IMG/VR virus record: IMGVR_UViG_3300023179_000106
Span: 1-64,000 of that record
Source of the DNA: a virus
Reading direction: 5' to 3' (one strand)
Length of the DNA stretch: 64,000 nucleotides
The number at the start of each line of letters is the position of its first letter. Position 1 is the stretch's first letter. The notes beneath the pieces are model-generated. The model was given only the letters and a program-made list of their open reading frames with translations, was not told the origin of the DNA and did not search any database. This document shows, one piece after another, positions 1 to 64,000 of the stretch. The translations under genes and the position numbers were made by a program.

Positions 1-549
1 GCTGGCCTCGAACCCACCTTCTCGTCCGTGTTCGAGGCCAGCGTGACTCAACTTCCAGAGGGCGACTCGGTCATCATCTCCAAGGTGGCCTCCAAGAGGC
101 AGCAGGTGAAGTTCTACTTCGGCAACTCGGGGGCGGAGACCGCCCTCGGCTTTAACAAGATGGCCCCCGTGGCGGAGCTTCCGGAGTACTTCGAAAGGCA
201 CACGATCGCCAACGTGCGCGAGTTCGACGACTCCGTCGGGATGCTCATAAGGCTCGACGAGGCCGACACGACAGACCAGGCGGTCATAGAGAGGGCTGGG
301 TTAGACCCGAGCGCCATGAAGGCCGACTGGGAACTCCTCAGGGGCCGCGCGTCAGGCCTGTTCACGTTCCAGAAGCTGACCGTCGACGAAAGCGACAGGA
401 TAACCCAGATTATCGAGTATCCGGCTGGCGCCGTGGCCGGCGACTTCGCGAGGAAGATCAACTACGTCTACTCGGGGTCGAACACGAACCCGAGCGCGGT
501 GACGGAGATACCCCATGTCCTCCAGGACGTCGACCTCGTCGAGCCGTAA
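1..549 (+). CDS. Hypothetical protein, 5' end cut by window
   Basis: The reading frame is open from base 1, so the gene begins upstream of the window. A GTG at 28 lies in frame but has no ribosome-binding site and is probably internal. About 182 residues are visible and they match no family I recognise. The protein is acidic, with no membrane segment or signal peptide, and ends in a stretch rich in Val, Asp and Glu. It is co-directional with the next gene 39 bases downstream. In a T4-like genome this position could hold a neck or tail protein, but nothing in the sequence proves that. Confidence 0.7.
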   Translation, partial: AGLEPTFSSVFEASVTQLPEGDSVIISKVASKRQQVKFYFGNSGAETALGFNKMAPVAELPEYFERHTIANVREFDDSVGMLIRLDEADTTDQAVIERAGLDPSAMKADWELLRGRASGLFTFQKLTVDESDRITQIIEYPAGAVAGDFARKINYVYSGSNTNPSAVTEIPHVLQDVDLVEP

Positions 550-588
550 ACGCCGCGGAAAAAACCGGCCCTGCAGCTAGCTTATGGT

Positions 589-1515
589 ATGCAGTACTTC
601 GTCAGCTCAGAGAACACGAGTTATTTCTACTGGCAGCTGGAGCTCCTTATCGAGAGTTTCAAGATTCTCGGTATGGAGGACAAGCTCGTCATCGCCATGG
701 CGGAGAACGACTGCCAGAAGATAGGCGGGTTCTCGGCCAACCTCGTGAGGCACGGCAACAAGTTCGTGCACCCGAACGAGGGACGCGAACGCGGCTACCT
801 TCCGCTCAACCGCATAAGCTCGCTGCGGTATGCGCTGGCCTACGGGTTCCTCAAGTTCCCCTTCGCCCTGATACACGCGGACATGGTGATGCGGAGGCCT
901 CTGGAGGAGCCCCGGGGCGAGTTCCCGATCGTGACGCTCAACAACCTTGAGGACTACCCGGCCGCGGAGGAGGAGGCGATCAAGGGGGAGATCAGGGCAA
1001 ATCTGAACACCCTCGCCGAGGCCAACGAGATACCCGTGGACAGCCTGCCCACCGTCCCTTTCTTTTCCGCGCCCGTCGTGTTCAACGAGCCCTTCAAGCA
1101 TATATCGGAGGTGTTCTTCTCCCGCGTCCAGACGAACATGGTGGACATGGTGGGTCGACGCGGAGCGGACTTCCCCTGCGAGAAGGCGGCGTGGGAACTG
1201 ACCCTCGCCGAGTCCTTCCAGTACTGCTCCGTGTCGGGGAAGTTCATGTCGGCGTCCATCCTCTTCGACTCAGAGGACGTCAATTTCCTGCACTACAAGA
1301 CGGGAATACCGCCCGTATTCCACAAGAAGTTCTACCGGTACGAGGACGGCAATTCGTTCTCGGGGCAGGGCCCGTACGAGACGCTGATGGAGAACAACCC
1401 CACCGTGTCGACGGACTATGTGCAGAGGGTGATTAAGTCCTACGTAAACAGCAGGGTCAGAGGCGTCAGGCCGAGCCGTGAGCGTCAAACATCCCCCGCA
1501 GGCGCTCCCGATTGA
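589..1515 (+). CDS. Glycosyltransferase-like protein (possible GT-A fold)
   Basis: A 308-residue soluble protein. The N-terminal half alternates hydrophobic strands and helices in a Rossmann-like pattern. A segment near residue 90 (FPFALIHADMVMRRPL) resembles the strand and D-x-D-like metal site of GT-A nucleotide-sugar transferases, but D-x-D is not exact (HADM). The ATG at 589 lacks a good Shine-Dalgarno sequence, and an out-of-frame ATG sits five bases upstream. The 3' end overlaps the convergent CCA-adding enzyme gene by 50 bases. The product could glycosylate virion or host surface components. The family assignment is an inference from pattern only. Confidence 0.55.
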   Translation: MQYFVSSENTSYFYWQLELLIESFKILGMEDKLVIAMAENDCQKIGGFSANLVRHGNKFVHPNEGRERGYLPLNRISSLRYALAYGFLKFPFALIHADMVMRRPLEEPRGEFPIVTLNNLEDYPAAEEEAIKGEIRANLNTLAEANEIPVDSLPTVPFFSAPVVFNEPFKHISEVFFSRVQTNMVDMVGRRGADFPCEKAAWELTLAESFQYCSVSGKFMSASILFDSEDVNFLHYKTGIPPVFHKKFYRYEDGNSFSGQGPYETLMENNPTVSTDYVQRVIKSYVNSRVRGVRPSRERQTSPAGAPD

Positions 1516-3025
1516 TGTCGCGGAGTATGGCCGACCTCATGCTCGGGTCGACGCCGGCGAGGTTCCTTTTTGAAATCTCCGGGTGAACCTCTGCGGTGCT
1601 CTTGCCTTCGTTGTCCCTCGCGAACCAGTTCACCATCTGCCTGCGGTCCGGCTCGAAGTCTGCGAACTTTCTGAGGTTACTCGCCCACATCGGCTTGGGG
1701 GTTATCACCTTGTCGCCGTCGACCACGTCGAACAGCTCGACCCACCTGTGTATCTGGTCCTTGGTCACCCCGAGGTTTCTGCGGGACGAAAGCAGGCGCT
1801 GCAGGTCGTCCGCGTCGAACTCCTTGAGGCTTATGAGGAAGCAGACCATCTCGGCCTCGTGGTTCGACCACTTCATGCCCGAAAGAGTCCTTCTGACCTC
1901 GTCGGTCGGGTTGTCTTGGAGTATCCACGCGAGGGCAAGGAACCTGTCCTTCTTGTTTCGCATGCCCGGGGGCACGTCCGTCCTCAATGAAAGCCCCGGC
2001 AGGACGGTCTTCAGGAGGCCGAACTTGGCGTATGTCTTGATGTACTTGGTCGGGTCTATGTTCTTGTCCTCGATTCCCTTGACGAACTCCTCGCGGATCC
2101 TTTCCTGTGCAACTCCCTCCAGAGTGGCGAACTTGGGTATGGCCCTAGCCAGCTCTGCGTCGATCGACTTGTCGCTTCCGTACTTCGAGTGGAACCTGAC
2201 GGCCCTGAGTACGCGCAGGCGGTCCTCGTCGAATCTCTTCTCCGCGTTGCCCACGGCACGTATCCTGCCCTCGTGGGCGTCGGCGTAGCCCTTCTTGGTG
2301 GGATCGTACAGCCTCTTGTTCTCGCCGTCGGCCTTGGACAGCTCTATGTACATGGCGTTGATCGTGAAGTCCCTGCGCTCGGCGTCCTCGAGCGGGTTGT
2401 CGACGAAGTCAACCTCGGACTGCCCGTTGACCGTCTTGGCGTCCTTCCTGAAAGTGGCTATCTCGAACTCCTCGCCGTTCACGACGGCTCCGATCACGAA
2501 GGGCTTGTTGTCTCGGCTGGCGTCCCTCCCCTTGAGGTACCAAAGCCTAGCGTCGCCCTCGTCCGCCACCTGCGGCTTGAACGAGAGTCGCATCTCCTTG
2601 GCCATCTCTCCGTCCCTCGCGGTGTGCTTGCCACTCCTGTCGTAGTCGGGGACCATCTTGCCGTCTGGCCCCGGGGCGCCGGGGACTTTGAAGCCCGCGT
2701 TGTGGAGGATGTGGGCGATCTGCTCCGGCGTGGCGTTGGTGGCCATGTCGAAGTCCTTCGGCCTCTCGCCGCGGACGATGTCGCGCACGGCCCCGCCCAC
2801 GAGGTACAGGCTCTTCTTCGGCATGGTGACTTTCTTCGACAGGTCGTTGGTGAGCTCGATGCTCCCGCTGTCCAGGAACGCCTGGATCACCGGTCGCATG
2901 TTGGAATGGGGCTTGAACCCCGGCTCGAGGTTGACGAACTCCTGCTTCCAGTTGGTCTCCCTCTCCTTCTGCTGGGCCTCCTCGTGAATCTTCCTGCTCT
3001 CTATGAACTGCTTGAATGACTTCAT
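1466..3025 (-). CDS. cca: CCA-adding enzyme / tRNA nucleotidyltransferase (class II)
   Basis: A 519-residue protein of the class II nucleotidyltransferase / poly(A) polymerase family, which adds or repairs the 3' CCA of tRNAs using CTP and ATP. Visible motifs are YLVGGAVRD at residues 74-82, the metal-binding D-F-D at 91-93, RRDFTINAMY near 205 and DEDRLRVLRAVRF near 250. A long C-terminal helical region follows. The reading frame stays open far upstream, but ATG 3025 is chosen because the family homology and a CATAAATA promoter-like element both fit it. The N-terminus (MKSFKQFIES) carries a signature shared with unrelated proteins in this window. No tRNA gene is visible nearby. The 3' end overlaps the convergent upstream gene by 50 bases. 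Confidence 0.93.
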   Translation of the reverse strand: MKSFKQFIESRKIHEEAQQKERETNWKQEFVNLEPGFKPHSNMRPVIQAFLDSGSIELTNDLSKKVTMPKKSLYLVGGAVRDIVRGERPKDFDMATNATPEQIAHILHNAGFKVPGAPGPDGKMVPDYDRSGKHTARDGEMAKEMRLSFKPQVADEGDARLWYLKGRDASRDNKPFVIGAVVNGEEFEIATFRKDAKTVNGQSEVDFVDNPLEDAERRDFTINAMYIELSKADGENKRLYDPTKKGYADAHEGRIRAVGNAEKRFDEDRLRVLRAVRFHSKYGSDKSIDAELARAIPKFATLEGVAQERIREEFVKGIEDKNIDPTKYIKTYAKFGLLKTVLPGLSLRTDVPPGMRNKKDRFLALAWILQDNPTDEVRRTLSGMKWSNHEAEMVCFLISLKEFDADDLQRLLSSRRNLGVTKDQIHRWVELFDVVDGDKVITPKPMWASNLRKFADFEPDRRQMVNWFARDNEGKSTAEVHPEISKRNLAGVDPSMRSAILRDINRERLRGMFDAHGSA

Positions 3026-3032
3026 GGTTTTC

Positions 3033-3041
3033 TTATTTATG
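3033..3041 (-). promoter_or_regulatory. T4-late-like promoter element (CATAAATA) before the CCA-adding enzyme gene
   Basis: On the minus strand the bases read CATAAATAAG, one mismatch from the T4 late consensus TATAAATA. The element overlaps the TAA stop of the preceding minus-strand gene and ends 8 bases before the ATG at 3025. There is no other obvious signal between the two genes. Confidence 0.5.
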
Positions 3042-3903
3042 TGGTCACAGGACCAGTTTGGGAAGTAGGTATTCCGGCGCCTACATTTTGCGAATAAGTT
3101 CCGGGAGCATTCTGTAGCGGGGGTTGCGTGGCATTCTTGTTCTTGTTCGTCCCGCCGCTCAATTGATCTGCTATGTCGCCCCAGTCCTGACCGCCTATTT
3201 CGGCGTCTTTGTTCTTGGGGCTGACGGTGAACGAGCACATCATTATTATGTTCGACTGCTGGCCTTGGCGGGATGTCGGGAACTCCTGCCTGTCTTTCAG
3301 AACTGGGTTTTCGACGTTCAGGAGATGGGAGTACTGGAGTGTCCTCGACATGAGCCCCACCTTCATGAGGGACTCCGTGAAGTTCACGGCCGACTGGTAA
3401 GCCGCCGCGTTGTGCTGGGGGCCGGTACTGGTGTCGTATGCGAAGAGCTTCGTCTTCATGTTGCTGCCGCCGGCCGCTATCGATGTGTTGTTGTTGTTGT
3501 CGACCCTCCATATGCCCGGGTCGTCCAGGGGCTTCTGGGATATACCCCGAGCCATGTTCATGGTGCTCCTGCCGGAGTACAAGACCTGCCCGGAGTTCTC
3601 GTCGTAGTTGGTCGGAAGCTGGAGGGGCATGTATATCGCCTTGAGCATCGACCGCCTGATGTCTTCGATGTTGTTGAACTGCGGGACTTGCCCCGGCTCC
3701 GCACCCTTCCTTGCCCTGATGCTGGCGTTTGCCGCGCCGATGCCTCCTATGAGGCTGGCCGTGGCCCTGTTGTTGAACGTGGCGTCCAACGGGAGCATGG
3801 CGCGGGGTCCGTACGTGGCGTCTGGGCCTCGCATAAGCCCCTGTGAAGGGGCGGCGGCCTGGGCGGCCTCCTCCACAGAAATCAGCCATTCAGAGAAGTT
3901 CAT
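3037..3903 (-). CDS. Hypothetical structural-type protein
   Basis: A 288-residue protein that I cannot assign to a family. It begins MNFSEWLISVEEAAQAA, matching the F..WL N-terminal signature seen on several other proteins here. It is rich in Asn, Gln, Gly and Ser and has no membrane segment. An internal FNNIEDIRRSMLKAIYMP segment is followed by repetitive Asn residues. The start ATG overlaps the stop of the upstream gene (ATGA), so the two are probably translationally coupled. The low-complexity C-terminus (TNKNKNATQPP) looks like a disordered tail. Composition suggests a virion or internal head protein, but this is inference. Confidence 0.8.
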   Translation of the reverse strand: MNFSEWLISVEEAAQAAAPSQGLMRGPDATYGPRAMLPLDATFNNRATASLIGGIGAANASIRARKGAEPGQVPQFNNIEDIRRSMLKAIYMPLQLPTNYDENSGQVLYSGRSTMNMARGISQKPLDDPGIWRVDNNNNTSIAAGGSNMKTKLFAYDTSTGPQHNAAAYQSAVNFTESLMKVGLMSRTLQYSHLLNVENPVLKDRQEFPTSRQGQQSNIIMMCSFTVSPKNKDAEIGGQDWGDIADQLSGGTNKNKNATQPPLQNAPGTYSQNVGAGIPTSQTGPVTT

Positions 3904-4199
3904 AGGGCCCCCGAACTGAAGCCGAGCTTGGCGAGGACGAACGAAGCGGTGACGACCCACATCAGCTGCACTATGAAATTCAGGGCCATGTTCCACTTCT
4001 CCTTGTTTTCGTCGTGCTCCGACTCGAACGATTCCGCCTTGCCCTCCAGCCTCCAAATCTGCTGGCGAATGGGTTCGATGCCTTTGAACTCCAGGTCGTG
4101 AACCCTTGACTCCATGAACTTCATGGAATCCCTCATGTCTCGCACCGCCGACTCGACGGACCGGAGTCTCTCCTGCAAAACCTCTATGGATTCAGCCAC
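3900..4199 (-). CDS. Small coiled-coil protein with C-terminal membrane anchor (XhlA/holin-like)
   Basis: A 99-residue protein. Residues 1-70 form a heptad-patterned coiled coil (VLQERLRSVESAVRDMRDSM) and residues 75-95 form one hydrophobic membrane segment (FIVQLMWVVTASFVLAKLGF). This architecture resembles XhlA-type haemolysin or holin-associated proteins, although the family cannot be proved by eye. The start is GTG at 4199, preceded by a GAGG at a reasonable distance. The gene overlaps the next minus-strand gene by ATGA and is divergent from the gene at 4244. It could be a lysis accessory protein or simply a membrane-anchored structural factor. Confidence 0.75.
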   Translation of the reverse strand: MAESIEVLQERLRSVESAVRDMRDSMKFMESRVHDLEFKGIEPIRQQIWRLEGKAESFESEHDENKEKWNMALNFIVQLMWVVTASFVLAKLGFSSGAL

Positions 4200-4232
4200 G
4201 CGGCGGACCTCGACAATTGGGAACTCACACTC

Positions 4233-4240
4233 TATATAGC
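4233..4240 (+). promoter_or_regulatory. TATATAGC late-promoter-like element
   Basis: TATATAGC lies 3 bases before the ATG at 4244 in the gap between two divergent genes, the only good AT-rich element there. The proximity to the start codon would give a very short or absent leader. Confidence 0.4.
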
Positions 4241-4243
4241 GCT

Positions 4244-4681
4244 ATGAGCGAAGAACTGACCCCCCAGGAAGCAGAGTTGGCAGTCCCTGCCGCAGGAGGG
4301 GTCAAGGACATGTCCATCGTCAGCGACGAGGCCCTTCTGGGGGTGTACGGCGAGATCATGGACAACCTTCGGAGCGACCGCGAGCAGGTTTCGGGCCTGC
4401 TCGACACCTTTTCCAACATGGTGCTCAACGACGGCGACTCCAGCACCGCCAGCAAGGAGGCCCTGGTGAACCTGCTCAAGACGAAGATCGAGGCGAGCGA
4501 CAAGATGACCAGGATCGCCGACCTCATGACTCGCATAAAGCTCAAGCAGCCCGACACCTACCAGCCGTGGATGGGCAAGGGCAAGGAGAAGGGCGGAAAC
4601 ACGATAAACATATACGACTCTAGCGGGATAAACAGGAAGTCCCTCATAGAGCGGATACAGAAGGAGAAGGAAGAGAAATGA
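4244..4681 (+). CDS. Hypothetical protein, candidate terminase small subunit (gp16-like)
   Basis: A 145-residue largely helical protein. The centre (SSTASKEALVNLLKTKIEAS followed by KMTRIADLMTRIKLKQPDTY) and the NTINIYD segment near the C-terminus resemble my recollection of small terminase subunits of T4-like phages that bind concatemer DNA and stimulate gp17. I cannot confirm this without a profile search. An earlier TTG at 4217 is possible, but ATG 4244 is preferred because the reading frame becomes protein-like there. The gene overlaps the next one by ATGA. The terminase large subunit lies 45 kb away, which is unusual for a gp16/gp17 pair. Confidence 0.75.
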   Translation: MSEELTPQEAELAVPAAGGVKDMSIVSDEALLGVYGEIMDNLRSDREQVSGLLDTFSNMVLNDGDSSTASKEALVNLLKTKIEASDKMTRIADLMTRIKLKQPDTYQPWMGKGKEKGGNTINIYDSSGINRKSLIERIQKEKEEK

Positions 4682-5946
4682 GGCACAACCTTGAATTCTG
4701 GCTGGAGGAAGACCAGCAGATGCCGCAGATGCCACAGGACCCGCAGGTGACCAACCAGGCGGACGTGCAGGCCCAGGCTTCGGACGAAATGGGCCAGCCA
4801 CCCGCCCCCGAAGAGGGCCAGGCTCCCCCGGCGGACGACGTGTCGGAGGACCCCGAGACGCCCGACATGCCAGAGGAAGGGGACGGGGACCAGGACTTCG
4901 AGGTCTGGAAGAGCAACTACTTCAAGGAGAGCATCAAGGGCGACGCCGCAGCGCTCCTCGAGATGCTCTCGCCCATGAGGGAGAAGGAGGGCCTGGAGCC
5001 CTACCAGAGAAAGTTCGTCGACGACAACTGGAACGTTCAGCTTGTACGGCAAAACGCCAACGTGGCGGAGGCTTCGAAGCAGATAAGGAAGGCCATACGC
5101 GACCAGCTCGACAAGAACAACCCGGCGACGAGCGTGGTCAACCACATGTTCAACACGCTCCAGGGCATCCCTACGCTGAACGAGACGTTCATCCGCATGA
5201 TGGGATACACGGGGAACAAGGGCGAGCTCCACAGGAAGTTCGTCGCGGCGATCACGAGCTCCGTGCAGGTGAGCAGCAGCCCCGACAAGGAGAGCGTCAT
5301 ATTCAACGAGAAGGAGTATTCCATCAAGATCGCCACGAGGCTCAACAGCGACTGGGGCGAGGTTGCCCTCGGGAGCTGGTCGCTTCGGGAGGACGACCCC
5401 GAGCGCTACCTGTCCGAGCCCGAGATGAAGAGGCTGTCCGAGGGAAGCCCGCAGGAGCGGGACGTCTTGAGGAGGAGGGTCGTGGTGGAGTCGATATCCA
5501 AGCACTTCGACGAGCAGGCGTTCCTCATCACGGTCGTCTCGGACGACGGCACCATCTACCACCTCGGCTGGGACATGTCCAACGCGCTCAGGGGTGCGTA
5601 CGCGGAGGGAAAGGTGGTTGTGAAGACCGTGAAGTCGGAGAACTCGGAGGCCATGATCAGCGACTCCGGAGAGATACTGCCGATGGTCGACATGAAGATC
5701 TACTTCGTGAAGGACACCGACGAGCAGGACGAGAACGGCAACCCCAAGCCGGAGGAGATCGAGTTCATGGAGCGGAGGAACGGCATGCTGTTCCTCACGG
5801 CGAGCCTGCTCACCGTCAGGGAGGCCTCGTCGGCCATGCAGGGAACCGACTTCAAGGAGGTGCCGTACCAGGGCAACCCCAGCGACCTTAAGGCTCTAAA
5901 ACGTTGCGTGTACAGCGCGCACGACATGCTAATGAGGCAGTGCTAA
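4678..5946 (+). CDS. Hypothetical protein with acidic, Pro/Gln-rich N-terminus
   Basis: A 422-residue protein. Residues 10-80 are low complexity, rich in Gln, Pro, Glu and Asp, and probably disordered. The remainder is a mixed alpha/beta globular region. The start MRHNLEFWLEEDQQ carries the F-W-L-E signature shared with other genes in the window. The ATG overlaps the upstream stop (ATGA). No catalytic motif is recognised. It lies at the head of the tail operon and ends one base before the next gene, so a structural or assembly role is likely but unproved. Confidence 0.8.
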   Translation: MRHNLEFWLEEDQQMPQMPQDPQVTNQADVQAQASDEMGQPPAPEEGQAPPADDVSEDPETPDMPEEGDGDQDFEVWKSNYFKESIKGDAAALLEMLSPMREKEGLEPYQRKFVDDNWNVQLVRQNANVAEASKQIRKAIRDQLDKNNPATSVVNHMFNTLQGIPTLNETFIRMMGYTGNKGELHRKFVAAITSSVQVSSSPDKESVIFNEKEYSIKIATRLNSDWGEVALGSWSLREDDPERYLSEPEMKRLSEGSPQERDVLRRRVVVESISKHFDEQAFLITVVSDDGTIYHLGWDMSNALRGAYAEGKVVVKTVKSENSEAMISDSGEILPMVDMKIYFVKDTDEQDENGNPKPEEIEFMERRNGMLFLTASLLTVREASSAMQGTDFKEVPYQGNPSDLKALKRCVYSAHDMLMRQC

Positions 5947-5947
5947 A

Positions 5948-6409
5948 ATGAAATTCTCCTCTTTCGTCGACAAGAAAACCAACAAGGCCCGCAAGGAACT
6001 CGCTCTGGTGCGGGGCGTACTCGAGGAGGGCGGCCTCAAGGTGGAGGACTTCACGAAGGAGAGGGATCCGTACCTGTACGTTCCGTCCACCAAGAAGGGC
6101 TTGGATTTCGGAGGAATTAGAATCTACAAGGTCGGATCATCGATAGCGTACAGGATACAGAACGAGGGCGACACGGAGCCCTACGGGGCCTCGTACCCGC
6201 TGGACATCGAGGGCATGTTCGACGAGCTGATCAGCGAGATGGACGAGGACAAGGCGGCGGAGGAGATCAAGAAGGCCGTGTTGGAGGAGATAAACGGCTT
6301 CTTCGAGCGGAGCATGGAGGCCCAGGACGAGATCGGCGACAACATGTTCGACCCCCAGAGCAAGATAGTCGTCCCCGGCAGGGCGGGCGACCTCTCCAAC
6401 ATGATGTAA
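5948..6409 (+). CDS. Hypothetical protein
   Basis: A 153-residue soluble protein starting MKFSSFVDKK. It has an N-terminal basic helix, a beta-rich middle (GGIRIYKVGSSIAYRIQN) and an acidic helical C-terminus. The start lies a single base after the stop of the preceding gene, which indicates translational coupling. I recognise no family. A 67-base gap downstream contains a TATATA-type element. Confidence 0.75.
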   Translation: MKFSSFVDKKTNKARKELALVRGVLEEGGLKVEDFTKERDPYLYVPSTKKGLDFGGIRIYKVGSSIAYRIQNEGDTEPYGASYPLDIEGMFDELISEMDEDKAAEEIKKAVLEEINGFFERSMEAQDEIGDNMFDPQSKIVVPGRAGDLSNMM

Positions 6410-6436
6410 ACAGTCGAATTTTCTGCCAAAAACGGG

Positions 6437-6445
6437 CTATATACC
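6437..6445 (+). promoter_or_regulatory. CTATATACC late-promoter-like element
   Basis: CTATATACC is located 31 bases upstream of the ATG at 6477, in the first real gap of the tail operon. Position and sequence resemble the other TATATA elements of the window. Confidence 0.4.
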
Positions 6446-6476
6446 CTGTTCCCGCCTTTCCCGAGAGCAGAATCCC

Positions 6477-7019
6477 ATGGCCCCTTTGCCACCAAGATCC
6501 ACCGTTTTGCAGCAGTTCTTCAGGCCCGTGGGCCAGGACGTGGTCGCTAACCCTTCTCGCCGCATGGGCAAGAACCTGGTGGCCAAGACGGGGAGCCTGG
6601 TCACCTTCAACTACGCGTTTTGGAAAAACGACCCGTACCCGCTGATCATCGTCATAGAGAACAACCTGGGCAAGGACAAACTCTCGGGCATCAACCTTCA
6701 CTACCTGACCTTCAGAGACATCAAGAGTCTGATTTCGAAGGCCGGGAGCATGGGATTCTCCTACAAGTCGGTCTCCGACAGCCGTCCCTTCAGGGACTCC
6801 TACAGGTCGTACAAGCGTTCCGGCGTGCGCCAGCTCAAGGTGCTCGACCCCTCGTACCTGCTGGGCGTCATGGGCATGGTTCGCAGCTACGACCCCGCTG
6901 AGGTGCAGATCATAAGGAGGCAGGTGCAGGAGCAGCTGCGTACCCAGATCAACCCGAAAGCCTCGGAGGCGACTAATCTAGATCAGGCCGGCGCAGAACC
7001 GCCGGAAACCGGAGGCTGA
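6477..7019 (+). CDS. Conserved T4-like virion-region protein (NLHYL-type)
   Basis: A 180-residue protein directly upstream of the tape measure. The core has an aromatic strand segment (FNYAFWKNDPYPLIIVIENN) and then INLHYLTFRDIKSLI. That pattern, a PYPLI strand followed by G-I-N-L-H-Y-L, resembles a conserved protein found beside baseplate genes in T4-like phages, whose role I cannot state. Its C-terminus is helical and then disordered. The stop overlaps the tape measure start (TGATG). A role in baseplate hub or tail assembly is plausible from its position. Confidence 0.75.
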   Translation: MAPLPPRSTVLQQFFRPVGQDVVANPSRRMGKNLVAKTGSLVTFNYAFWKNDPYPLIIVIENNLGKDKLSGINLHYLTFRDIKSLISKAGSMGFSYKSVSDSRPFRDSYRSYKRSGVRQLKVLDPSYLLGVMGMVRSYDPAEVQIIRRQVQEQLRTQINPKASEATNLDQAGAEPPETGG

Positions 7020-10000
7020 TGGCAGAGGTACCTGACTATTTCGGACGGGTGGGGAACTTCAAGAACGCGGACTTCGACTCGCTCGCGGAGTCGCTGAAGT
7101 CGGCGGTAGGTAAGGCCGTGGAGTACGCGGCCGGTAAGGCGAAGTCCTCCGGCGACGAACTGAAGAAGGAGACCGACCGACTCGTCGACGCCATGGAGCA
7201 GCTCGGCGAGAAGATCAAGGAGAACCTGGAGGAGGTCAAGGACTTCGTGGACCAGGTCAAGAAGTCCTCGGAGGGCATCGAGAAGAAGAGGTCTTCCAAG
7301 GCCGCGGGCGGTGACGACCTGGCGGCCATGGCCCGGGAACAGACCCGAATCCTGCAGCAGATACTCAGGAGCCAGCAGAAGGCGGCGTCGGAGAAGGCTG
7401 CCAAGTTCACGAGCGGAGCCACCGCTCTTGCGGCCCCACGCGGCCGACGTGCGGGGCTCAAGGAAATGGGCTTCCGGCCGAAGGGGGCCGACAAGATACC
7501 CGCCATGCTAAGCCCCGGCGAGTTTGTGGTCAACAGGAAGGGAACGAGGGGCAACGAGTCGTTGCTAGACAGCATAAACCGTGGCTATTTCAGGGGAGGC
7601 AAGGTCAAGCCGGCCTACCTTGCCGATGGAAACTTCTTGGATCGCATGTTCGGCGGCCGTGGAGCGAGGGCCCAAGCCTCCAAGATAAAACTGATCCTCG
7701 ACGGCCCGTTCAACCAGAAGACGCACGACGAGGCGGTGGCGTGGTTCAATGGCCTGGGCCACGACGTCGAGGTCGAATTCTCCGACGAGTTCAACAAGAA
7801 CCTAAAGAGTTCCGCCGCGAGGTGGATCACCAGCATAACCTCTGCCTTCGTGGGACACGATCCGTTCGCCGTGATGTTCGAGGGCGGAGTGAAGGACATC
7901 ACGGAGTTCCGCAGGGAGATGAGGAACCTCGCGTTCCAGGCGGAGGGCATAACGGGCGAGTTCCGCAAGTCGCAGGCGGAGTTCGCGAGGATAGGGACGG
8001 ACATTGCGGGCAGGACGGGCGTTAGTGTGACGGCGTTCCAGAAGGCCTACCTCGCGAACGCACGAAAGGGCTTCAAGGACCAGAAGGCTTCGATGAAGGT
8101 TCTTGAGTCGGGGCTCAAGCTCTCCACGCTCATCGGTTCGGAGGCGCAGGCGACATCGACCTTGTTCGCGGACTGGCACAGGGACCTGGGTCTGGGTGCT
8201 GGCCAGATGGAACGCATGGCCAACAACATGCAGACGGTGGCGCGCAGGACGGGAATGACCGGCGACGAGCTCGTGGGCGTAATGAAGTCTTCGGAACAGA
8301 TACTGAAGAACCTGCGTAGGCAGGGGACTCTCACGAACGAGGCCTCCAAAAACATCATCCAGAGCCTAGCGGAGTTCAAGAAGGAAGGCTTCGAAGACGT
8401 CGGCCAAAAGATGCTGGGGGCTATGTCTGGATACTCCGCATTCCAAGGCGCTGACGAAAAGACGAAGACTTTGCTAGGGGTTGCGGCCTCGCAAGGAGGC
8501 GTAGATTATCGAGACTTGATGTTCGGGCGAGTTCCCCAAAATGCAGAAAGCATGGGCAAGATGGCCGAGGGACTCAAGAAACAAATGGCCGACATGATCG
8601 GCGTGAGGGCGGAGGACTTTGATTTCGAAAAACTAACGGAAGCCCAAAGAGAGAAGCTCGCAATAGGATCCGAAGGAACCTTCGGAGTTCAGATATCGGA
8701 GGTGGAAGCGGCATACAAGTCCTTCTCCAAGACGGCCGCCGGCCTTGGCGGGTCTCTTGCCGAATTAGAGAAGGGACGATCCAACCAGTTCGCCACGCCC
8801 AAAGAGAGGCAGGAGAACGAAAAGAAGATCAACGATACGCTTCTGTCCGCGTCTATGGACTTGTTGGGTAGCGTCACCGCAAACACCAAGGATCAGAGCC
8901 TTGCTGACGCCGCCAAAGCCATAGCGGAAGGAAAGACGAAGGATGCGATCGACTTCAAGTCGGGCACAAAAGACCTGTCAGCCATGGCTTCCTACATGTC
9001 TTCGGCGACAAAAGACCAATTCGGACTGTCTGGCACTCAAGAGGACATGGAAAAACAGATTCGGATGATGAGTGCCGAAAAGCAGATTCAGCTCAGGAGC
9101 ATGACGGCAGCGGAGCAGCTGGACAAGACGATGCAGGCCCAGGGCAAGGGGTCGAAGAACTTCGCGGGTCAGATGAAGGCGGCTCTCGCCAAGGGCGACA
9201 CAACGAAGTTCAAGGCTCTCGCGGACGAGATGGGAGCGGCGTTCTCCGAGTCACAGGTCAAGGACGCAACTAGCGTCGACCCGATGGAAAGACTCAACCA
9301 GACTATTACGGAACTCAACGAAACATTCAGGGGCTTCATGTCCCCGCTTGTCGGCGGGTTCATAGACCTGATTGGTTCGATGGGACTCATGGCCGGCGTC
9401 GTGGGCTCGATGGGGGGAACCCTCTACAACATGATGCCGTGGGATGTCATCGGAAACATAGCGGACCCCGAAAACGGAATAGGCAAGATACTGAAAGAGG
9501 GGATGGGGTCTGCCTTTTCTAGATTTGGCAAGTCTTTCAAAGCCGCAAAGTCGATGGGCTTCGGCACTGTGGACGCCACTGGACTCGGCATAGCCAAGCA
9601 AATTCAAACCTCTCTCACGGCCATTTTTGGTGGCGGCCCATTCGCAAGCACCATGGCAACAGTGATGCGGGGAGCCATCGGCCCCGCTGTGCTATTGCTG
9701 GGCGCCATCAAGGGCGTGATGGAGTCATCGGAGGCAGGCCGCACCAAAACCGAGGGAGCAATTCTGGGGGCTTTCACTGGCGGAGCCAAGACAGGCAGTT
9801 TCCTCACTGGTCGGTATGGAAACGAGGCAACTGCCGGCGACAAGGCCTTGGGTGTTGCCGGAGCGGCCGCTTGGGGGGCAACTGCCGGGGCCGCGATAAG
9901 CGTGTCGCTTGGCGGAGCAGATTTAGGTCTTGCCATGGTTCTAGGGGCTTTATTTGCTGGATTCTGGGAGATAGTGAAGATCGTCACAGAAGGCACCGAC

Positions 10001-13000
10001 ATCCTCCAGGACATATTCAAGCCCGTGCAGGTCGTGGTCGACTATGTCTACGAGGTCTGCAAGGGAATTTACGACATATTCGCCGGCCTCTTCACCTTGG
10101 ATATCGGCAGGGTTTTTACGGGAATATTCAACATCATAGGCAGCACGATAATGGTGCTTCCGAGACTCATCCTCGGAGTGTTCCAATCGATCGTGATCGG
10201 GATTCCGAAGCTCATCCTGAGGGCCATCGGCATGATCTGGATGATACCGAAGGCGATAGGGGACTCGATCAAGTCCGCTCTCGCGGGCCTCGTCGACAAC
10301 GCGTGGGTCGGCCCTATATTCAAGGTCTTGTCGGACGCGTTCAACGCGATATACGACGGGTTCATGGCGATATGGACGCCCATATCGGAGATATTCTCCG
10401 GCATCTACACGGTTTTCAACGACCTTGGCAAGGCCCTATTCGGGGCGGGCCAGGGAGGCGGAATACTGTCCGGAGTGATGTGGCTGCTGCAGAAGGCTGT
10501 CTACTCGCTCGCGTATGTGATCAGCTGGCTTCTCATGCCGATTAAGTTGTTGGCTTATGCCCTCGGCTTCGTGCTGAAGATCGTCGGCGCGCTGATCAAG
10601 GGCCTCATATATCCGTTCCAATATTTGTACGATGTGCTGGTGGGGCATTCCATCGTCCCCGACCTCGTCTTCGGCATCATCAAGTTCTTTGCCATGCTTC
10701 CGTTCAGGATATTCAAGGCGCTTTTGGCTCTTCCTCTGATCATAGGAAACATGTTCCTCAACGCGCTGCCGTCGGTCGGCAAACTCGTCTTCGGCATCAT
10801 CAAGTTCTTTTCCATGCTTCCGTTCAGGATATTCAAGGCGCTTTTGACTCTTCCTTTGGTCATAGGAAACATGTTCCTCAACGCGCTGCCGTCGGTCGGC
10901 AAACTCGTCTTCGGCATCATCAAGTTCTTTGCCATGCTTCCGTTCAGGATATTCAAGGCGCTTTTGACTCTTCCTTTGGTCATAGGAAACATGTTCCTCA
11001 ACGCGCTATCGTCGGTCGGCAAACTCGTCTACAGCGGCCTGAAGAGCATGTTCGACGTCAAGGCGTGGGGCAAGTGGCTCGGAGGCATCGGCACCTACGT
11101 TTACGACGGGTTCAAGTCGGCCCTGCAGGGGGTTTGGGACTGGATCCAGAGCTGGATACCGGGCCTGGGGGGGGCCAGCAAGGGATTCGGCGAGAGCTCA
11201 AAACAGCAAGAAGAAACGAGGCTCGCCGAGGGCGACAAGTTTTCTCACGCGATCGGCGGCCTAGCGGGAGCGGTCGGGAGCCTAGCGAAGGGCAACTTCG
11301 CCGAGGCTGGAGGAAAAGCTTGGTCTTCCACAAAGGAGGCCGCGGGTGCGACTTGGGAGGGCGTGAAGGCCGTCGGCTCCTACTTCAATCCCTTCAGTTA
11401 CTTCAAGGAGGGCACCAAGAAGATAGAGAAGCCGGGGCTGGGAATGCTGCACGCGGGCGAGATGGTCGTGCCCGCGAACATGGTGGACAAGATAGCGGCC
11501 ATGGGCAAGGGAGCGTTCGGATCGATCAAGTCGTTTGTGGGCGGCCGAGCCGAAGGCGACAAGGGGAGCCTGATTTCGGGTTTGAAGGACAAGATCATGG
11601 GGCTGGGCGATGTATTTAAAGGCTGCTGCCCCGGCGAGGCGGTAGAGAATGCGAACGCGGCCGTCGAGGGCGTCCCAGAAGCGCTCGCGGAGGCCCTGAG
11701 CAAGGCGGACGACGGATCCTTCCTCGGCGGCATCAAGAAAAGGCTCTCCCAGGCGACGGGCTACACGAACAAGTTCTTCAAACCTCTGACCACGGGCTTC
11801 ATTCGAGCGAGAAAGGGAGGGGAGGGATTCTTCGGCTCGATAAAGAGGGGCCTCAGCGCCCAATACATGAGCATGACCAAGGGTGGCGAAGAGGGTCCGC
11901 TCGCGGCCGGCGTCAACTGGCTGAGCGACAGCATATTCGGAAAGAAGGAGGGCGAGCAAACCAAGAAGGGGATACTGCAGAGGATTTCAGAGGGCTTGTT
12001 CGGGAGCAAGGGCGCGGAAGAAACAAAGAAAGGCATTTTCGGACTGATAAAAGAAGGTCTCTTCGGATCTGGGGACGACGTCAAGAAGGGTCTGTTCGGG
12101 ACGGTGAAAAGCGGCTTCAGCTGGATGAAGGAGAAGGTGTTTGGCCAGAAGATGGCCGAGGGCGAGATGGGCCCGCCTAGGCCCGGGGCGCTCGACAAAG
12201 TCAAGAACATGGGAAATTCGCTAGCTGAAAAGGCGATGGAAAAGCTGGGGATTGAGGCGGAGGATGGAATAGTGGGCGGGGCAAAGAAGGCAGCCAAGGG
12301 TCTCTACAGCAAGGGCAAGGAAAAGCTCTTCGGTCAGAAGGTGGCGGAGGGAGAGATGGGTCCACCCAAGCCGGGTCTTCTCGACAAGGCAAAAGGCAAG
12401 GCTATGGACATCTACGGAAAGGGCAAGGAAAAGCTCTTCGGTCAGAAGGTGGCGGAGGGAGAGATGGGCCCGCCCAAGCCGGGTCTTCTCGACAAGGCAA
12501 AAGGCAAGGCTATGGACATCTACGGAAAGGGCAAGGAAAAGCTCTTCGGTCAGAAGGTGGAGGAGGGAGAGATGGGCCCGCCCAAGCCGGGTCTTCTCGA
12601 CAAGGCAAAAGGCAAGGCTATGGACATCTACGGAAAGGGCAAGGAAAAGCTCTTCGGCAAGGGCCCCACCGAAGCGGTGGAGTCCGCGGCCAAGGCGGAC
12701 AGCAAGGCCTCTGGAAACATGGAGAGTTTCAAGGAAAAAATGAAAAACATAGCAGAGGGGGTGAAGCAGTTCTCTGGAGTACAAGTGTTGACCGGGGCTC
12801 TGAATCTAATACCCGCCTCCATCGGCTTGGCCGCCATGATTCCTGGCTCCTACGGTGCGAAGATGCTTGAGAAGTTGGACGGCGAGCGCCTCAAGACTTC
12901 GTTGGCGGGTCTCGCGGACGGCGTATCCTCGTTGGGCAAGGCCAAGGTACTTCTCGGCGCGGCCGCGATGCTTGTCGTGGGAGTGGCCTCGCTGGGGCTC

Positions 13001-14080
13001 ATACCGGCCATACCCATGCTCGCGCTGCTTGGTACGGTCGGACCACTTGTCCAGGGCGGCCTGAAGGCCCTCGGAAAGGGGCTCTCTATGTTTGGCAAGG
13101 CGGCGGCGAACCCGTACACATGGCTGGGGCTTGCATTGCTGGGGGCTCTCAATGTGGTGATGATTCCCTTGGCCTACGCGATACGCCTGCTCGCCCCGTC
13201 CATCGAGGCCTTTGGCAAGGCTATCAAGGGAGCCTTTGAGGGAGCGGGGTCTATGCTCAAGGCGGTCGGCGAGAGCATAGGGATGATACTGAAAGAGATA
13301 ACCATTTCCAAGGCTCTTGCCCTTGGCGTTGCTGCATTGGGCATAACCGCGCTGGGTGTGGCCATGGCAGCGTTCGCCGCCGGCGGCTTCGTAGCGAGCT
13401 GGATCGACTATTTCAGCGGCGACGGGGTTTTCAACAAGATAATGGATTTGGCGGCCATGGGCCCGAACCTGATGATGGCGGCCGACGCAATCAGCAAACT
13501 CGGTGCCGCATTCCAGAGCTTCGCCGCGAACAAGGGTGGTGGGTGGTCGGAGTGGTTCGCAGGCAGCGACGGGGTCATAGAGGGATTCAAGAAGCTTTCT
13601 GAAATAGGCACCCCAGAGTTCATGATGACCGCTGACGCCGTCCACAGGTTCGCCGAGGGCATGGAGAAGATGCAACAGACCCCCGGCGGCACGGGGTCTG
13701 AGGCCACCCAGGCGTCAGTTCGTCTAGATTCGCCGCCGGCGGCGGGTGTCGAGCCGGTTCATCTCCGCGACATAACCGGGTCGATACTCCGCGATCGAGC
13801 CGGATCGAGCGGTTCGAAGCTCCAGAGCGACGAGCTGACGAGGATGGAGGAGACCGCCTACAAGCAGGTGGAGGAACTCGAGCAGATAAGACAGGGAATA
13901 AACGAGCTCGTTTCATTGATGAGGCCGAAGGGTTCCCCGGTGGGCTCTGCCGGCGAGGCGCAGCCAGGCAACACCAAGGATCCGAGGAGACCATTGCACG
14001 CCGTGAGGTTCGGGAAGATGAAGTACGGCACCGTAGGCGGCCTCGCCAACAGGAGCTTCGTGAACAACGGAGAGGTATAA
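7019..14080 (+). CDS. Tape measure protein
   Basis: A 2353-residue protein, by far the longest gene, located between tail genes. Tape measure proteins span the tail lumen and set tail length. Residues 1-130 are a charged coiled coil. The motif MLSPGEFVVNRKG near residue 165 and GMLHAGEMVVPANM near 1480 are typical of tape measures. Residues 780-1350 hold many hydrophobic segments, including three 40-residue tandem repeats. Residues 1760-1880 carry three 36-residue hydrophilic repeats. No lysozyme or peptidase domain is evident. Roughly 8400-9100 uses a more A/T-rich codon set than its surroundings, which may reflect recombination. The start overlaps the upstream stop. Confidence 0.93.
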   Translation: MAEVPDYFGRVGNFKNADFDSLAESLKSAVGKAVEYAAGKAKSSGDELKKETDRLVDAMEQLGEKIKENLEEVKDFVDQVKKSSEGIEKKRSSKAAGGDDLAAMAREQTRILQQILRSQQKAASEKAAKFTSGATALAAPRGRRAGLKEMGFRPKGADKIPAMLSPGEFVVNRKGTRGNESLLDSINRGYFRGGKVKPAYLADGNFLDRMFGGRGARAQASKIKLILDGPFNQKTHDEAVAWFNGLGHDVEVEFSDEFNKNLKSSAARWITSITSAFVGHDPFAVMFEGGVKDITEFRREMRNLAFQAEGITGEFRKSQAEFARIGTDIAGRTGVSVTAFQKAYLANARKGFKDQKASMKVLESGLKLSTLIGSEAQATSTLFADWHRDLGLGAGQMERMANNMQTVARRTGMTGDELVGVMKSSEQILKNLRRQGTLTNEASKNIIQSLAEFKKEGFEDVGQKMLGAMSGYSAFQGADEKTKTLLGVAASQGGVDYRDLMFGRVPQNAESMGKMAEGLKKQMADMIGVRAEDFDFEKLTEAQREKLAIGSEGTFGVQISEVEAAYKSFSKTAAGLGGSLAELEKGRSNQFATPKERQENEKKINDTLLSASMDLLGSVTANTKDQSLADAAKAIAEGKTKDAIDFKSGTKDLSAMASYMSSATKDQFGLSGTQEDMEKQIRMMSAEKQIQLRSMTAAEQLDKTMQAQGKGSKNFAGQMKAALAKGDTTKFKALADEMGAAFSESQVKDATSVDPMERLNQTITELNETFRGFMSPLVGGFIDLIGSMGLMAGVVGSMGGTLYNMMPWDVIGNIADPENGIGKILKEGMGSAFSRFGKSFKAAKSMGFGTVDATGLGIAKQIQTSLTAIFGGGPFASTMATVMRGAIGPAVLLLGAIKGVMESSEAGRTKTEGAILGAFTGGAKTGSFLTGRYGNEATAGDKALGVAGAAAWGATAGAAISVSLGGADLGLAMVLGALFAGFWEIVKIVTEGTDILQDIFKPVQVVVDYVYEVCKGIYDIFAGLFTLDIGRVFTGIFNIIGSTIMVLPRLILGVFQSIVIGIPKLILRAIGMIWMIPKAIGDSIKSALAGLVDNAWVGPIFKVLSDAFNAIYDGFMAIWTPISEIFSGIYTVFNDLGKALFGAGQGGGILSGVMWLLQKAVYSLAYVISWLLMPIKLLAYALGFVLKIVGALIKGLIYPFQYLYDVLVGHSIVPDLVFGIIKFFAMLPFRIFKALLALPLIIGNMFLNALPSVGKLVFGIIKFFSMLPFRIFKALLTLPLVIGNMFLNALPSVGKLVFGIIKFFAMLPFRIFKALLTLPLVIGNMFLNALSSVGKLVYSGLKSMFDVKAWGKWLGGIGTYVYDGFKSALQGVWDWIQSWIPGLGGASKGFGESSKQQEETRLAEGDKFSHAIGGLAGAVGSLAKGNFAEAGGKAWSSTKEAAGATWEGVKAVGSYFNPFSYFKEGTKKIEKPGLGMLHAGEMVVPANMVDKIAAMGKGAFGSIKSFVGGRAEGDKGSLISGLKDKIMGLGDVFKGCCPGEAVENANAAVEGVPEALAEALSKADDGSFLGGIKKRLSQATGYTNKFFKPLTTGFIRARKGGEGFFGSIKRGLSAQYMSMTKGGEEGPLAAGVNWLSDSIFGKKEGEQTKKGILQRISEGLFGSKGAEETKKGIFGLIKEGLFGSGDDVKKGLFGTVKSGFSWMKEKVFGQKMAEGEMGPPRPGALDKVKNMGNSLAEKAMEKLGIEAEDGIVGGAKKAAKGLYSKGKEKLFGQKVAEGEMGPPKPGLLDKAKGKAMDIYGKGKEKLFGQKVAEGEMGPPKPGLLDKAKGKAMDIYGKGKEKLFGQKVEEGEMGPPKPGLLDKAKGKAMDIYGKGKEKLFGKGPTEAVESAAKADSKASGNMESFKEKMKNIAEGVKQFSGVQVLTGALNLIPASIGLAAMIPGSYGAKMLEKLDGERLKTSLAGLADGVSSLGKAKVLLGAAAMLVVGVASLGLIPAIPMLALLGTVGPLVQGGLKALGKGLSMFGKAAANPYTWLGLALLGALNVVMIPLAYAIRLLAPSIEAFGKAIKGAFEGAGSMLKAVGESIGMILKEITISKALALGVAALGITALGVAMAAFAAGGFVASWIDYFSGDGVFNKIMDLAAMGPNLMMAADAISKLGAAFQSFAANKGGGWSEWFAGSDGVIEGFKKLSEIGTPEFMMTADAVHRFAEGMEKMQQTPGGTGSEATQASVRLDSPPAAGVEPVHLRDITGSILRDRAGSSGSKLQSDELTRMEETAYKQVEELEQIRQGINELVSLMRPKGSPVGSAGEAQPGNTKDPRRPLHAVRFGKMKYGTVGGLANRSFVNNGEV
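10664..11023 (+). repeat. Three tandem 120-bp repeats inside the tape measure gene
   Basis: Units 10664-10783, 10784-10903 and 10904-11023 are nearly identical, with only a few substitutions. Each encodes 40 residues containing FGIIKFF.MLPFRIFKALL and a hydrophobic helix, so the encoded repeat is probably membrane-active. Removing or adding a unit would change tail length by a fixed step. Confidence 0.95.
12311..12657 (+). repeat. Three tandem 108-bp repeats plus a partial unit inside the tape measure gene
   Basis: Units start at 12311, 12419 and 12527, and a partial unit starts at 12635. Each encodes 36 residues around EKLFGQKVAEGEMGPPKPGL and KAKGKAMDIYGK. Identity is very high at the DNA level, implying recent expansion. 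Weaker copies of the LFG module occur just upstream (12000-12150). Confidence 0.95.
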
Positions 14081-14081
14081 C

Positions 14082-14627
14082 ATGCCAGCTGCTACAATAA
14101 TAGGCGGTTCTTTAGTCCCGATAAGGGACTGCTATGTCACGATACCGAACGGCGGCGACGAGTTCAAGCTCGTGTTCAAGGTGCTACCCGACATCAGCGA
14201 CTCCAAGACCGCCAGTTACAACGACGAGACGGTAATAGGCAGGGCGTCGCCCCTCAAGACCTACTCCCAGTCCGACAACCGTACGATATCCATGACCATA
14301 CACATGGTCGTATCCAGCGCCGAGGACGTGGACTACAACCTGAGGGCCATGCGCGCCATACAGAGTGCCGTTTATCCAAGGAAGGGACAAAACGGGGCTC
14401 CGTTCGTCCCCCCTCCCGTGTGCAGGATGAAGTGCGGAAGGCTGCTCGCGGAGGGCGAGGAGCTCTGCGTGATCCTCAAGAGTTACTCCGTTAAGTTTCC
14501 GACGGAGATAGCCTGGGACGAGTCGTCCTACACGCCGTACAAGTTCGACATAGACACACAGTGGGATGTGGTCTACACAAGTGCGGATCTGCCCGGGCAA
14601 GAGAGAATTTTCACATCGGGAAGGTGA
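14082..14627 (+). CDS. Baseplate / tail tube-associated protein
   Basis: A 181-residue beta-rich protein between the tape measure and the LysM-like baseplate gene. It carries ASPLKTYSQSDNRTISMTIH and a second conserved-looking block, LKSYSVKFPTEIAWDES followed by PYKFDID. This resembles the tube-initiator or LysM-partner proteins of contractile tails (injection-system tube-protein type, often encoded beside gp53/LysM). The exact gp number is uncertain. The start lies one base after the tape measure stop, and the gene overlaps the next by its last codon. Role inferred: baseplate hub/tube junction. Confidence 0.75.
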   Translation: MPAATIIGGSLVPIRDCYVTIPNGGDEFKLVFKVLPDISDSKTASYNDETVIGRASPLKTYSQSDNRTISMTIHMVVSSAEDVDYNLRAMRAIQSAVYPRKGQNGAPFVPPPVCRMKCGRLLAEGEELCVILKSYSVKFPTEIAWDESSYTPYKFDIDTQWDVVYTSADLPGQERIFTSGR

Positions 14628-14956
14628 TTGTGGCAAACAAGATCGAATATGCAGACATAAGACCGGCAGAGTTCGTCACCAGACTGAGCAGATACTCGGA
14701 AAGCAAGGTGGTTTACTACTCCGAAACAAAAATAATAACATTTGAGACATACAAAAGGAAGGCGTATGTCCCTTCGCCGAGAGATCAGGTCACCGTCATA
14801 ACGCCAGGAATGGAGTACAGGCCGGATTTGATGTCTTTCGACAAGTACGGGGCTCCTGATTTCTGGTGGAAGATCATGGAGGCCAACAGCATGAAAGATG
14901 TGACCGAATTCAAGGCTGGCAGGACCATCGTCCTCCCAGAAAATGTTTATGGCTGA
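14624..14956 (+). CDS. Baseplate wedge protein, gp53/LysM-like
   Basis: About 110 residues, with a C-terminal LysM-like pattern PDLMSFDKYGAPDFWWKIME then DVTEFKAGRTIVLPE. This matches small T4 gp53-type or LysM tail proteins that connect the wedge and hub. The frame is open further upstream, but the homologous part begins at GTG 14624 (overlapping the upstream TGA) or GTG 14630. The gene overlaps the hub gene start downstream. Confidence 0.8.
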   Translation: MIVANKIEYADIRPAEFVTRLSRYSESKVVYYSETKIITFETYKRKAYVPSPRDQVTVITPGMEYRPDLMSFDKYGAPDFWWKIMEANSMKDVTEFKAGRTIVLPENVYG

Positions 14957-16475
14957 ACCGAACTGCCTTGCGGGTTGCATTGCGAATTACTTGTGCGGCA
15001 CGCCCGATCTGCCGGGCCCTGCGGGGCAGCAGGCGGAGAGTTTCGCCCCGTGGTGCTGGATTACATTCGGCACCGGCACCGACAAGATAACGGTGGGCAA
15101 CGAGTCTTATCAGGGCGACCCCAACACCGCATGCGTCAAGTCGATGGAGATCGGATGGACTGATACTCCCTCGATGAAGTGCGAGATCGTGGACGAGAAG
15201 GGTGGCACTCTTCAGGCGGTGGCAAACTCTGTAAGGAAGTGCATAAAAGCCAGGTCGGGCAAGGGAGCCTTCTGTGAGTTTCAATTTGGATGGATATTGA
15301 CGACCTGCTCGGGCGGCGCGAAATCCAGCCATGTAATTCCATCTACAACATTCAGACTTCTCATAGCGCAGTTGGACGTGAGCTATAGCGAAGGAAAAAT
15401 CAAATACACGATAGAGAGCACCGCCTTCGACAAGGTCGAAGAAGTATCAAGAAAGGACGCGACCGTAGGGAGCGACTCCAAGCCCGTGAAAATCGAGGAC
15501 GCCATAAACTCGCTGTGCTCTCAAGATCCGCCGTGCACGGTCAGGTATGTGGAACTCACTCCTGACGGAAAGCTAAAAGACGTGAAGTTCAACTGGGCTC
15601 CTTCTGGCACCATACAGGCCGTGTGGCAGGGCGACAACATGAACAGAATTTCGGTCATAACGAAATGGCTGTCTCCGTTCAGAATAAAGGACGGGCCGTG
15701 CGATAAGGGCGTGGTCATATACTTCAACCCCCAGAAGCCGGACGAACTCATCATCATGAAGGATCCGTCCCCCGGACCAGACGAATCAAGGTCTTGCTCC
15801 AGAGAAGGCGCCGCCGGGGAGTGGGGACCCCTTGGGACTTTCATAGTCAACGGAGGAAAGTGCAGCAGCGTCATAGAGTTCACGCCGACGATGAACATAC
15901 TGAATGCTATAAACAGCATGGCTGCGGGCGGTGGCACATCGGGCCCGAACAAGACCGCCAGCCAACTCGCCGAAGACAGGCGGTGCTACAACCAAAATGC
16001 TCAGGGCGTCGACGCGGGAACCCAACTCCAGGGAACAATAACCCAGCAGGCCTTGGATAGCTACGGGACAAAAACGGCCAACGACCAGGCGATGAAGTCC
16101 GAAATAGCCCATCACAAGGCTTCGCTTGTGACCGCCATACAGAACCCCGGAGTATCCGCCCAGCTGAAGATACTCGGCAACCCAGACTCCAGATTCTTGA
16201 ACTGGGGTGCCAACCGATATCTTTCAATAGTGGTCATAAACCCCTACCACATAAGGGGATCGGGAAAGTGCGGCGACTGGCTTGCGTACCCAGTATGCAA
16301 CGAGCTGTTCACGAACAGGCTTTGGATGGCGAAGAGCATAAACCATTCTATTTCTACGGGAAGTTACACAACCACAATAGAGGCCGTTCTGGCCAGTCCT
16401 GTTCAAATTTCCGCAGGCGAACCTCTTGGTGGAACTGGCGGTGGCGGACCTAATCTAGAGAATAACTGTGAGTGA
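14943..16475 (+). CDS. Baseplate hub protein (gp27/gpD-like)
   Basis: A 510-residue protein between the LysM-like gene and the spike. It has a beta-rich N-terminal half and many cysteines, and ends in a region (LYLSIVV-like strands, MAKSINHSISTGSYTTTIEA) typical of phage hub proteins that form the ring on which the spike trimer sits. The call rests mainly on synteny, size and the C-terminal HSIS.G.Y.T..EA pattern, which is common in gpD/gp27-type late-control proteins. ATG 14943 or 14949 could be the start, and both overlap the upstream gene. Codon use is somewhat more A/T rich than in neighbouring genes. Confidence 0.75.
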   Translation: MFMAEPNCLAGCIANYLCGTPDLPGPAGQQAESFAPWCWITFGTGTDKITVGNESYQGDPNTACVKSMEIGWTDTPSMKCEIVDEKGGTLQAVANSVRKCIKARSGKGAFCEFQFGWILTTCSGGAKSSHVIPSTTFRLLIAQLDVSYSEGKIKYTIESTAFDKVEEVSRKDATVGSDSKPVKIEDAINSLCSQDPPCTVRYVELTPDGKLKDVKFNWAPSGTIQAVWQGDNMNRISVITKWLSPFRIKDGPCDKGVVIYFNPQKPDELIIMKDPSPGPDESRSCSREGAAGEWGPLGTFIVNGGKCSSVIEFTPTMNILNAINSMAAGGGTSGPNKTASQLAEDRRCYNQNAQGVDAGTQLQGTITQQALDSYGTKTANDQAMKSEIAHHKASLVTAIQNPGVSAQLKILGNPDSRFLNWGANRYLSIVVINPYHIRGSGKCGDWLAYPVCNELFTNRLWMAKSINHSISTGSYTTTIEAVLASPVQISAGEPLGGTGGGGPNLENNCE

Positions 16476-16493
16476 TAAGGGGCGTAAAAAATA

Positions 16494-18632
16494 ATGGGAT
16501 ATGTGAACTTGTCACTTCCGGAGACGATCCAGACCATGGAGCAGAGGCTCGCTCAGGTGGAGGAGCGATTCTCGGAGATGGGGTACGGCATAAAGAATCT
16601 CGTGCAAAGCCAGTTAAGTACAAACTGGCACACGCCCGCCCAAGAAGAGACCATCTATGGGATGCACACTGCCATATGCATTGACACCGTGGACATATAC
16701 AAGCAGGGCAGGGTCAGGTACTTCAGCCCCCTCCAGCACTCGCCGAACGCCGAGGTGAAGTCGCTACCTTGGGCTTGGCCCATATCGAACCAGGGCGGAT
16801 TTGACGACTGCGGATGCACGTGGGTGCCGCCAGCGGGGTCCAAACTCTGCCTGATATTCGAGGCGGGCAACAGGCAGTGGCCGTACTATCTGGGTACCAC
16901 CTGGGACAGAGACCGTACGGAGGGGTGGGGCTACCCAGTCCCAGAGTATGAGAAGATACACCGCGGACACAGGGGCGGGTACCTCCTCGGCAAGGACGAG
17001 ACCCAGGTGTTCCCGCCGTGGAACACGGAGAACTACAACGGAGTCGACATCGACTCCGTGAGCGACTTCGAGAACGATCCGGAGGCCAAGAACAAGATAA
17101 CCTACCCGAACATATACGGGTGGAAGACGCCCCAGAAGCACATGATCAAGATGGTCGACGGCAACTACAAGTGCAACTTCAGGTGGCAGCGCCTGGAGAT
17201 CAAGTCGGCACAGGGAAACCACCTGATATTCAAGGATGACCGTGTGCACCCCGCGGCCCAGTGGGCCCATCCGGACTGCGGTTGCGGGAGCGGGGATGTC
17301 TCGAAGTGCAACGAGGGAGACGAGCCGATAGAGAAGGTCGACAGGTGCCCGACCGATGTGCGGGGCGACAACGCTCCGATAGCGCCCATGGTGATGATGA
17401 TAGGACGTGGCGGAGAGGCCCCGCCCCCCAGCGAGAGCGGGAGCTCCGAGGGGCAGTGCGCCAATCCTTACTTCAAGCACAGGAGCGAATGCAGGCCGTT
17501 TTCCGGCCCCGGCAACCCGCAGAACAACAAGGTGGACAAGACGACCCTGCCGCAGTCGGGCATACAGATGACCTCCCTCAGCGGGCACACCTTCTGGATG
17601 GACGACGCTGTGAGCGAGCCGAAGGGCAAGAACGACTGGGAGAGCGGGATCAAGCCGTTCGACTACGGATGCGATGAGGTCTACAAGGGCAAGACGGTTT
17701 GGAAGTCGGCCCACGGCCACCAGATCATGATGAGCGATGTCGAGCCCGACGGGACGCCGAAGGGCAGGAGCGCCGAGAACTTCATAAGAGTCCTCACTGC
17801 CACCGGCAACCGCATAGAGCTCAACGACGACACGAACCCAAACTCGTGCCGGGCGGGCTCCCGGAGGGGCATCGAGCTTCACAGCACCTCGAATCACATC
17901 ATACAGATGATCGACGAGAACAACGATCACTGCAACCTTAACCGCCGAGAGGGCATGGCCCCCGCAGCCAAGGCAACCAACGCGTTCGTGAGGATACGAA
18001 CCGGGTATGGGCTTGAGGTCATGATGGCTGACGACAACCACCAGGAGGACACGCAGAAACAGTACATCCAGATAACGGCCCCCCAGAAGGACGCCTGCGC
18101 CGGCCCCCACTTCATCAGGATGCAGGAGAGCGACTACTGCGGGTACATTTGGGTGCGGGCGGGGGGCGATTACGTGTGCATGACGGAGGGCGACCACTTC
18201 ACCGTGGTCGGGACGGGAAGCACCACCCCGGAGGACGACTTTTGCAAGGGCGGGTGCCTCGGGCCGAGGAACTGGCTCACCGCGGTGTCGAAGCACTCCG
18301 TGCACTACAGCTGCAACTTCTACTTCAACAAGTCGGAGATCGCCGCGTTCCTCGCCGACAAGATGATTCTCCTGATGGCCGGCAAGGACTGCCCGCCCCC
18401 GCCCGAAGCCGAGGAGTGCGGGCCGTGCCTGGGCAGCGTGGCCATCCTCGTCTCGGATCCGAAGACTGGATTCTCGAAGCTCGTGGCGAGCGACAGGGTG
18501 TATGCGTCAGCCTCCCTCGAGTCACGCTGCATAACCCAGTTCGACCTTTCGCCCAACGCCTCTTGCGGCAGCCCGAACTGCCCGCCACCCGGCAAGGGCA
18601 ACACTTCGCCTTCTTACGCGGGAGAGACCTGA
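16494..18632 (+). CDS. Baseplate central spike protein (gp5/VgrG-like, OB-fold)
   Basis: A 712-residue protein. Residues 70-150 form a gp5/VgrG-type OB-fold: GRVRYFSPLQHSP, the double-glycine turn before CGCTWVPPAGSKLCLIFE, and WPYYLGTTW. The remaining ~550 residues are cysteine-rich, with repeated short segments ending in H..(Q/M)M.D, consistent with an elongated beta-prism or beta-helical spike. No lysozyme domain is visible, unlike T4 gp5. It would pierce the outer membrane during infection. It begins 18 bases after the hub gene stop. The high Cys content is notable for a spike. Confidence 0.85.
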   Translation: MGYVNLSLPETIQTMEQRLAQVEERFSEMGYGIKNLVQSQLSTNWHTPAQEETIYGMHTAICIDTVDIYKQGRVRYFSPLQHSPNAEVKSLPWAWPISNQGGFDDCGCTWVPPAGSKLCLIFEAGNRQWPYYLGTTWDRDRTEGWGYPVPEYEKIHRGHRGGYLLGKDETQVFPPWNTENYNGVDIDSVSDFENDPEAKNKITYPNIYGWKTPQKHMIKMVDGNYKCNFRWQRLEIKSAQGNHLIFKDDRVHPAAQWAHPDCGCGSGDVSKCNEGDEPIEKVDRCPTDVRGDNAPIAPMVMMIGRGGEAPPPSESGSSEGQCANPYFKHRSECRPFSGPGNPQNNKVDKTTLPQSGIQMTSLSGHTFWMDDAVSEPKGKNDWESGIKPFDYGCDEVYKGKTVWKSAHGHQIMMSDVEPDGTPKGRSAENFIRVLTATGNRIELNDDTNPNSCRAGSRRGIELHSTSNHIIQMIDENNDHCNLNRREGMAPAAKATNAFVRIRTGYGLEVMMADDNHQEDTQKQYIQITAPQKDACAGPHFIRMQESDYCGYIWVRAGGDYVCMTEGDHFTVVGTGSTTPEDDFCKGGCLGPRNWLTAVSKHSVHYSCNFYFNKSEIAAFLADKMILLMAGKDCPPPPEAEECGPCLGSVAILVSDPKTGFSKLVASDRVYASASLESRCITQFDLSPNASCGSPNCPPPGKGNTSPSYAGET

Positions 18633-18634
18633 CA

Positions 18635-19057
18635 ATGGACTTCAGAGGAGCGCCTTACCCAATAACCAAGCACCCGCTCGGGCTTCTGAGGAGCCAGCGA
18701 GGGGTCGCGCAGGTCAAATCCGACCTGCTGAGCCTTCTCCTGACCGAGCCCGGGGAGCGGGTGATGCTCCCCACCTTCGGAACGCCCCTGAAGCAGTTCT
18801 TTTTCGAACAAAACGACTCTGTTATTGTCGAAAGGGTCAAGGATGCCATAGCCAACGCCATCAGGACTTGGGAGCCGAGGATCGCCGTCACGGCCATAGA
18901 GGTGACGAACTCCTCTTCGAACATGGAGTCGTCTTTCAGTCCCCTGGAGAACGGCGAGAGCACGGAACATGTGTTGATGATCAGGATACTGTTCACGGAC
19001 TTCGATGACATTCGTAGCGTCCAGGAACTCAAACTAGAAATTCCCCTAGGAGGTTGA
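18635..19057 (+). CDS. Baseplate wedge protein gp25-like
   Basis: A 140-residue protein of the GPW/gp25 family (lysozyme-like fold without activity), which nucleates sheath assembly on the baseplate. Family hallmarks seen are PITKHPLGLLRSQRGVAQVK, LLLTEPGERVMLPTFGTPL and IRTWEPRIAVTAIEV. The start ATG 18635 follows the upstream stop by two bases, and long upstream extensions in this frame are only an overlap with the spike gene. It ends just before the AGGAGG of the gp6-like gene. Confidence 0.92.
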   Translation: MDFRGAPYPITKHPLGLLRSQRGVAQVKSDLLSLLLTEPGERVMLPTFGTPLKQFFFEQNDSVIVERVKDAIANAIRTWEPRIAVTAIEVTNSSSNMESSFSPLENGESTEHVLMIRILFTDFDDIRSVQELKLEIPLGG

Positions 19058-19059
19058 CG

Positions 19060-20634
19060 ATGCCAGAGAATTGCCCGTTCGAAGTGACTCCGTTCGCCCG
19101 TTCGAATCCGATAAAGATCGACAAGATACTGAGCCTGAACTACACGAACCAGGACTTCTGGTCGCTGAAGACTAGGCTCGTCGAGTTCATCAGGGAGAGG
19201 TTCGGCGATCAGGGTAGCGTGCTTCCGAACACATTCAACGACTTGGTCGAGGGTTCAATAGCGATCATGCTGATGGAGAACTGGGCGTTCATCGGCGACA
19301 TGCTCTCGTTCAAGATGGACCAGATGGTGAACGAGCTCTTCATCGACACGGTCACGGAGCCGGACAACGCCTTCAGGCTCTGCCGTCTGGTGGGCTTCAA
19401 GCCCACCCCGCCGATACCTTCGACCTGCATGTGGACCGCGACGCTGAACTCCGTGCTCGACTCCGACATAGTCCTGAGCACGCCGATAACCGTGGAGACC
19501 GCGACCGAGGACGGCTTGCTAACCATTGAGCTGTTTGCGGCGGACGCGAGGGGACGTCCGATCTTCGGCCAGGAGATCGTGATCCCCGCCGGGTCTTTCT
19601 CCAACTCCGCGGTTGTGGGCGTTGAGGGCAAGACCTTCTTGGACAACTACACGGGAACGGGCCAGACACTCCAGAGTTACCCAACCACGAAGGACTCCGT
19701 GATATTCGAATCCGTAAATGTCAGGGTCGACGGGGTTCTGTGGGATCGGGTCGATTACTTCAGCGACTCCCAGCCGAGGAGGGAGTACAGGGTTGAGTTC
19801 GACTCCTCGTACAGGGCCTACATCATGTTCGGCAACAACAAGGCCGGGCTGAGCCCGCCCGCCGGCGCCCAGATACAGATCGAGGGCAGGCAGGGGGGCG
19901 GGGTAATAGGGAACATAGTCACCGGGTACGTGGAGACGCAGATTCAGGCCAGGGTGTTCGGAATCACCGGGGGCATACCCGTTTCGTTCCGCAACTACAC
20001 AAGAGGGGAGAACGGATACAACGGCGACACGGTCGAGGACATTCGCAGGAAGTTGCCGCTCTACCTCCGCACGCAGGACAGGGCCGTAACGGGCCTGGAC
20101 TACAAGACTCTCACCGACCAGTTCGTGACGCCGTACAACGGCCAGATAGGCAAGAGCACAGCCGTGCTTCGCAACCACGGGTGCGCCGGCAACGTAGTGG
20201 ACATATACATACTGGCCCGCGAGGGTTCGTCCGGGCTTACGAGGGCGAACGACAACCTCAAGATGGAGCTCGCCGAGATGCTGGAACTCAAGAAGATGGT
20301 GACGGACTATGTCTGTCTCAAGGACGGTGTGGTTCTGGAGGCCGACGTGTCCATCGAGGTTAAACTTTCCAGGATCAACAAGAAGTTCGAGCAGGAGATA
20401 ATGACGGACATAGAGAACAGGACCGAAGAGTTCTTCTCTCTGACGAACTGGGAATACGGGAAGGAACTCAGGGAGGGAGACCTAGTCAAGACACTGGCCG
20501 CCGTCAAGCAAGCTGAGGGCTTCGACATAGTCTTCACCACCGACGACGAGGGCAACTCAGGAAACATGGTCACCGCCAAGTTTTTCGAGATAATCAGGCC
20601 GGGCAGGGTCGACATATCTTTCATGTATCAGTGA
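19060..20634 (+). CDS. Baseplate wedge protein gp6 / baseplate J-like
   Basis: A 524-residue wedge protein that would dimerise to form the inner baseplate ring. Features of the baseplate J family are the N-terminal LNYTNQDFWSLKTRLVEF, the central YTRGENGYNGDTVEDIRRKLP and the following DRAVTGLDYKTL. ATG 19060 is chosen over TTG 19054 because a perfect AGGAGG lies 6 bases upstream of the ATG. It follows the gp25-like gene, exactly as in T4-like and P2-like tails, and its stop overlaps the GTG start of the next gene. Confidence 0.9.
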   Translation: MPENCPFEVTPFARSNPIKIDKILSLNYTNQDFWSLKTRLVEFIRERFGDQGSVLPNTFNDLVEGSIAIMLMENWAFIGDMLSFKMDQMVNELFIDTVTEPDNAFRLCRLVGFKPTPPIPSTCMWTATLNSVLDSDIVLSTPITVETATEDGLLTIELFAADARGRPIFGQEIVIPAGSFSNSAVVGVEGKTFLDNYTGTGQTLQSYPTTKDSVIFESVNVRVDGVLWDRVDYFSDSQPRREYRVEFDSSYRAYIMFGNNKAGLSPPAGAQIQIEGRQGGGVIGNIVTGYVETQIQARVFGITGGIPVSFRNYTRGENGYNGDTVEDIRRKLPLYLRTQDRAVTGLDYKTLTDQFVTPYNGQIGKSTAVLRNHGCAGNVVDIYILAREGSSGLTRANDNLKMELAEMLELKKMVTDYVCLKDGVVLEADVSIEVKLSRINKKFEQEIMTDIENRTEEFFSLTNWEYGKELREGDLVKTLAAVKQAEGFDIVFTTDDEGNSGNMVTAKFFEIIRPGRVDISFMYQ

Positions 20635-23600
20635 GGAAAATCTTGAAAACAGTAGGGGTCGACGGGGACATATCAGTTGAGGAGCCGATCAGGTTCGTCT
20701 TGGAGACCAAAGACGGGGACGACTGCCTGATCAATCCGTACCGCATAGACTCCGTGACCGTATATTTCGTGTCGAGGGAATTCACGGACGTCACCGCCAA
20801 CTCCTACCAGATGGTAGTCGAGAACGAAAGGGCGGTGCGAGAGTACGAGGAGGCAAGGGACGTCCTGTGCTCTAAGAAGAAGGACCCCGTGGGGGCCGCC
20901 ACCACCTCGGAAATAACGCTGTCCGGCCTGCAGACCGTCGACGGCATAGCTCTTGACGAGGGCGCGAGGGTGCTCGTCAAAGACCAGGCGGACGCGACGC
21001 AGAACGGCATATACATCGCGTCGTCCTCGGCGTGGAAACGGTCGGACGACGCGAGGTCTTTCATGCCCAAGTCGTATGTCTTCGTGGAGGAGGGGATAGC
21101 GAATATCGGGAGCGGATGGTACTTGGAGTCGGGTCGGACGGTAGTGGTGGGCTCCACCCCTTTGACGTTCGTTCGGTTCTCTGACAACGGCGATCCCGCC
21201 TCGCCTGACGCCTACTCGGAGACCCGCGTCGCACAGCTCAAGAAGATCAAGTCCGACTCGGCGTCGAAAAGCGACTTCTACTACAAGGACGCGGCGGTCG
21301 TAAAGACTTTCGGAGGGGTGCAGGATCGGCAGACGGGGGAGCTCTTCCCAGCGTGGCTCAACCCAGACATGGTGTCATCCGAACTACGCGACAAGGTGGC
21401 CGGAGACAACATACTGACGAGAGTCTACGAGGGGGACGAGCCCGCCACAGGAAAATTTGAACTCGTGTGGGATCCGTCCGGTTGTCGAGAAGGCGACTAT
21501 TTCGTGTGTTGGTCCTGGCGTCCGACCCTTTCGGGCGAGACGATGTCCGCCCACCTCTATTTCTCGCTGGGCGGGGGCGTCGGGCTGACGTCCAGTATTC
21601 CCACGCACAGAACGGACCCCAAAAAATACAACATGTTGATGGCGAGGTACCTGCCCGACATGTTCGAGAACTTCATATCGGAAAACGACCTGAGCCCTTT
21701 GGTTCTCAAGGGGCTGAACGAATCGGTGGCGGCCGGCTTCACGATGATCGAGAACTTGGCCAACCAGATAATAGACCTTTTGGACTCCAACGCCACGCAC
21801 GAGCAGCTTCTGCCGCTTCTGTCGAACATGTTCGCCCTGAAGGTCAAGTCTTCCGACTCGACCCTGTGGCGTCGCCAGATAAAGAAGGCAATACCAAACT
21901 TCAAGAAGAAGGGGACGATCGTGGGTCTGCGGGAGGCTTACGGCGACGCCGGCATGAAGCTGCTGAGGCTCGCAAGGCTATGGCAGGTGGTCTCGGAGTA
22001 CACGCACCAGGAAAGCTTCACCTACGAAGACTCCAACACATTCCCGCTTTCCAAGGCGATGATCCTTCCGGTGGACTCTAATTTCGAATTGTGGTTTCGC
22101 CCCGCGGAAGGACAGTGGCAGGATGTGACCTCGAGCCACGGCGTGCTGGCGGGCTTCGACGGCTCCAATCTTGTGTGGAACGGGACCATTTCCAAGGGCG
22201 ACTCGGTGCGCGTACTGTACAAGACCAAGGAGATACCCTCGTCCAGGCAGGCGCTGGAGGACTACATCCGTGGGATGCCGCTCATGGACAACCGGGACGA
22301 AAGAGGCCAGCAGTACCCGCCGAAGAACTGGAACGTGCGGGTCGTGGAGGAGGACGATCCTATGTTCGGCGTCCTAGTGCCCGTGCGTCACCCCCTCGCA
22401 GATCCCGTGGTCTGGGGCAGGGTTCGCACGGAGTTCCCCTACAGCGAGAACGCCTACAACATGGACGAGTACAACGGCTCCAAGAGGGACAGCCTTGATC
22501 CTTGCGACATCGACAAGGACTTCGTCGATTCGTGCGGAAGTTGCCAGGCGAGCGTTTTCAACATCGACTTGGAGGTGGAGGGCCTATCCGACGCAGGCTT
22601 CGCGGAGGCCATGCAGGTGGCGGAGGAGAACATGCCGTTTCACTCCATGGTGCACACTTACAACCTGAGCGGCTCTCGCACGGAGTTCGTGGGGCCTCTG
22701 GAGGAGCGCATAGAGACTTTGGTCACCGTGTCGGGCGGGGAGACGCTCATAGCCGGCGAGGCGCAGCACATTTTCAATAGGAGTGTGGACGCCAGCCAGG
22801 TCGACGACGTGAGAAGGGACATACTCGCGAGTTTTGAGGCCGTCGAGGCTCCCGGCGGAGGCACCACATGGGGAGGAGTCCTGCGGAACAGCAGGGTTTG
22901 CCTATTCCCGTCGTCCCTCAATTCGGAGTCTGACCTCAACGAGCCCGACACGGCGGGACTGTCGCAAGGCTTCGGACAGTACAACATAGACACAAGTTCG
23001 CCCGACGAAGACCCGTTTGAGAGTGGAAACCTCTTGGAGTTGTTGGGTTCCACCGCCAGATACCACACTCTGTCTTCGATAGACCTGTCTGCGGCCGAGA
23101 TATACGGCGAGGTCGACCCATCCACCGTCGGCCCTTTGTTCGAATACCGCATATCCAACAAGGTCGCCGACATCACCGTCGACATCGTCCAATCGGACCG
23201 CGTCGTGTTTTCGGACGAGGACGCAGATTTCTATCTGGTCGGCATCGTGTCACAAAAGGACGTGGACGACGAGGTCGCCCCCGGGCCGGCGTGGACACTG
23301 AGGTTCGAGTCTTCCGAGTACAAGGTTCTCGACCTGCTTCCCGACGGGACGCTTCTGTTGGAGGAGGCAGGGGCCGTGCCTTCCTTGTCCGGTTGGCAGC
23401 TGTGGGCCGTCGGCGAACAAGTCGCCAGCGGGCCGGGAGGCTCAAAGGCCGTCAAGAAGATGGGGCTCGTCGAGGTGGTTTCGGCATTGGGCGTCGGGGC
23501 TCGATCCCTGATCCGACTTGGCGACTACCTGTACATCGGGTGGGGGTCGACGCCTTCAAGGCACAAAGTGAGATCATACAAGGCGGGCGAGGAACTCTTC

Positions 23601-24164
23601 TACATAGAGGACTACGAGGGGGGCGGCGCCGGGGGCGTGGATGCGAAGGTCTACCGCAGGGTGATAGAGTCGCGGGTGGGGCAGGTCGGGTACGACGGTT
23701 TGGTCCTGGACTCTGATGCGGATCTGGAGTCGGAACTGCCCATTTCCAACGGGCTGTCGGCGAATGTAAACGAGGTCAATTCGGACTTCTTGCGAGAGAA
23801 CTACCTCATTTTTATAGGGTCGGAATACTACACTATTCTGCATGTCGACGGCTCCAGCGCCATCCTAGGGGGGCGGCTGGACTCCTACACCAAGGACGGG
23901 CAGGAGGTTGATTTCACCGTCTACAGGTTCTCGAAGCAGGGTCTTACTTTGCGCGAGCGGGTCGAGCCCCGCGTGCCTTCGTTCGACTTCGACTTCGTCG
24001 ACAGGTCCGGGAAGGCATTGATAAAGAGCACGCAGGCTGTGGGCGGGATGAGTGTCCTTTCCTCAAGGTTGAACTCCGCCAACAGCGGACAGCCATTCGA
24101 TACGGCAGCGCAAGACGAGCAAATAGAGTTCACGGTGGAATACAGAGACGGAGAAGAAACATGA
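20631..24164 (+). CDS. Large baseplate/tail protein with gpI-like domain
   Basis: An 1177-residue protein starting at GTG 20631 (GTGA overlap). Residues 105-185 contain ARVLVKDQADATQNGIYIAS and a following Trp-rich turn, the small domain common in tail fibres and tail spikes. Residues 340-470 resemble the P2 gpI tail-protein family (RYLPDMFENFISENDLSPL, then IPNFKKKGTIVGLREAYGDAG). The rest is beta-rich. It probably occupies the gp7-like outer wedge position and links wedge to fibres. No enzymatic motif is seen. The stop overlaps the next ATG. Confidence 0.8.
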   Translation: MRKILKTVGVDGDISVEEPIRFVLETKDGDDCLINPYRIDSVTVYFVSREFTDVTANSYQMVVENERAVREYEEARDVLCSKKKDPVGAATTSEITLSGLQTVDGIALDEGARVLVKDQADATQNGIYIASSSAWKRSDDARSFMPKSYVFVEEGIANIGSGWYLESGRTVVVGSTPLTFVRFSDNGDPASPDAYSETRVAQLKKIKSDSASKSDFYYKDAAVVKTFGGVQDRQTGELFPAWLNPDMVSSELRDKVAGDNILTRVYEGDEPATGKFELVWDPSGCREGDYFVCWSWRPTLSGETMSAHLYFSLGGGVGLTSSIPTHRTDPKKYNMLMARYLPDMFENFISENDLSPLVLKGLNESVAAGFTMIENLANQIIDLLDSNATHEQLLPLLSNMFALKVKSSDSTLWRRQIKKAIPNFKKKGTIVGLREAYGDAGMKLLRLARLWQVVSEYTHQESFTYEDSNTFPLSKAMILPVDSNFELWFRPAEGQWQDVTSSHGVLAGFDGSNLVWNGTISKGDSVRVLYKTKEIPSSRQALEDYIRGMPLMDNRDERGQQYPPKNWNVRVVEEDDPMFGVLVPVRHPLADPVVWGRVRTEFPYSENAYNMDEYNGSKRDSLDPCDIDKDFVDSCGSCQASVFNIDLEVEGLSDAGFAEAMQVAEENMPFHSMVHTYNLSGSRTEFVGPLEERIETLVTVSGGETLIAGEAQHIFNRSVDASQVDDVRRDILASFEAVEAPGGGTTWGGVLRNSRVCLFPSSLNSESDLNEPDTAGLSQGFGQYNIDTSSPDEDPFESGNLLELLGSTARYHTLSSIDLSAAEIYGEVDPSTVGPLFEYRISNKVADITVDIVQSDRVVFSDEDADFYLVGIVSQKDVDDEVAPGPAWTLRFESSEYKVLDLLPDGTLLLEEAGAVPSLSGWQLWAVGEQVASGPGGSKAVKKMGLVEVVSALGVGARSLIRLGDYLYIGWGSTPSRHKVRSYKAGEELFYIEDYEGGGAGGVDAKVYRRVIESRVGQVGYDGLVLDSDADLESELPISNGLSANVNEVNSDFLRENYLIFIGSEYYTILHVDGSSAILGGRLDSYTKDGQEVDFTVYRFSKQGLTLRERVEPRVPSFDFDFVDRSGKALIKSTQAVGGMSVLSSRLNSANSGQPFDTAAQDEQIEFTVEYRDGEET

Positions 24165-24652
24165 AAGACGCGATGGGCTGCAGGGGAGACATCCAGATGA
24201 TCGTGGAGAGAAGGGGGAGCGTCGAGGTCGTCGAGTTTCGGAACGCGATACTGCGGACGGGTCGGGAGGCTTTGGCGTTGTCTTTGGCGAACAGGCTGGG
24301 CGGCGACTTCGACTTCTTCGTGAGCAGAATGCTGTTCGGCGACGGAGGGGCGATCGGAGGTTCTCCCAAGGCCGTAAACACGGAGCGGACGGCCCTGTAC
24401 GGGACGACTCGAGTGTGCAAGCCCGTCGTGGCCAACATCGACCCGAACAACGGCTCGCAGGTAACCTTCACTTCCGTGGTGTCCTACGACGAGGGCAACG
24501 GATTCGACATAAACGAGATGGCCCTCCAGCTCCACGGAAGCGTGCCACCTGGCGGAACGAGCCCCAGCCTGTACAGCATGGCCACATTCCCCGGAATATC
24601 AAAGACCTCGCTCATGCAGCTCACCTTCAACTGGCGCATCAGTTTCATCTAG
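24161..24652 (+). CDS. Hypothetical baseplate-region protein
   Basis: A 163-residue soluble protein with FRNAILRTGREALALSLANR near residue 28 and beta-rich C-terminal half ending LTFNWRISFI. It resembles small virion proteins encoded after wedge genes in T4-like phages, but I cannot name a family. The start overlaps the upstream stop (ATGA), so the gene is coupled to the large gpI-like gene. A structural role is inferred from the operon. Confidence 0.75.
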   Translation: MKDAMGCRGDIQMIVERRGSVEVVEFRNAILRTGREALALSLANRLGGDFDFFVSRMLFGDGGAIGGSPKAVNTERTALYGTTRVCKPVVANIDPNNGSQVTFTSVVSYDEGNGFDINEMALQLHGSVPPGGTSPSLYSMATFPGISKTSLMQLTFNWRISFI

Positions 24653-24659
24653 GAGTGCC

Positions 24660-24908
24660 ATGGCGAGGGACATCGAGTTTCGATCCGAATCCGGCAGGAT
24701 ATTGATAGACGGCGAGCCCTTCGACTGGGGGCTTGACGACGAAGCCATCGAAGAGGCCAACAGGCACGCCGGCACGCCTCGCTTCATGAAGGCGATACAC
24801 AACGACATCATGGGTCACTTCCTTGACTCGTTGTCCGAGGTCTTGGGCTTCAGGCCGTCAATGAAGCAGGTAAACGAGGGTCTAGACAGGGGCTTCATAT
24901 CTAAATGA
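24660..24908 (+). CDS. Small hypothetical protein
   Basis: An 82-residue acidic protein with an AGGAG ribosome-binding site close to the ATG. It appears helical and has no cysteines or membrane segments. It overlaps the SET-domain gene by ATGA, so the two may be co-translated. No family recognised. Confidence 0.7.
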   Translation: MARDIEFRSESGRILIDGEPFDWGLDDEAIEEANRHAGTPRFMKAIHNDIMGHFLDSLSEVLGFRPSMKQVNEGLDRGFISK

Positions 24909-25435
24909 TACTCATCGATGAGAACGACGACAGGTTCTACATAGCGAGGTCGACACAGCCGGAGGCCGGCAGGGGGCTGTTCGCGTCGCGCGATATCGAG
25001 GAAGGCGACTGCCTAGAGGTCAAAGGGGTGATGGTGGACAAGGGTTCGCCTGCCGACTCCTGCACCGCCTACGCCGACGCCTTCAAGTTCGCGGCTGACT
25101 ACGCAGGCGTCTACACCCGCCACATAATACCGATGGGCTACGCGGGCATCGTCAACCACGCCAACAACAAGGAAGAGCAGAACGTAGAGATCAGGCACAT
25201 CATGCGCGGAGGCAAGAAGGTCTGTGTGTACCAGTTCGTCAAGCCCGTCGCCGCGGGACAGGAAATCCTCGGGGACTACGGCGACGATTGGAGGGGGCTT
25301 GACGGGTGGAGCAGGAAGGTGAACGAGGCCTCAGACGAGTCGGAGGAGAGGGAGTGGGCCTCTTTTATAGGGCGCGGTCTATATAACCTGGACAGGCTCA
25401 GCAGGCCGAGGGGGGACGATGCCACAGATCAATAA
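24905..25435 (+). CDS. SET-domain protein (putative protein lysine methyltransferase)
   Basis: A 176-residue protein with the SET-domain motif order: GRGLFASRDIEEGDCLEV near residue 22, IVNHANN near 83 (the N-H catalytic/SAM-binding block) and FVKPVAAGQEILGDYGDDW near 110-122 (the E-L-x-x-D-Y block). SET domains transfer a methyl group from S-adenosylmethionine to lysine side chains. The pre- and post-SET cysteine clusters are absent, as in many bacterial and viral examples. It lies inside a structural operon, overlapping the genes on both sides, so the target may be a virion protein or a host factor. The substrate is unknown. Confidence 0.82.
   Translation: MILIDENDDRFYIARSTQPEAGRGLFASRDIEEGDCLEVKGVMVDKGSPADSCTAYADAFKFAADYAGVYTRHIIPMGYAGIVNHANNKEEQNVEIRHIMRGGKKVCVYQFVKPVAAGQEILGDYGDDWRGLDGWSRKVNEASDESEEREWASFIGRGLYNLDRLSRPRGDDATDQ
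25379..25388 (+). promoter_or_regulatory. CTATATAACC late-promoter-like element within the SET gene
   Basis: CTATATAACC lies 30 bases upstream of the ATG at 25419, inside the 3' end of the SET gene. It could start an adhesin-region transcript. A second AT-rich site (TTTTATAGGG) occurs 15 bases further upstream. Confidence 0.35.
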
Positions 25436-26279
25436 CATTCCGCAGGTGCTCTACGAGCCGAACCAGCCGTACCACTATCACTACGACAACCTGCCCCTCC
25501 GCAACATCCTCGCGAGGATCGGGCTGGTCAACATACAGGTCGACACGAACACGGACATGTTGCGCGGGGCGGCTGGCGACGCCGGTTCGCTGAACGCCCG
25601 ATTGGCCGAGGCTCTGGAGTCGGACGGCTCAATCAAAACCTCCGCAGTCGATTCGGCTCTTCATGGGATAGGGCACCATTCGGACGGGCCCGGGCCCGAC
25701 GGCGTAGAGTACGTAAGGATGAAGGAGGCGGAAAGGGCCAAGCTCTTATCCGTGGAGAGTTCCGCCAACAAGCTGACTATTTCCGTGGAGGACGATTTTC
25801 CCACCATCGGCGACACGGTCGAAATACTCAACGGAACAGTTAGCCTGCGGGGCTCTTCCAGCATATTCTTCGACTTCGAGGCTCCCAACATCGTTCGGGC
25901 ACACTCTGCGTTCCCGCCGGATACCGCCCATCGGCACCATTACGGTCGTGAGCCAGTATTGTTGGCCAATTCTTCGTCTTCGTCGTCCAGCTTGTCTAAC
26001 TATGCGACGACTTCGGTCTCCACGCCCTACGCGGAGGGGACTCTGCGCGTTTATGTGAACGGCGTGCGTCTCTCGAACTCTTCTGTGCCCGTGCCCAACA
26101 GCGACGGGAGTTCATTCGCCGCCACGCACGTCGTATCGGAGGAGCCTTCCGAAGGCCACTTCTCCTTGAACAGGCCGCTCGACGAGTCGGAAGTCATAAG
26201 GATAGATTTTGACGAGAAGTTTGTTGCCTCGTCATCTTCATCTTCAAGTTCATCTTCATCGTCGAGTTCATCTTCCTAA
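25419..26279 (+). CDS. Virion-type protein with poly-serine C-terminal tail
   Basis: A 286-residue protein. The N-terminus contains YEPNQPYHYHYDNLPLRNI, which looks like a virion attachment region. The middle is mixed alpha/beta, with a run of serines near residue 187. The protein ends in an almost pure serine tail of about 16 residues. The tail is encoded by varied Ser codons (TCA, TCT, TCG, AGT), so selection for serine rather than simple slippage is suggested. It starts inside the SET gene. It probably belongs to the fibre or head-decoration set and may be a glycosylation substrate, which is speculation. Confidence 0.75.
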   Translation: MPQINNIPQVLYEPNQPYHYHYDNLPLRNILARIGLVNIQVDTNTDMLRGAAGDAGSLNARLAEALESDGSIKTSAVDSALHGIGHHSDGPGPDGVEYVRMKEAERAKLLSVESSANKLTISVEDDFPTIGDTVEILNGTVSLRGSSSIFFDFEAPNIVRAHSAFPPDTAHRHHYGREPVLLANSSSSSSSLSNYATTSVSTPYAEGTLRVYVNGVRLSNSSVPVPNSDGSSFAATHVVSEEPSEGHFSLNRPLDESEVIRIDFDEKFVASSSSSSSSSSSSSSSS

Positions 26280-26288
26280 AAGGGGAAC

Positions 26289-26858
26289 ATGCAGTCCTGC
26301 GCCGATTTTTCATCTTCGCTCGGGTTCGTGATACTGTCGCCGGAGCCCAACATAGCGAGGCTGAGGGACACGGTGCGGTCTATTGGCTACCTTTTCGGTG
26401 ACGCGACCCCGATTGTTTGCTCAGTCGCCAAGGGGGCCGGAAAGTCCAGGATCGAAGAGATGAAGGGCGTGTGCTCGGTCGTCGAGGGCGGATCAACCAT
26501 AATGTCCCTGATAAACCGCGGCATGAAGGGGTGCAAGGGCGAGGGCTGGAGGATGCTGGTGATGGAGGGCGCCAGAATCCCGCGCGGAATAGAGAAGAGA
26601 TACAGCCGCTGGATACGCGGCGAGAAGGACGTCCTGTTCCCGATAACGGTCAGCCAAGACCGTGAGGGCCGGCCCCTGAAGATCATGGCCAACTTCGAGG
26701 AGTGCACACTCAACGGAATAGCGATGCACACAAGTCTGTTCAAAGAGGTCGGGGAGTTCTCGGACAACCCTATCGCCGTATCCAAGAGCTTCTGGGCGGT
26801 CGGGGCGCTTCAGAGCGGCGCGACTTTCAAGGCGGTGCTTGGGGTGAAGGTCATCTAG
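26289..26858 (+). CDS. Glycosyltransferase-like hypothetical protein
   Basis: A 189-residue protein. Its pattern, alternating strands and helices, a GWRMLVMEGARIPRGIEKRY segment and then NGIAMHTSLFKEVGEF, recalls GT-A glycosyltransferases, in which a central acidic site is followed by a substrate-binding G.....F..VG.F loop. The canonical D-x-D is absent, so an enzyme call is weak. It sits between the serine-tailed protein and the fibre genes and ends convergent with the 2-deoxyribosyltransferase-like gene, overlapping it by four bases. Confidence 0.65.
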   Translation: MQSCADFSSSLGFVILSPEPNIARLRDTVRSIGYLFGDATPIVCSVAKGAGKSRIEEMKGVCSVVEGGSTIMSLINRGMKGCKGEGWRMLVMEGARIPRGIEKRYSRWIRGEKDVLFPITVSQDREGRPLKIMANFEECTLNGIAMHTSLFKEVGEFSDNPIAVSKSFWAVGALQSGATFKAVLGVKVI

Positions 26859-27391
26859 ACCGAAAAAAAGTACCACCTCGACTTGAGGTCGACTTGGTCG
26901 GACGAGTCGACCTCCTTGAGATAGTTCATTATCTCTCCCCAGCTTGAGAAGATCATCTCGTGAGGTATGGTACCAAACAGCCAGTCGGGGGCCTGGTTCT
27001 TGCCCTGCTCGACGTGCACCAGTATGGGCTTCTTCTGACGATTCGCCCAGAATATCTCCTCGAGCGTGCCGCAGGGATGCGTGTTTATGTCCAGATTGAC
27101 GACTAGGAAGTCGCTTATGTCGACTAGCCTGAGGTCGGTGGCTCTGATCACCTTCATCATAGCCGACAGCTCGTCATAGCGCTCGGACGCCTTGAGCGAG
27201 GCCTTTGTCTCGTGGGTGGAATCGTCCTCCGCGCCGACTTCAGTGGGCTTATTGAGGGGGTTGAAGACGACCACGCCCATGTCCTTGAGAAAAGGCGTGA
27301 TGTCCGAACGCCACCCCGCCCCCCTGTCCGGAACCCTGTCTATGGCTCCCGCGAGGTACGCCCTCTGGTTCTTGAGTCTGTTCAAGGCCAA
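26855..27391 (-). CDS. Nucleoside 2-deoxyribosyltransferase-like protein
   Basis: A 178-residue protein with the Rossmann-like layout of nucleoside 2-deoxyribosyltransferases and related phage proteins: RAYLAGAIDRVPDRGAGWR near residue 10, VVFNPLNKP near 40, and RLVDISDFLVVNLDINTHP with GTLEEIFWANRQKKPILVHV near 92-125. Such enzymes exchange or cleave the base of deoxynucleosides. The TTG start at 27391 is preferred because a strong AAGGAGGG lies four bases upstream. This is the only minus-strand gene between 4.2 and 35.3 kb. Confidence 0.8.
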   Translation of the reverse strand: MALNRLKNQRAYLAGAIDRVPDRGAGWRSDITPFLKDMGVVVFNPLNKPTEVGAEDDSTHETKASLKASERYDELSAMMKVIRATDLRLVDISDFLVVNLDINTHPCGTLEEIFWANRQKKPILVHVEQGKNQAPDWLFGTIPHEMIFSSWGEIMNYLKEVDSSDQVDLKSRWYFFSV

Positions 27392-27434
27392 ATTCCCTCC
27401 TTGTTTTCTCTAATACTATAGGAGGATCAATACC

Positions 27435-28100
27435 GTGTCAAGCGATATGATAACGCAGGCTTCTGACATCCTATCAAAAACTAGGATTTCGGGGCGCCAC
27501 ACATTCTACCAGCTCAAGCACTTCGTGCTGGGCAAGGAACTCACGACCCAGGCCAAGATGTGGAAGTGCCTCCGCGAGCTCGAGGCCAGGCTGGCGTCCG
27601 CCAAATCGGCAGAGGCGGCCATCGAAGAGGCCGAGGACGACGCCCGAATCCTGCAGATAAAGATGGAGGTTTTGGAAAAAAAGAAGACCAAAGGAAGACT
27701 ACATAGGGAGCACAACGAGATTCAGGGGCGCAAGCTTGGGCGCAAGAGGAAGGTCTTGATGGATTCTATTTCCGAGATGAAGAAAAGGCTTGCGGAGACG
27801 GAGGAAGAGATGGGCTTTTTCATGGGCGCCTTCCGCCAGTTGGAGGCCATCGAGCCTTTGAGGAGCCAAGACGACCCGGAAACCTGTTCTCATTACTGGG
27901 ACCAGAATTTCGCACAGGAACTCCATCTCAGGCTCATGTTTCAGAAGCCCCTTGATCTGGAGCTCATCAAGTCGATTCTGGCCCTTGACGACAAGTCTTC
28001 GACCCGAAGGGAATTGGTGGGGATGATCGAGCAGATACAGCGAATGGCCATTTCGGCCAGGGAGCCCGAGGCCATAGGTCAAAAAGGGGCAGCGAGTTGA
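27435..28100 (+). CDS. Hypothetical coiled-coil protein
   Basis: A 221-residue protein dominated by charged helices (residues 45-135), then a compact helical C-terminus. The start is GTG 27435, about 9 bases after AGGAGG, with ATG 27447 as an alternative. Position just before the adhesin paralogues suggests a chaperone or attachment protein. No family recognised. Its stop overlaps the TTG start of the next gene. Confidence 0.75.
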   Translation: MSSDMITQASDILSKTRISGRHTFYQLKHFVLGKELTTQAKMWKCLRELEARLASAKSAEAAIEEAEDDARILQIKMEVLEKKKTKGRLHREHNEIQGRKLGRKRKVLMDSISEMKKRLAETEEEMGFFMGAFRQLEAIEPLRSQDDPETCSHYWDQNFAQELHLRLMFQKPLDLELIKSILALDDKSSTRRELVGMIEQIQRMAISAREPEAIGQKGAAS

Positions 28101-29074
28101 GGAGAATATCCAGCTACGACGATGGCTATGTCACCGGAGACCTGTCCTTGTTCCCTGCGGCCTTGGACGACAAGGACAGTCTGTACGAGGCGAGGAACAA
28201 CGCGGAGACGCGCCTGAGGTCGGGGCTGTCTTACAATGCGAGGCAGATCATAGTCGAAAGCACGGTCGGGTTCCCCGACAAGGGTCTCGTGCGCGTCGGG
28301 CCGCCTGCGGGGCGCTCGGGCGAGGCGGAACTCATCTACTACGGGGCGAAGACCGACTCCGTTCTCAAAGACCTGACTCGGGGCTTCTCGGGTTCCAGGC
28401 AGAACCAGTGGCCTTCCGGGTCTTGGGTCACCAACGCCGTCACCGCGGAGCCGCACAACGCGATCAAGGACGCCCTGATCAACATGCAGCGCAGGCTGGG
28501 CCTGAAGTCGTTCCCGGAGGAGGGCACGCTCAACAGGAGGCTCCGGGACATGGAGCTTCGCTACCTGTCGCCCAAGGCTCTCTTCAGGGTGTTCCCGCGG
28601 GCGTGCAAGCCCGGGACGCCGATAAGGTTTCAGAGCCTGTGCGAGGGCGACATCATCCGATACATGTGGGATTTCGGCGACGGCGGGACGAGCGTCGAAC
28701 AGAATCCCGTTTACGCCTACGCTAACGAGGGGACTTATACCGTCAAGCTGCACCTCGTTACGGCATCCGGGGCGCAGGGCATATCGACCAAGTCGAACTA
28801 CATCAGGGTTTCTATGGCCGAGCAGGCGCCGTTCTTTTATGTGTCGCTCATCTCTGGCCGCACCTACAGGTTTGTCGACCAGACGGACGGCGACGTCAAG
28901 CAGCGCTTCTGGGTGTTCGGCGACGACCAGAACTATGTGGAGTCCGACCCGAATGTGCACGAGCACATACACACCTATGCAGACGCCGGCACATATAGGC
29001 CGTCGCTTCTGGTCGGCTTCGCCGACCAGTCCATAAGAAGGGTGTTCCTGAAAGAGACGCTGGAGGTGGCATGA
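28097..29074 (+). CDS. PKD-domain virion protein, paralogue 1
   Basis: A 325-residue protein. Residues 20-150 form a region shared with the next two genes: a D..SLYEARNN stretch, a beta-rich core, GSWVTNAV and HNAIKDALINMQRRLG. Residues 165-235 form a PKD domain (IIRYMWDFGDGGTSVEQNPV, then YANEGTYTVKLHLV), and a second PKD-like unit follows (FWVFGDDQNY, THTYADAGTYRPSL pattern). PKD domains are Ig-like folds used in adhesion and carbohydrate contact. TTG 28097 overlaps the upstream stop. It is probably a fibre or baseplate-tip protein. Confidence 0.82.
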   Translation: MRRISSYDDGYVTGDLSLFPAALDDKDSLYEARNNAETRLRSGLSYNARQIIVESTVGFPDKGLVRVGPPAGRSGEAELIYYGAKTDSVLKDLTRGFSGSRQNQWPSGSWVTNAVTAEPHNAIKDALINMQRRLGLKSFPEEGTLNRRLRDMELRYLSPKALFRVFPRACKPGTPIRFQSLCEGDIIRYMWDFGDGGTSVEQNPVYAYANEGTYTVKLHLVTASGAQGISTKSNYIRVSMAEQAPFFYVSLISGRTYRFVDQTDGDVKQRFWVFGDDQNYVESDPNVHEHIHTYADAGTYRPSLLVGFADQSIRRVFLKETLEVA

Positions 29075-31350
29075 CCATTCCTACGGCGAGTCTGTTTCCG
29101 GACGAGTACGACAGCGACCTCAACCTGTTCCTGGTTAGGGACTCCCTTCGAGTTCGACTTCTCAACGACTACGAGCCCGGCGATGCGAGCGTGATAGTCG
29201 AGGACTACCCCGAGATGATGGACAGGTTCCCTCCGACGGGGATCATCACCCTCACAGAACAATGCAGCGACATAGACCTGCGGGCGTTGAGCTTCCACTA
29301 CTCTTCCAAGACATCCACGAGCTTCGACGGCCTGGAGATACTTCCCGAGTTCGCCGCTCTGGACTCCGTGAAGCCGAAGAAGGCGACGAATGTGACCATG
29401 AACGTAGTGGCCATGCACCACAACCACCTCAAGGACTCGCTGGTGGCCATACAGGGCAACTTGGGGACAAAGTACACAACCGACAGGGAGACCATAACCG
29501 GCAGGATAAAATATCTGGAGGGCCTGGCATTCCGTCCGAAGGCGTGGTTCTCCGCCAGCACGCCGATAGGACTCGCCCCGCTTTCGGTCACCTTCAAGAA
29601 CGAGAGCTTCAGGCTCGGCCCGTCGGCCGTGACGCACACATGGGACTTTGGGGAAGGAAATCCGGTGACCTTCCAGACGGCGAACCAAAGCGAGTACGAG
29701 AGCTACGAGGGCGTCATAGACGGTGTGCAGATAAAGGGATCGACCCTCACGAAGGTCTATTCCACCCCGGGCATTTACACCGTGTCGCTTATCATGAGCA
29801 ACGAGTGGGGCGATAGCGAGGTCGCATTCGAGGACATGATAACGGTCAAGACAGAGTGTCCCGAGGAGGCCTCGATAGTCATAAACGCTAGGTCGACGCA
29901 AACATACACGGACGGCGATCCCGCGCTCGGCACGCGCCCGAAGATACGATCCGTGGCGAACAGCTTCGTGGACTTCGAGGTTCCGTACGGAAACGACCCC
30001 TCCAGAAGCGGATTCTCCTACGCGGGGGAACTCTTGGAGCTGACGAGCAGCTCGAGCATGTTCGGAAGCCCAGTCGACCCTATCGTGGAATACACATGGA
30101 GCCTCGGCGATGACCTGCCCCATTCGAATTCGGCGTCCGCTCGAGCCTCTTACGGAATAGGAGGGATATACGACATAGTGCTCCGCGTCGACACGAGCTT
30201 TGGGTCGTATCGCATAACGAAGTACGAAGGCTCTGTCGACATAGTCGAATCAAGGAACCTCTGGCTTTTCAAGTTCGATTCAGAAGGCTACAGCGGAGCG
30301 GTTAAGGCATACGAGTTCGGGCTCGACAGCGAGACTTTCAAGCTCCTCGGAAACCAGACCATATCAATAGACAGGAACAGAGAGTTCCTGGACGTGTATG
30401 TAGGGGCGGCATACGACTCGTCCACGCGGTCGCGGGCGAGGAGCGAGTTCGAAAGGAACACCGAATTTGTGCCGTACGGAAGCCTCAGCTCCGGCCTGCG
30501 GGGCAATTCAATGTTGTTCTGGGCGAAGGGTGGATCTTCGCAGGATTCGGCGCAGATCGGAGTGGCAAAATACAATGCCTTCGACGATCAGTATGAGTCG
30601 TTCAGTTCCATATCAGGAAGGCCGTGGAACTGGGTGGCTCTGAACTCTCCGGACAAGACTTACTTCCTTTTCGGAAGTGCGAACCAGTCCCTGCCGAACA
30701 CCAACGCGTCGACGGCCTTGCGGACGGACTACGACCTTCCGAGCCATTCGGTGACATCGTCGTCGGCTCTGGACTCGTCGTCGTTCGGCAACGGCGCGGA
30801 CGAGCTTCTTGAGCATCCGTCATACTTCGAGAACGGTGTGCCGACCAATGGGTATTTCGCGACGTACAGGTCTGCATGGAAGGATTCGGTGGGATACATA
30901 CTGCGCAACTCGGCGGTGAACGAGTTCTTCCGCATCTCCAGTTTCTACAAGACCGTCGGAAGCGTATCCACGCCATTCAGCACAATCACGAAGTTGATCG
31001 ACATGACTGGCACGGCCAAGACCGAGGGTCGACTCGTAACAATGTCGAACGGCATATTCTTCTTTGGCAACTCCGGCGAGGTGAGCGCCTGGAACGACAC
31101 CACGATGACATGGGAGGTCGGACGCACGGGGTCTGCGTCGCTGACCTTCAGGTCGGTACAGGACACCGCGGCCTCCGGGTTCGACGAACGTTCGAATACG
31201 CTTCTTGCCTCTTCGGACGGGGATCGGGTCGCGTACCTGAGTTATGACTACAGCAACAAGGCGTTCGTGAAGTTCAACGGCACGGACTTGACGTTCTCGA
31301 TGCTGAAACAGCGCCCCGCCGGCTCTCAATTCAACATGGGGGTGTACTGA
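29071..31350 (+). CDS. PKD-domain virion protein, paralogue 2 (large)
   Basis: A 759-residue protein with the same N-terminal layout as its neighbours (DSDLNLFLVRDSLRVRLL, then HHNHLKDSLVAIQGNLG near 125), a PKD domain around residues 170-265 (THTWDFGEGNPV, VYSTPGIYTVSLIMSN) and another PKD-like unit near 325-385 (EYTWSLGDDLPHS). The C-terminal half (400-759) has repeated beta segments with short aromatic motifs, which may be a beta-propeller or receptor-binding head. It overlaps the genes on both sides by one or four bases. Confidence 0.82.
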   Translation: MTIPTASLFPDEYDSDLNLFLVRDSLRVRLLNDYEPGDASVIVEDYPEMMDRFPPTGIITLTEQCSDIDLRALSFHYSSKTSTSFDGLEILPEFAALDSVKPKKATNVTMNVVAMHHNHLKDSLVAIQGNLGTKYTTDRETITGRIKYLEGLAFRPKAWFSASTPIGLAPLSVTFKNESFRLGPSAVTHTWDFGEGNPVTFQTANQSEYESYEGVIDGVQIKGSTLTKVYSTPGIYTVSLIMSNEWGDSEVAFEDMITVKTECPEEASIVINARSTQTYTDGDPALGTRPKIRSVANSFVDFEVPYGNDPSRSGFSYAGELLELTSSSSMFGSPVDPIVEYTWSLGDDLPHSNSASARASYGIGGIYDIVLRVDTSFGSYRITKYEGSVDIVESRNLWLFKFDSEGYSGAVKAYEFGLDSETFKLLGNQTISIDRNREFLDVYVGAAYDSSTRSRARSEFERNTEFVPYGSLSSGLRGNSMLFWAKGGSSQDSAQIGVAKYNAFDDQYESFSSISGRPWNWVALNSPDKTYFLFGSANQSLPNTNASTALRTDYDLPSHSVTSSSALDSSSFGNGADELLEHPSYFENGVPTNGYFATYRSAWKDSVGYILRNSAVNEFFRISSFYKTVGSVSTPFSTITKLIDMTGTAKTEGRLVTMSNGIFFFGNSGEVSAWNDTTMTWEVGRTGSASLTFRSVQDTAASGFDERSNTLLASSDGDRVAYLSYDYSNKAFVKFNGTDLTFSMLKQRPAGSQFNMGVY

Positions 31351-34217
31351 TGGCTGTCGGATATCCCCCGAGACCAGCGTTCCCTATTTCCCTAGATTCC
31401 GATCGCACCCTGTATTTGGTCTACAACACGAGTGAGGCCAAGACCACTTCCGAAAACGCTCCGTGGCAAGAGGAGATCGAAATAGTTCCGGTCGGCCCCG
31501 GCGACCTAGAGATATGGGCGGACAACGGGTTTGCCAACATATCTGGAGAGTTGTTCTACTACGACTCCGTGGACAAAGACGAGAACGGCAAGGTGTTCAG
31601 GCTCAAGCGTTGCGCCAGAAACCTAGGGGGGAAGCAGACCAGGTTCAACCCTTCGGGCACGTGGGTTCGCGGCTTTGTCATAGCCGAACACCACAATCAG
31701 TTGGTGGACGCCACGATAGCCACCCAAGCGTACATATTCGACCTTGAGGAAGACCTTTCGGCGTTGGAGGAGGAGACCCCATGCCTCGACGACTCTCCAT
31801 GCGTCGACGCACAGATCGAAACCGAAGTGGTAGACCCTAACCCGCCGAATTGTGCAGGAACGGTGGTCAGCTATTCGGTGACGATCAACGGAACATTCAA
31901 CAATTTTGTGTTGGACTTCGGAGACGGCCAGTCGACCACTTCTAGCCTTTCTGGCCTGCACACTTACAGTCCGGGGGCAAACATAGATCCCGTCCTAACC
32001 GTGTTCAGCGATTCTTGCACGGTAGTCCAGACCCCTCGAGAACGAGACAGGGACGAAGTTCCAGATTCCCCTGCGCCAGACGAGCCCACCCTTACTGTTC
32101 CGGAACTGTGTCTTTTTCCGACTATCAACATACCGACGCTGGAGGTGCCCTCGACGACTGTGGAGGTGCCCCCCATCGTGTTCCCCTGTCTCAATCTGGC
32201 GCCTAGCCTGAATCTGCCGAGCATAATCAGCATAATCCCGCCAGAGATATCGATTGTTCCGTTCAGCTTTACGCCCATAACCATAAGTTTCGGCCCGGCT
32301 CCATTCATATCGCCAAGTTTCACCTTCGGACCGGCTCCGACCATACCGCCGGTGTCGTTCACCTTCGGTCCCGCTCCGGTGGTAACGCCGGCCTCCTTCA
32401 TTTTTGGGCCGATGTCGTTCACTTTCGGTCCGGCTCCGACCATACCTCCGGTGTCGTTCACGTTCGGGCCTGCTCCAAACATACCGCCGGTGTCGTTCAA
32501 CTTCGGCCCCGCTCCGCTGATACCGCCGGTGTCGTTCAACTTCGGCCCGGCTCCGACCATCCCTCCGGTGTCGTTCAACTTTGGCCCGGCTCCGACCATC
32601 CCTCCGGTGTCGTTCAACTTTGGCCCTGCTCCGCTGATACCGCCCGTTTCTTTCAACTTCGGTCCGGCCCCGAAAGTCGAACCCGTGCAGTTCACATTCG
32701 GCGCTGCTCCGAAGGTCCAGCCTGTCGAGTTCACATTCGGCGCTGCTCCGAAGGTCGAACCTGTGTCGTTCAACTTCGGCCCGGCTCCGAAGATATCGCC
32801 TGTGTCGTTCAGTTTCGGCCCGGCTCCGAAGATATCGCCTGTGTCGTTCAGTTTCGGCCCGGCTCCGAAGATAACGCCTGTGTCGTTCAGTTTCGGCCCT
32901 GCTCCGAAGATATCGCCCGTGTCGTTCAGTTTCGGCCATGCTCCGAAGATATCGCCCGTGTCGTTCACATTCGGCCCTGCCCCCGTGGTGTCGGCGACTT
33001 CGTTCACATTCGGCCCTGCCCCCGTGGTGTCGGCGACTTCGTTCAGTTTCGGCCCTGCTCCGAAGATATCGCCCGTGTCGTTCAGTTTCGGCCATGCTCC
33101 GAAGATATCTCCCGTGTCGTTCACATTCGGCCCTGCCCCCGTGGTGTCGGCGACTTCGTTCACATTCGGCCCTGCCCCGAACGTACAGAGTTCCTTCGAA
33201 TGGGGACAGCCGCCGAAGATAGATGGCTCTTTCACATTCGGCACGGCGCCCAAGGTGGGAGGATCGTTCACATGGGGGTCTCCGCCGAAGGCAGGAGGGT
33301 CGTTCACATGGGGTACGGCCCCCAAGGTGGGAGGGTCGTTCACATGGGGGTCGCCACCGAAGATAGACGGATCCTTCACATGGGGTCAGCCGCCTCAAAT
33401 TGGAGGTTCGTTCACTTGGGGCGAGCCACCCCAGGTCGGGGGTTCGTTCACATGGGGCGATCCTCCCGCGATACAGACATCCATAGATTGGGGCGAGCCT
33501 CCTGCGATTCAGGCGTCGATTGACTGGGGAAATCCCCCGAAAATACAAATCGACTGGAGCGACCAGCCAACCATTTCCTGCGTAGTTTCCGTCGAATGCC
33601 CCTCAGGAGGATCCGGGAGTTCTGGGCAGCCGTTCAGGAGGAACATGACTCTCGACGACAACTTCGTCGACGATTTCAATACCGACGACTTTGAGATAGA
33701 GATAGGCAATCTCGGTATACCTTCCGAAATCAAGGTCGTGGCTCCCAAGTTCCCGGACATAAAGGTCGTGCACGACATGCCCGAGTTCATAGAACTCAAG
33801 TCGGACATCCCGAGCAGGATCATAGTGTACCAGGCCGACGTGCTTCCCAAAGAAATAAAGATCGTGTCGGAGTCGATACCCGACACGATCGCCGTAGACG
33901 CCTCTTCTGTTCCGAAGTCTATAGTCATGGACGCCTCCGCCGTTCCTAGCTTCATAACGGTAGTGGCTCCGGACCTGCCGTCCGTCATAAAACTCGACGG
34001 CTCGGGAGTCCCCGATTCGATCAAGGTCTTCGGGATACCCGACTCCATAGAGGTTCGCATGCCCAGCGAGATAGTGGCCCGACTGGAGGTCCCAGAAAAC
34101 CTCGAGGTGCCACTCGTATACAGAGGAGACCCTGTGCCGGTGAGGTTTGACGCATCGGTGATATCCGAATCGGGCGAGCAAATGTGCTTCGCTTTGGTCC
34201 CTTGCGGCAAGAAATGA
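31350..34217 (+). CDS. PKD-domain virion protein, paralogue 3, with FG/WG-P tandem repeats
   Basis: A 955-residue protein. Residues 1-150 match the docking region of the two preceding paralogues (DSDRTLYLVYNTSE, GTWVRGFVIAEHHNQLVDAT). Residues 160-215 are PKD-like (LDFGDGQSTTSS, LHTYSPG). Residues 310-405 are Pro/Ile-rich, and from about residue 312 to 740 there are about 35 copies of a 13- or 12-residue unit of the form S-F-(T/N/S)-F-G-P-A-P-x-I-x-P-V. Residues 780-920 hold a different 9-12-residue repeat with a P.xI pattern. It is likely a long, stiff fibre. The ATG overlaps the upstream stop. Confidence 0.85.
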   Translation: MAVGYPPRPAFPISLDSDRTLYLVYNTSEAKTTSENAPWQEEIEIVPVGPGDLEIWADNGFANISGELFYYDSVDKDENGKVFRLKRCARNLGGKQTRFNPSGTWVRGFVIAEHHNQLVDATIATQAYIFDLEEDLSALEEETPCLDDSPCVDAQIETEVVDPNPPNCAGTVVSYSVTINGTFNNFVLDFGDGQSTTSSLSGLHTYSPGANIDPVLTVFSDSCTVVQTPRERDRDEVPDSPAPDEPTLTVPELCLFPTINIPTLEVPSTTVEVPPIVFPCLNLAPSLNLPSIISIIPPEISIVPFSFTPITISFGPAPFISPSFTFGPAPTIPPVSFTFGPAPVVTPASFIFGPMSFTFGPAPTIPPVSFTFGPAPNIPPVSFNFGPAPLIPPVSFNFGPAPTIPPVSFNFGPAPTIPPVSFNFGPAPLIPPVSFNFGPAPKVEPVQFTFGAAPKVQPVEFTFGAAPKVEPVSFNFGPAPKISPVSFSFGPAPKISPVSFSFGPAPKITPVSFSFGPAPKISPVSFSFGHAPKISPVSFTFGPAPVVSATSFTFGPAPVVSATSFSFGPAPKISPVSFSFGHAPKISPVSFTFGPAPVVSATSFTFGPAPNVQSSFEWGQPPKIDGSFTFGTAPKVGGSFTWGSPPKAGGSFTWGTAPKVGGSFTWGSPPKIDGSFTWGQPPQIGGSFTWGEPPQVGGSFTWGDPPAIQTSIDWGEPPAIQASIDWGNPPKIQIDWSDQPTISCVVSVECPSGGSGSSGQPFRRNMTLDDNFVDDFNTDDFEIEIGNLGIPSEIKVVAPKFPDIKVVHDMPEFIELKSDIPSRIIVYQADVLPKEIKIVSESIPDTIAVDASSVPKSIVMDASAVPSFITVVAPDLPSVIKLDGSGVPDSIKVFGIPDSIEVRMPSEIVARLEVPENLEVPLVYRGDPVPVRFDASVISESGEQMCFALVPCGKK
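32283..33560 (+). repeat. FG/WG-P tandem repeat array (39-bp then 36-bp units)
   Basis: About 24 units of 39 bp are followed from about 33192 by about 10 units of 36 bp. The 39-bp units encode SF-x-FGPAP-x-I/V-x-P-V. The 36-bp units encode SF-x-WG-x-PP-x-I-x-G-S. Three consecutive units near 32900-32990 recur almost exactly near 33040-33160, showing a 117-bp segmental duplication. One unit near 32400 is truncated to seven residues. Confidence 0.95.
33700..34110 (+). repeat. Degenerate Pro-x-x-Ile repeat region
   Basis: About a dozen 9-12-residue units of the form P-(D/S/K)-x-I-x-V, for example IPSEIKVVAPKF, FPDIKVV, IPDTIAVDASSV and VPSFITVVAPDL. The spacing and strand alternation suggest a second, different beta-solenoid after the FG array in the same protein. 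Confidence 0.8.
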
Positions 34218-35065
34218 GAGTAAAAAGGACAAAGAACAACGAGTTCGTGCTTGAGGAGGGGGTTTGGATTAGAAATCCCTTTTCGGGCTCTAGGCCACTG
34301 GACATCAACTCTCTTGCCAAGACCGAGTCGTCCCTTTTTCTGCGCAACGAGTTCGAAAATCTCCGGCGCCCGTACATGCAAATGGATGAGGCTCTTGATT
34401 TGACCATGGAGAACGTGGTCATAGTTTCGGACGGATACGGTTGGGACGAAAGGCAGTTGGCGCTCGGGTCGCTCCCCAACAAGCAAGTCAAGGTTCTTGG
34501 CGTGAACGGAAGCCTGGCGAGGTGGGGCATGGTTGGCGACTCTGCCCCGACCAAGAGGACGATGACCTTCTATGTGGTGAACAACCCCTATCCTGAATGC
34601 ATGGGGTATCTGCCGAGGAAGCACCGCTACTACCCGAATCTGATCGCCTCGACGAGAACCTTCCCGCGTTTTCTTCAGGAGTACCGAAACGAGCCGTACA
34701 TGTACCGCCCAACTCAAGATTTGGACTTTTCGGGGGCGGGCTTCGCGGAGGTGAACTCAGTGATTGACGACTACAGGAACCCCATTTGCGCGGCCATAAG
34801 CGTCGCCGTCAAAAGGGGAGCCAAAAAGATCGCCCTTATGTGCTGCGACGAGTCGTTCAAGGACAGTCGGCCAGGGGCCGACAGGATGCCAAACGGCCTG
34901 TACCAGTACCCCCAGCAGGCCAAGTGCCAGAAAATTATCGACAAGCAACTTTTTTGGCTTCGTTCGGCGGGCATCGAGGTGGCGGATTGCTCTTCGGGCT
35001 TGGAAATGAAAAATGCAAGATATATAGATGTTGAGGGTTTGCCAAAGTTTTTTGAAAGGATTTAG
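34214..35065 (+). CDS. Hypothetical Rossmann-like protein (DUF115/Maf-like pattern)
   Basis: A 283-residue protein. NVVIVSDGYGWDERQL and KVLGVNGSLARWGM near residues 70-105, together with AISVAVKRGAKKIALMCCDE near 200, form a Rossmann-like strand-loop-helix arrangement similar to the Maf/DUF115 proteins linked to flagellin glycosylation. The similarity is weak and not proved. ATG 34214 overlaps the stop of the repeat-protein gene. Location next to the fibres suggests a role in modifying them. Confidence 0.65.
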   Translation: MRVKRTKNNEFVLEEGVWIRNPFSGSRPLDINSLAKTESSLFLRNEFENLRRPYMQMDEALDLTMENVVIVSDGYGWDERQLALGSLPNKQVKVLGVNGSLARWGMVGDSAPTKRTMTFYVVNNPYPECMGYLPRKHRYYPNLIASTRTFPRFLQEYRNEPYMYRPTQDLDFSGAGFAEVNSVIDDYRNPICAAISVAVKRGAKKIALMCCDESFKDSRPGADRMPNGLYQYPQQAKCQKIIDKQLFWLRSAGIEVADCSSGLEMKNARYIDVEGLPKFFERI

Positions 35066-35066
35066 A

Positions 35067-35351
35067 ATGGTAGACTTCAGACATCTGAACCCGGACGACT
35101 TCAGGCGCTGGATCAAAAATAAAGAAGACAAAGAAGATACGGACGCTTGGATGGTGGGCCGTAAGGTCGACCCGAAGTTCTGCGGAAAGAAAACCGCAAG
35201 GAGCATTTCGCTGGAAAGCGGCAAGGCAGGGAGAGTGGTTCGCGAGTTCGTTCAGGCAGGTGGCGTCATAAAGTCGGTCTGCGGCGATGAGGTTTTGGTC
35301 GAGGTCGACTCGGGGTCTTTCTATATCTGCAAGAAGAAGGTCATCTTTTGA
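35067..35351 (+). CDS. Small hypothetical protein
   Basis: A 94-residue basic protein starting ATG 35067 one base after the upstream stop. The C-terminal half has a beta-strand/turn pattern (VIKSVCGDEVLVEVDSGS) ending KKKVIF, resembling a small SH3-like barrel. No family recognised. It ends convergent with and overlapping a minus-strand gene by 11 bases. Confidence 0.65.
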   Translation: MVDFRHLNPDDFRRWIKNKEDKEDTDAWMVGRKVDPKFCGKKTARSISLESGKAGRVVREFVQAGGVIKSVCGDEVLVEVDSGSFYICKKKVIF

Positions 35352-35709
35352 GGCTTGAGGCCCTTCTCATCATGGTAGACTTTTCAGTTACGACGGAGTC
35401 TTTGTTCAGCCCGGTGGAAGGAACATATCCGTTGAATTGACTCATGGGCAGGTTTGTGTAGCCCCGCTTTCTGAGGGCGCTCTTGAGCTCCTCGAACGAC
35501 ATCGCTGACTCCGCGTAGAGTTCGTGGGTCATCTTGTTCGCGTGACATTCGGAGTTTACCTTGTGGGCAAGCCCTCGCTCCAGGCCTAGCGATCCCACGT
35601 CGCGAACTCGCGTGGGATAGACCTTCATGTGGCTTTCGAAGGCTGTCACGACATCTATTCCCTTTTTGTCGAGGCGAGCGAGGTATATGTAGACTCTACT
35701 CTTTTTCAC
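35341..35709 (-). CDS. Hypothetical protein
   Basis: A 122-residue basic protein beginning at GTG 35709, in the frame VKKSRVYIYLARLDKKGIDV. The start overlaps the stop of the small upstream gene by 14 bases, suggesting coupling. The sequence has an N-terminal strand-helix unit and a helical middle. There are no membrane segments or motifs I recognise. The reading frame extends further upstream, but that part is only a shadow of the divergent + gene. Confidence 0.65.
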   Translation of the reverse strand: MKKSRVYIYLARLDKKGIDVVTAFESHMKVYPTRVRDVGSLGLERGLAHKVNSECHANKMTHELYAESAMSFEELKSALRKRGYTNLPMSQFNGYVPSTGLNKDSVVTEKSTMMRRASSLKR

Positions 35710-35839
35710 CCATGAGCTCCCGAAAAAATTCTTCAAGTACGATTGAGGCGTGGGCGTCGATTGTTCCGAACTGGCCGAAGAATGCCTCAAGGGCGTCCGC
35801 GGCGTCTTTTTCTTCCCCGTCTCCGTTTTGCCCCTGCAT
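35696..35839 (-). CDS. Small acidic hypothetical protein
   Basis: A 47-residue protein starting ATG 35839 and ending in MGEKE. It contains DALEAFFGQFGTIDAHASIV. It is coupled to the next minus-strand gene and divergent from the + gene at 35882, with a TATATA element between the two starts. Frame assignment is supported by the overlap with the GTG start of the downstream gene. Confidence 0.55.
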   Translation of the reverse strand: MQGQNGDGEEKDAADALEAFFGQFGTIDAHASIVLEEFFRELMGEKE

Positions 35840-35841
35840 GA

Positions 35842-35852
35842 CATATATAAGG
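35842..35852 (+). promoter_or_regulatory. Divergent TATATAAGG promoter-like element
   Basis: CATATATAAGG lies between divergent starts at 35839 (minus) and 35882 (plus), and the TATATA core is symmetric. It is at a normal promoter distance from the plus-strand ATG, which has a GAGAGGG ribosome-binding site. Confidence 0.45.
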
Positions 35853-35881
35853 GACGAGCGGGGCAAAAAGAGAGGGATTCC

Positions 35882-36427
35882 ATGAGCGTTTTTAGGGTGA
35901 GGCTGAGCAACAGCAGGCAGGGCCTTTTGGACATCTACGACAACCAGAGAACGGCCTACATAATGGGTCCGAACCGAATCAACAGGAGGCTGAAGGACGG
36001 GGAGGTCTTCACGGACTGCAACTACTGGAAGCGCTTCGCTCATCCCAACTTGCCCCTCGAAGAGGCGTTCATAGAGGTGGTGGAGGACGACGGCACAATA
36101 TACAGCGACCAGATACGGGACAACACATACCCAAAGGTCTACGACATATCGGCGGCAGCCGGCTCCGGCTTTGAAGACAACCGGGCGGACATAGCGGGCG
36201 ACTCCGGCAGTTTCGCCCTGTTCGCACAGATCACAAACAAGGGTTCGGAGTCGATCAGGGTTCGGATCAACGGGCTCGACAGTGCGATCATAGACCTGCC
36301 GGGCGGGGCGACCCAGACCTTCGCGGTCGGCGATCTTACGATAGGCCTCATAGAGGTGGCGAACCAGTCGGAAGAGACCGTGGATGTGCAGATAGTGGTG
36401 TCCGTCAGGGTCGCGTCCACGAGTTGA
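35882..36427 (+). CDS. Hypothetical structural-type protein
   Basis: A 181-residue protein with an N-terminal beta region (MSVFRVRLSNSRQGLLDIYD) and a C-terminal beta-sandwich-like half (TNKGSESIRVRINGLDSAII, then TQTFAVGDL). This pattern suggests a virion decoration or attachment protein. It is expressed from a divergent promoter region and followed by a short gene in the same direction. No known family is recognised. Confidence 0.75.
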   Translation: MSVFRVRLSNSRQGLLDIYDNQRTAYIMGPNRINRRLKDGEVFTDCNYWKRFAHPNLPLEEAFIEVVEDDGTIYSDQIRDNTYPKVYDISAAAGSGFEDNRADIAGDSGSFALFAQITNKGSESIRVRINGLDSAIIDLPGGATQTFAVGDLTIGLIEVANQSEETVDVQIVVSVRVASTS

Positions 36428-36464
36428 AAAACCTGTCTCGGCCACTAATTTATCAGGGGGGCGA

Positions 36465-36683
36465 ATGCCTAATTTGATCAAGCAGGGCGAGGCCAGGGTG
36501 GTGACGAAGAACGGAGAGGTCTTCGTCAACATCTCTCTTGAATTGAACATCAAGCTGGAGGGCGTGTCCGGAGTCCAAGGATTCTCGCAGGCCGCAGGAG
36601 CGACGACGGCTTTGCCCAACGAAGACAAGGTGAACTGGGAGATACCCGACTTCGCCCCTGGAAAAATAGATTTCGGAAAATGA
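36465..36683 (+). CDS. Small hypothetical protein
   Basis: A 72-residue protein with an ATG after a GGGGGGCG ribosome-binding region. The sequence is beta-rich (EVFVNISLELNIKLEG) and ends in FAPGKIDFGK. Located 10 bases upstream of the actin-like ATPase, it could be its partner, but that is position-based only. Confidence 0.65.
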   Translation: MPNLIKQGEARVVTKNGEVFVNISLELNIKLEGVSGVQGFSQAAGATTALPNEDKVNWEIPDFAPGKIDFGK

Positions 36684-36693
36684 GGTGTACAAA

Positions 36694-37713
36694 ATGAGGA
36701 TCGGATTCGACTGTGGCACTTATCATCTGGTGAGCTGCAAAAGGGGCGAGGACAACGCCTTGTCGTACAAGAAAGAAGTTAACGCTTTCCTTCAGATGCC
36801 GTTGGACAACCGCTTCGTCTTCAACATGATGAAGAACGCGGGAGTCCCTTTGATCGAGCAGCCAGAGGCCAACGTGGGCTACGCCCTAGGCGAGGCTGCC
36901 GTGAACATGGCCTACACTATGACTCAAATCGAACTCAAGAGGCCCATGAAGGACGGATGCCTCAACCCCAAGGAGAAGCACGCCCAGCAGATAATGAATG
37001 TCATGTGCCACAGCCTCATAGGCGACGTGGACGAGGACGGCTCCCTTCTGTACTACTCGGTTCCCGCGAACGCCATCAACCAAGAGACCGACGCCGACTA
37101 TCACGGCAAGGTGTTGGAGGCGATGTTCAAGTCATACAGAAGCGAGAAGGGATACCGCGTGGAGCCTCACCCCATCAACGAGGCCTTGGCGCTCGTGTAT
37201 GCGGAACTGCAGGGCAAGGCTTGGACGGGCGTGGGGATCAGCTTCGGGGCCGGAATGGTGAACCTCTGCTATGCCATGTACGGGGCTCCGATATTTCAGT
37301 TCTCCCTGGTGAACAGCGGCGACTGGATCGATAAGATGGCGTCCAAGGCCATCGGAGAGGATACGACCACCTATGTGAACAGGGAAAAGATGCACGCCGA
37401 CCTGACCGTGGAACACCCGGAGACCCTGGTCCAGAGGGCCATAAAGTCCCAGTACGAGATAATGATCCAGCACACCGTGGCGGGCATCAAGAAGGGCGTC
37501 GAGGAGGCGGGCAACAAGGCTCGATCCGAACAGCCAATAGACATCGTCATAGCTGGCGGCACGAGCATGCCGAAGGGCTTCGACGTTCTGTTCAGGAAGA
37601 TACTCGAGCAGGCGAAGATAACGAACATGAAGATCGGGGAGGTGATCCGCCCGGCGGATCCGCTATTCTCGGTGGCGCGCGGCTGCCTGATCGCCGCAGA
37701 AAACGCGAAGTAG
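36694..37713 (+). CDS. Actin/Hsp70-like ATPase (ParM/MreB-type fold)
   Basis: A 339-residue protein with the three nucleotide-binding motifs of the actin-Hsp70-sugar kinase superfamily: phosphate-1 IGFDCGTYHLV at residues 3-13, phosphate-2 ISFGAGMVNLCYA near 182, and the adenosine motif IVIAGGTSMPKGF near 285. Family members bind ATP and either polymerise (ParM, MreB, Alp) or act as chaperones. The length fits ParM/MreB better than Hsp70. A role in genome or virion positioning is a hypothesis. ATG 36694 is chosen because GAGGTG lies at a proper distance. GTG 36685 is the alternative. Confidence 0.85.
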   Translation: MRIGFDCGTYHLVSCKRGEDNALSYKKEVNAFLQMPLDNRFVFNMMKNAGVPLIEQPEANVGYALGEAAVNMAYTMTQIELKRPMKDGCLNPKEKHAQQIMNVMCHSLIGDVDEDGSLLYYSVPANAINQETDADYHGKVLEAMFKSYRSEKGYRVEPHPINEALALVYAELQGKAWTGVGISFGAGMVNLCYAMYGAPIFQFSLVNSGDWIDKMASKAIGEDTTTYVNREKMHADLTVEHPETLVQRAIKSQYEIMIQHTVAGIKKGVEEAGNKARSEQPIDIVIAGGTSMPKGFDVLFRKILEQAKITNMKIGEVIRPADPLFSVARGCLIAAENAK

Positions 37714-37729
37714 AAAGAAAGGAAAGAAA

Positions 37730-37948
37730 ATGAAGAAGACTGTTAGCGACTTGGGGGCGGGTGCGTACCTGCTCATGCACGGCCACAAGGTTGTGGGCAG
37801 GAGAGGCCGGGACTTCATATTTGAGGTGGCCGAGCACGAGGATTCGGAGTTCGAGCAGAGAAAGTTGGAGTACCTCTCCAGCGAATTCCATCGGTTCGAC
37901 TCGTACATCATGTCCCTCAAGAAGATTGGGGAGTACAACCCGGAATGA
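37730..37948 (+). CDS. Small hypothetical protein (DUF5659-like pattern)
   Basis: A 72-residue protein whose layout, LGAGAYLLMHGHKVVGR then RDFIFEV, resembles small phage proteins with an AYLL..G......GR..F.F pattern. It has a GAAAGG ribosome-binding site 16 bases after the ATPase stop and overlaps the next gene by ATGA. Function unknown. Confidence 0.65.
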   Translation: MKKTVSDLGAGAYLLMHGHKVVGRRGRDFIFEVAEHEDSEFEQRKLEYLSSEFHRFDSYIMSLKKIGEYNPE

Positions 37949-38340
37949 GTCCGAAGGGGCTGGAGTACTTCGTCGGCAAGGTGTGCACGGTCTTCACCGT
38001 GCCCATCAACAGGGACTTCAAGTCGGAAAATCCCCAGACCTTTCCCCAGCCGGTGTTCCACTACTTCGTGGGAAAGGTTCTGGAGGTTGGGAGCCGCGGG
38101 GTGGCCCTCGAGCAGTGGAACAGCGACAAGAAACTCAGAACTTTCTTCTTCGTCGACCACATAGTCGCCATATCAGAAGAAGAAATCCTCGATCCTTCGA
38201 ACCCCAAGGACAGGGCGCTCATAGAGGACTACAAAAAGACCAGCGAGGCGTCCGTGGGCGAAACAAAGGAGAAGGCATCCGAGGAGGAGGCCTGCAAGTA
38301 CGTCGACATCAGGCAGCTCACGGAACTTTCGTCCAAGTAG
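37945..38340 (+). CDS. Hypothetical protein
   Basis: A 131-residue protein. The N-terminal half has a beta-barrel-like pattern (LEYFVGKVCTVFTVPI, FHYFVGKVLEVG), while the C-terminus is charged and helical. Its stop directly abuts the convergent primase gene, with no intergenic base. It may be regulated with the actin-like ATPase, since the genes run without gaps. No family recognised. Confidence 0.7.
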   Translation: MSPKGLEYFVGKVCTVFTVPINRDFKSENPQTFPQPVFHYFVGKVLEVGSRGVALEQWNSDKKLRTFFFVDHIVAISEEEILDPSNPKDRALIEDYKKTSEASVGETKEKASEEEACKYVDIRQLTELSSK

Positions 38341-39390
38341 TCAGCATATGCCGTTCAGGCCGAGTCTGGTTCCCTCCCAATCGCCCCCCGCCACGGTTTC
38401 GTAGTCTCTCTCTTGGCTCTTTATGTACTCGGCCAATATTCTGGAACCCTTTGCGACGAGCAGGCCGTTCCAGTCCTTGTATTCGCGGCTAGGTCTTACG
38501 TAGCGTATCGTCTTGAACTTGTTCTTTTGGAGTTTTTGAGCGATGCGGGGCAGGGCTTCGGCGCCCGCTTCGTCCGCGTCAAGGCAAAGAACCGGGTTCG
38601 TTCCGACCAACATGGCGACCTGTTTGTCCGTCATGTTCTTGCCCCCGAGGGCGACCGATTTGAGGCCGCACAGGTCCAAGGAGATCGAGTCCATCTCTCC
38701 CTCCGTGATGTAGACCTTTTCGCCGGGAGATGGCCAATCTCGGCAGTAAAGGACATCGCCCTTGCCGATGCCCAATTCTTTCGGAGGCCCGAGATACCGC
38801 AGGTTGGTGCCCGGATCGCCGATGTACCTGCCGTTGTAGTAAATGAGCCTTCCCTGACGATCTCTGTACGGGATCATTATTCGGTTCCTGTACCTTCCCG
38901 CGGTGCATATCATCAGGCCGGCCGTGGGAATTTTCCTCAAGGCGAGGTATTCTTCGGCCTGCGATCGGAGCCTGTGGCTGGAAGGCAGGTCGTCGAAGAG
39001 GTAGCAGTCTGGGGGCATGTCGAGAGATCCTATGGGCTCTCCCGTTGGCGTCTGATTTTCTTCCGCTCTGCCGGCGAACATGTCGTTCACGCGTTTCTCG
39101 AGATCCTCGAGGCTCCCTTCGGACACGGCGCCGAGCGCCTCGACAGCCTGCTCGTACGAGCAGTTGTCCACGATCATTACGAGTCCGACGAGGCTTCCCT
39201 TCTTGTCGGACTTCCAGCAGTGGTAGACGCCCGACTTCGACCCTGTTTTTCCTCCCGAGGGGTTGCACCAGAGGTGCCTCTTTCGGTCTTCGCAGAAGAT
39301 GGAATTGACCTTTATTTCGTCTCCGCTCACCACGGCGTCGCCGAGCCTGGACTCCGCCCAGTCTAAAAATCTATCGAAATCTATTGACAT
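38341..39390 (-). CDS. DNA primase (DnaG/gp61-type, TOPRIM)
   Basis: A 349-residue protein. A TOPRIM catalytic site is visible, with VYITEGEMDSISL near residue 225 and VLCLDADEAG near 267, preceded by YRNRIMIPYRDRQGRLIYYN near 160, as in DnaG-like primases. The N-terminal 80 residues hold a degraded zinc-finger region (FCEDRKRHLWCNP, GVYHCWKSDKKGS) with fewer than the usual number of cysteines. It would synthesise RNA primers for lagging-strand synthesis. Its size fits phage primases. The start is 18 bases from the divergent nuclease gene. Confidence 0.88.
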   Translation of the reverse strand: MSIDFDRFLDWAESRLGDAVVSGDEIKVNSIFCEDRKRHLWCNPSGGKTGSKSGVYHCWKSDKKGSLVGLVMIVDNCSYEQAVEALGAVSEGSLEDLEKRVNDMFAGRAEENQTPTGEPIGSLDMPPDCYLFDDLPSSHRLRSQAEEYLALRKIPTAGLMICTAGRYRNRIMIPYRDRQGRLIYYNGRYIGDPGTNLRYLGPPKELGIGKGDVLYCRDWPSPGEKVYITEGEMDSISLDLCGLKSVALGGKNMTDKQVAMLVGTNPVLCLDADEAGAEALPRIAQKLQKNKFKTIRYVRPSREYKDWNGLLVAKGSRILAEYIKSQERDYETVAGGDWEGTRLGLNGIC

Positions 39391-39408
39391 GTTCGCTCTC
39401 CAAGCCGT

Positions 39409-40257
39409 ATGATACTTCGAAGACTAGAAAATGGCAATTCCGCCCTCTATCACCTCATGAACATCGAGCACATATCCGTGTCGAGGGGCAAGTCCTATAG
39501 GCAATGCCCATACTACTACAAACTCAAGTACCACGACAAAATACCTAATCCGGGCGAGGAGCAGTTCTATTTCGTCTACGGCAAGATAATCCACAAAATA
39601 GCCGAATGCCACGTGGCAGAGGAGGGTGCCAGGAGCATCAAGGAGATATCCAAGGAGGTGCTTGGCGGGAAGATCGAACTAGAGCACGGGAAGTTCGCGC
39701 CTCCTTTGCCGCCGGAGTTCAGAAGTCGTCTGCCGGGGCATCTCAAGGCCTTGGAGAGGCTCAACAAGAAGATCGGATGCTCCGGAATCACGGAGCACAA
39801 ATTCAGGTACGACCTGGAGATCCCCAACTGCAAGTATGTGACGGGTTTTATCGACCGTATCATACTGAAGGAGGGCAAGGCGTGGATAATCGATTACAAG
39901 ACCACGAAGAAGGGCCCGTTCAGGGAGGATAAGAAAACCATCAAGTACGACCCCCAGCTTCGGATCTATTCCAGGGTCGTGCAGAAGGAGTTCGGGATAG
40001 ATCCGAAGGACATCAGGGCCGCGTTGTTCTACCTTGAGGACGAGGAGATCATAGACGCTTCGTACTCGGAGGAGTCTCTGGAGGCGGCCGAAAGAGAACT
40101 TCTGGAGTTGTACGACTCTATAAGCTCGCACCGGGCCGAAGACGCCAGGGGAATAACGGGACAGCACTGCAAGCGGTGCGAATACAGAGACATGTGCCCC
40201 TTCTTCAAGAACAGCCAGAGAAAGGTCTATTGGAACGGCGACCTGTCGTCTCTCTGA
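39409..40257 (+). CDS. PD-(D/E)XK nuclease (Cas4/RecB/AddB-like, Fe-S cluster)
   Basis: A 282-residue exonuclease-type protein. The N-terminal ISVSRGKSYRQCPYYYKLKY contains the first cluster cysteine, GFIDRI near residue 146 gives the catalytic Asp, IIDYKTTK near 161 the D-x-K, and HCKRCEYRDMC near 253 the three last cysteines of a 4Fe-4S cluster. Such proteins process DNA ends and could act in replication or recombination. ATG 39409 is used. ATG 39457 is an alternative, since homology to the family begins there. The stop overlaps the convergent serine protease gene. Confidence 0.87.
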   Translation: MILRRLENGNSALYHLMNIEHISVSRGKSYRQCPYYYKLKYHDKIPNPGEEQFYFVYGKIIHKIAECHVAEEGARSIKEISKEVLGGKIELEHGKFAPPLPPEFRSRLPGHLKALERLNKKIGCSGITEHKFRYDLEIPNCKYVTGFIDRIILKEGKAWIIDYKTTKKGPFREDKKTIKYDPQLRIYSRVVQKEFGIDPKDIRAALFYLEDEEIIDASYSEESLEAAERELLELYDSISSHRAEDARGITGQHCKRCEYRDMCPFFKNSQRKVYWNGDLSSL

Positions 40258-41111
40258 TTTCGGTTCGATGGTCTGGGCACGAAGTGCCTGTCGTACCTCG
40301 CCTCTGGATTCTCTCTGTCGACCACCGGTATCGCGGACGGGTCGAAGGCCGAAGAAAGAAGCCAGGCGTGTGCGTTTTTCGTGAACACCTCGCTGATCGC
40401 GGAGAGCGGCGTGAAGAATCCGATCCCGTCGCCCGAAGATACGTCGGAAGTACCCCAACACACGCCCACAAGTAGCCCGTCGTCGGTGAGCAGCCCTCCA
40501 CCCGACCTGCCCGGGCGCGGGCTGTTCAGCCTCGTTACGAGGTCGGCGCCCTCCGTGGACTTCACGACGACTTCGTAGCGCGCGACCTCTTTTCCTCCGT
40601 CGCATCCCATCGAGTTCAGGCGCATTCCGACCTTCGGAGAGAAACCCATCGAGATCGGAGCGAAGGAGCATTCCCAGTCTGGCTTGAACCTGAGTAGGCT
40701 GACGTCTTGTCCTCTCCTGTTGCTCCAGAATAGCACCTCTGCCTCGTAGGAGGCGGGAGAGGCCAGCCTGGGTCCATCCTGATACCAGGTGGTTATTTTG
40801 GCTCGCTCCATTCCGTTCGGGCTGTAGTCCATATCTCCGCTCCACAGGTGGCCGCAGGATATTACATAAGCCCATCCCGTTTCCCTGTCGTAATGGCATA
40901 TGGTTCCGGAGCCCGCCGCGCCGTGGACGGAAATTCTCACGGAAACCATCAGCAGGTTCTGGAACCTCTCGTCCCTTTGCTCGTTTAGTATGCACGGGCT
41001 GTAGGAGCAGGACTCCCTGTATAGGGGGTGCTCAGGGGCGACGGGCGAAGCCGTCGCAGACGATGCCCAAGAGAGGGCTAGAATGATCCCCAGAAGCAAA
41101 ATCCTTTTCAT
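40227..41111 (-). CDS. Secreted trypsin-like serine protease
   Basis: A 294-residue protein with an N-terminal Sec signal peptide (MKRILLLGIILALSWASS, likely cut after ATA near 21). The chymotrypsin-like triad is visible: His88 in YVISCGHLW, Asp136 in QDVSLLRF and Ser203 in PRPGRSGGGLL. It resembles Trypsin-2/Deg-type proteases without PDZ domains. The C-terminus carries a tail with RHFVPRPS at residues 276-282, shared with the cysteine protease encoded nearby. Start ATG 41111 is preferred over an ATG 15 bases upstream because GGAGG lies 8 bases away. It probably acts in the host periplasm. Confidence 0.88.
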   Translation of the reverse strand: MKRILLLGIILALSWASSATASPVAPEHPLYRESCSYSPCILNEQRDERFQNLLMVSVRISVHGAAGSGTICHYDRETGWAYVISCGHLWSGDMDYSPNGMERAKITTWYQDGPRLASPASYEAEVLFWSNRRGQDVSLLRFKPDWECSFAPISMGFSPKVGMRLNSMGCDGGKEVARYEVVVKSTEGADLVTRLNSPRPGRSGGGLLTDDGLLVGVCWGTSDVSSGDGIGFFTPLSAISEVFTKNAHAWLLSSAFDPSAIPVVDRENPEARYDRHFVPRPSNRNQRDDRSPFQ

Positions 41112-41139
41112 ATTTTCAGCCTCCATGCCGTACTAGTTT

Positions 41140-41147
41140 TATATAGG
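41140..41147 (+). promoter_or_regulatory. Bidirectional TATATAGG promoter-like element
   Basis: TTATATAGG lies in the short gap between the divergent serine protease gene and the gene at 41155, with the reverse strand reading CCTATATAA. The plus-strand ATG is only 7 bases downstream, so the transcript would be nearly leaderless. Confidence 0.45.
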
Positions 41148-41154
41148 TTTTACG

Positions 41155-41670
41155 ATGTCCAATAATCTCGCCCTGTTCGTCACTCACCACGTATTTTTGA
41201 CCGACCACGAAATCTCGCTGGCCGTTTGCGGTCGCTCGCTGCGGAAGATCGGACACTGCGTCCCCGTGTGGGTTGATGCAAAAACTGGCAAGACGACGGA
41301 GCCGGCCAAAGAGGTTTTTTGCGACTATCACTTGGCGGGGATATCGGAATCCTCCGGCGAGGTGAAATTGGAAGGCGACGCGACATTCAGAATCATGCTG
41401 CCGAACGCGGGTGCTTGGAAACCGCCGCAGGAGTTGGACTTCGCCGAAATGGCCGAGTGGACGAGCGAGATGAGGCTTGAATTTATGAAGCAGAGGGATG
41501 CATGGTGGTTCAACAACCCCAGGCCATCGGACTTCAAAGACCTTGCTCGTGGATACCTGCGTTTCGAGGTGAGGAAACAGGATTTGAAGCTGGGGCGCAG
41601 GAAGTACTCGGCACAGCACGTGGTCGAGATCGCGTCTGAAAAAAGGTTGCTTGACTCCCTAACAGCCTGA
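41155..41670 (+). CDS. Hypothetical protein
   Basis: A 171-residue protein without recognised domains. The N-terminus (LALFVTHHVFLTDHEISLAV) is beta-rich and the C-terminus (DLARGYLRFEVRKQDLKL) is charged. There is no signal peptide. It is divergent from the serine protease gene and shares its promoter gap, and overlaps the convergent downstream gene by 12 bases. A link to the protease, such as an inhibitor, is only a guess from its position. Confidence 0.65.
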   Translation: MSNNLALFVTHHVFLTDHEISLAVCGRSLRKIGHCVPVWVDAKTGKTTEPAKEVFCDYHLAGISESSGEVKLEGDATFRIMLPNAGAWKPPQELDFAEMAEWTSEMRLEFMKQRDAWWFNNPRPSDFKDLARGYLRFEVRKQDLKLGRRKYSAQHVVEIASEKRLLDSLTA

Positions 41671-42165
41671 AAGCGACATGGCCATCCGTATGGATATTGT
41701 CTCCCCCGGAGACACGACGAGGTTCTGGCCTATGTTCGCGGACGATATGAGAATGGTTCCGCTTCCGTAGTCCACTCCTGTGCTCATGAAGATGTTCCGA
41801 ACCGGACCCCACGACTCCGTGGTGGATGTGAACAAGACCGTCGGGCTGTTGGCCTGGTTGCCCGTCGGAGCAGACGTGACATCGAAGTTGTCGGATCGGA
41901 TCGCCTGACGCTCGTAACCACCTGCGTCGGGCTCCAAGCCTTCCAGGGTGGCTATGGTGTCCGACGCCGAAATCGAACTCCTTGAGTCCAAGCCGAGATA
42001 GTACTGGTTCGGTATCTCGCCTCCCGCGAACAGAACTCGCAGTATGTAGTCCTCTCCAAGCACGTGCATCGTGTTAAGTATGTTCCGTTCCGTTCGCAGG
42101 ACGCTTCCGGTGCGGGATGTATGCACCAGTTCGACTATACGCATGATTCCATTCCACTTCTTCAT
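41659..42165 (-). CDS. Hypothetical virion-type protein
   Basis: A 168-residue beta-rich protein with no signal peptide. It contains GEDYILRVLFAGGEIPNQYY, SISASDTIATLEGLEP and a GYERQAI motif, which recall fibre- or capsid-decoration proteins found once per phage genome. It is alone on the minus strand between two protease-containing regions. The start is ATG 42165. Family not certain. Confidence 0.65.
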   Translation of the reverse strand: MKKWNGIMRIVELVHTSRTGSVLRTERNILNTMHVLGEDYILRVLFAGGEIPNQYYLGLDSRSSISASDTIATLEGLEPDAGGYERQAIRSDNFDVTSAPTGNQANSPTVLFTSTTESWGPVRNIFMSTGVDYGSGTILISSANIGQNLVVSPGETISIRMAMSLSGC

Positions 42166-42213
42166 GACCTAATTTAGGCCCGCTGGCATCCTTTTTGATC
42201 GGAGGCGGTGCAG

Positions 42214-42223
42214 CATAAATAGG
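42214..42223 (+). promoter_or_regulatory. CATAAATAGG late-promoter-like element adjacent to ATG
   Basis: CATAAATA is followed by GGTC and then ATG 42226. The same arrangement occurs before 57961. No Shine-Dalgarno sequence lies at normal distance, so a leaderless transcript is likely. Confidence 0.55.
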
Positions 42224-42225
42224 TC

Positions 42226-42408
42226 ATGGAATTCAAGAGGTGGCTGGCGGAGGTTGGCATGGGGGGCGGAGGGCCGGGTTCTGGGATGGCGCCGCCGCTC
42301 CAGAGGCCCGGAGTGGAGGCCCTTGCTGATTATCAGGGCCCTGAGCAGACCGATCCCAGAAATCCCAAGGGGAAGCTGCCCCCGACAAAAAGGAAAATCA
42401 AGAAATGA
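42226..42408 (+). CDS. Small Gly/Pro-rich protein with F..WL signature
   Basis: A 60-residue protein starting MEFKRWLAEVGMGGG. Residues 12-60 are Gly-, Pro- and Lys-rich and probably unstructured, ending in a basic PPTKRKIKK tail. The N-terminus matches the signature seen on several other proteins in this window. It overlaps the cysteine protease gene by ATGA, so they are probably co-translated. Confidence 0.6.
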   Translation: MEFKRWLAEVGMGGGGPGSGMAPPLQRPGVEALADYQGPEQTDPRNPKGKLPPTKRKIKK

Positions 42409-43124
42409 GGTCAGCATTCGCATTTCTTCTGGTGGTGTTCGCACATGTGGCTCTGGCCTCTGATGGGGACGCGATCGCCAGGTACAAGGTGGCTACCGAG
42501 GATTTTTCGTCCGAAAAAGCCCACATCAACACGGTTGTGCCGGCATATGTGTCCTCTGGTCGGGACGAGCCGGTAGAGACGCTTCAGTGCCCGATACCCC
42601 GCTCCGACCGAGTGAAGAACTTCACGGGCATTCAGTGCGTGTGGTCGTCCATAGAGACGCTCGGCAGATGGGCGGGGGAGGAGAGGCTCATGATCCCTCC
42701 GCTAACCAGCAGGGCGCAATGCAAGAGTTACTCCGGCCCCGACAAGTCCGCAACGGTCATGAAGTCGTTAGGGGTCAGATTCTCGCAGACTTACGGCGAC
42801 AAAAGGAAGGGCGTGGAGATGATAAGGGCTGCAATGGAGCAGGGTCGCGGAGCTCTTTTTGACGTCCCGGGCCACGCGATGGTGCTTGTGCACTTCGACG
42901 AGGCCGGGGACAGGGCTTGCTGGATCGACAATTCCGACGAGACGCTCAAGGTTCAGAAGAGCACGGTCGCGGCCTTCATGAAGAGGTGGGGGTCGTGGGT
43001 TCTAGTCATCTACGCAGAGCAGGAAATCGTGCAATATAAGGCATATGGGCCATTTATGCCCGTGATGGAGGCCGAACCTCCCTTTCTTCGACTCGAGGGA
43101 AATTTCGTGCCCCGTCCTCACTAA
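42405..43124 (+). CDS. Secreted cysteine protease-like protein (papain/C39-like pattern)
   Basis: A 239-residue protein with a signal peptide (MRSAFAFLLVVFAHVALAS) and a Cys-His-Asn order seen in papain-fold peptidases: Cys78 in FTGIQCVWSSIETLG, His157 in VPGHAMVLVHFDE and Asp175/Asn176 in CWIDNSDE. The Cys-containing helix and the GHA strand fit C39 or transglutaminase-like enzymes. The protein ends EGNFVPRPH, repeating the FVPRP tail of the secreted serine protease. Function in the host envelope is inferred from the signal peptide. The ATG overlaps the upstream stop. Confidence 0.78.
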   Translation: MRSAFAFLLVVFAHVALASDGDAIARYKVATEDFSSEKAHINTVVPAYVSSGRDEPVETLQCPIPRSDRVKNFTGIQCVWSSIETLGRWAGEERLMIPPLTSRAQCKSYSGPDKSATVMKSLGVRFSQTYGDKRKGVEMIRAAMEQGRGALFDVPGHAMVLVHFDEAGDRACWIDNSDETLKVQKSTVAAFMKRWGSWVLVIYAEQEIVQYKAYGPFMPVMEAEPPFLRLEGNFVPRPH

Positions 43125-43129
43125 ATAAC
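43121..43129 (+). promoter_or_regulatory. CTAAATAAC promoter-like element
   Basis: CTAAATAAC lies 4 bases before the ATG at 43134 and overlaps the stop of the cysteine protease gene (TCACTAAATAAC). The same string occurs in the loop of the hairpin upstream of 57311. Confidence 0.4.
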
Positions 43130-43133
43130 AAAA

Positions 43134-44939
43134 ATGAATCCCGAAGAGCTCAAAAGTCAGATAAGTCAGGTTGTTGACCTATGGGTCAGCGACATACTGC
43201 GTTCCAAGTTCCTCCAGAAGCCCGACAACCAGGAGAGAAGGAGCCTGTGGGACAAGTTCAAGCAGGGGATGACGAACTGGTGGTGGGGCAGGAACGGGGA
43301 AAAGTACAACCCCTACAGGTGGAGGAACAGGTTCGGCGACGAACTGGGGGTGTCCGAATCCTTCGATCCAGCCGTATTTACCTTGAACGAATACAAGAAC
43401 ATAAAGACTCTGGTTGATTCGGTCGAGGTCGGGTTCAACGAGTCCGAAGAGGGATTCGACAACCTTCGCCTTATGCAGATCGTTCGCTCCGCAGCCGAAC
43501 GTCTAAAGGAAATGCTTTTCGACGCACTGCGTGGCAGAGTGCAGGCCGCCGAACAGCCGGCTCAGGGGGCTCCATCTGCCGAACGGCCGCCGCAGTCACG
43601 ACCAAGCCCCCGCACAGGGCTCGTACAGGATCCCAAGGCGACATCTGGTGGTTCGGGAGAATCTTCTGACGGTGGTCAGGAAGGAGCCATGGGACTCGTT
43701 AAGGCCTCCGCAGTTGGAAGCACGGAGGCTGACTTGTCGTCTAGACCCAAGAGGAAGAGCGACCGCGCGAAGATCGAAGATGGCGCCCGCGAGGTCGCCG
43801 CGATGCCGAAGTCGGAGCTGAAGCCCGAAGCCACTTGGCTTAACCTAAAAAACCAAGTCAAGAAGGAAAAGCTCCCTCATGTAATCGCTTGGATGGCAAT
43901 GAAGTCGCACAAAAACCCGCTTGATGACGAAGAAATCAAGGGAGAACTACAACTGGCGCTGGGGAAGAAGGTCGACCTTGGAATCCGCGGTGCGGGCAAG
44001 ATAAAACTGAAGAGTTACCTGCAGCAAGTTCTTGACGATAAGTTCGAAAAGATGATGTCGCTTTTAGGTGTGGAGGTCGCGGGCTCCATCGGCTCCGCCG
44101 CACGGGAGCCCGCAAAGCGAACCAACCCCCGAACCGTTCCGCTCAAAGCGCCCAAAAAGACGCCCGAAAAGAAAGAGCCAGAGAATTCAAAGCCAGCGGC
44201 AGATCCAGTCAGTGAGCCCCCGGCCCGCGAGCCCAAGCAAGAACCAGAGGGCGGCGACGACGATCAACTCAAGGGCTACCTCTATGAGGGCGATCGCCCA
44301 AAGACGATAAATTCTGTCATGTCGCTCCTCCGCGACTTTGTCAAGCAAATCGGTCATGAGAGGAACAAGGTAGATGATGTGAGGAGTTGGTGGTCTTCGG
44401 AGATCAAAAGACTGGAGGGCATTCCGAAGGCCGACAAGTTCGAATACCTAGAGGCAGCCATCTTGGGGTCGGGCGAGTATGTCGACGCTATCGCCAAGGC
44501 GGTGGGCATGTCTTCTGGCGACCTGCGCAACAAGATGAAAGATTTCTTGGGTTCGGAAGGCGCCGCTTCCAAAACCACGCCTTCCGACGAAAAGACCGCA
44601 GACGAGGTGGACGAGTCTCTAGGGATCGACTCGTATTTGATGACCGACGGCAAGCCACACGGCCTAGAAAGGACTTTGAATCTCATCGGGCGTTTTATGA
44701 ACAATCCAATGGCCCTCATCAATGTGGGTCAGGACGACGCTCGGGTAAGAAGACTTGCAGAATGGTGGGACAGGGAGAAAGAGTCAATATCTAAAAATAG
44801 CGACCCCATGGGATACATCAAGAAAAGTCTTACGGAAGACAAGTCGTGGTTCAAGTCCGTTGGAGAAATATTAGGTAAATCGCCAGATTTCGTCAAGAAT
44901 ATTATGGCTTCTCATATAAAAAGAAAATCGAATCGATAA
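43134..44939 (+). CDS. Hypothetical multi-domain protein with disordered linkers
   Basis: A 601-residue protein. Three helical blocks (about 1-130, 240-330, 400-601) are separated by low-complexity linkers rich in Pro, Ser, Lys and Glu, at residues 135-230 and 330-395. Tryptophans are frequent in the first block (MTNWWWGRNG). The gene is more A/T-rich than its neighbours, which may indicate separate acquisition. There is no catalytic motif. The two C-terminal blocks look like internal duplicates (YLEAAILGSGEYVDAIAKAV and YIKKSLTEDKSW, then VGEILGKSPDFVKN). Function unknown. Confidence 0.75.
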   Translation: MNPEELKSQISQVVDLWVSDILRSKFLQKPDNQERRSLWDKFKQGMTNWWWGRNGEKYNPYRWRNRFGDELGVSESFDPAVFTLNEYKNIKTLVDSVEVGFNESEEGFDNLRLMQIVRSAAERLKEMLFDALRGRVQAAEQPAQGAPSAERPPQSRPSPRTGLVQDPKATSGGSGESSDGGQEGAMGLVKASAVGSTEADLSSRPKRKSDRAKIEDGAREVAAMPKSELKPEATWLNLKNQVKKEKLPHVIAWMAMKSHKNPLDDEEIKGELQLALGKKVDLGIRGAGKIKLKSYLQQVLDDKFEKMMSLLGVEVAGSIGSAAREPAKRTNPRTVPLKAPKKTPEKKEPENSKPAADPVSEPPAREPKQEPEGGDDDQLKGYLYEGDRPKTINSVMSLLRDFVKQIGHERNKVDDVRSWWSSEIKRLEGIPKADKFEYLEAAILGSGEYVDAIAKAVGMSSGDLRNKMKDFLGSEGAASKTTPSDEKTADEVDESLGIDSYLMTDGKPHGLERTLNLIGRFMNNPMALINVGQDDARVRRLAEWWDREKESISKNSDPMGYIKKSLTEDKSWFKSVGEILGKSPDFVKNIMASHIKRKSNR

Positions 44940-44957
44940 GAGCCTTGGAAGATTAGA

Positions 44958-45401
44958 TCAAGAGCTCTCCCAGTCGTCTTCGTCTTCGTCTTCGTCTTCC
45001 CAATCATCTTCGTCTTCGTAGTCGTCCCAGTCGTCCTCGTCCTCGTCCTCCCAATCTTCATCTTCGTCGTCTTCTTCATCTTCGTCGTCTTCGTCGTATT
45101 CGTCGTCTTCTTCATCTTCGTCGTCTTCTTCATCTTCGTCGTATCCGCGCCAATCATCGGCATCGTCGTCTTCATCTTCATCATCCTGATCGTCTTCAAG
45201 GATTTCCTCGTAGTCTTCTTCGTCCTCATCGCCGTAAGAAGCTTCCTCCCAACTCCATTCCGCTATGTATTGGAGACGAGACGGCTCATGCGGACTTTCT
45301 GATGTCTGATCGGACTTTGCGCTTGCAGAAGCCCACTCTTCATACCACCCAGTGCCGTATATGTCATCGGCAGACTCTTCGAAATCCTCTCTGAAGTGCA
45401 T
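44958..45401 (-). CDS. Extremely acidic protein (possible DNA-mimic)
   Basis: A 147-residue protein. Residues 1-55 look ordinary (MHFREDFEESADDIYGTGWY). Residues 57-145 are almost entirely Asp and Glu punctuated by Trp and Tyr, for example EDWEDEDEDDWDDYEDEDDW. The start ATG 45401 has AAGGAG upstream. The composition recalls DNA-mimic anti-restriction proteins and histone-chaperone tails, but there is no fold evidence. The nucleotide repeat (GAC/GAA triplets) suggests triplet expansion. It ends 18 bases from the convergent gene at 44939. Confidence 0.75.
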   Translation of the reverse strand: MHFREDFEESADDIYGTGWYEEWASASAKSDQTSESPHEPSRLQYIAEWSWEEASYGDEDEEDYEEILEDDQDDEDEDDDADDWRGYDEDEEDDEDEEDDEYDEDDEDEEDDEDEDWEDEDEDDWDDYEDEDDWEDEDEDEDDWESS

Positions 45402-45506
45402 CCTTTGAATGTCTCCTTTAGGGCTTTAAACTTACCAATAGAATCTAGCTGAGTCAAGGCCGGTTTAGGGCTTTGGCGGTCGTTATGTATGCGCCTCAAA
45501 CTCTTT

Positions 45507-46229
45507 TCAGCGCATGAATTTACGAACCAGTTTGCCTCCCGACTCCTCCCACATGCCGTCGGACAGGGCCTGGGCGACGCAAGCCGCGGAGGCCAAGCGG
45601 GCCTCTTTTGGGTCGTGCACGACCTCGTCGACCAGCTTGCCTGACGGGTCGAATTCGTAGTAGGAATCCGAGGCGATCTCCACCTCTAGGTCTGGGCTCA
45701 CATTGAGCACAGAGACGACTGGCAGGTCTGATATCTTGGCGTATTTCGGCTCCCTGACCGCCACGATCGCGCCTCCGCCCTTCGTTTTGACGACCTTGTC
45801 GCCCCGATTGAGGCCGACGAGAACCTCGGCCCAGGACTTCGAAGAAAGCGCCTTGATTTCGTTGGGCTCCACTATCTTCCAAGCCACAAACACTTCCCGG
45901 AAAATGTTCGATATGTCCGCGCCTTGATCTTTTGCGCAGGCCACCATGCATTTCGCCGCGGCCGAATAGTACTTGGGCGTTCTGGGGGTGAGGGGCACGG
46001 CCTTGAGCAGGACGGAAAAGCATATGTCTCTGGCCTTCTTGAACGCCACGGACCTCGCGTCTCCTTTGGCCACAAGGGAGTCATAGACCTTGGTGAATGC
46101 GTTGTACCAGGCTGCCGAAAAAACCCTTCCGAAGCTGTGGCACTCCGCCGCTAGCTTGTTGTTGGATGTTTCGGCGGGAAGCTTGGACGGGTCGACGTAC
46201 AGGAAAAGCTCTCTGGCGGGGTCGCGCAA
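45507..46229 (-). pseudogene. C-terminal half of a frameshifted thermolysin-like metalloprotease
   Basis: Read alone this frame gives 240 residues from TTG 46229 (LRDPARELFLYVDPSKL). The frame remains open further upstream, and its reading between about 46250 and 46229 (DPSYLPNALRDPARE) joins sensibly to the N-terminal half encoded at 46151-46903. It contains CHSFGRVFSAAWYNAFTK near residue 31, matching the H..G..F..A.Y block of thermolysin-type (M4) peptidases. The C-terminal third (150-240) is beta-rich and may be a separate domain. A -1 shift in reading (or a one-base deletion) is needed to join the halves. Confidence 0.65.
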
Positions 46230-46903
46230 GGCGTTGGGGAGGTAGGACGGGTCTTGGTGACGGCCCTTATGAGTTCGCCGACCTCTTCGGCAAGGCGGGA
46301 GGCGGAGTTGGAGAGCCTCAGGTCGCCGCCCGTTTCCTTGAGTACCTTTTCTATCACCGCGTCATAATTCATGAGATTGAACATCGCCACGATGTCGGAG
46401 AACGCCTCGTGGAACGACCATATCTCGAGAGCCTGGACGCTCCAGAAGTCGGGTCTCATAGAGTCGAGCACGGCGTGTCCCAGTTCGTGCGTCACTATGT
46501 CCGAGGAGTCTGCGAAGTATGTGTTTTTGCCCCTGTAGTTGTAGTAGAAGAACCTGAGGGAACGCCTGTCGTAGTACGCGTTCATTTCTACCCCGGCCGC
46601 CGGAATCACGGAAAGAGAGCTGGTGGCCGCCCACCGCTGCAGGGGCGACTTCAGCAGGGCCTGGATCGCGTTTATGCAGGATCCCACGGAGATGTGGCAG
46701 TTGAGGGCCCTTCTTTCGCTGGCGTTTTTTGGCTGCGGCGACAGGCCTTGAACCGAGTATTTCAGAGCCCCAATGGCGGGCGGCTGGACGTTCGCTACCA
46801 GGTCGGGGGTGGTGGGGTCGTTTATCACGAAGCCTCCAACCATGTTGACCAGTTCCGCGCGTATCTTTGCGAGGCGTCCCGCCTCCGTGGTTTTCTTGAG
46901 CAT
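46151..46903 (-). CDS. Thermolysin-like (M4) metalloprotease, N-terminal half, frame changes near 46255
   Basis: A 250-residue frame starting ATG 46903 with AAGGAGG 4-5 bases upstream. The zinc-binding HELGH is at residues 139-143 (SDIVTHELGHAVLDSM) and the third ligand Glu at 166 in WSFHEAFSDIVAMF, the hallmark of M4 peptidases. There is no signal peptide. The frame is protein-like until about residue 220 (LIRAVTK), after which it degenerates to low-complexity Thr/Pro/Ser, while the overlapping frame continues the family homology. The gene may be a pseudogene, need programmed frameshifting, or contain a sequence error. Confidence 0.72.
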   Translation of the reverse strand: MLKKTTEAGRLAKIRAELVNMVGGFVINDPTTPDLVANVQPPAIGALKYSVQGLSPQPKNASERRALNCHISVGSCINAIQALLKSPLQRWAATSSLSVIPAAGVEMNAYYDRRSLRFFYYNYRGKNTYFADSSDIVTHELGHAVLDSMRPDFWSVQALEIWSFHEAFSDIVAMFNLMNYDAVIEKVLKETGGDLRLSNSASRLAEEVGELIRAVTKTRPTSPTPCATPPESFSCTSTRPSFPPKHPTTS

Positions 46904-46925
46904 GCTACCTCCTTGTGGCTCTAAA

Positions 46926-46935
46926 CATATATACG
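46926..46935 (+). promoter_or_regulatory. CATATATACG promoter-like element between divergent genes
   Basis: CATATATACG lies between the divergent metalloprotease (start 46903) and MscL-like (start 46953) genes. A perfect AGGAGG follows it at 46941. The core is symmetric, so it may serve both directions. Confidence 0.4.
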
Positions 46936-46952
46936 CAACTAGGAGGTGCATA

Positions 46953-47570
46953 ATGATGGATTCCTTCCACTCGCACGAAAGAGCGTTCATCGGACGAATA
47001 GGGGAGAAAGAATGGAGGGAATACAAGAGATTCGCCTTCAGGGACGACATGCTGAAGCTGAGCGTGGGAGTCGTGCTCGGAAGCGCATTCAACAAGGTGG
47101 CAAACAGCATTTCCGACAACCTCTTGATGCCCGTTCTGTCGTTCCTCGCGCTTGATGCCGGGGAGGCCTGGAGGGACTGGTCTTGGAGTCCTCTGGTCGG
47201 CCTGAACTTCAGGCTGGGGCGGGTTGCGGGAGACGGGTTCGACTTTCTTATCGTTTCGGTCGCCCTCTATCTCGTTTATGTCAAGATGGCCGGTTTTGGG
47301 CCGAAAGAGCCCCCTCCATGCAGGCGGTGTCGCCTGTGCATGGAGTGCGTGAACCCCGAGGCGGTCAAATGCAGGTCTTGTGGAGGAGAACTAGATGGCG
47401 TCGAAAGAAGAGATCGAGTCGAGGATAAAGGAACAAAGGACGGCGGAGGCGAACAAAAAAGGACTGATGGGTCAAGGAGGAAAGATCGGAACCGTGCTTC
47501 GGATGCTGGGAAGTCCGATAGTCGGCCAGTCGGAAGACGTCGCGTTCCTCGATCTCGAGGGAAGGGGTGA
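46953..47570 (+). CDS. mscL: MscL-like mechanosensitive channel with zinc-ribbon-like tail
   Basis: A 205-residue protein. Residues 24-112 align by eye with large-conductance mechanosensitive channels: an N-terminal amphipathic helix, TM1 LKLSVGVVLGSAFNKVANSI near 35-53, and TM2 DGFDFLIVSVALYLVYVKM near 94-112. The DFLIV motif in TM2 is characteristic. Residues 123-143 carry C..C..C..C and a later C..C pair, a possible metal ribbon. The last 60 residues are charged, rich in Arg, Lys, Asp and Gly, and overlap the next gene. It would pass ions and small solutes under membrane tension. A role in lysis or osmotic protection is inference. Confidence 0.85.
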   Translation: MMDSFHSHERAFIGRIGEKEWREYKRFAFRDDMLKLSVGVVLGSAFNKVANSISDNLLMPVLSFLALDAGEAWRDWSWSPLVGLNFRLGRVAGDGFDFLIVSVALYLVYVKMAGFGPKEPPPCRRCRLCMECVNPEAVKCRSCGGELDGVERRDRVEDKGTKDGGGEQKRTDGSRRKDRNRASDAGKSDSRPVGRRRVPRSRGKG

Positions 47571-47988
47571 CGACCCGACTGGGTCGCCCATGATGGACCT
47601 GCCGGTCGCATACCTAGAAGGGGTCATGAGGCCCGAGGGCGTCGAGTGGGGGGACATAGCAGACGCCGTCCCGGTTTCTACGAGGACAGCCGGAATGCAC
47701 TTCGACGGCCTCAGTCGATCGATGCATCTTGAGATAATCTACAAGGACGAACCGCCGGAATTGAGCGTCTATCACAGGGGCCACTTGGTCTACAGAGAAG
47801 TCCAAGGCGACCTCGTCTGCTATGTGCCGCTAGACGAGTGGGAGGAGTGGGTGTCGTCCCTCTTCAAGACGGCGAAAAGAATTCAAAGGGAGTCCAAGGA
47901 ACTGGAGTTCAAGGAGAGGGTTCAACAGGCCGACGAGTCAAAGCAGTCTTGGCTCAGGCACATCGCATCCCGATGGGGAATCACATGA
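47395..47988 (+). CDS. Hypothetical protein overlapping the MscL-like gene
   Basis: A 197-residue soluble protein starting ATG 47395 with GGAGGAG 6 bases upstream. The N-terminus is helical and charged, and the centre is beta-rich (MHLEIIYKDEPPELSVYHRG). The 176-base overlap with the MscL-like frame is unusually long, yet both frames look like real proteins over at least part of it. No family recognised. It ends overlapping a convergent gene by 8 bases. Confidence 0.72.
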   Translation: MASKEEIESRIKEQRTAEANKKGLMGQGGKIGTVLRMLGSPIVGQSEDVAFLDLEGRGDDPTGSPMMDLPVAYLEGVMRPEGVEWGDIADAVPVSTRTAGMHFDGLSRSMHLEIIYKDEPPELSVYHRGHLVYREVQGDLVCYVPLDEWEEWVSSLFKTAKRIQRESKELEFKERVQQADESKQSWLRHIASRWGIT

Positions 47989-48352
47989 AGAAAAGCACAT
48001 ACGCCAACGCGGCGACCTGAACGAGTATGATCGCGCCGAACACATAGATGCTCTTTTTGATTCCCGATATCTTCTTCTCCACGGCGGCCCTCATCGGAGA
48101 AGCCACCGACTGCACAGAGGCCTGTCCGCCTCCCGCACAGAGGTTCTCGACGACGCTGCTTACCACCTCGCCGGTTGTCTCGTCAAGGGTCTGCGTCTCG
48201 CGCTCGCAGACGCAGAGCCTCTCGATCACGCGTTGAGACAGGCGCTTCACGGCCTTGGGCTCGACGTAGACCTCCGTGACCTTTGTGCGGGCGTCTGGGG
48301 CCATCTCGACCTTCTCTGCCTTCCTGCCGTCGTCAAGCGTGAACTCTGTCAT
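47981..48352 (-). CDS. Small tail-anchored membrane protein
   Basis: A 123-residue protein with a soluble N-terminal region containing a Cys pair (RLCVCERETQ), a Gly-rich hinge, and a C-terminal membrane helix (IYVFGAIILVQVAALAYVLF). Start ATG 48352 is preceded by GGAG and a CATAAATA element 28 bases upstream. The single C-terminal anchor resembles spanin or holin accessory proteins, but I recognise no family. Lysis involvement is a hypothesis. Confidence 0.72.
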   Translation of the reverse strand: MTEFTLDDGRKAEKVEMAPDARTKVTEVYVEPKAVKRLSQRVIERLCVCERETQTLDETTGEVVSSVVENLCAGGGQASVQSVASPMRAAVEKKISGIKKSIYVFGAIILVQVAALAYVLFFM

Positions 48353-48380
48353 TTTAAGTCTCCTTGTTTTGATCCGAGAG

Positions 48381-48388
48381 TATTTATG
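48381..48388 (-). promoter_or_regulatory. CATAAATA late-promoter-like element (minus strand)
   Basis: On the minus strand CATAAATA lies 28 bases before the ATG at 48352, at a conventional promoter-to-ribosome-binding-site distance. A GGAG lies between the element and the start. Confidence 0.5.
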
Positions 48389-48421
48389 GGCCGGCGAAAA
48401 AATTTGCGGACACAAAAAGCA

Positions 48422-48455
48422 GGGGGTCGATTGGTCTTTTGACCAATCGACCCCC
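48422..48455 (-). terminator. Rho-independent terminator downstream of the 48479-48763 gene
   Basis: A perfect 15-bp stem (GGGGGTCGATTGGTC and its complement) encloses a 4-base loop at 48437-48440. Read on the minus strand the stem is followed by GCTTTTTGTG. It lies 23 bases past the stop at 48479, so it fits the minus-strand gene. Confidence 0.85.
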
Positions 48456-48478
48456 TCAAGACCGCGTCGGGCGGGATT

Positions 48479-48763
48479 TCAGGCTCCGTGGACGACCAGA
48501 TCAGCAAGCGTGTGCTTGCTGAGCGTGGTCCGAGAAGAGCCACGGATGGTTGCCATCTCGCTCTTCTTGAAGCTCTTGACGGGGGCGTCCTGGAGGCGGG
48601 CGCAGACTGCGTTGCCCCTCCGCAGGACATATCCCTTCACGATGTTGCCCTTCACCTCCGTGACCGCGAGGGTCGTCCGAACGGGCTTGCTGTGGGTTCC
48701 CTTGTAGAAGAACTTCCAGACGGGAAGGTTCCTGATGAGGCAAAAGTCATTGGTCTTCGACAT
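48479..48763 (-). CDS. Small basic hypothetical protein
   Basis: A 94-residue basic protein. The core (KPVRTTLAVTEVKGNIVKGY and VLRRGNAVCARLQDA) is beta-rich, suggesting a small barrel that could bind nucleic acid. GGAG lies 10 bases before ATG 48763, and the gene is followed by a strong terminator, so it is probably a single-gene transcript. Function unknown. Confidence 0.72.
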   Translation of the reverse strand: MSKTNDFCLIRNLPVWKFFYKGTHSKPVRTTLAVTEVKGNIVKGYVLRRGNAVCARLQDAPVKSFKKSEMATIRGSSRTTLSKHTLADLVVHGA

Positions 48764-48826
48764 TTTTGAACTCCTTTCTTTTAAGTTCAGGTGTGTGGTC
48801 ACATTCTAACAAAATCTAAGCCGCTG

Positions 48827-49297
48827 TCAACGTCTTCCTTCAAGCATCTCCAAGATGTTGTCGGCGTCCGCTCGGCTGTCGAGAATCTGGTCTTCCAGGA
48901 ACAACGCGACATACATCCCGTCGACGGAGTCCTCGGGCGACGAGGCCGCCAGCTCCTCGGCCTGCGCATGGCGCAGGACGTAGTTCTGCACGACTTGATC
49001 TTCAAGCGCCAGCGCGGAACGGAGGATTTCCGCTGGGTCCGACGACTTGACCTGAAATTCCCCGACGGCACTGGGGACTGACGGGTCTAACCCGCGGCGG
49101 GTCGCGATGCCGTGAATCAGCCTGCGGAACTGTTCGATGTGCTTCATTTCCCCGGAGGCCTGCTCCAGGAAGAACTCCGACATTTCTTCGCGGTGCAGGC
49201 CACGCACGGTGGTGGCGGCCTGCATGTAGAAGTGCCAGTGTGCGTACTCATTCGCCAGGTCGACCTTCAGGAGGCCAACCATCTCGTCAATCTTCAT
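48827..49297 (-). CDS. Ferritin-like / bacterioferritin-like protein
   Basis: A 156-residue four-helix protein. Helix A contains NEYAHWHFYMQAA, helix B contains EQASGEMKHIEQFRRLI (the E..H metal site), and later helices contain LALEDQVVQNYVLRH and LFLEDQILDSRADADNIL, giving the repeated E-x-x-H/E pattern of ferritin-like di-iron proteins. Bacterioferritins and DPS-like proteins oxidise and store iron and protect DNA. ATG 49297 is chosen because the homology starts there. The start overlaps the upstream gene by 11 bases. Confidence 0.8.
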   Translation of the reverse strand: MKIDEMVGLLKVDLANEYAHWHFYMQAATTVRGLHREEMSEFFLEQASGEMKHIEQFRRLIHGIATRRGLDPSVPSAVGEFQVKSSDPAEILRSALALEDQVVQNYVLRHAQAEELAASSPEDSVDGMYVALFLEDQILDSRADADNILEMLEGRR

Positions 49298-49583
49298 TTT
49301 CAATGTCCTTTCTTGGGCTGAACTTGGGCTCTCCTTGTCCGTCGAAGCCAACTATGCTGACCGAGCCGGACAAGAAATTCTTCCACAGTATTTCGCCGAT
49401 CCTAACGGATCCGCACCACTGTATGACCTTGAATATGTCGTCCAGTTCTTTGATGTCCTGGAGTACGCATGCGGCGATTATGTCGTCCATCTCCTCGCGC
49501 GAGAGAGAAACATACTTGCCCTCCTCCTCGCACCAGTGGAGGTCGTCGGCGGGTATGATGTTGTTGATTACGTATTTATACAT
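49287..49583 (-). CDS. Hypothetical protein
   Basis: A 98-residue acidic protein from ATG 49583, which has AAGGG at 7 bases. ATGs at 49604 and 49607 in the same frame would add 7-8 residues including CPQGH. Two helical segments (DDIIAACVLQDIKELDDIFK, IQWCGSVRIGEILWKNF) suggest a small helical bundle. A TATAAATA string lies just inside the frame. The stop overlaps the ferritin-like start. Confidence 0.6.
   Translation of the reverse strand: MYKYVINNIIPADDLHWCEEEGKYVSLSREEMDDIIAACVLQDIKELDDIFKVIQWCGSVRIGEILWKNFLSGSVSIVGFDGQGEPKFSPRKDIENED
49573..49580 (-). promoter_or_regulatory. Exact TATAAATA (T4 late consensus) on the minus strand
   Basis: The sequence TATAAATA is present on the minus strand directly after the ATG at 49583. 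It could drive the downstream ferritin-like gene about 280 bases away, or it may be coincidental, since it lies inside an open frame. Confidence 0.3.
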
Positions 49584-49627
49584 GAAATGCCCTTGTGGGC
49601 ACATCATATTAGAAAATGCGAGATAAA

Positions 49628-49783
49628 TCAACTCCGGCGCTCGCGGCGGGACTTCCATTTTTCCCACCCGTGCTTCGTAAAGAACGCGGCGGTCGCGTAC
49701 AGGACGCCCCCGGCCACGGTTCTGACGAGCCATGCGATCAACGCGCAGCTTGCAATGCTGACGGCAACAAATCGCCTCTTCAA
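49628..49783 (-). CDS. Small membrane protein, TTG start
   Basis: A 51-residue frame starting TTG 49783, with GGGAGGG six bases upstream. It encodes a basic N-terminus (MKRRFVAVSIASCALIAWLV), one hydrophobic membrane segment, a Gly-Gly kink, then aromatic and basic residues ending KSRRERRS. The gene fills the gap between the terminase and the preceding minus-strand cluster. Size and topology resemble small phage lysis or membrane-interaction proteins. Function unknown. Confidence 0.6.
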   Translation of the reverse strand: MKRRFVAVSIASCALIAWLVRTVAGGVLYATAAFFTKHGWEKWKSRRERRS

Positions 49784-49799
49784 TTGCGTCCCTCCCTAA

Positions 49800-49811
49800 C
49801 TAGATATCTAG
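49800..49811. promoter_or_regulatory. 12-bp palindrome between divergent genes
   Basis: CTAGATATCTAG is a perfect palindrome located two bases before the terminase ATG and 17 bases from the divergent small gene. It could be an operator, but may be chance. No Shine-Dalgarno sequence is obvious for the terminase start. Confidence 0.35.
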
Positions 49812-49813
49812 AG

Positions 49814-51625
49814 ATGGAAAATGGAAAAAACGGAGTACCAGAGGGGCTTCCCTACCCGAAGGAGCCCTTCGAGGACTTTTATTTCAGATTCAAGAACACT
49901 TCGGAGATGGTCGAGGACCCAGAGTGGTCGTCCATATACGCGACCTACTACAGCCTCACGCCGTACGAGACCGACATACCCATCGGGGAGAAAGTCGAGG
50001 ACTTGAACTCGTTCTCTGCGGACAAGCAGATCGCCGAGGTCACGAAGTGCGCCAGAAATTTCTTCTACTGGTGTCATCGGTATGTGAAAATCCTTCACCC
50101 CAAGTTCGGCACGATACCCTTCGTCCTGTACAAGTACCAGAGGAGGGTGATCGAGGAGTACGGGCGGAACAGGTTCAACATGATCAGCAAGTTCCGCCAG
50201 GGCGGACTCAGCACCGTCAGCGTGCTATGGGGCCTCCATAAGTGCATGTTCCAGAAAGACCAGCAGATATACTTCCTTTCCAAGACCGACCGCGAGGCGC
50301 TCGCCTCCGGCGACATAGCCAGAAGGGCGATGGACAACTTCCCCTACTGGATGTACGACTCGTCCGCCGCGGACATCACGAAGCACGAGAAGTCGTTCAA
50401 CGACATAGGCTCGAAGATGTGCTTCTATACGCCGGAGGCGGCGCGAGGCAAGTCCGCGACCTACATCATGATCGACGAGGCCGCGTTCATCGACAAGATG
50501 GACGAGCACTGGAAGGCCATGTACCCCGTGATCGCGACGGGCGGACACATCGAGATCATCTCGACGGTCAACGGCCTTGGCAACTGGTACGAGGAGACCT
50601 ACCACGAGGCCACGGCGGGCAAAAACTTCTTCAATGTGATAGACCTGGACTACTGGGAGCACCCTGTCTACGCGAACCCCGAGTGGGCCGAGGCGATGCG
50701 GGCGAACCTCGGCGAGAAGGGTTGGAGACAAGAGGTTCTGCGCGACTTCCTCGGCTCGGGGGACACCTACATATCGACAAACGTCATAAGCCAGTACGAC
50801 AGGGCCTCGAAGTCTTCTCCTCCCGTCAGGACGACGTTCGCCAAGTGGGCGAACGAGGAACAGAAGGGTCAGGAATGGGGCGACGGGGCTCTCTGGATAT
50901 GGCGGGAGCCGATGGAGGGGCACGAATACATCATCGGCGTCGACTGCGCGGAGGGGGTGGGCAAGGAAGGCGACAACTCCTGTTTCCAGGTCATCGACGC
51001 ATCCAGCATGGAACAGGTTGCGGAGTTCTACAGCAACCTTGTCCCGCCGAATGTGTTCGCCCAGATCATCCACCAGATAGGGATATACTACAACACGGCG
51101 ACCGTGGTGGTGGAAAACAACGCCATCGGAAGTGCCGTGATTAGCACACTCGGCAACGACCTCGGGTACGAAGCCGTGTACTACGAGAACAAGAAGACCT
51201 CCTCGCGGCTGGGGATCAAGGTCACGCCGTCGAACAGGCCGGTTCTGCTCGAGGCGATGCAGAGCCGTCTGATGAACGGGAGCGTGAGGGTGAACAGCCA
51301 GAGGCTGGTGTCCGAGATGAAGACGTTCATCTACAGCCCGCAGAAGAAGAGAGCCGAGGCGATTCGGGGCAAGCACGACGACGCCATCATGGCCCTTTGC
51401 CTCGCCCTTTACGTGCGTGACGAGCGTCTGCGGGGATTGCCACTAGACGTCGAGTACTCCGAGGGAATGGCGAACTTGTCGAGGGGCGGCCCGATCGAGG
51501 AAATCAAGAAGGAAATCATGGAGGGCGGGGTAGATAGATGGATGGAGTTTCGGATAGAAGACGCGAGGCAGGACGATCAGGAGCCTTCTAGAAGAAACCC
51601 ACTGCTCAAGGAGTTCGGCTGGTAG
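49814..51625 (+). CDS. Terminase large subunit (gp17-like)
   Basis: A 603-residue packaging motor. The ATPase region has an unusual P-loop, SKFRQGGLSTVS near residue 125, lacking the usual G-K-T/S. Walker B is TYIMIDEAAFI near 218-228 and the coupling motif STVNG follows. The nuclease domain has IIGVDCAEG near 373, and the C-terminus has the conserved KHDDAIMALCLAL. It cuts concatemers and pumps DNA into proheads through the portal. The small gene at 51631 follows, and an antisense modification cassette separates it from the portal gene. The start ATG 49814 abuts a palindrome. Confidence 0.95.
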   Translation: MENGKNGVPEGLPYPKEPFEDFYFRFKNTSEMVEDPEWSSIYATYYSLTPYETDIPIGEKVEDLNSFSADKQIAEVTKCARNFFYWCHRYVKILHPKFGTIPFVLYKYQRRVIEEYGRNRFNMISKFRQGGLSTVSVLWGLHKCMFQKDQQIYFLSKTDREALASGDIARRAMDNFPYWMYDSSAADITKHEKSFNDIGSKMCFYTPEAARGKSATYIMIDEAAFIDKMDEHWKAMYPVIATGGHIEIISTVNGLGNWYEETYHEATAGKNFFNVIDLDYWEHPVYANPEWAEAMRANLGEKGWRQEVLRDFLGSGDTYISTNVISQYDRASKSSPPVRTTFAKWANEEQKGQEWGDGALWIWREPMEGHEYIIGVDCAEGVGKEGDNSCFQVIDASSMEQVAEFYSNLVPPNVFAQIIHQIGIYYNTATVVVENNAIGSAVISTLGNDLGYEAVYYENKKTSSRLGIKVTPSNRPVLLEAMQSRLMNGSVRVNSQRLVSEMKTFIYSPQKKRAEAIRGKHDDAIMALCLALYVRDERLRGLPLDVEYSEGMANLSRGGPIEEIKKEIMEGGVDRWMEFRIEDARQDDQEPSRRNPLLKEFGW

Positions 51626-51630
51626 AGTTC

Positions 51631-51933
51631 ATGGAAAAGCACAAGGAAATCAAAAGACTGATAGAGCGCGCCTTGGCTTCGTGCACTGGCTATCGCATGC
51701 GGGAGGTAAGGCTTCGCCTTGAGAGCTCCTTGGCGGCGTTGGGGCGCGTCGAGGCCGAAAGGAAGACGAGTCAACAGCCCTCAAGACCGCAGTGGTTTCT
51801 TGACCTGTCTAGCGGCTCGCTGCGCAATCTCACCCGCAGTCAGGCGAGAGACGCCATAAGCAAGATCGAACAGATGATCGGCGACGAAAGAAAGAGAATT
51901 TCTTACGGCAACGAAGATGTAATCATGGGATGA
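51631..51933 (+). CDS. Hypothetical protein downstream of terminase
   Basis: A 100-residue basic helical protein beginning 5 bases after the terminase stop. Helices near residues 5-45 (IKRLIERALASCTGYRMREV) and 65-90 (LTRSQARDAISKIEQMI) might form a small bundle. It may aid packaging, but no family is recognised. A 108-base gap with no clear gene follows. Confidence 0.65.
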   Translation: MEKHKEIKRLIERALASCTGYRMREVRLRLESSLAALGRVEAERKTSQQPSRPQWFLDLSSGSLRNLTRSQARDAISKIEQMIGDERKRISYGNEDVIMG

Positions 51934-52041
51934 AGCGTACGGAAAGACAACCAAGAAGGTACCCCAGCAAATAAGCCGCGGCACACACAGACCCGAAAAA
52001 AATCGATTTTGTCATTGTGGTATAAACGAATGGGTTTACCA

Positions 52042-52770
52042 TCAAGACGGTAGTCTTTGGCTGATCTTTGCCACTCCCCATTCTGACCCCTTGTTCGCCA
52101 CATAGTCTTGTCTTATTGCCGCATCCTCGCATATGTTCTTGCTCAGATCCATCGTCTCCCGTATGTCCTTGAGTTGGCAGTTCGCTGTTCTGACCTCGTT
52201 GGAATGGGCGATGCAGGAAAGGACCGGCGGGGCGACAAAAAGCTCCAGCCTGTTGTGCATGCGAACCCTGAACTGGTAGTTGGTGTCGTCGTACCCCCAG
52301 CCTAGGTTTATGCTCTCGTCGTAGCCGTTGACGGAATAGAAGTCCTCCCTCGTCGCCCCAATGAATCCCGCGCATCCGTTGTTTCCGTTCGCATCCTCGC
52401 TTGCGAACGACATCACTATCCTTTTGTTCGCGAAAGACCGCTCGACGAACTCGCAGAACCCATTCGGCATCGTGATGTCCGAGTCGAGGTTGCACAGGAT
52501 GTCGCCTCCCGCGGCCCTGTGGGCTATGTTCTTGGCGTGTGCGGCGACCCAGTACCGAGGCTCGTCGGTTCTCAAGAAACGAAGCATGCCGGAATCAAGG
52601 TAGGAAGACAGATTTTCTGAAACCCACTTGCCCACTTCGTCCTTCCCTCCGTAGTCGAGAAGCACGAACTCTACGTTGCCGTACGACTCGCACGCCTTCA
52701 GGTTCTTGGGGTAGGTCTCCTTGAGGTGGAAGAGTCGATCCATGCACGTGGTGCAGAAGGATATTTTCAA
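52042..52770 (-). CDS. Glycosyltransferase family 2-like protein
   Basis: A 242-residue GT-A enzyme. Residues 1-15 (LKISFCTTCMDRLFHL) give the first strand, ILCNLDSDITMPNGF near 92-105 contains the D-x-D metal site, and NLGWGYDDTNYQFRVRM near 170 matches the acceptor-side W-G-Y-D-D motif seen in galactosyl/N-acetylgalactosaminyltransferases. It would transfer a sugar to an acceptor that cannot be named. The TTG start overlaps the stop of the oxygenase gene (TTGA), with GGAG at the proper distance. Confidence 0.88.
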   Translation of the reverse strand: MKISFCTTCMDRLFHLKETYPKNLKACESYGNVEFVLLDYGGKDEVGKWVSENLSSYLDSGMLRFLRTDEPRYWVAAHAKNIAHRAAGGDILCNLDSDITMPNGFCEFVERSFANKRIVMSFASEDANGNNGCAGFIGATREDFYSVNGYDESINLGWGYDDTNYQFRVRMHNRLELFVAPPVLSCIAHSNEVRTANCQLKDIRETMDLSKNICEDAAIRQDYVANKGSEWGVAKISQRLPS

Positions 52771-53399
52771 GCGTTCTCCTTGAAGAAGCCCACCACGGAA
52801 GCGCGACAGTGATCGCCCGCGTCTGCGTCCACCCTGTTTATGCTGTGCCATACGCCGGCCCTCGTCAGCACCAGCCTGTTTGGCTTGCAAGTCACGTAAG
52901 TTCCTATGCCGTAGGTGGCAAGGAAGCCGTCCTCGTACCTGTGGTCAAGATGGGGGTGAACGAAGTTCTCTTCGCGAGGCGTCTTGGCGAGGAGCAGTTC
53001 GCCGCCCCAAGTGCTGGCCCATTCGGGGTGGACATAGTATATGACGGCCCCTGTGTACCCTTGGTCGTTGTGCCAGGAAAGCTTGGTGCCCCGCGGGTAG
53101 AGGTAGGCCCTGACGGTCAGAGCCGCCCAGTTCGGCACAAGCGAAGGATGGGCCTTGGCCACGTTTGTGAACATCACGTTCATGAGGTCGATGTAGTTGC
53201 CGTAAGGGCACCCCGAAGCGTCGTAGTTCTTGCCGCCGATGCATGTCCCGTCTGTGAGCCGCCAGACCTTCGACCACCCGGATATGTGAGGCATGAGGTA
53301 CTCCTCCTGCTGCACGGCAGTCCAAAGCGCGTCGAACTGGGTTTTCTCGAGCACATCGTCGTACACGACGAAGTCTTCAGTCTCCATCAATTTTATCAT
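52767..53399 (-). CDS. 2-oxoglutarate/Fe(II)-dependent oxygenase (prolyl-hydroxylase-like)
   Basis: A 210-residue double-stranded beta-helix enzyme. The iron ligands are visible as H-x-D in KLSWHNDQGYTG near residue 110 and the distal His in GVWHSINRVD near 183, with the 2OG-binding Arg in HCRASVVGF near 195. GGELLLA after the first motif is typical. It would hydroxylate a protein or small molecule. It is translationally coupled to genes on both sides (sulfotransferase-like upstream, glycosyltransferase downstream), implying a shared modification pathway. Confidence 0.9.
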   Translation of the reverse strand: MIKLMETEDFVVYDDVLEKTQFDALWTAVQQEEYLMPHISGWSKVWRLTDGTCIGGKNYDASGCPYGNYIDLMNVMFTNVAKAHPSLVPNWAALTVRAYLYPRGTKLSWHNDQGYTGAVIYYVHPEWASTWGGELLLAKTPREENFVHPHLDHRYEDGFLATYGIGTYVTCKPNRLVLTRAGVWHSINRVDADAGDHCRASVVGFFKENA

Positions 53400-53979
53400 T
53401 CGATCGACCCAATCCGATGCTTTTAAGGTAGTAGAAGTATCTGTCGTAGGCCTGCTGGCACTCCTCGACGACCGCCTCGGAACACAGTTCCGCTTCCGGG
53501 ACGGTCGCCTGCACCGACTGAAGCGGGGCGGACAGGCCCAGGAACTCGTGAATTATACTCATGCTTGATTCTCTAGCAAGGTCGTCCCAGGTGACCAAGA
53601 GGGAGTGTTTCGACCTCCTTGCCATCTCGCAGATCCGCCGCAGCCTGAACCTGTAGTAGGAGGATGCCCCCTTCTCGTTGTACCCGTGACGCAGTATCTC
53701 GTTGAGGGAGTGCCTTGCGGGCCTGATGACGAATATGTTCATGAACATCCCGTACAGCCTTCTGCTCGACATGGACGCGTTGAACAGCAGGTGGTCGCCG
53801 TACACGGCGGATGCGTCCCTGCACTTGTGGCCCAGCCGGAACAGCCACCTGACGCCCGAGGGGCTGTCGTACCTCGCCCCCGACTCCCTTATTTCGCACC
53901 TCGGGTCGGAGTTCAGGGCGGCCACGAGGCTTCCGGAACCTGATCCGAGATGACTAACTACGAAACAGACCTTTTTCAA
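53377..53979 (-). CDS. Sulfotransferase-like protein
   Basis: A 200-residue protein. VCFVVSHLGSGSGSLVAAL at residues 4-22 resembles the 5'-phosphosulfate-binding loop of PAPS sulfotransferases, and NIFVIRPARHSLNEIL near 99-115 resembles the 3'-phosphate motif (R.P....S). The rest is helical, as in the family. TTG 53979 is used because GGAGG lies upstream and the homology starts there. The enzyme would sulfate a carbohydrate or protein. Confidence is limited because the family is divergent. Confidence 0.68.
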   Translation of the reverse strand: MKKVCFVVSHLGSGSGSLVAALNSDPRCEIRESGARYDSPSGVRWLFRLGHKCRDASAVYGDHLLFNASMSSRRLYGMFMNIFVIRPARHSLNEILRHGYNEKGASSYYRFRLRRICEMARRSKHSLLVTWDDLARESSMSIIHEFLGLSAPLQSVQATVPEAELCSEAVVEECQQAYDRYFYYLKSIGLGRSNDKIDGD

Positions 53980-54044
53980 CGCGTATCGCCCCTCCGAAGC
54001 TACCTTAATGGAGCGGCGTCCAGCAAGAATCAGAGAGGGAATAG

Positions 54045-56546
54045 ATGGCGTGGTGGGATTTCTACAGGCTTTGGACTTACCAGTTCGAGAAGGGACCACT
54101 TGAGAAGCTCGACAACCGCAATCTGACGGGTGCGGGCGTCGTCGTGCCCGACGCCATGCCAGACCTCCGCAGCGACGCCTACGGCGACGCGAGGAGTCAG
54201 ATCAGGCTCCACGACAGCAACGACTTCATCGACCTGAGCACCGTCACAAACCGCCAGAGCCGATACAAGGAGTACGAGAGGCTCAGGAGCGTGGCGGAGG
54301 TCGAGATGGCCATGACCGTCATCAGCGACGAGGCCTGCGTCCACGGCGACACCCGTATCTCCACCCTTTTCGACGGACAGAAGACCATACGCTGGCTCAC
54401 CGAGAGGTGGAAGAAGAACCCCAGTCCGTTCCTGGTCTACTGCTGGGACTTCTCCAAGGAGGACTACACACTCGGGTGGGCCTACGAACCCAGGATCGTC
54501 AAACGGGACAAGACCGTGAAGGTGCTGCTGGACGACGGCACGAGGTTCGTGGTCACGCCGGACCACAGGATACTCACACGCGACCAGAGGTGGGTGGCCG
54601 CCGGCGACCTGAAGAAGGGCGACGAGCTCATGCCGTTCTACCGCCTGCAGCCGAACAAGAAGCTGAATAGGCTGCGTACGGGCCAGTTCCCCAGAATATT
54701 CACGTTCGACGGCTGGAAGCACGAGAGGCAGTTCATAGACGAGTGGAAGGGCGAGGGGGAGCGGTACGGAAAGGTCGGGATGGCGACGAAGCTCCTCGCC
54801 TCGGGGTTCAGCACCAGGAAGGTGGGGAGCATCATGAAGCACTCCTGGAACAGCGTCAGGGACTGGATCGGCAAGGAAGGGTTCAACACCAAGGAGCTCA
54901 AGTGGCTCGGGCGGATGAACGACAGAAGGCGCGTGGTCGGCGTGATAGAGGGCGAGGACGCCGAGGTCTACGACCTCAGCGTAAGGGAGCACGAGAACTT
55001 CTGCACCGACGGCGTGGTGATGCACAACTGCCAGAAGAACGACAAGGGCGACATCTTCAGGATATCGTGCGAGGACGAGCAGGTTCGCAAGGAACTCGAG
55101 TTCCTTTGCTTCAACAGGAAGATGCTGAACCTGAACCGCAGGGCGTGGCAGATGGTAAAGAAGCTGTGCATATTCGGCGACGCCTTCTACGAGCTGGTGA
55201 CGGATCCGGAGGAGCCCAAACAGGGCGTGCTGAAGATGCAGGAGCTCCCTCCCGACAGCATGTTCAAGATCGTAACCACGAAGGGGCGGGTGGTCGAGTA
55301 CCAGCAGAGCAAGGAGGGCCCCGACTACCAGGCCCTCACGAGGAGCTCCGTCACGACGGCTTCGGAGCAGGAGCTCATGCAGTCCAATGCGATAAGGTTC
55401 GCCCCCAGCCAGGTGATCCACATATACCTCGGCGACGACAGGAGGACGTTCTACCCCTACGGGCAGAGCCTCATGGAGCCGGCGAGGGGGCCGGCCCACC
55501 AGCTGCGTCTGATGGAGGACGCCATGCTCGTGTACCGGCTCGTAAGGGCCCCGGAGCGCAGGATATTCTACATCGACGTCGGGCAGCTCCCGCCGTACAA
55601 GGCCGAGGCCTTCGTGGAGAGGATGAAGGACCAGTTCAGGAAGAAGAAGGTGCAGACGGGACGCGGAACCGGGGCCAACGCCGTCGACGAGAGGTGGCAC
55701 GCCCCGGCGGCCGACGAGGACTACTGGATACCGATCCGCCCGAACGCAAACACGAGGATAGAGACGCTGCCCGGCGCCCAGAACCTCGGAGAGATCGACG
55801 ACGCCATCTACTTCAGGAACAAGCTCTTCACCGCCCTGAACTTCCCGAAGAACTACATGAACAACGAGGACGCGGGGGCGACGAGGATAACGCTCAGCGC
55901 CCAGGACGCAAGGTTCGCGAGGATGGTGGAACGCATACAGTCGAGCGTCGAGGACGGCATCCTTGAGATATGCGAGAGGCACCTCGAGATGAGGGGCTTC
56001 CCGGCGGAGGCCTACGAGGATCTCAAGATCGAGATGACCCCGCCGAGCAGCTGGAAGGAACTGAGCGAGGCAGAGATCATGAACAACAGGATCAGCGTGG
56101 TCACCTCGCTCAAGAGCAGCATGCTGATGAGCGACTTCGACCTTCTCACCCGATACATGCGGGTGTCTGAGGAGGAGGCTCAAAGGATAATCAGCCGCAA
56201 CAAGATCCAGAAGCTCGAGGATCTCAAGATACAGATCATCGGCCAGAACCCGCAGCTCCTCGGCGTGGGTGTGCCTGGCTCCGACTCCGGGGGCCCCGAG
56301 ATGGGCGCGGAGATGGGCGGGCCGACGCCAGACATCGGCGGGGACCAGCCCCTCGGCATGGACGGGCCGCCTGAAGGTGGTGGCGAGCAACCAGAGCTAG
56401 AGGGACTACCGAAAGAAGAGGGCGACGAGGCGCCGCCGGAGCTCCCCGATCCGACAGACGAGGAGATCAAGAAGTACGACCTCGGCGTTGAGGACTACAG
56501 CAGGGTGATCGACCAGGAGGACATCGACTGGAGCGAGGAGGGTTAG
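54045..56546 (+). CDS. Portal protein (gp20-like) precursor containing an intein
   Basis: An 833-residue precursor. After removal of a 231-residue intein (residues 98-328) a 602-residue portal remains, close to the T4 gp20 range. Portal features are SVAEVEMAMTVISDEA before the intein, FRISCEDEQVRKELEFLC after it, then GQSLMEPARGPAHQLRLMED and AYEDLKIEMTPPSSW. The C-terminus (about 740-833) is acidic and Pro/Gly-rich. Portals form the dodecameric vertex through which DNA is packaged and the neck attaches. Order and synteny with the protease, scaffold and capsid genes agree. Confidence 0.95.
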   Translation: MAWWDFYRLWTYQFEKGPLEKLDNRNLTGAGVVVPDAMPDLRSDAYGDARSQIRLHDSNDFIDLSTVTNRQSRYKEYERLRSVAEVEMAMTVISDEACVHGDTRISTLFDGQKTIRWLTERWKKNPSPFLVYCWDFSKEDYTLGWAYEPRIVKRDKTVKVLLDDGTRFVVTPDHRILTRDQRWVAAGDLKKGDELMPFYRLQPNKKLNRLRTGQFPRIFTFDGWKHERQFIDEWKGEGERYGKVGMATKLLASGFSTRKVGSIMKHSWNSVRDWIGKEGFNTKELKWLGRMNDRRRVVGVIEGEDAEVYDLSVREHENFCTDGVVMHNCQKNDKGDIFRISCEDEQVRKELEFLCFNRKMLNLNRRAWQMVKKLCIFGDAFYELVTDPEEPKQGVLKMQELPPDSMFKIVTTKGRVVEYQQSKEGPDYQALTRSSVTTASEQELMQSNAIRFAPSQVIHIYLGDDRRTFYPYGQSLMEPARGPAHQLRLMEDAMLVYRLVRAPERRIFYIDVGQLPPYKAEAFVERMKDQFRKKKVQTGRGTGANAVDERWHAPAADEDYWIPIRPNANTRIETLPGAQNLGEIDDAIYFRNKLFTALNFPKNYMNNEDAGATRITLSAQDARFARMVERIQSSVEDGILEICERHLEMRGFPAEAYEDLKIEMTPPSSWKELSEAEIMNNRISVVTSLKSSMLMSDFDLLTRYMRVSEEEAQRIISRNKIQKLEDLKIQIIGQNPQLLGVGVPGSDSGGPEMGAEMGGPTPDIGGDQPLGMDGPPEGGGEQPELEGLPKEEGDEAPPELPDPTDEEIKKYDLGVEDYSRVIDQEDIDWSEEG
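54336..55028 (+). other. Intein coding segment within the portal gene
   Basis: The segment encodes 231 residues starting at Cys98 of the precursor (ACVHGDTRI, block A). Block B is GTRFVVTPDHRILTRD, with the T-x-x-H motif, and the C-terminal blocks are YDLSVREHENFCTDGVVMHN, ending His-Asn followed by extein Cys329. The middle (SGFSTRKVGSIMKHSWNSV) looks like a helix-turn-helix linker. No LAGLIDADG or HNH endonuclease motif is evident, so it is a mini-intein or has lost its homing nuclease. Confidence 0.93.
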
Positions 56547-56596
56547 GATCGCAGCCGAAAAGACCTAGCTGAAAAGGCGTAAAACAGGAGGCAAAA

Positions 56597-56788
56597 ATGG
56601 GATTCGATTATGAGACGCCCGAGATGGTGAGCAAACCTATGGCGGGCGGAGGCGGAGGCGGAGGCGGAGGAAGAAACAAATTCGGCTCTCCCGAACCGCC
56701 CGACCCCAACAAAAACAACAGAGACCTTAAGTTCAAGCCCGAAGCCTTCAAGACATGGCTCGGCAACAGGATAAGGAAGCAGAAGTGA
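56597..56788 (+). CDS. Small Gly-rich hypothetical protein
   Basis: A 63-residue protein with a nine-glycine run (GGGGGGGGG) near residue 20 and a basic, Pro-rich C-terminus. The N-terminus MGFDYETPEMVSKPM is acidic. An AGGAGG precedes the start by 6 bases. It may be a disordered head- or packaging-associated protein. Function unknown. Confidence 0.6.
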   Translation: MGFDYETPEMVSKPMAGGGGGGGGGRNKFGSPEPPDPNKNNRDLKFKPEAFKTWLGNRIRKQK

Positions 56789-56886
56789 ATTCAAGAAACA
56801 GGATGGGATAAAAAAGTCGTTCGCACTTGATGCGTTCTGGATTGCGCAACAGGGCTATAATCCGGCCGCGGCCGGGGGAGGGCCGA

Positions 56887-57066
56887 ATGGAAGAGTGGCG
56901 TATCGTTTGCAAGATCGCGGAGATGAGGAGCTACATAGCGAGCGACTGGCCGGGCGTACAGGAGAGGAAGAATCTCTACAAGGCGGTGGCCGAACTAGAA
57001 GTTGAACTAAAGAGGATTAGGGATGATGCCGAAAAGGCCAAGTCGAAAAAAGATAAAGAGGCTTGA
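56887..57066 (+). CDS. Small helical hypothetical protein
   Basis: A 59-residue charged protein starting ATG 56887 with GGGAGGG upstream. Most of it is one long coiled-coil helix (LYKAVAELEVELKRIRDDAE). The next gene starts inside its 3' end. No family recognised. Confidence 0.55.
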   Translation: MEEWRIVCKIAEMRSYIASDWPGVQERKNLYKAVAELEVELKRIRDDAEKAKSKKDKEA

Positions 57067-57208
57067 GAGACAGAGCAGGTTGAGGGACAGATTCGAACTC
57101 TGGGTCTGTCGCCACAACCACAAGATGGAGCTCGTGCGAACCCTGACCAGCGTAATGGGGCTGGTGGTCTCGTCCATAGTCATGATGAAGGTTTTCGGCA
57201 TAATTTGA
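57023..57208 (+). CDS. Small basic membrane-anchored protein
   Basis: A 61-residue protein beginning ATG 57023 or 57026, overlapping the preceding gene by 44 bases. The first half is very basic (RPSRKKIKRLERQSRLRD), followed by one hydrophobic segment (LTSVMGLVVSSIVMMKVF). It resembles small membrane proteins common in large phages. Function unknown. Confidence 0.55.
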   Translation: MMPKRPSRKKIKRLERQSRLRDRFELWVCRHNHKMELVRTLTSVMGLVVSSIVMMKVFGII

Positions 57209-57276
57209 TTTGTCGACGCGAATGCGACGCGTATTGTTGTGGAAAATAGTGCTTCCAAAACATATGCAATTGCCAT

Positions 57277-57309
57277 CGGCCTCCTTCTAAATAACATAAA
57301 AGGAGGCCG
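57277..57309 (+). promoter_or_regulatory. Hairpin that masks the ribosome-binding site of 57311
   Basis: CGGCCTCCTT (57277-57286) pairs perfectly with AAGGAGGCCG (57300-57309), the Shine-Dalgarno sequence of the gene at 57311, leaving a 13-base loop that contains CTAAATAAC. Initiation from within the loop would release the site, whereas read-through RNA would fold and block translation. Confidence 0.7.
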
Positions 57310-57310
57310 T

Positions 57311-57850
57311 ATGTTTTCCAGCAGCAAACTGGTGTTCGCCTGTGATTTGAATCAGAATTCCTCAAACCCGAACAATCCAGGCGACGACTGCAATCCGGCC
57401 TTGTTCGACCAGAATGGATACCCACAGACATGCGGACTCTGGTATGTGGAGCTGCCGAGCATGCTACAGTCGGTCGTGATAGAAGGAATCCAAGGGATCG
57501 ACCCGCAGAGCGTATACACGCAGTGCGTGTTTTCGACTGATTCTCAAGGGCAAGCCCTGAAACAGTGCATAATGTACTTCACAGACTCAACATTCGGTTT
57601 TCAGCCAGGGATTCCCGCGGCCAACCGCACTGTCGCCGTGAACCTCTCGACCGGAACCCTATCTAGAGGGGCCATAAGCCTGCTTTTGACCAACGATCCC
57701 ACGGATTTCGAATGCCCACTGGGCACCTACTTCACCGGGGGCGGAAACTACGGATCTGGCACCTGCCTGGCAATCAGATGCTGCGGTGGCCCATGCGCGT
57801 CCAGCGGTGATGCATCAAGGTGCGGCACATGCAGACTTGGCACTTGTTGA
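57311..57850 (+). CDS. Cysteine-rich hypothetical protein
   Basis: A 179-residue protein. The frame is open 72 bases earlier, but ATG 57311 follows an AAGGAGG. The middle is beta-rich and the C-terminal 40 residues hold nine cysteines (GTCLAIRCCGGPCASSGDAS, then CGTCRLGTC), consistent with disulfide or metal binding. It has no clear signal peptide (start MFSSSKLVFACDLNQNSS). It may be a virion surface protein. Its translation may be controlled by the upstream hairpin. Confidence 0.7.
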   Translation: MFSSSKLVFACDLNQNSSNPNNPGDDCNPALFDQNGYPQTCGLWYVELPSMLQSVVIEGIQGIDPQSVYTQCVFSTDSQGQALKQCIMYFTDSTFGFQPGIPAANRTVAVNLSTGTLSRGAISLLLTNDPTDFECPLGTYFTGGGNYGSGTCLAIRCCGGPCASSGDASRCGTCRLGTC

Positions 57851-57948
57851 GGACGGCCTGTCGCCAACGCGAACAAAAAGCGCCTTCGCCATTATTTGGC
57901 GGTTATCATACTTTCACCCTGAAAAACATTGATTATTCCGCCGCAATA

Positions 57949-57958
57949 CATAAATAGG
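57949..57958 (+). promoter_or_regulatory. CATAAATAGG late-promoter-like element adjacent to ATG
   Basis: CATAAATA-GGGC-ATG at 57961 has the same spacing as the element before 42226. No ribosome-binding site is present between the element and the start, so a leaderless mRNA is suggested. Confidence 0.55.
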
Positions 57959-57960
57959 GC

Positions 57961-58635
57961 ATGTTTGCATTTAGGGAATGGCTCATGAACGAGGCCGCCA
58001 TGGGCCCCAACAGCATCCGTTACGACGCCCAAGGCAGGCCGAACTTCCGAGTTTACATAATGAACGACGGCGGACTCGTAGGCCTTGAGACGCTGCAGAA
58101 TGGCCAATACAAGTTCGCGGGAGACATGTTCAGCAACATCTTCGGGGACTCAAGCCTATTGAGGGGCCGAAAGATATTCAACTGGCATTCCGACCTCCCC
58201 GAGGGTTCGGGCTACGGCCCAATGTTCTACGACATATGCATGGAAATCGCGACGATCAAGGGAGGTCACCTCGCCTCCATGACGCTCGTGAATCGACTCG
58301 CGCTCGTAAGTTCGGGGAAGGACTTCGACTACGAACAGTCGAAAGAGAGGAAGGGCGCCTCCATGGGCGACACGAGCGACAGGGCGGAGCCGATCTATAA
58401 GTTCTATTACGAGAAGAGGGGCGATGTCGAAAAGGTCGACCCCGGTGTCAGGGTGGCCAAGCTGCGAGCCGCGGCGGACAGGGCGGGGATACCGAAAACC
58501 CAGCAGAGCAACCTGAAGGGCCATATGGTCGGAGGCGTTGTGGTCTCCGTCAACAGCAGGAAAGTACGCCTGACGCCCGATGAGGCCGAGAACTTAAAGT
58601 TCGCCCAGGAGTTAGCAAGGAGAATGGGCAACTAG
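57961..58635 (+). CDS. Conserved hypothetical protein with F..WL signature
   Basis: A 224-residue protein beginning MFAFREWLMNEAAMGPNS. The middle segment GSGYGPMFYDICMEIATIKG resembles a conserved motif in phage proteins of unknown function with an acetyltransferase-like flavour, which I cannot prove. A C-terminal helical region contains two basic patches. The ATG lies directly after a late-promoter-like element and has no Shine-Dalgarno sequence. It overlaps the convergent AAA+ ATPase gene by four bases. Confidence 0.7.
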   Translation: MFAFREWLMNEAAMGPNSIRYDAQGRPNFRVYIMNDGGLVGLETLQNGQYKFAGDMFSNIFGDSSLLRGRKIFNWHSDLPEGSGYGPMFYDICMEIATIKGGHLASMTLVNRLALVSSGKDFDYEQSKERKGASMGDTSDRAEPIYKFYYEKRGDVEKVDPGVRVAKLRAAADRAGIPKTQQSNLKGHMVGGVVVSVNSRKVRLTPDEAENLKFAQELARRMGN

Positions 58636-59765
58636 AAGCCGACCTTGTTCTCCTGCTTCTCGACATGGAAGTTGTCGTCGGGGTTATATATCTCCGCGAG
58701 CGTCATGGGGCCAGATGCCCTTCTCCCGTCGCCGACCCTCTCCAAGACCCTGTTCGACGCCTCTTCGGAGAGCGGGCCGAAGTGGTGCTCCACGAGCAGC
58801 CTGCCCTTCCTGACGAGGGCGGAGTCGATCCTCTCCCTGTCTATGTTGAAGGTCGCGATCACCATGACGTTCAGGCAGTCGCCGAGGATGCCGTCCGTGA
58901 TGTTCAGGATGTTGCTGATGGCCGTGTTGTCCTGCTCGTCGCGGGCACGCAGCACCTTCTCCGCGTCCTCAAGCAGAAGGACGCAATCCCTGTGTCTCAT
59001 GATGAAGGTGAGAAAGTCTGGGCTGGTCAGGTGGTCCGCCGCCCCGCTGGACAGGTAGATGACCTTCCTCGTGGTCTTGGTGGTGAGGTACTTGATGAAG
59101 GTGCTCTTGCCCGTCCCCGGGTCGCCCGACAGCAGCACCAGGCCGTTCTTGTCGGCGGACAGCTCGCCGACGATCTTGTCGAACTTCATGGAGGCCTCGG
59201 CCCCGTAGTTCAACTCCAGGTCGACGCCTGCGCGAGGGAGCTTGACGTTGAACCTCTGGAGCATGAGCATGCCGTCCATGCTGCACAGGAGGTGGACGTT
59301 GCCCTTCCTCTTGCGTTCGGACTCCCGCGATATCAGGCGCAACGCCGAATCAAGCTCCCAGGGGCGGGAGTAGACTATCTTGCATCGGTAGCCTTCCCCG
59401 ACTTCTTCCCGCTCGTCGTTGCCGTCCTCGCCTTCGTCGTCGTCGTCCCTTTCGGAGAACTCGAAGCGGTGGATTAGCCCCTCCTTCCTGAAGAAGTAGA
59501 CCAGGGCGCCCTCCAGTTGGTAGCACGCCTCGGACGGGGCCACCACCTTCTGTCCCTTCACGAGGCGCTCCGTCTCGCAGAGGAAAATCCTCCTGGCGCC
59601 AGCCTTTTCAAGGGCCTCCAACGAGCAGGGCTTCACCAGATTCGCGAACTCGTACATATCCGGGTGGGACCCGAACTTCTCCATGTAGTAGTACAGGAGG
59701 TTGAAGTACGTGCCGTAGTCGGAGGGCGAGGCCTTGCGGGCGAATGGGTTGAAGTCCTTCTTCAT
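58632..59765 (-). CDS. AAA+ ATPase (BCS1-like pattern)
   Basis: A 377-residue protein. The AAA core lies at about 195-345: Walker A LLSGDPGTGKSTFIKYL near 210-226, Walker B DCVLLLEDAEKVL near 258-270, sensor 1 MVIATFNIDRERID near 300, and R-finger-like RKGRLL. A charged N-terminal region with an acidic loop (residues 105-125) precedes it. The fold recalls BCS1-type and proteasome-like ATPases that unfold or remodel proteins. It is on the minus strand inside the head gene region. The partner or substrate is unknown. Confidence 0.88.
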   Translation of the reverse strand: MKKDFNPFARKASPSDYGTYFNLLYYYMEKFGSHPDMYEFANLVKPCSLEALEKAGARRIFLCETERLVKGQKVVAPSEACYQLEGALVYFFRKEGLIHRFEFSERDDDDEGEDGNDEREEVGEGYRCKIVYSRPWELDSALRLISRESERKRKGNVHLLCSMDGMLMLQRFNVKLPRAGVDLELNYGAEASMKFDKIVGELSADKNGLVLLSGDPGTGKSTFIKYLTTKTTRKVIYLSSGAADHLTSPDFLTFIMRHRDCVLLLEDAEKVLRARDEQDNTAISNILNITDGILGDCLNVMVIATFNIDRERIDSALVRKGRLLVEHHFGPLSEEASNRVLERVGDGRRASGPMTLAEIYNPDDNFHVEKQENKVGF

Positions 59766-59837
59766 GGACGAGGATTGTAAGCGCAAAGGAAGAAAAACGC
59801 AACACTTGCTACGAAACCTCGGTTAATAGGCATAACT

Positions 59838-59862
59838 ACCCTACATCCGCGAGTTGTAGGGT
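59838..59862. promoter_or_regulatory. Hairpin in divergent intergenic region
   Basis: An 8-bp perfect stem (ACCCTACA / TGTAGGGT) with a 9-base loop sits in the 184-base gap between the divergent ATPase and head genes. It is near TTAATAGG and an A-rich stretch, and could be a regulatory hairpin or transcription-attenuation element. Confidence 0.35.
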
Positions 59863-59949
59863 GCCGCCAATTAAAAAACGGAGGCAGAAGCATACATAGT
59901 ACCTAGCTCCGGCTTTCCAGAGCGGCAGCAGAAGAATCAGGAGTAAATA

Positions 59950-61758
59950 ATGAAAAGAAAACTGATCGAGTTCGAAGCCTTCCGCAAGATCAGGGAGGGC
60001 TCGCTTTCCAACACGCAGACCGAGCTTGAGGCCGCCGCGCCGCTGCTCGCCGCCGCCCTAGAGGTCGACGGGCTCGCGCTAGAGTCGTTCGACACGGAAG
60101 GGGCGCTCTTCGAGTCGCCCTCGGGCGAATTCGTACACGCAAACTACGCCATCCGCAACGGATTCGTGCAGTTCGACAACGTCGAGCAGCTCGTCCTCAA
60201 CGAGGAGACGGAGGCCAAGGCCAGCCGTGAAATCCTGTCCGGCATGCTTGACGCGCTCATCGAGAGCGACGAGGCCAAGGCCGACGCCCTGTTCGGCGAG
60301 TGGATGGGCCTCCCGAGGACCAAGGGCCTCTTCAGCGAGGCCAGGAAGCTCCGCAGCGCGCCGAAGTACAAGACCGTGGGCGGGAAGAAGAAGATCGTCG
60401 GCTACCGCAAGGTGCGCTGGAGCGACACCCCCAAGCACCACGAGAGCAGCAGCAAGACACTCAAGAGGATGCGGAGCAAGAAGATCAACAACCGCAGGAT
60501 GCCCCCGGGGCTCAAGAAGTTCCTCAAGATGAAGCGCTCGCAGGTAAACCGCTCGATCGGCAAGAGCATGAAGGAGTGGACCGTCATCGCGGAGAACGTG
60601 CTCGGGTTCGTCGACCTCCAGGTCAACGGGCCGGACGTCAACCGCGTCGAGGTGCTCCGCAAGTACGGCGAGATCGCATCCGTCAGGGTTCCGACCGTGG
60701 CCCTCCGCAACGAGGCCAGAATCCTCAAGTTCGACTGGAAGACCATGAACACCGACGTCGCCATCAAGAGACGCGACAGCAAGAGAATGCACGAGAGCGA
60801 GGAATTCGCCAAGACGGCCTCCGACCTCCGCAAGCTCAATGCCCTCTCCGACTCCAAGGGTTTCGAGACCGCCCTTGAGAACGCCGTCGCCAGGTTCCCC
60901 GGCGTGGTATACCTCACCCAGGACGAGCTCGCCAACGGCGTCAAGACGGCTCTCGAGGCCGTCGGCGACAGCAACTTCGACGACGAGGCATGCGCCTTCA
61001 TCGCCGAGGGGCTCCTCCGAACGGCGCACGACTCGTTCGCCGACAGGATCGCCAAGATCGTCAAGCTGGCCGGCGGGAAGCTCAACGAGCAGGCCGCCGA
61101 CCCGTACGCCGAGTTCCGCAACATAGCAGACCAGTTCTACGCCACGCTCGACGAACAGGCCGAACTTGAGATGCAGGCGTTCGTCGACGTGTACGAGTCG
61201 CTCCGCCAGGTCCACGAGCTCGCCAAAGAGGAGAAAAACGAGGACGTGGCCAACGAGACGGCCGCCCACCTCGACGCCCTCCTCCCGATCGTGTCAGGCA
61301 AGACCGGACTCGACCTCGAGGTGCTCGGCGAGGCCGCCGAGTGGCTCTACGACGTCGTGGAGGCCACGCAGCCAGAGGAGTGGAAGGTGTCCGAGCCGGT
61401 CGTGAGCGCCATGGGCGACCACCCCGAGCTCGCCAAGAAGGGCCGCCACTCGCAGTCGCCGGCTGACATGGAGGGGTCTACACCCGACGCCCACCACACC
61501 AGCGACGGCAAGGACTACAAGGGCGCCGCCGCAAGCGAACTGGCCAACGACGGCTGGAGCAACATGGGCGGCGACGGCGTCTACCCCGAGATCGACAACC
61601 CCTACGTCCCCAAGGCCGAAGTGCCGAAGATCGTGGGCGATAAGGACGTCGACTCCGACAGCGGGCAGCTCGCCCACTGGGGGGACAACGACACATGGCC
61701 GAACCTGCAGAACCCCTATTCAAAGGCCTCGGTGACCCCGAAGTCCGTCAAGGAGTGA
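59950..61758 (+). CDS. Head-region protein, probable internal/prohead core protein
   Basis: A 602-residue protein between the portal and the prohead protease. It begins MKRKLIEFEAFRKIREGS. A basic segment near 135-205 (KYKTVGGKKKIVGYRKVRW, then KTLKRMRSKKINNRRM) could bind DNA, the middle is helical and acidic, and the C-terminus is a disordered region. In T4 this interval holds core proteins gp67/gp68 and the cleavable internal proteins, so a core or internal role is likely. Its start has the AGGAG ribosome-binding site and follows CAGGAGTAAATA. Confidence 0.75.
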   Translation: MKRKLIEFEAFRKIREGSLSNTQTELEAAAPLLAAALEVDGLALESFDTEGALFESPSGEFVHANYAIRNGFVQFDNVEQLVLNEETEAKASREILSGMLDALIESDEAKADALFGEWMGLPRTKGLFSEARKLRSAPKYKTVGGKKKIVGYRKVRWSDTPKHHESSSKTLKRMRSKKINNRRMPPGLKKFLKMKRSQVNRSIGKSMKEWTVIAENVLGFVDLQVNGPDVNRVEVLRKYGEIASVRVPTVALRNEARILKFDWKTMNTDVAIKRRDSKRMHESEEFAKTASDLRKLNALSDSKGFETALENAVARFPGVVYLTQDELANGVKTALEAVGDSNFDDEACAFIAEGLLRTAHDSFADRIAKIVKLAGGKLNEQAADPYAEFRNIADQFYATLDEQAELEMQAFVDVYESLRQVHELAKEEKNEDVANETAAHLDALLPIVSGKTGLDLEVLGEAAEWLYDVVEATQPEEWKVSEPVVSAMGDHPELAKKGRHSQSPADMEGSTPDAHHTSDGKDYKGAAASELANDGWSNMGGDGVYPEIDNPYVPKAEVPKIVGDKDVDSDSGQLAHWGDNDTWPNLQNPYSKASVTPKSVKE

Positions 61759-61759
61759 T

Positions 61760-62467
61760 ATGAAGCTACTTCTGGAGCACGAACTGACCCCGGGATCGGT
61801 GTTCGAGAACAGGCTCATCCTGGGCGGGGGCGCCGTCCTCAACGAGATGGACCTGCACGAGGCCACCGGGGCCGGCGGACTCGTCAAGTTCCGCGGCAAG
61901 TTCCAGGAGGCCGACGCGGTCAACAAGAACAAGAGAACCTACCCGTTCAACATCCTCAACGACAACGTGAAGGGACTCCAAGAGACCATCAAGAACGGCG
62001 GGCTGATCGGCGAACTCGACCACCCCACCGACTCGATCGTCCACTTCGCAAACGCCAGCCACAAGATCACCAGACTCTGGTGGGAGGGCAAGACCCTCAT
62101 GGGCGAGGGCGTCATTCTGAACACACCCCACGGCAAGATTCTCAAGGCGCTCATCAACGACGGCGTCAGGGTTGGCATCTCCAGCCGCGGGGTGGGCAAC
62201 GGTAAGGTCAACGAGGAAGGCATCCTCGTCATCGGCGAGAGCTACAAGCTCATCACCTTCGACGCGGTCGCCGACCCCAGCACCAGCCAGGCGTTCCAGG
62301 AGAAAGTAGTCTCCAAGGAGAGCGTGGTCCACGCGGCTGCCCCGGAGGAAGCGCGCGTGTCAGTGAAAAATGAAGCCAGCGGCATACATACCCTGAACAA
62401 GGACATAGTTCTTGCCGCCCTCGGCGGAATCATCCAGAAACAGGCCAAAGCCATAAAGAGAGGTTGA
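61760..62467 (+). CDS. Prohead core protease (gp21-like, family S80)
   Basis: A 235-residue serine protease that cleaves head proteins during prohead maturation. Hallmarks are NKRTYPFNIL near residue 58, the catalytic His86 in IGELDHPTDSIV, and the Ser in VRVGISSRGVG near 138-143. GESYKLITFDAVADPST near 155 is also typical. It starts one base after the upstream stop and overlaps the next gene. The active site is intact, so cleavage of the scaffold and of internal proteins in this window is expected. Confidence 0.93.
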   Translation: MKLLLEHELTPGSVFENRLILGGGAVLNEMDLHEATGAGGLVKFRGKFQEADAVNKNKRTYPFNILNDNVKGLQETIKNGGLIGELDHPTDSIVHFANASHKITRLWWEGKTLMGEGVILNTPHGKILKALINDGVRVGISSRGVGNGKVNEEGILVIGESYKLITFDAVADPSTSQAFQEKVVSKESVVHAAAPEEARVSVKNEASGIHTLNKDIVLAALGGIIQKQAKAIKRG

Positions 62468-62472
62468 ATCAC

Positions 62473-63390
62473 ATGGAAAAGATTGTTGAAGCTTTGACTA
62501 AGCTGCTCCCCGAGGACGCGGTCGCCGAGGTGACTGAGGCTGTCAAGAACGAACTCGAGACCGCCAAGCAGGCCCTCGAGACCGAGTACACCACCAAGCT
62601 CGAAGAGGCCTACGCGGAACTCTCCGACGAGCTCAAGGGCGCCGAAGAGACCGCCATCAAGGGCTACAAGGAGGCGTACGCCATCATCACCGACCTGCGC
62701 GCCAGGCTTGAGACCCAGCAGAAGGAGTTCGAGGCCAGCATGGAGGAAGGTTACGAAGAGGCCTACCAAATGCTCCAGGCCGAGAAGAGCAAGAACGAGA
62801 ACCTGGAAGTCGAGATGTACGACACCTTCGACAAGAAGCTCCAGGAGATGAAGGAGTACATGGTCGACAAGGTCGACCAGTTCCTCCAGTACAAGGGCTC
62901 GGAGATCTACGAGAGCGCCCGCAAGGAGCTCGAGGGCGACCCGCGCACCAACGAACACAAGGTCGCCCTCGACAAGATCGTCGAGGCAGTGGCCAGCTAC
63001 ATCGGAGAGGAAGGCGTCGCGGCGACCGACTCGGCCAAGGCCGACGAGCTCGCCCGCAAGGTCGAGGAGATCAAGGCCCAGGTCAAGATCCTCGAGGCCC
63101 GCAACATACGCCTCAGCTCCGAGAACACCAAGCTTACCGAGGCAGTCCGCGAGACCCAGAAGGTCATCACGGAAAGCGCCAAAGCCGAGAAGAAAGAAAG
63201 AACCGAAAGAGCGAAGAATGTGCAGGGGAGAGGACGTGCCGTCAGCGAGGCGGAGGTCGTCGCCGAATGGACCGGAGACAAGACCGCCAAGCCCGAGAAG
63301 GGCAACGCCGACAACACCCTGGTCGAGAGCATCGACCCGGACCTGCTTCGTCAAATGCAGGTTCTAGCCGGGACGAAGAAGGAAGACTAA
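62473..63390 (+). CDS. Prohead scaffold protein (gp22-like)
   Basis: A 305-residue highly helical, acidic protein rich in Glu, Lys and Ala. A long coiled coil covers residues 20-245 (for example EAVKNELETAKQALETEYTT), and the C-terminus is polar and probably flexible. It lies directly between the prohead protease and the capsid gene, the gp22 position in T4-like phages. ATG 62473 follows AGAGG at a typical distance. TTG 62464, overlapping the upstream stop, is an alternative. It should be degraded by the protease. Confidence 0.85.
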   Translation: MEKIVEALTKLLPEDAVAEVTEAVKNELETAKQALETEYTTKLEEAYAELSDELKGAEETAIKGYKEAYAIITDLRARLETQQKEFEASMEEGYEEAYQMLQAEKSKNENLEVEMYDTFDKKLQEMKEYMVDKVDQFLQYKGSEIYESARKELEGDPRTNEHKVALDKIVEAVASYIGEEGVAATDSAKADELARKVEEIKAQVKILEARNIRLSSENTKLTEAVRETQKVITESAKAEKKERTERAKNVQGRGRAVSEAEVVAEWTGDKTAKPEKGNADNTLVESIDPDLLRQMQVLAGTKKED

Positions 63391-63428
63391 GGGAAACCAT
63401 TTCTAGTTAAACCAAGGAGAATTACCAA

Positions 63429-64000
63429 ATGCAAGCTAATGCAAAGTTCCTGAATGAAGCAAGGGAGCTGGAATCTCGTTGGGCGCAGACAGGTTTGCTA
63501 GAGAACATCACAGACAAGTACACACGTTCTTGCACTGCCGTTCTCCTCGAAAACCAGCGCCTCATCAACGAGTCCAGCACCGACTCGGGCGACGTCGCCC
63601 AGTTCAAGAGGATCTCGATTCCGCTCGTGCGCAGAATCTATCCGCAGCTGATCGCCAACAAGGTCGTCTCGGTCCAGCCGTTGCTCGGCCCGACCGGCCT
63701 CGTGTACTACCTCCGCTTTCGCTACGGTAGCAACAAGGGTTCGGTACGCGGAGCCACCAAGAGCGGCTTCCCGACCGACGACGTCAACTCGCTCCAGCAG
63801 CTCGCCTCCGGCGACGCCAACCTGAGCGTGTACTACTCGCACCAGTTCGTCGAGAACGAGTCGAGCGCGACCGACGCGGGCGGCACCAGCACGTCCCACG
63901 TCCTCGAGCACACGCCCGTCCTCGCCGGCACCGTGACAGGTACCGTCTATGACGGCACCGTCGCCGTCCAGACCTTCGTGGTCTCGGAAAGCGGCTCGTT
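63429..64000 (+). CDS. Major capsid protein (gp23-like), 3' end outside the window
   Basis: The frame is open from ATG 63429 to the last base (about 190 residues), with AAGGAG 10 bases upstream. Early residues (MQANAKFLNEARELESRWA) are helical, and IPLVRRIYPQLIANKVVSVQ followed by PLLGPTGLVYYLRFRYGSN is the T4 gp23-type HK97-fold signature. In T4 the first ~65 residues are removed by the prohead protease, and a similar delta domain is plausible here. The C-terminal part is not visible. Confidence 0.95.
   Translation, partial: MQANAKFLNEARELESRWAQTGLLENITDKYTRSCTAVLLENQRLINESSTDSGDVAQFKRISIPLVRRIYPQLIANKVVSVQPLLGPTGLVYYLRFRYGSNKGSVRGATKSGFPTDDVNSLQQLASGDANLSVYYSHQFVENESSATDAGGTSTSHVLEHTPVLAGTVTGTVYDGTVAVQTFVVSESGS

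Follow-up and report, generated by a model that had tools for sequence, protein, structure and literature searches.

The gene at positions 46953-47570 (plus strand) of the 64,000-nucleotide stretch of phage DNA analysed here (the window) encodes, judging from its sequence, a genuine member of the MscL family with two membrane helices, and the interest of this phage MscL lies in its rewritten S1-TM1 linker rather than in its cysteines. As far as the aligned residues allow us to judge, the change from G14-N15-x-x-D18 to acidic/Q-D-x-x-K is clade-wide among the 11 phage MscLs compared, and suggests that the virus has altered the conditions under which the channel opens. Our preferred explanation, to which we assign a probability of roughly 45%, is that these proteins form a phage-specific MscL branch acting as tension-gated relief valves whose opening threshold has changed, probably downwards. 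During infection, the phage protein would assemble in the inner membrane of the host into an oligomeric pore of MscL type, which would open once turgor stretches the membrane, releasing solutes. The changed linker would reset the threshold, most likely making the channel easier to open than the MscL of the host, and the channel would serve as a relief valve for a cell swollen by phage production. In support of the valve we offer the match to PF01741, the MscL fold, the retention of the gate residues and the replacement of N15 by D in 11/11 phage proteins. If true, this would be a case in which a virus retunes the mechanical threshold of the host membrane.

Identity and predicted structure of the channel

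The open reading frame is confirmed exactly as first described; it encodes a product of 205 aa and is preceded by AGGAGG (46941..46946, plus strand), a likely ribosome-binding site. The preliminary description had proposed a phage-borne MscL homologue and a profile search to check it, and the assignment holds: the product matches PF01741 (MscL) at 6e-15 (56.1 bits; gathering score 27.4), and its sequence matches in the PDB are solved MscL chains. Its score against the NCBIfam equivalog TIGR00220 (mscL) is below the cut-off (45.9 bits; cut-off 71). The protein aligns without gaps through TM1 to the 136-residue chain 9tiu, which we take to carry E. coli MscL numbering, at an offset of 17, and residue n of the window protein is accordingly equated with residue n-17 of that chain. 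On this basis L36, G39, V40 and G43 correspond to L19, G22, V23 and G26, the hydrophobic gate and close-packed glycines of TM1, all of which are kept. G26 and F29 are retained in all 11 phage proteins, G22 in 10/11, and V23 is V or I in 10/11. In these gate residues, and in the FDFLIV of TM2 (residues 96-101), the window protein agrees with E. coli-type MscL (PDB 9tiu, 28oa), but a ribbon and a basic tail replace the C-terminal helix in which E. coli-type MscL ends, and G14, N15 and D18 are all replaced. With respect to pore-lining residues, which the preliminary description expected in an MscL, the hydrophobic gate and G26 are therefore present, while the linker motif G14-N15-x-x-D18 is absent.

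MscL channels are pentamers with a tension-gated conductance in the nanosiemens range. The AlphaFold2 model of the window protein, a single chain with a pTM of 0.35, contains helices at residues 5-15, 18-68 and 88-113 and a hairpin at 77-87, their sidedness being taken from homology. The long helix at 18-68 (47004..47156, plus strand) would comprise S1, the linker and TM1, the beta hairpin (47181..47213, plus strand) would be periplasmic, and the helix at 88-113 (47214..47291, plus strand), which includes FDFLIV, would be TM2. Fold comparison was led by MscL entries of the PDB (4y7k, Z 5.8 over 95 residues; 3hzq, Z 5.2 over 92 residues), and the MscL model, searched against the viral structure library, had no match at E 0.001 or better.

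The S1-TM1 linker

The rewritten linker occupies residues 31-35 (47043..47057, plus strand), where DDMLK replaces GNxxD, placing D31, D32 and K35 at the sites of G14, N15 and D18, and the canonical NhhD gating motif is not matched. None of the 11 distinct full-length phage homologues has G, N or D respectively at positions 14, 15 and 18 (this set omits L010, which has the same MscL as L009, and the 5'-truncated L007). At position 14 the phage proteins carry D (7), E (3) or Q (1), compared to G in 79/79 bacterial proteins; at position 15 all 11 carry D, compared to N in 79/79; and at position 18 ten carry K and one S, compared to D in 77 and S in two of the 79. One bacterial locus (L067) was left out of this set as its extracted frame was only 7 aa. 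A further 60 bacterial loci, being the best 30 of 137 and the best 30 of 87 genomes matched, kept G, N and D in every case (60/60). These came from two phylum samples of 299 and 198 genomes scanned with the phage alignment, with 224 matching genomes altogether, and at least two genomes are common to the sets of 79 and 60. Since the 11 phage sequences form one clade, the linker change may represent a single event. We know of no electrophysiology on phage MscL proteins. In the literature we recognised no paper describing the phage MscL clade or its linker, and the word 'mechanosensitive' was not found in the available part of the PMC7162821 text. MscL genes have been described in estuarine Caudoviricetes contigs, where their abundance rises with salinity, although the portion of that report available to us (PMC13288924) states no sequence, linker or ribbon for them.

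The G-N-x-x-D linker is regarded as central to MscL gating, and in E. coli few changes to it are tolerated (PMC4569298). R13-D18 is highly conserved, with N15 and D18 lying within the conserved NhhD motif and proposed to be essential to the water chain leading to opening. G14 is described as a hinge, and the mutations G14C and D18C cause strong loss of function (PMC4569298). N15D arose on the chromosome as a suppressor of defective K+ transport and is gain-of-function, and the growth of E. coli is severely inhibited when N15D MscL is expressed from a plasmid (PMC1890815). The phage linker therefore includes a residue known as gain-of-function from laboratory work, but the phage proteins, which share D15 with the N15D mutant, are additionally changed at positions 14 and 18. 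Since G14C and D18C cause loss of function, the phage replacements at these two positions may offset or reverse the effect of N15D. Of the three exact substitutions, N15D alone has an effect that we found in print; for this reason we lean towards easier opening, and the direction of the combined linker change is thus a prediction. A natural clade in which all three linker residues are replaced, yet which is under purifying selection, provides a ready test of the role of the linker.

An alternative is that the channel is tighter or otherwise tuned, either because a D15/K18 salt bridge, within the helix or between subunits, keeps it shut, or through ion, voltage or metal tuning via the ribbon. 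D15 is paired with K18 in 10/11 phage proteins, which together with the loss of function of E. coli G14C and D18C (PMC4569298) would fit such a channel. The pair is not obligatory, however, as L012 combines D15 with S18, unlike the other ten, and purifying selection would not be expected to persist on a permanently closed channel; we therefore consider this alternative unlikely.

The MscL pore is wide, as would suit a role that is not primarily osmotic, such as DNA entry, exclusion of other phages or solute uptake. Solute uptake would also be in keeping with the suppression of a K+ uptake defect by N15D (Buurman et al. 2004, as cited in PMC1890815), but no result in our analysis points to entry or exclusion, and we judge such a role to be quite improbable. 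We advance only tentatively, at odds clearly below even, the proposal that one lineage of large T4-like phages carries, as a fixed trait, a natural gain-of-function MscL. In it the hinge-and-sensor motif, which nearly all of the sampled bacterial MscLs retain, would have been recoded to acidic-D-x-x-K, and the channel would open under low tension, as the phage's own membrane valve or permeabiliser; the ribbon and basic tail would dock a phage or host factor at the cytosolic face.

Cysteine ribbon, overlapping gene and expression

The six cysteines of the window protein (123, 126, 129, 132, 140 and 143) had drawn attention as a possible metal site or redox gate. Four of them make up a zinc-ribbon-like motif, C126-x2-C129-x10-C140-x2-C143 (47328..47381, plus strand), on the C-terminal side, which is invariant in 38/38 sequences of alignment A5, is modelled with a pLDDT of about 83-92, and resembles RanBP/NZF-type fingers (Z 2-4); it is probably a ribbon of metal-binding type. 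C123 and C132, in contrast, are particular to the window protein among the 38 sequences. The motif is also ordinary: C-terminal CxxC-x8-12-CxxC is present in 11/11 phage proteins and in 79/80 bacterial loci, although the latter set is biased, as the query patterns included the ribbon, and its frequency in the two bacterial samples from the phage-alignment scan was 3/30 and 28/30. Because bacterial MscLs often end in a ribbon too, as these sample counts indicate, the ribbon is most likely an inherited bacterial feature and not a phage invention. With two of the six cysteines unconserved and the other four constituting a common bacterial ribbon, we rejected a special redox gate made by a cysteine quartet as the main finding; nothing in the analysis points to redox gating, and the ribbon loses the special status that the preliminary description had given it. 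None of eight viral zinc-ribbon-only loci contained MscL.

The bacterial MscLs that carry the ribbon (e.g. L052 from Paenibacillus, L062 from Anaerolineae and L077 from Geobacter) share S1, TM1, the periplasmic loop, TM2 and CxxC-x10-CxxC at the same place, and in A5 they are 22-31% identical to the window protein. They differ from the phage proteins in their linker (GNxxD compared to acidic/Q-D-x-x-K), and the phage proteins, unlike them, have the loop SKTGDxWRxW and PxxGLxFExG.

Beyond the ribbon lies a basic, probably disordered tail (residues 148-205; 47394..47567, plus strand) with a net charge of +9 and a pLDDT mostly under 50. It is overlapped in a different frame by a conserved gene of 197 aa that starts inside the MscL frame (47395..47988, plus strand), for which there was no Pfam or PHROG match, and nothing confident in a fold search (best E 0.077). 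The Shine-Dalgarno sequence of this downstream gene, GGAGGAG (47382-47388), lies in the codons at and just after the last cysteine of the ribbon, and coupled translation of the two genes is likely. The overlap is found in 9/9 loci with the same neighbours, measuring 176 nt in the window, L007 and L008, 62 nt in L009, L011, L013, L022 and L037, and 34 nt in L012. Its frame offset is identical in 8/9, and we therefore do not favour an assembly frameshift as the origin of the long tail. Within the overlap, differences between the window and L008 fall 6, 7 and 32 times at the first, second and third codon positions of the downstream gene, and identity is 26/58 in the MscL tail frame compared to 20/58 in the third frame, a pattern that marks the frame of the downstream gene as the constrained one. 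The idea of the tail as a conserved functional domain is thus not supported.

Upstream of MscL is a divergent thermolysin-like gene (46151..46903, minus strand), which contains HELGH and is M4-like, although below the Pfam cut-off; it is syntenic in relatives both with and without MscL. Between the two genes lies TATATA (46928..46933), a possible T4-type late promoter on the basis of the T4-type late consensus. The hexamer occurs eight times in the window, and five of these occurrences lie 15-45 nt before a called start, compared to 25/248 for AT-only hexamers (p about 4e-4, for a motif chosen after looking and with mechanical ORFs as the called genes). Scanning 46000-49000 for sigma-70-type promoters gave no site upstream of the MscL gene.

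Late expression, which the TATATA element could mean, would be in keeping with a lysis aid, in which a leaky or easily opened late MscL depolarises or permeabilises the inner membrane in the manner of a holin or pinholin, beside the phage's lysis genes, and the severe growth inhibition by plasmid-borne N15D MscL (PMC1890815) would point the same way. Holins are membrane proteins that permeabilise the membrane at a set time, and their genes usually adjoin that of an endolysin. However, no lysis gene or endolysin was recognised among the neighbours searched, none of seven PHROG matches carried a holin label, and the retained gate and full MscL architecture exceed the needs of a leak; we therefore regard a lysis function as doubtful. 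The preliminary description had argued for lysis from the lack of another recognised holin in the window, but since this is a 65-kb fragment with relatives on records of up to 323 kb, that absence is uninformative.

Phage setting, distribution and descent

The window belongs to a virus record of 65,674 bases, and its PHROG matches include terminase (phrog_2), portal (phrog_213), baseplate wedge (phrog_219), primase and DNA end protector, and it is therefore a fragment of a T4-like myovirus. Within the phage collection, the uncultured 595-kb phage LR756511 comes nearest (portal 57%, TerL 49% identity); no MscL match was found in it. A TerL search identified 16 related loci, with MscL above the Pfam cut-off in 7/16 records, where it always sits between the M4-like and 47395-type genes. 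A scan with the phage alignment yielded 11 loci, four of them new (L037, L039, L040 and L041) and all four above the Pfam cut-off. The gene neighbours in L037 are as in the window; in the records of L039, L040 and L041 (251,265, 323,267 and 65,618 bases) MscL is placed elsewhere, and in two of these three the TerL is 51% identical to that of the window. In L015 and L018 the M4-like and 47395-type genes adjoin, with fewer than 50 bases between matches and no MscL. Since both neighbours are kept there, phage MscL is an accessory gene that has been gained or lost, and its function is evidently dispensable, as L015, L018 and LR756511 do without it.

The 11 phage proteins form one clade, with SH-aLRT support of 100 in two trees (93 and 97 rows). 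In the 97-row tree the starred set comprises 27 rows, 11 phage and 16 bacterial. The stem of the phage clade is long, so its bacterial source is unsure, and a genome scan for that source with the phage-only alignment found nothing. Nei-Gojobori dN/dS ratios for close pairs are 0.224 (window/L008), 0.149 (L011/L013) and 0.143 (L039/L041), and range from 0.117 to 0.426, with one undefined, across the 14/55 pairs with pS under 0.74. Phage MscL is thus a conserved phage gene under purifying selection.

Many MscL hits in public phage records resemble host DNA, which raises the question of whether the window gene is an ordinary host MscL, acquired by contamination or chance pick-up and without a role in the phage. 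This is extremely unlikely given its synteny with phage genes in the window, in seven further TerL-related records (with the M4-like neighbour) and in L037, and given that the phage proteins form a single clade with a distinctive linker and that dN/dS is far below 1; contamination in particular is contradicted by the synteny and the single phage clade. The public phage-collection hits are mostly unannotated fecal, Listeria, Salmonella or Acinetobacter records, among which one fecal contig (L002) contains ordinary bacterial genes; of the others we examined the MscL frames of four fecal contigs and the record of Lacticaseibacillus phage R23.1. The latter (OP869847.1; L142:7082-7450) is a 14.5-kb satellite-like record with a canonical MscL, annotated as a hypothetical protein, near an integrase and without the ribbon. 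Canonical MscL is likewise found at 35 IMG/VR loci (L205-L239) which, like R23.1, are on records labelled viral and may be prophage cargo or flanking host DNA; GNxxD is present in 31/35 and four were not parsed by the pattern, though the search pattern itself favours GN.

Several other genes in these records deserve mention. The window contains an actin-like gene with a strong match to Pfam Volactin (36685-37713, plus strand; E 1.4e-62), here on a T4-like phage, and a SET-domain protein above the Pfam cut-off (24905-25435, plus strand; E 2.3e-6). A ferritin-like protein (PF00210; 48827-49351, minus strand) lies close to TerL in most relatives, some of which have no MscL. A poly(A) polymerase/CCA-adding head domain is encoded at 1466-3889 (minus strand), and such a gene also occurs near MscL in L040, the 323-kb record, where a caspase-domain protein (Peptidase_C14, E 1.7e-6; L040:4932-5870, minus strand) is divergent from the adjoining MscL.
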